Below are positions 1-11,945 of a stretch of DNA of 11,945 nucleotides, in pieces; position 1 is the stretch's first letter, and every line of letters begins with the position of its first letter. Below the pieces are notes generated by a model, which made no database searches, was not told the DNA's origin, and saw nothing but the letters and a program-made list of their open reading frames with translations. The stretch is from Pseudomonadota bacterium (GTDB lineage Bacteria > Desulfobacterota > Syntrophia > Syntrophales > JADFWA01): assembly GCA_030610915.1 (NCBI GenBank), contig JAUWQS010000022.1:1-11945 (forward strand), in the 5' to 3' direction. The position numbers and the translations under genes were made by a program.

Positions 1-33
1 TGCAACTTCCGGTACACTGATTTCCAGTTTCAT
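1..33 (-). CDS. 5' end of a gene cut by the window edge; possibly an IS256-type (mutator) transposase
   Basis: Only the first 11 codons are visible, reading MKLEISVPEVA. An AAGGAG ribosome-binding site lies about ten bases upstream of the ATG, so the start is convincing. The N-terminus resembles, from memory, the start of some mutator-type (IS256 family) transposases of Deltaproteobacteria, but eleven residues cannot prove this. The upstream side carries a perfect 12-bp direct repeat (112-137) that could be part of an element end. The alternative is an unrelated housekeeping gene. That a gene starts here is likely; its identity is weak. Confidence 0.4.
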   Translation of the reverse strand, partial: MKLEISVPEVA

Positions 34-111
34 GGGCGCTTTCTCCTTTTTATTTAGGTTATTTTGGTAAACCCTTTTTAAAGGAAAAGCGCCTTCTTTT
101 TCAACCTGTTT

Positions 112-137
112 TATATTTTACACAATATATTTTACAC
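112..137 (-). repeat. Two perfect 12-bp direct repeats, possibly an insertion-sequence end
   Basis: On the minus strand GTGTAAAATATA occurs at 137-126 and again at 123-112, with TT between them (period 14). The first copy begins with the last base of the stop codon of the upstream methyltransferase gene. Repeated GTGTAAA words close to an element end would fit the idea that the partial gene at 1-33 is a transposase. The opposite end lies outside the window, so the mobile-element reading is inference. Confidence 0.4.
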
Positions 138-769
138 TACCTGAAACCACTTCCCATTGCGATAAATGTTACAAGTAAAAAGCCAGATAAAATGCTAATT
201 GGTTTGGGCAGCGCAGAAAGTGGCTTCTTCCTAATAATCTTTTCTAAAAAATCCCCTCCTGGAATTATCCCAATTGTTTTTCTTCTATATTTCTCATATG
301 ATCTCCCATACTTGAAAAGGCATATACTCTCCTCTTTCTTGGCAAGCAAATAGTAAAGATAAATCATTATAAAAAGAGATAGATAAGAAATGAACCTACC
401 CCACATTATGACAAATCCAAATCCTGCTATAATCAGTGAAGTATATTGGGGATGTCGTAAATATCTGTAGATACCGCTTGTAACCAGACCTTTCTTAAAA
501 AGCTTTGCTGCATAAACCTTATAGGCACATATCAAGAAAAATGTTGTCCCGGTTGCTACTAAAAAAAGACCTATTGCCGGAAACCTTCTAGGAGGGAACA
601 CAAAAAAGAGTAACCATGATGTTGCTTTATTAGATTCCAGAAAATTTATATTAAAAACCGATCCATAAAGGAAACCGACAAATGGTGTAAGCATCCATAA
701 CGGTTCTAATATCACGAATGCAGTTATTAAATATGCCATTCCTTTCCCTATCTTTTCTATAACATTCAT
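137..769 (-). CDS. Membrane methyltransferase of the isoprenylcysteine carboxyl methyltransferase (ICMT/PEMT) type
   Basis: A 210-residue polytopic membrane protein with hydrophobic segments near residues 10-35, 50-85 and 110-143, and another near 188-205. The family signature is clear: GLVTSGIYRYLRHPQY (94-109), with the RHPxY motif at 105-109, followed by an EE pair (146-147) and a basic FKYGRSYEKYRRK stretch. In this family that C-terminal half binds S-adenosylmethionine at the membrane. The bacterial substrates are mostly unknown, and none can be assigned here. The start has an AAAGG ribosome-binding site. Residues after about 171 form an extra tail with one more membrane segment, and the stop codon overlaps a repeat, so the true C-terminus may have been altered. 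It lies 129 bases beyond the FmdE-like gene, so it may or may not share that transcript. Confidence 0.8.
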   Translation of the reverse strand: MNVIEKIGKGMAYLITAFVILEPLWMLTPFVGFLYGSVFNINFLESNKATSWLLFFVFPPRRFPAIGLFLVATGTTFFLICAYKVYAAKLFKKGLVTSGIYRYLRHPQYTSLIIAGFGFVIMWGRFISYLSLFIMIYLYYLLAKKEESICLFKYGRSYEKYRRKTIGIIPGGDFLEKIIRKKPLSALPKPISILSGFLLVTFIAMGSGFR

Positions 770-898
770 AGCAAACCTTTCTTCTCAGCATGGTCCTTTC
801 AATCTTGTAAAATATGATTTTTATATCAAAAATTACAGTAAACAGGCAGGACATGCATAAGAATTACCAATTCCAGGATCTGGGTTCCGCACCTTTTT

Positions 899-1636
899 CT
901 ATCTTTGACCATGACTTCTTTCCCTATACTTCCTTCTCAATTGCCGAATATGTTTGTCCATCTCACCGGGTAGGAGGTTCCCCCACGCGATCACCTTATA
1001 TGGCTGAGGATTGCCAAACAGTTCTTCGGCAGGCATGGTGGGAAAGGTCAGGATGATGTTTTTCATATATGTATGAAGGGCATCCCATTCCTTCGATGTT
1101 AAGGTTTTGTCCTTCTCCTTTTTCTTTAAGTTAAAAAAATCTTTCGGAAAAAGATCTGTCTTCAATTTGATGTCAACGGCCTGGCAGGTTGACTTACGCA
1201 TTACGGTAAATAAGAAGTTATCTCGTGATTTTTTCATTCCTTCTGGAGGCCAGGTCCTCTTCGACAGCTTGTCACCTTTCATTAAAAGGTCTATTAAATC
1301 CAATGATCCACGTGTGGCAATTCTGGAAAAGACAAACAGATCGCTCTGTTTGGGAATCTCAGAATCGTATAAAATGTTGATTCCGTGTTGTATGGCTCGA
1401 AAGGCGATCGTGACCCCTGGACAGGGATGGCCATGAAATTTAAATGTATCAGTCAGGGTTATAGTGCACTTCTTGCTGTTAACAAGAAGATTGATTGGGA
1501 GGATCGAGGTCACTCTTTCTTTCACCCCATGTTTTGTGTGACATTCGAGACAACCATGGGCAAAGAGGGTTGAATGGGAAAAAGAAACAGACAAAACAAG
1601 CAGTATAAAAAATAATAAATGTGATTTTTTAATCAT
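899..1636 (-). CDS. Exported FmdE-domain protein with an N-terminal CXXCH haem-c motif
   Basis: A 245-residue protein that starts with a signal peptide (about residues 1-26, cleavage near LFA-HG). Immediately after it comes HGCLECHTKHG, with the haem-c attachment motif CLECH at 29-33 and a possible axial His36. The FmdE signature HGHPCPG lies at 68-74 with Arg80 nearby; another Cys is at 151 in STCQAVD. FmdE (PF02663) proteins are named after a gene in a formylmethanofuran dehydrogenase operon and bind metal through this Cys/His region; the C-terminal zinc-ribbon cysteines of longer members are absent. The ATG follows a strong GGGAGGAG site and sits 25 bases after the receptor gene's stop, so the two are one operon. 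A periplasmic metal- or redox-related role is inferred. The real reaction is unknown. The family call is fairly sure; haem attachment is unproven. Confidence 0.75.
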   Translation of the reverse strand: MIKKSHLLFFILLVLSVSFSHSTLFAHGCLECHTKHGVKERVTSILPINLLVNSKKCTITLTDTFKFHGHPCPGVTIAFRAIQHGINILYDSEIPKQSDLFVFSRIATRGSLDLIDLLMKGDKLSKRTWPPEGMKKSRDNFLFTVMRKSTCQAVDIKLKTDLFPKDFFNLKKKEKDKTLTSKEWDALHTYMKNIILTFPTMPAEELFGNPQPYKVIAWGNLLPGEMDKHIRQLRRKYRERSHGQR

Positions 1637-1661
1637 CTATATCTCCTCCCTTTTTCAATAA

Positions 1662-3554
1662 TTAATAGCTTATGGAAAGGCCGCCATAATAGAATGTTGG
1701 ATCTACATATACGACTCTTTTGTCAAAGATGTTATTAACGCCGGCAAATAGCTTAAGATGCCGGGAAAATTCTTTAGATAGGTAGCAGTGGAAAAGGGTA
1801 TAGTCATCTTCTGTTCCGTCTGCATAGTAACGCTCTCCGATGTAATCCATTCTAATGTTAGCCCGCAGTCCAAATTCAGGGTACTGATAACCTAATTTCA
1901 GATGCCCCTTATAGTCCGGCTGTCCTTCCAGGTCTTTACCTGTTTCCTTGTCTTCCGTTTTTAGATAAGTCAAATTTCCTGAGATTGCGAAATTTAAAGG
2001 CAGGTTTAAACCACTTTCCAGCTCCACACCTTCCATAGTGGCCTCAGCAATATTTTGGTACCTGTAATAGTCTTTCTTTTTCTTTCCCTTACCTGTTGAT
2101 TTATAATAGACGGCCTCAATAAGGTCTTCTATTTCATTTCTGAAACCTGTAATTCTTCCCCAGAATTTCTTGTATTCCCCCTCAATACCTATTTCATAAC
2201 TCTCAGATTTCTCAGGATCTAAATCAGAGTTAGGTTCATATATCCATTTCCCTCTTTTTCTATATGAAGTAACAAAAAGCTCGGATATGCTCGGCGCGCG
2301 AAAACCTGTGCCGTAAGAGGTTTTTATTCTGAGATTATCAAAAATGTTGTAGATCAACGAAGCACGTGGCGTCCATTCAGAACCAAATTCGGAATGTTCA
2401 TCAAATCTCACACCAAAAACCAGATATAAGGAGTTAAAAACCTGATATTCATCCTGAAGATAAATACTAAAATTATCTACATCATCATCACGACCTGTTA
2501 TATCCTCCCTGCTTTCTTTTCTAAATTCAGAGCCCACAGTGAGAACGTGTTTGTCAAAAAATATCCCTGTGAACCGGCCCTCCACCTGATCCAGTTTACG
2601 TTCTGCATTTTCCTCTGCACTGACTTTTGCGGTTGGTGAAAATTCTATGTCATTTTCATGTTCAGAATGATAGGCCCTGAGCATAAGATTAAAAACGGGA
2701 TTTGGTCTGGCATTGTATTGCAAGAAATAGCTGTGCCTCTTGTCCTCGGCGATTCTTTCCCTGTCAAGGTTTTGAAAAAATCTCAGTCCTTTTCTATCCA
2801 TATCACTATATTCAAATCCTGCCAGAAGGGTATGGTTATCATCCAGATCAAAAGAGAAACGTCCGGCTATCGAACCCAGCTCTTCGTCATCTCCATCATC
2901 AGGGGTTACGCCATCTCTATCCCATTCATTTTTTCCCCGGTAGCCCCCTGCAAGGAGGAATCCAAAACGTCCTAAAGTATCCCCAACATATGCCCTGCCA
3001 AGGGGCTCCTCGCCTTCTCCATAGGTACTTATGCCGTATTGAAAAGTGGCCCCCATTGCCAACTCCCTGGGAGGCGCTTTTGTAATGATATTGACAACAC
3101 CCCCTATAGCATCGCTTCCATAAAGGGCGGAGCTTGGGCCTCTGACTACTTCAATACGCTCGATCATATCAACGGAAATCTGGTTTACATCGAGAAAATC
3201 CTTGTAGCCCATAGAAAGCCTTCTTCCGTCAATTAGCACCAGGGTGTGCTTGTTTCCCGTGCCTCGTATACTGGGTCTCCTTACTCTTCCGGTTGTTCCT
3301 GTAACTATAAGACCTGTGGCCTTTTCCAATGCCTCTGCCACGGTTTGAGCGCCCATATCTTCTATCTCTTGAGAGGTGATCACTTCAATAGAACCAGGGG
3401 CATCCTCTATCTCTTTCTCTGTCATTGTAGCAGTGACAACTATTTTTTCCATTTCTACTGCTGGAACTTCAGCCAGCCTTTCCCGAGCCTCTGCTACTGA
3501 GGCAAAGGTAAAAATCAAGACCAACAAACACAATACAAACTTAAACCTCTTCAT
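1662..3554 (-). CDS. TonB-dependent outer-membrane receptor 1
   Basis: A 630-residue receptor: signal peptide 1-23 (cleavage after VAEA), TonB-box-like EKIVVTATM at 36-44, plug domain about 48-160 with the classic IERIEVVRGPSSALYGSDAIGGVVNIITK-type region (131-159), then a beta-barrel with typical GFRAPSISELF and LFAGVNNIFDKR motifs. It ends in Tyr rather than the more usual Phe. Such receptors import metal chelates or cobalamin, driven by TonB. The ligand cannot be read from sequence. The ATG at 3554 is chosen over the GTG just before it because GGAGG is then seven bases away and the start matches receptor 2 exactly. The signal peptide is nearly the same as that of receptor 2, although the rest diverges. 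It follows a structured leader RNA and precedes the FmdE-like gene. Confidence 0.93.
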   Translation of the reverse strand: MKRFKFVLCLLVLIFTFASVAEARERLAEVPAVEMEKIVVTATMTEKEIEDAPGSIEVITSQEIEDMGAQTVAEALEKATGLIVTGTTGRVRRPSIRGTGNKHTLVLIDGRRLSMGYKDFLDVNQISVDMIERIEVVRGPSSALYGSDAIGGVVNIITKAPPRELAMGATFQYGISTYGEGEEPLGRAYVGDTLGRFGFLLAGGYRGKNEWDRDGVTPDDGDDEELGSIAGRFSFDLDDNHTLLAGFEYSDMDRKGLRFFQNLDRERIAEDKRHSYFLQYNARPNPVFNLMLRAYHSEHENDIEFSPTAKVSAEENAERKLDQVEGRFTGIFFDKHVLTVGSEFRKESREDITGRDDDVDNFSIYLQDEYQVFNSLYLVFGVRFDEHSEFGSEWTPRASLIYNIFDNLRIKTSYGTGFRAPSISELFVTSYRKRGKWIYEPNSDLDPEKSESYEIGIEGEYKKFWGRITGFRNEIEDLIEAVYYKSTGKGKKKKDYYRYQNIAEATMEGVELESGLNLPLNFAISGNLTYLKTEDKETGKDLEGQPDYKGHLKLGYQYPEFGLRANIRMDYIGERYYADGTEDDYTLFHCYLSKEFSRHLKLFAGVNNIFDKRVVYVDPTFYYGGLSISY

Positions 3555-3582
3555 CACATATCCTCCTCTCCATCATGCAAGA

Positions 3583-3713
3583 ATTGACAGTAACCCCCGG
3601 CTCTGGTAGAAAAGAGAACTAAGGGGCGGCCCGGCTGTAACTTCAGCCAGGCCTGCTTCCCAGGGGAAAGACGGCCTTGTTCTTTGCGGGATGAAATCCG
3701 CCTTTCCCTGCAC
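3583..3713 (-). ncRNA. Structured leader RNA, copy 1, upstream of receptor 1
   Basis: A 131-base 5' leader that aligns with 8715-8846 with about 15 substitutions and one 1-base indel (hand alignment). Three hairpins can be drawn in the transcript. Stem 1 pairs 3698-3710 with 3661-3674 around a 23-base loop. Stem 2 pairs 3644-3656 with 3626-3637 around loop AAGTTA. Stem 3 pairs roughly 3615-3625 with 3594-3604 around a pyrimidine-rich loop. Several differences from copy 2 are G-C to G-U changes that keep pairing. It lies about 30-160 bases before the start codon. I do not recognise a known riboswitch class; B12-box and TPP landmarks are absent. A cis-regulatory function is inferred from position and conservation. 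Confidence 0.7.
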
Positions 3714-3733
3714 CTATTCAACTATAGTTTTCC

Positions 3734-3775
3734 TCACCTCCCTTGCTTCGAGTATCTTGAAAGTAAAGCTATTTG
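3734..3775 (-). pseudogene. Remnant of the 3' end of the TPR gene (last 14 codons including stop)
   Basis: Directly after the binding-protein stop codon, the minus strand reads QIALLSRYSKQGR then TGA. The TPR protein at 8911 ends QIASLSEYSKQRR then TGA. DNA identity is about 34 of 42 bases, continuing with gaps into the leader homology. This fragment has no start codon and no remaining gene body, so it is a fossil of a duplication that carried the TPR tail, the leader and the receptor signal peptide together. Confidence 0.85.
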
Positions 3776-3776
3776 C

Positions 3777-4766
3777 CTAATTTCTCTTTTTGTAGATAGC
3801 GTCGGTCCACTGCCGCAAAATAGCCGGATACTCGATCACACTTGAATCTCCATAAAAGGGCAGGCTATAGATTGCCAGGTTTTTGATGGCCGTTACATCG
3901 GCCATGGCCGGATATTTCTTTACTGCTGCAGCAAGAGCCTTTTGTACTGCAAAGGCATTCCCTGTCATGACAATAACATCGGGGTTGGCCTTTGCCAGGC
4001 CATTCAGTTTTCTAATCAAGAAGTGGCCTTTATCCGCTTTTTTGTTTGGAGATTTGAGAACATCACCTATATTCATACAACCGAGTGGATCGAGCAGGAA
4101 GCGATCGGAATAGCCCCCGGGCATCTCGACTCTTAGAAACGTTTTCCCCGTCGCACTCTGGTAAGTGCCATTGATAATAACCACCCGTTTCAACAGTTTT
4201 TCCCCAGGCAAGGCATTTTTAGCCTTTGCCAGCGCTTTGTTATAGCGATCGATCAGGGCATCGGCTTTAGATTGACATCCCAGCAAATTGGCCGTCTGTC
4301 GTATGGCTGACTCCAAGCCCCGGGAGAAATCTACATACTCGATGGTCAAGCCCTTGCCTTCAAGCAAAGGGACAACATTGGCTGGCTTGACCTCGGGTCT
4401 GTAAATACAGAAATTGGGATGCTTTTCGATGATGATTCGTTTGATGCCTCGTTCCTTTGCCGTGTCAGGAACGATGTTCGGTATTCTGCCAACTATGCAT
4501 TTTGGGCAACCTAACACCTGCGAAGCGTTTAAGAGCTGTTTGCACATGGGCCACATCGAACAGCGCACAGACATGGCTTCCGGGAGAACGCCCAGATTAA
4601 AGGCGACATCTACAAGCCGGTCGCCAACCATAATAACTTTGATTTTCTCCGGGGCTATTTTTCGCTTTGCTTCAGCCGTTTGGAAGGATAATAGAACCAG
4701 CCCTGTGACCATGATGAACAAAAGGGCCAAAGTCTTTAAAGTGGCTTGTTTATTAACGCTTTTCAT
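3777..4766 (-). CDS. Cysteine-rich periplasmic binding protein (BtuF/FepB-like, class III fold)
   Basis: A 329-residue protein with an N-terminal signal peptide (about 1-33, cleavage near AEA-KR). The mature part looks like a two-lobed class III substrate-binding protein: KIKVIMVGDRLVDVAFNLG at the start, a middle RYNKALAKAKN helix, and NPDVIVMTGN (261-270) in the second lobe. Such proteins usually deliver siderophores, haem, cobalamin or metals to an ABC transporter, but no permease or ATPase gene is in this window. Seven cysteines are present in the mature protein (69, 75, 87, 90, 120, 164, 230), including CSMWPMC at 69-75 and CPKC at 87-90, near where the ligand cleft begins in the family. 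This suggests direct metal or haem-related binding or disulfides. The start has an AAAGGAG site. Confidence 0.8.
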   Translation of the reverse strand: MKSVNKQATLKTLALLFIMVTGLVLLSFQTAEAKRKIAPEKIKVIMVGDRLVDVAFNLGVLPEAMSVRCSMWPMCKQLLNASQVLGCPKCIVGRIPNIVPDTAKERGIKRIIIEKHPNFCIYRPEVKPANVVPLLEGKGLTIEYVDFSRGLESAIRQTANLLGCQSKADALIDRYNKALAKAKNALPGEKLLKRVVIINGTYQSATGKTFLRVEMPGGYSDRFLLDPLGCMNIGDVLKSPNKKADKGHFLIRKLNGLAKANPDVIVMTGNAFAVQKALAAAVKKYPAMADVTAIKNLAIYSLPFYGDSSVIEYPAILRQWTDAIYKKRN

Positions 4767-4807
4767 AATTCAGGTCTCCTTTTGGTTTTCATAAATATTT
4801 AATCAAT

Positions 4808-4960
4808 TTAATTTCTTTCCTGATGAAGATTTTTTCTTTCTTTGTCATATTTGTTAATGATAGGAAAAACCTTTGCAGCCTGCTCTTCCGTTAAATCTAT
4901 TTCATCTGTAAGAAGACAGAGTCTTGTCATCCGAAAACATTTATAGTTACCTTCTTCCAT
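4808..4960 (-). CDS. Small 50-residue protein of unknown function
   Basis: An ATG-started frame begins 15 bases after the ResB-like stop codon and ends 41 bases before the binding-protein start, on the same strand. It encodes a charged soluble peptide beginning MEEGNYKCFRMTRLCLLTDE and continuing with LTEEQAAKVFPIINKY followed by a lysine/arginine-rich end. The LTEEQAAK part looks like the helix starts seen in Spy/CpxP-like or metal-sensor small proteins, a loose resemblance only. Two cysteines lie at 8 and 15. There is no signal peptide or membrane segment. The ribosome-binding site is weak (AGAAATAGAAA), so translation may be coupled to the upstream gene. Tight position and protein-like composition support it; function is unknown. 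Confidence 0.55.
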   Translation of the reverse strand: MEEGNYKCFRMTRLCLLTDEIDLTEEQAAKVFPIINKYDKERKNLHQERN

Positions 4961-4975
4961 TTTCTATTTCTAAGC

Positions 4976-5830
4976 TTAGAGCCCAGAATTCCTACGACGT
5001 AAGGCCATATGCAAGGCTGCCCCGCTCATGAATAATATGCCCCCGAGTACCAAGGGGAAAGTATAATACACGCGATTGATACCAAGCTTTAGAGCAATTA
5101 ATTTTCTTTTCCGCCAATCGCGTCGTTCAACAATTTCTCCTGGCTTTGGCTTGGTATATTCAGCATATATGCGATAGAAATATCCATCGTGCCACCCGGA
5201 TCCCCAGGGAGGTTTGGGTATAATGAAAGGTTCTGAATCAGGTACCATGGGTCTGAGTACCACACTGGGACGGCTCGGTCCTCCTCGAGGGTCTTTTTTT
5301 GACATAACAATTTTTTCGCAACACAAAGAATAAGGAAGTTTTTCATGCGAAATGATCTGCCCGGGCCGGAGTTCTATACCTGAGATATTAAAGCCTGTCG
5401 TGGCGGGAATGACATGGGTGAACAAGAGTATGATATATGAGGCATGCATTAACGCCACTGCAAGCTTCCTGAACACTCTTACCTTGGTTTCAGGGACTCC
5501 TTTTTTCCACTCCCAAAACAGGCGCCACAGCTGAGCCATGTCAGATAATGCACACATAGTAAGATTTATCCCAAGTATAAGCAGGAAAACGATAAGCACT
5601 ATAAGCCACGCTCGGACCACAGGATAACTATGACCACCTGGGCCAGTCAACCACCGGATCAGGATTTCTCCATCCAGGCTGTTACTTACACCGGGATATA
5701 CACCTCCCTTGTTGAATATCAGACCGATGATAATTACCACAGAGATAAGCATACATATCCACCAAAACAAGCGACGAGAGCCCAGGGCTGCCCAGACACG
5801 CTTTCTAAATGAGTTTTTTTCTGAGATCAT
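4976..5830 (-). CDS. ResB/CcsB-like membrane protein (System II cytochrome c maturation family)
   Basis: A 284-residue protein with four hydrophobic segments near residues 20-40, 72-95, 122-145 and 253-275, and one periplasmic domain of about 105 residues between the last two. This layout and the GFNISGIELRPGQ stretch after the third segment match ResB, which works with CcsA to move haem out and attach it to apocytochromes. His129, His139 and His274 lie in or next to membrane segments, and Cys170-Cys171 lie in the loop. It is shorter than standard ResB proteins. The start at 5830 is preferred over the ATG at 5854: it gives an ATGA overlap with the CcsA-like gene and a GGGGGTGAT site at good spacing. 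Haem handling is an inference from family membership. Confidence 0.72.
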   Translation of the reverse strand: MISEKNSFRKRVWAALGSRRLFWWICMLISVVIIIGLIFNKGGVYPGVSNSLDGEILIRWLTGPGGHSYPVVRAWLIVLIVFLLILGINLTMCALSDMAQLWRLFWEWKKGVPETKVRVFRKLAVALMHASYIILLFTHVIPATTGFNISGIELRPGQIISHEKLPYSLCCEKIVMSKKDPRGGPSRPSVVLRPMVPDSEPFIIPKPPWGSGWHDGYFYRIYAEYTKPKPGEIVERRDWRKRKLIALKLGINRVYYTFPLVLGGILFMSGAALHMALRRRNSGL

Positions 5831-6633
5831 AATGATATCACCCCCTTCATCCATGTGAATATCTGTCTGCCATAATCAAAGTAGAGATACCACCATATAA
5901 ATATGGCATATCCAGCTATTCCCATGATAGGGCCCGTTCGTTGAGAAAGCTTTGGGATCCAGCGTACATGCAACATAGCGGCATAAAATATCCAGATGAG
6001 GGCTGAAGAGAAATGCATTGGCCTCCAGAGCCAGAAATTGCCAAAACCGAGGTGCGCCCATATACCACCAGCCACCTGAGCTGCTGAGAACAGGATAAAT
6101 CCCCACAGTGCAGCCGAATACATCATTTGTTCCAACTCATTGTTCGGCATCATGTCTGAATCGCCTCCCCTTCTTAAAAGCCATGTAAGACTCAGACTGA
6201 AACAGAAAGCAAAAGCAATGAAAGAGCCATCTTTCAGGTAAAACCACATCATAGGCGCTGGTTTAAGAAAGAAGGATGGTGTCCCAATTTCGCTGGGTAA
6301 CCTGAGTGGTCCACCTACCAGAGCTATAAACAAAATTCCGGCTAACATAATTGCTGTCAGCAAATTATCCCTTAACTTAGGCAGCATTAACATGATTACC
6401 AGAGCAAGCCCCCATGTTCGCGGAAAGAAATTTTGGTCCCTCTTATGCAAGGGTATGTATCCAAGAATTGCAACATATATGATCATAGAAATACTATGAG
6501 TCACAAATGCAACAATAAGAATCATGCGCACAAGGCTATTGTCTGACCCCCTGCTGCTAAGAAGTAATAACAGGGCGGCCAGAGCATACAGCCCCATGCT
6601 CACATAGAAAAAATGGTGAGCAAGTAATTCCAT
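5827..6633 (-). CDS. Divergent CcsA/CcmC-family membrane protein with a degenerate WWD motif
   Basis: A 268-residue polytopic protein with about seven to eight hydrophobic segments. Family landmarks in order: His46 in FVTHSISMIIYVAILGYIPL, matching a membrane histidine followed by the G-x-x-P loop of CcsA; then PMMWFYLKD (127-135); then GGIWAHLGFGNFWLWRPMH and the rest of a WWD-like block ending in His222. CcsA proteins bind haem at the WWD motif with two flanking periplasmic histidines. Here the usual WDPKE reads WRPMH (203-207), so the Asp is lost, and the first flanking His appears replaced by Lys134/Asp135, while the second (His222) is kept. The ATG has a TAGGAGGAG site that overlaps the receptor 2 stop. 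A role with the ResB-like partner is strongly suggested; classical haem ligation may be altered. Confidence 0.7.
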   Translation of the reverse strand: MELLAHHFFYVSMGLYALAALLLLLSSRGSDNSLVRMILIVAFVTHSISMIIYVAILGYIPLHKRDQNFFPRTWGLALVIMLMLPKLRDNLLTAIMLAGILFIALVGGPLRLPSEIGTPSFFLKPAPMMWFYLKDGSFIAFAFCFSLSLTWLLRRGGDSDMMPNNELEQMMYSAALWGFILFSAAQVAGGIWAHLGFGNFWLWRPMHFSSALIWIFYAAMLHVRWIPKLSQRTGPIMGIAGYAIFIWWYLYFDYGRQIFTWMKGVISL

Positions 6634-6650
6634 AGCCTATTTATCTCCTC

Positions 6651-8681
6651 CTAAAATCTCAAATTGACTCCACCAAAGACCTCAGTCCCGGGCATTTCAT
6701 CATATTCTTCATATTTCTTATCAAAGATGTTTTCTACCTCAAGAAAAGCCTCCAAATTTTTGGTGATATCTTTGGTAATCTTGGCATGTGCCAGAAAATA
6801 ACCATTAAGTTTTTCTGTATTGTTTGAATCTGTATATCTTTCCCCCACATACTCACCCCTCAGATTTATGCCCAGGCCAAAACCGGGAACTCTGTAATCA
6901 AGTACGAAGTTAGCCATATGTTCTGGGTCGTATATAAGTTCTTTACCTGTTTCTCTATCCTCTGTATCCAGAAAATAATATCCCAATCTTCCAGATAGGT
7001 TATCTGTAAACTGGATGATAACTTCGAACTCTCCACCCTGGGTGCGAACTTTTCCTATGTTTGTGATCAGATATACTGGTTTGCCTTTATGAGTCTCTGT
7101 TGTTTTAATCGTTCCTACCATATCTTCAAGATCATTCCTGAACAGGGACAGAGTGGTTAACACTTTTTTATGAATCTGGTATTCCACACCTGTCTGGTAA
7201 GACCAGGAAGTTTCCGGTTTCAGATCTGGATCCGACCTCGACCATTTTCCCCACTTCTTTTTAAGGCCAGGGAAAATCTTACATCCTTTAGCGGTCTTAA
7301 ATCCTCTTTCTGCGGAGGCCCTCAATTTTAGATTCTCGGTTAATTTATAAAGTACTCCAGCCTGTGGAAAAATATCACTGCCCCACCAAGTATGATCGAC
7401 CCCGCGGGCGCCTAAAAGTAAGGTGAACGGGCTGAGGTCTATTTCATCCTGAAAATATACATTGTGAGTATACTGATCTTCACCCCAATTATCAGAATAA
7501 TCCCCATGGAATTGATACCCTAAAGTTGCCAAGTGTCTATCCTTAATCAGCCGGTTGTAATATGTCTCCCCTTCATAAATATTCAAATCCAATCCCCGTT
7601 CCGGCAATATTAACCTCAACCAAGAGCCCTTGACCACTAACTTGGAAACTTCATCAGGATGCCATTCGGTTATAGAATTAAGCGAATATTTTCGTTGCTT
7701 CCATCCAGGAGAATCCTGATTATAAAAGCTTGTTTTCAATACCGTTTTTAGCTCCGGGGTAAACTCATATTCTAAACTTCCCCAGACATCATCATAGGTA
7801 AATTCATCGTCGGGATCGATTCCATGGTATTTGTTATGACTATAGTCAATCTGATACCCGAATTTATCTATCTTACTTCCGCCGCCAGCATGATGAACTT
7901 GTTTTCCATGAGAACCAAAGCCGGTTGATGCAGAAAATGTGGGTTTTTCAGGGGCAGACTTGGTAATAACATGAATTACTCCCCCCGATGTCTCGCTGCC
8001 ACTGAGAACAGAAGACGCTCCTTTTTTTATCTCTATTCTTTCAATCATCTCTATAGGATAGCGATTGAATATAGGCATACGCCCCGGGCACTTGTATTGT
8101 TTTTGGCCATCTATCAAAAGCGAGGTGTGATCAATGTTCAAGCCATGGATCTTTACGCCTTTTCCTAATTGATACAGACCAGGAACCATCCTTAATGCCT
8201 CGGCCAAATTATGTATATTAGCTGCCTCAAGTTCCTCTCTTGTAATTACAGTTATGCCAATAGGCACATCACCCAGAGAATGCGCTGTCTTGGTGGCAGT
8301 GACCACTGTCTTTTGCAGTTCTATTGCCGGCCTTTCAGTTACTTTCTCCTCTTCCACTTTCTGTAATACTACTGCACCTTTTGCATTAATTGTATAACTC
8401 AAACCAGTTCCGGATAGAATCTTTTCCAAGGCTTGGGCTGGGGTATTCGTCCCTTGGATACCATTAGTCTTTTTTTCTTCTACTATTTCATCCGGGTATT
8501 CCAGTTTGATTCCTGTAACCCTTTCATAGGCATTCAAACCTAACTTCAGGGCCTGAGCCTCAATGTCAAACCTTTGACTCTCCGCTTTCATCTGATAAGA
8601 AAGATCCGACTGCGCCTGCGCCACAGAAACACAGGTAAAAATCAAGATCAATAAACGCAATACAAGTTTAAAACTTTTCAT
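6651..8681 (-). CDS. TonB-dependent outer-membrane receptor 2 with an STN domain
   Basis: A 676-residue receptor: signal peptide 1-23, an STN (secretin/TonB short N-terminal) domain at about 36-107 (FDIEAQALKLGLNAY through GAVVLQK), TonB box LQKTVVTAT at 122-130, plug about 135-242, and a barrel ending VNLRF with the usual terminal Phe. STN domains normally signal to a FecR-type anti-sigma factor, yet no FecR or sigma-factor gene is in the window. Two cysteines stand out in the mature protein: Cys198 in the plug (KCPGRM) and Cys467 in the barrel (KGCKIF). The ATG follows GGAGGGAGGAG. The gene is 17 bases from the CcsA-like gene and follows a structured leader RNA, so receptor, CcsA-like, ResB-like, small ORF and binding protein form one operon. 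The ligand is unknown. Confidence 0.93.
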   Translation of the reverse strand: MKSFKLVLRLLILIFTCVSVAQAQSDLSYQMKAESQRFDIEAQALKLGLNAYERVTGIKLEYPDEIVEEKKTNGIQGTNTPAQALEKILSGTGLSYTINAKGAVVLQKVEEEKVTERPAIELQKTVVTATKTAHSLGDVPIGITVITREELEAANIHNLAEALRMVPGLYQLGKGVKIHGLNIDHTSLLIDGQKQYKCPGRMPIFNRYPIEMIERIEIKKGASSVLSGSETSGGVIHVITKSAPEKPTFSASTGFGSHGKQVHHAGGGSKIDKFGYQIDYSHNKYHGIDPDDEFTYDDVWGSLEYEFTPELKTVLKTSFYNQDSPGWKQRKYSLNSITEWHPDEVSKLVVKGSWLRLILPERGLDLNIYEGETYYNRLIKDRHLATLGYQFHGDYSDNWGEDQYTHNVYFQDEIDLSPFTLLLGARGVDHTWWGSDIFPQAGVLYKLTENLKLRASAERGFKTAKGCKIFPGLKKKWGKWSRSDPDLKPETSWSYQTGVEYQIHKKVLTTLSLFRNDLEDMVGTIKTTETHKGKPVYLITNIGKVRTQGGEFEVIIQFTDNLSGRLGYYFLDTEDRETGKELIYDPEHMANFVLDYRVPGFGLGINLRGEYVGERYTDSNNTEKLNGYFLAHAKITKDITKNLEAFLEVENIFDKKYEEYDEMPGTEVFGGVNLRF

Positions 8682-8714
8682 TTCAGTGCTCCTCCCTCCA
8701 TTATCTATATGACA

Positions 8715-8846
8715 ATTGACAGTAACCCTCAGTTCTGGTAGAAAGAAGAACTGAGGGGCAGCCCGGCTGTAAATTCAGCCAGGCCTGCTTCCTCAGGGGA
8801 AAGGCGGTCTTGCTCTTTGCAGGATGGAAGCCGCCTTTCCCTGCAC
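8715..8846 (-). ncRNA. Structured leader RNA, copy 2, upstream of receptor 2
   Basis: Homologue of the leader at 3583-3713. Stem 1 is CAGGGAAAGGCGG (8831-8843) with CCGCCTTTCCCCTG (8794-8807). Stem 2 is GCAGGCCTGGCTG (8776-8788) with CAGCCGGGCTGC (8758-8769), one bulged G, loop AATTTA. Stem 3 is CCCTCAGTTCT (8747-8757) with AGAACTGAGGG (8726-8736), eleven perfect pairs. No U-run follows stem 3, so it is not a classic terminator. A competing pairing, CTGAGG (8791-8796) with CCTCAG (8751-8756), would lengthen stem 2 and disrupt stems 1 and 3. Function is inferred; I recognise no known class. Confidence 0.72.
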
Positions 8847-8873
8847 GTAACTACTCACGTATTTAGAGTTTTC

Positions 8874-8903
8874 GGTGGATTCGCTCTGCTTAATCCACCC
8901 TAC
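8874..8903. repeat. REP-like palindrome inserted in the leader 2 region
   Basis: GGTGGATT (8874-8881) and AATCCACC (8892-8899) form a perfect 8-bp inverted repeat around a 10-base loop, followed by CTAC. This GTAGGGTGGATT...AATCCACC form is a palindrome that I recall from many bacterial genomes. It is present only in copy 2 of the duplicated leader region, in about 43 bases that copy 1 lacks. Confidence 0.65.
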
Positions 8904-8910
8904 AGACTTA

Positions 8911-10161
8911 TCACCTCCTTTGCTTGGAATATTCCGAAAGTGAAGCTATCTGTTTCAGCATCTCTTTCGCTGTTTTTCGTTGTTTGGGATGACGCGCGGC
9001 TTTTTGAAATGCCTTTTTTGCCACTCCTTTTTTATCTCTCTGCAAGGCACAATATCCCATCATAAGATGTGCCTGCCCACTTTTATGACCAAGGCGGGCA
9101 CTTTGACTAAATGCCCGATATGCTTCGTTCCATTTCTCTTCTTCATAGAGCACTTGCCCCAGCATAAAACAGAGCTTAGATGTCTTGGTTTTCTTTAGTG
9201 CCCACTTCAGTGTCTCCTCAGCCTTTGCCGGCCTGTGGGCGGCAAGATAAGCAGATGCCAATTTTCCATAGTCGGCGGGTTTTGTATCGTCTTTCAGGAT
9301 AACAGCCTGTTCGTAATACTGCGCTGCCTTTTCCGGCACCCCGATAGCGTTGTTTAAATCACCAAGAAGCATGACATCCATCCGGTTAATGGTGGTCAGG
9401 TAGGAGCGTATGGTCAGCGCGGTCACAGCCTTTTTGTAGTCGTTTTGCCGCAGATAGAGATGCGCCATAAATTTCCACCAACGGGGGTTGTCGCCGTCTT
9501 TTGCGAGCAGGAGATTTACTGCGCGAAAGGCCTCGTCCTCCAGGTGAAGTTCCATGCATACCTGCAAAAACGCCTCCAGCCATTCAATCTTTGGAGTTCC
9601 CGCTTCGCCGGAGATGAGGTATCTCAAGTGGGGCAGAGCCCTGTTATGCTCTTCAGCAAGAATATAAGATATCGCGGCATAGTAAAGGTTCGATGTTTCA
9701 CTGCCCTGCGCAGCGTTGTGTGCCTTCAACAGGCAATCACCCGCCTTTTCATATCGCTTTTGATCAAAGTAGATCCTGCCCATATTCTGCCAGGCATAAG
9801 AAAATTCCGGATACATCTTAACCGTCAACCGGTAATGGAAAAGTGCTTCTTTATCCTTACCCGACAGGGAGAAGGCATTGGCCAGTGTAAATTCCACAAG
9901 ATAATGATTCCTTTTGGGATATTTTTTGAGGAACGTCTGTAAGACCTGCACCGCCTTGTCATAGTCTTTACCCTCTATCGCCTTCTGAGCGGCATAAACA
10001 ACCCTTTGAACTCCCGGCGTCAATTTTGGAGCTTCACTTTCAGCCCACGCCTGACAGAGTGAAGCTGAAAGCTGAAAGCTCAAAGCTAAAAGCAAGAAGC
10101 TGAAAACTGAAAGCAACAGACCTCTCCGTTTTAGTCTTGAGCTTGTTTGCTTTGACCTCAT
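8911..10161 (-). CDS. Secreted tetratricopeptide-repeat protein of the TonB module
   Basis: A 416-residue protein with a signal peptide (basic start RLKRRG, hydrophobic core 15-35, cleavage after AWA at about residue 40) and then TPR-type helix pairs almost to the end, for example YDKAVQVLQTFLKKYPKRNHY (from about 67), KEALFHYRLTVKMYPEFSYAWQNMGRIYFDQKRYEKA, and several further units up to about residue 395. TPR domains bind partner proteins. Genes of this kind lie downstream of tonB in TonB2-type clusters, and related TPR proteins are thought to assist TonB transport at the periplasmic side. The start overlaps the tonB stop by ATGA and has a GGAGGGAAG site. The signal-peptide core is encoded by a 7-bp tandem repeat, and the last codons are duplicated at 3734-3775. 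TPR identity is sure; the partner is not known. Confidence 0.88.
   Translation of the reverse strand: MRSKQTSSRLKRRGLLLSVFSFLLLALSFQLSASLCQAWAESEAPKLTPGVQRVVYAAQKAIEGKDYDKAVQVLQTFLKKYPKRNHYLVEFTLANAFSLSGKDKEALFHYRLTVKMYPEFSYAWQNMGRIYFDQKRYEKAGDCLLKAHNAAQGSETSNLYYAAISYILAEEHNRALPHLRYLISGEAGTPKIEWLEAFLQVCMELHLEDEAFRAVNLLLAKDGDNPRWWKFMAHLYLRQNDYKKAVTALTIRSYLTTINRMDVMLLGDLNNAIGVPEKAAQYYEQAVILKDDTKPADYGKLASAYLAAHRPAKAEETLKWALKKTKTSKLCFMLGQVLYEEEKWNEAYRAFSQSARLGHKSGQAHLMMGYCALQRDKKGVAKKAFQKAARHPKQRKTAKEMLKQIASLSEYSKQRR
10058..10113 (-). repeat. Eight degenerate 7-bp tandem units inside the TPR gene's signal-peptide coding region
   Basis: On the coding strand the consensus unit is CTTTCAG, with eight consecutive units covering 56 bases. 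Because 7 is not a multiple of 3, three units give a 7-residue peptide period: LSVFSFL, LLALSFQ, LSASL. The repeat covers residues 17-35, the hydrophobic core of the signal peptide. Confidence 0.8.
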
Positions 10162-10832
10162 CTTCCCTCCATAGTGAATTCAATCGTTGTAACTACTAAT
10201 GTGGCTACCGGATGCTCGGCAATCTTCCCCGGTGAAAACCTCCAGGAGGGAAGCGCTCTTAGCACACTGTCCTCAAATATCCCGGGGGGGTCGGCTCCAA
10301 TAATCTTCACCTGGCTTACATGACCATATTCATCCACCACAAAGCTGACATCGACCTTCCCTGCAATATTTAATCGCCTGGCGCGATAAGGATAAAATGG
10401 TTTCATTTTAAAAACCGGCACAGGCACCTGGTCAACATCACCCTGATCATAATAGAAACCGCTGATATCCGGCGCAGCTACAGGCATTCCCGTTGCCAGT
10501 TTTGGGTTGATCTCAAAGCTCAGTCTTGGCAGATCCATCTTTATCTCCTGCCTTTTGGGAAGATGCCGCTTCATCGTTACCTTCGGAAGCGGTTCGGGAG
10601 GCGGTTTCTTTTCCGGCAGCTTTTCCTCCTCATGCGGCGGCGGGTTTTCTCTTATGAGCCTTACAAGATTGACAGGCACAATCGTCTCAATGTCTTCTTT
10701 GCCGGTATTGCCCTGCCCAACCAATGGAAGCAGGGAAAATAAAAAGATATTTATCAGAAAGGACAAGAGTATGACGCAGCAGTTTGCCGGCGTAAGGAAT
10801 CGGCCTAAGCCATTAGGTGATTGTTTCTTCAT
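10158..10832 (-). CDS. tonB: TonB energy-transducing protein
   Basis: A 224-residue protein anchored by one N-terminal membrane segment (about 17-37), followed by a proline/glutamate/lysine-rich spacer (about 62-92, ENPPPHEEEKLPEKKPPPEP) and a C-terminal TonB domain (about 143-221) with the PFYPYRARRLNIAGKVDVSF stretch and the SWRFSPG motif (196-202). TonB uses the proton-driven ExbB/ExbD motor to pull on the TonB boxes of outer-membrane receptors; two such receptors are encoded downstream. The ATG has only a weak GGGAAAAG site, and the space before it is filled by a 7-bp repeat, so coupling from exbD may matter. It overlaps the TPR gene by four bases. The short spacer and gene order resemble Vibrio TonB2-type systems. 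Confidence 0.93.
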   Translation of the reverse strand: MKKQSPNGLGRFLTPANCCVILLSFLINIFLFSLLPLVGQGNTGKEDIETIVPVNLVRLIRENPPPHEEEKLPEKKPPPEPLPKVTMKRHLPKRQEIKMDLPRLSFEINPKLATGMPVAAPDISGFYYDQGDVDQVPVPVFKMKPFYPYRARRLNIAGKVDVSFVVDEYGHVSQVKIIGADPPGIFEDSVLRALPSWRFSPGKIAEHPVATLVVTTIEFTMEGR

Positions 10833-10848
10833 CTTTTCCCATTCAAAA

Positions 10849-10876
10849 TTCGATGTTGGACGTTCGATGTTCGATG
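10849..10876 (-). repeat. Four 7-bp tandem units between exbD and tonB
   Basis: On the plus strand TTCGATG, TTGGACG, TTCGATG, TTCGATG follow each other without gaps (coding-strand unit CATCGAA). The repeat starts one base after the exbD stop codon and fills most of the 45-base gap before tonB. Degenerate 7-mers of this kind are reported as short tandemly repeated repetitive sequences in cyanobacteria and occur in other bacteria. Confidence 0.75.
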
Positions 10877-10877
10877 T

Positions 10878-11285
10878 TTATTCTTTTCGGGTCGCAATGC
10901 TTACATTTTTTGCCCCGGCCAGACGGCATTGATCCATCACTCGAACCGTCAGTCCTGTGCGGCTGGCTTTGTCCGCTACCACCACCACCTGCCCTTCGGG
11001 GTTCTCTGCAAGGCATCTCTCTACGTGGGCGCGCACGCTTCTGATATCGATCCGTTTTCTGTCTAAATAAATCTGACCATCTTTGGAAACACCGATCAGG
11101 ATGTTCCCCTTCTCCTTGAGCGTTGCCGTTGAAGCGGTGGGACGCTGGACATCGATGCCTGTCTCCTTCACAAAACTGGTCGTCACCATAAAGAAGATCA
11201 AGAGCAAAAAGACAAGGTCGATCAGCGGCGAGATATTGATTCCTGCCGTCTCGTGACTGCGGCGGGCCTGCCGTATGTTGATCAT
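10878..11285 (-). CDS. exbD: ExbD biopolymer transport protein
   Basis: A 135-residue protein with the standard ExbD/TolR plan: short cytoplasmic N-terminus, one membrane helix INISPLIDLVFLLLIFFMVT (16-35) containing the essential proton-carrying Asp (D23), and a small periplasmic domain ending VMDQCRLAGAKNVSIATR. In the family ExbD dimers sit inside an ExbB pentamer and use proton flow to drive TonB. The ATG has an AAAGGAT site. It lies 94 bases after exbB, a gap occupied by short repeats, and 45 bases before tonB. Length and motifs are normal for the family. Confidence 0.95.
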   Translation of the reverse strand: MINIRQARRSHETAGINISPLIDLVFLLLIFFMVTTSFVKETGIDVQRPTASTATLKEKGNILIGVSKDGQIYLDRKRIDIRSVRAHVERCLAENPEGQVVVVADKASRTGLTVRVMDQCRLAGAKNVSIATRKE

Positions 11286-11302
11286 CTGATAATCCTTTCA
11301 AA

Positions 11303-11373
11303 GGTTCAGGGGTTCAGGGGTTCAGCGGTTCAAGGGTTAAAAACTATCAACCGTGAACTGTGAACAGTGAACC
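11303..11373 (-). repeat. Tandem 8-bp and 7-bp units between exbB and exbD
   Basis: Plus-strand 8-bp units GGTTCAGG, GGTTCAGG, GGTTCAGC, GGTTCAAG run 11303-11334, followed by a degenerate fifth. After a short spacer, three 7-bp units GTGAACT, GTGAACA, GTGAACC run 11353-11373. All share a TGAAC/GTTCA core. They occupy most of the intergenic region. Confidence 0.75.
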
Positions 11374-11379
11374 TGTTTA

Positions 11380-11945
11380 TTAGACAAATCTCCTTAATGT
11401 CATAATCGTCTCATCAAATTGATCCTCCAGACGCTCGGCCCTCCGATTGAGATAGATACTCATATAGAGCCCCGGTATTGCCACAAGGAGACCGCTTTGT
11501 GTGGTAAGGAGCGCCTCGGAGATGCCCGCTGCCATCGCCCTAACATTGCCGGTCCCAAAGATGGAGATCACATCGAAGGTGGTCATCATCCCAGTCACCG
11601 TGCCAAGGAGACCCAACAGGGGCGCTATGGCCGCCAGTATCCCGATGACCGCAAGGCGCCTCCGGAGGAGTGGACGCAACCTCATACAGCAGTGTCTCAG
11701 GATGTAGCGATTAAGTCCTGTGCTTCCCACGCGCTCCTTGAGAAAACCGATTACCACCATTGCCCGCAGACCGCTTATGAGCGATTCATCGATTCCTGCC
11801 ACAGATCTGCCGCGCACCGCCTCTACTGCCTGATCCAGAGTCACATCTCTTCTCTCGATCTTCCTAAAGTAGATTATCCGCTCTATTATCAATCCCCACA
11901 TCCACAAAGAAATAATAAGAATAGGGAACATCACCACCCCGCCGG
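11380..11945 (-). CDS. exbB: ExbB/TolQ/MotA-family proton channel protein, 5' end outside the window
   Basis: At least 187 residues are visible and the reading frame continues without a stop through the window edge; the first codons read GGVVMFPILIISLWMWGLIIERI, which matches the usual GG-x-VM-x-P start of ExbB, so probably only a short N-terminus is missing. The two core membrane helices of the channel are clear: LAVIGILAAIAPLLGLLGTV with the downstream TGMMTTFD motif, and AAGISEALLTTQSGLLVAIPG. In the family this protein forms the ring around ExbD. Short GTG/ATG codons near 11937-11929 could serve as internal starts but are less likely. Length and gene order fit the compact ExbB of TonB2-type clusters, which usually have a second ExbB-like gene and a DUF3450 gene upstream; these would lie outside the window. 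Confidence 0.9.
   Translation of the reverse strand, partial: GGVVMFPILIISLWMWGLIIERIIYFRKIERRDVTLDQAVEAVRGRSVAGIDESLISGLRAMVVIGFLKERVGSTGLNRYILRHCCMRLRPLLRRRLAVIGILAAIAPLLGLLGTVTGMMTTFDVISIFGTGNVRAMAAGISEALLTTQSGLLVAIPGLYMSIYLNRRAERLEDQFDETIMTLRRFV

Follow-up and report, generated by a model that had tools for sequence, protein, structure and literature searches.

An undescribed structured leader RNA of TonB-dependent receptor mRNAs, most likely a translational riboswitch

The window, the whole stretch of 11,945 nucleotides that was analysed, carries two copies of a leader RNA on its minus strand, at 8711-8847 (copy 2) and 3583-3714 (copy 1), each 5' of a TonB-dependent receptor gene. There is good support for seeing in it an undescribed, structured mRNA leader of these receptors. 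The leader appears to define an undescribed cis-regulatory RNA family, most likely a translational riboswitch that represses uptake, the nutrient probably being nickel or cobalt or a metal-bearing tetrapyrrole; the probability of this reading is put at about 0.6. In the proposed off state, a pyrimidine-rich loop, L3, would pair with the Shine-Dalgarno (SD) sequence and block ribosomes. A ligand bound by a core made of loop L1, loop L3 and the tail would set the balance, and uptake would stop once the imported nutrient suffices. The ligand is expected to turn expression off because the controlled genes are uptake genes.

The leader RNA is complementary to the strand as printed, since the receptor reading frames lie on the minus strand (6651-8681 and 1662-3557). 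It consists of a stem, P1, with the conserved loop L1, a variable hairpin, P2, a stem, P3, with a UANC loop, L3, and a GUCAA tail. The features of the window, all on the minus strand, are as follows.

8711-8847, minus: leader RNA copy 2, before the receptor at 6651-8681; match to covariance model R3 of 109.9 bits at 8710-8847 (training sequence)
8831-8841, minus: copy 2, 5' arm of stem P1, GGGAAAGGCGG (fold and covariation)
8808-8830, minus: copy 2, loop L1 with the conserved GCAAAG core (alignment)
8797-8807, minus: copy 2, 3' arm of stem P1 (fold and covariation)
8758-8788, minus: copy 2, variable hairpin P2 (fold)
8747-8757, minus: copy 2, 5' arm of stem P3 (covariation)
8737-8746, minus: copy 2, loop L3, UCUUUCUACC, complementary to its own SD (L3:SD comparison)
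8726-8736, minus: copy 2, 3' arm of stem P3 (covariation)
8716-8720, minus: copy 2, conserved tail GUCAA (member conservation)
8689-8699, minus: SD, GGAGGGAGGAG, of the receptor at 6651-8681 (start codon 8679-8681)
6651-8681, minus: TonB-dependent receptor (STN, Plug and beta-barrel; Pfam)
3583-3714, minus: leader RNA copy 1, before the receptor at 1662-3557; R3 match of 98.9 bits at 3578-3714 (training sequence)
3698-3708, minus: copy 1, 5' arm of stem P1, with the 3' arm at 3664-3674 (fold)
3626-3656, minus: copy 1, variable hairpin P2 (fold)
3594-3625, minus: copy 1, stem P3, with loop L3 at 3605-3614, CUUUUCUACC (L3:SD comparison)
3584-3588, minus: copy 1, conserved tail GUCAA (position checked)
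3561-3571, minus: SD, GGAGAGGAGGA, of the receptor at 1662-3557 (ATG 3552-3554)
1662-3557, minus: TonB-dependent receptor (Plug and beta-barrel; Pfam)
3777-4766, minus: periplasmic binding protein (Peripla_BP_2; Pfam), between the receptors
10158-11285, minus: TonB (10158-10832) and ExbD (10878-11285), same locus (Pfam)

The preliminary description had placed one leader before each receptor and given each three hairpins; both leaders are present where it put them, with P1, P2 and P3, and its hand count of about 15 differences and one indel matches the 15 substitutions and one 1-base indel found over 133 aligned columns (88% identity). The two receptors that follow share 30% identity over 617 residues. 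Compared with dinucleotide shuffles, the region of copy 2 (8690-8870) folds with a z of -6.2 and that of copy 1 (3560-3730) with a z of -2.8, 1 of 200 shuffles being equally good in the latter case. The likeness of the copies falls in the SD region and returns in the first receptor codons, so the 5' ends of both receptor genes probably share a duplication. Such a duplicated 5' end could by itself account for the two window copies; it cannot account for the distant relatives described below. Also between the receptors (4976-6633) lie a CcsA-like cytochrome c assembly protein (5827-6633) and a 292-residue protein with no Pfam match, and an FmdE-family protein (899-1636) lies behind the second receptor.

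A receptor search followed by a locus search gave a starting set of 80 loci among the matches listed. One of these (L002, from the MAG Desulfobacterales RS_16_34) carries a leader before each of two receptors, with 76% and 73% identity to copy 2; in the other 79 of the 80 loci among the matches listed, blastn detected none. Covariance models were then grown stepwise from 4 (R1), 9 (R2) and 31 sequences (R3), the loci offered to the R3 alignment being those already judged members by the analyst, and were run through genomes without reference to genes. R1 at E<=0.01 matched in 11 of 96 relatives, some of the matches by chance, and R2 at E<=1e-3 in 20 of 389 genomes of the class and 17 of 395 of the phylum. 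With R3 at E<=1e-4, matches were found in 24/194 genomes of one order, 15/29 of the class of genome G598, 16/198 of the phylum of a Desulfuromonadaceae MAG (many genomes shared with the R2 phylum search), 2/198 of the phylum of a Nitrospirae MAG (Nitrospirota), one of them convincing, and 0/200 of the Marinobacter phylum; searches over more than 40 genomes used stricter filters, by which weak members can be missed. One Nitrospirae-phylum genome, G818, carries two leader copies, each in front of a receptor. Among 24 genomes reached via the collected loci, none matched R3 at E<=1e-4, and the 7 that matched at E<=0.01 were all judged chance. Judged chance by eye, with a partial motif or the receptor missing downstream, were L088, L090, L091, L093, L101, L104, L106, L107 and L108, as were L167, L171, L244 and L248, the last being the second Nitrospirae-phylum match. 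L105 and L127 precede receptors and match only in part; they were excluded from the members.

The R3 matches at E<=1e-4 in the order, G598-class, Desulfuromonadaceae-phylum and Nitrospirae-phylum searches make up 73 distinct places, a place being counted as positive when a receptor frame, recognised by an HMM from receptor alignment A2, lay within 450 nt downstream on the same strand. The leader stands directly before a TonB-dependent receptor at 61 of the 73, including one at a contig end (L158) whose receptor was called from its N-terminus with a signal peptide, on likeness to L208. All 19 training sequences among the 73 are positive, as are 42 of the 54 places outside the R3 training set, some of which are close kin of training sequences. 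In the context loci, which were chosen from matches, 69 of 74 places pass the receptor criterion. The background, from 113 plug-domain genes in the 65.7 Mb of 20 carrier genomes, is about 0.2% of genes at one gene per kb. Relatives thus lie mostly before TonB receptors and not at random sites, as would be expected if the preliminary description was right. Among the receptors that follow leaders, median identity is 29%, so that the leader has been kept across unlike receptors.

The 12 receptor-negative places are of several kinds. Four are identical copies in one genome (G083). These class-B-like leaders (L235-L238; class B is taken up below) lie at the edge of a ~3 kb repeat with recombination-like ORFs, and their identity stops ~65-69 nt behind the leader, so that the repeat could place new genes behind it. 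One (L192) is a reverse-strand echo of a true match, one (L128) lies beside two other leaders, and one (L225) precedes a radical-SAM operon whose last gene encodes a receptor. Another leader-like match (L234:125-3600, genome G059) is followed by genes for a nucleoside-hydrolase-like protein, a tetrapyrrole methylase and a NikL-like protein, and has no adjoining receptor. The remaining four (L167, L171, L244 and L248) were taken for chance. Genome G619 has three leaders, not all on one strand, in a ~2.2 kb stretch around receptor genes (L148:7867-10043).

The structure was examined in alignment A8, which has 74 rows fitted to the covariance model. Each of the 22 pairs of P1 and P3 varies on both sides in some sequence, and 89.6% of cells of the modelled pairs do pair vs 45.0-58.5% when the pairs are slid. 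A phylogeny-aware null was obtained with our own R-scape-like script (not R-scape), by simulating 300 alignments on a FastTree tree with the parsimony changes placed randomly. For this test 3 of the 74 rows were dropped (the reverse-strand echo L218:4312, the partial L148:7867 and the repeat copy L162), and the other 71 were reduced to 69 sequences at 90% identity. Eight pairs reached E<0.05, all of them in P1 (five) or P3 (three), with 14 of the 22 modelled pairs short of significance. The covariation on which the preliminary description had made its proposal depend is therefore clear in the homologues, and a conserved, structured 5' leader with compensatory changes, as looked for in a riboswitch, is present. 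In the 71 of 74 rows used for counts of conservation and of L1 hairpins (bits >29, L3 of 4 or more, L162 omitted), the L1 core pattern is found in 66, an L3 ending in UAN[C/U] in 66, GUCAA in the tail in 57 and CAA in 70. P2 is of variable length, and the fold of its region averages -6.77 vs -5.02 (sd 0.26) in shuffles. A hairpin inside L1, though convincing in single members, is unsupported (48/71 members vs 44.8, sd 3.6, in shuffles).

The leader belongs to no family at the family cut-off in Rfam 15 (4227 families), as judged by cmscan of the window (E<=10), 15 member loci (E<=1) and 10 context loci (gathering level). A confident match to a known class, which would have refuted the preliminary description, thus did not turn up. 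The models for the cobalamin riboswitch (RF00174), the NiCo riboswitch and the Moco RNA motif gave no match at these same thresholds in the same three sets. One sub-threshold match overlapped a leader in the window, to a snoRNA model (E 1.9, opposite strand), and one in the member loci, to a lncRNA model (E 0.7, in L092). Matches in the context loci were to a fluoride riboswitch, a tRNA and two group II introns, all outside leaders; the fluoride riboswitch (RF01734, 37.3 bits, L219:7063-7138) shares a contig with a leader-receptor operon. A search of titles and abstract starts in the literature found no description of such a leader; most subscription papers lay outside it, so that absence from print is unproven. 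The word "TonB" is absent from the main texts of PMC11109978, PMC8632094 and PMC2864571.

Leader and receptor are often closely spaced. With start codons placed by our own rule, the distance from leader to start is 14-278 nt in 68 members (median 38), being up to 45 nt in 39, 46-100 nt in 18 and more than 100 nt in 11; the wider spacings count against the riboswitch reading. Placement before related genes (61/73 receptors) and near the start codon (39/68 within 45 nt), a mark of riboswitches, is thus seen here. U-runs after P3 occur in 5 of 71 members, and this rarity favours translational control over termination. In the members outside class B, pairing of L3 is stronger with its own SD than with swapped SDs (-10.00 vs -8.86; 0/5000 swaps as good, n=36; a separate run gave -9.58 vs -8.42, 0/2000 swaps, n=39), and after thinning by L3 15/5000 swaps were as good (n=16); relatedness of members can inflate results of these swap tests. 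Sequence-specific matches are seen in L134 (UUUGUGU with ACACAAA) and, by eye, in L242 (CUCCUUUCUAC with GUAGAAAGGAG). The comparison suggests an SD-blocking L3:SD pseudoknot in the main group.

In class B, the L3 fit to its own SD was no better than to swapped SDs (3991/5000 swaps as good, n=14). There, pairing is seen between P2 (CCUCGGGG) and a stretch like CCCCGAGG farther downstream (own -17.39 vs swapped -15.26, P=0.0004, n=21). L207 provides a compensated case, CCUCGGAG with CUCCGAGG; the pairing is weak in L135, L204, L205 and L233. Taken together, the L3:SD pairing of the main group and the P2:downstream pairing of class B seemingly represent two platforms on one core; beside them, no alternative pairing for the on state emerged. 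Two further pairings were tried and rejected: kissing of L1 with L3, which was attractive on inspection and in which an SD mimic in L1 would compete for L3 (999/5000 swaps as good as own), and pairing of L1 or L3 with the tail, which was not specific in the swap test.

Candidate ligands come from the neighbouring genes, counted on the same strand at 69 leader places (69 of the 74 rows, a two-leader locus counting twice). These include TonB (23), ExbB (21), DUF4198 (20), which presumably covers NikK, ExbD (18), ABC ATPase (16), tetrapyrrole methylase (13), TPR (12), NikL-like (9), two periplasmic binding protein groups (9 and 9), CobN (8), FecCD-like permease (7), SBP_bac_5 (6), FmdE (5) and CbiQ (3); the names ExbB and FecCD were assigned by a look at the sequences. 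One representative each of DUF4198, TP_methylase, CobN, FmdE, SBP_bac_5, Peripla_BP_2 and CbiQ passed the Pfam cut-off. Against NCBIfam, CobN scored 2027 bits (cut-off 1468), while the NikA-like (126.5, cut-off 393), NikL-like (37.4, or 58 in L234, cut-off 100) and CbiQ (63.8, cut-off 111.8) neighbours fell below theirs. The TP_methylase proteins at the 13 places, such as L219:2538-3446 and relatives, stand behind receptors and have signal-peptide-like N-termini; an exported methylase is odd. In the available portions of PMC545781 and PMC2667541, nikK and nikL are proposed as extra periplasmic parts of delta-proteobacterial NikMQO importers.

The NikL-like, DUF4198, NikA-like, CbiQ, CobN, FmdE and tetrapyrrole-methylase neighbours point to uptake of nickel or cobalt or of a metal-tetrapyrrole. 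This company is mixed, with nickel, cobalt, tetrapyrrole and siderophore-like themes and several NCBIfam matches far below cut-offs. Nickel or cobalt is the tentative choice of ligand; a tetrapyrrole or corrinoid is a lesser possibility, and so is some other compound. In the tetrapyrrole or corrinoid case the core would sense cobalamin, heme, siroheme, F430 or the like and not a free metal ion, a somewhat unlikely alternative for which speak the CobN-type proteins and tetrapyrrole methylases (8 and 13 of 69 leader places) and the weak IsdE/BtuF similarity of some binding proteins. The CobN-like HmuS strips iron from heme in gut bacteria, according to the part of PMC12583661 available, and this keeps heme and other tetrapyrroles among the candidates. 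The cobalamin riboswitch model is not matched, as given above, and NikL-, NikA- and DUF4198-type neighbours point to metal ions. Heme, the first ligand reading, from IsdE-like binding-protein and CcsA-like neighbours, was weakened because NikL-, NikA- and CbiQ-like neighbours appeared. The preliminary description had proposed an undescribed riboswitch or protein-binding leader sensing the receptors' ligand; the undescribed structured leader of receptor mRNAs stands, on Rfam, covariation and placement, and as to ligand sensing the gene company only narrows the candidates.

The leader might instead be bound by a trans-acting partner, a small RNA or a protein such as a metal-responsive RNA-binding protein, that stabilises the L3:SD pairing, the RNA itself binding no small molecule. 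The conserved L1, L3 and tail would also suit a protein site, and the leader has so far been found in one phylum and one genome of another, as a lineage-specific protein might be. This is rather unlikely in view of the up to five places in the genome with most leaders, before unlike genes, and of two platforms on one core, an arrangement more usual for riboswitches. A constitutive SD-masking hairpin, acting as a fixed brake or thermosensor, could exploit the strong L3:SD complementarity ligand-free, but a brake would need neither the conserved L1, L3 and tail in all subclasses nor a single gene type, and it is considered improbable. A recent duplication or functionless mobile repeat, to which the shared first receptor codons of the window copies and the four identical G083 copies at the ~3 kb repeat edge could be ascribed, is contradicted by covariation at every modelled pair, by the tree-based test and by the 61/73 places before receptors; unrelated sites with shared flanks are true of the four G083 places only, not of the other 69 of 73, and the idea is very improbable.

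A translational riboswitch repressing uptake can be pursued in a putative host, genome G598, taken as Desulfobacca acetoxidans ASRB2 (= DSM 11109). It has leaders at 127155-127276 and 1415027-1415142. There are 15 plug-domain genes vs these two leaders; it is thus a regulon that carries the leader, and not receptors in general. The second leader (L225:8156-15976) is followed by three radical-SAM genes, the first apparently broken, an MFS exporter (EntS similarity of 100 bits, far below the 324 cut-off), a methyltransferase and a TonB receptor; by its genes the operon looks like one for metallophore production. D. acetoxidans is a cultivable environmental sulfate reducer, which makes the question directly testable. 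More tentatively, the leader may be a new riboswitch class, mainly of Desulfobacterota, sensing nickel/cobalt (or a metal-tetrapyrrole), with one core, two platforms (L3:SD pseudoknot and P2:downstream helix) and a broad metal-scavenging regulon of TonB receptors, NikL/DUF4198 parts, NikA-like and FecBCD-like importers, CobN-type chelatases and the Desulfobacca radical-SAM/exporter/methyltransferase/receptor operon. If the riboswitch reading is right, a leader-RNA class absent from Rfam 15 turns uptake receptors off and defines a regulon of them. Finding one ligand would then reveal the substrates of dozens of TonB-dependent receptors and give roles to the adjoining CobN-like, FmdE-like and exported tetrapyrrole-methylase proteins.

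Among known systems, the cobalamin riboswitch (RF00174) heads TonB-dependent receptor and cobalt-uptake genes and often controls translation. The new leader also precedes TonB-dependent receptor genes; it differs in having no match to that model and no B12 box recognisable by eye. The NiCo (czcD) riboswitch class was described for efflux genes. It would have the same ligand, if the nickel/cobalt reading is right, whereas the new leader is without an Rfam match and precedes uptake receptors. The Moco RNA motif, in the portion of PMC2408646 available, is likewise a leader class with a metal cofactor link that includes delta-proteobacteria; the new leader has no Rfam match and heads other genes. 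The orphan leader candidates from 50 bacterial genomes, such as the gcsH motif of Desulfobacteraceae, are similar in coming from related bacteria and, in the available part of PMC11109978, belong to genes other than those behind the new leader.
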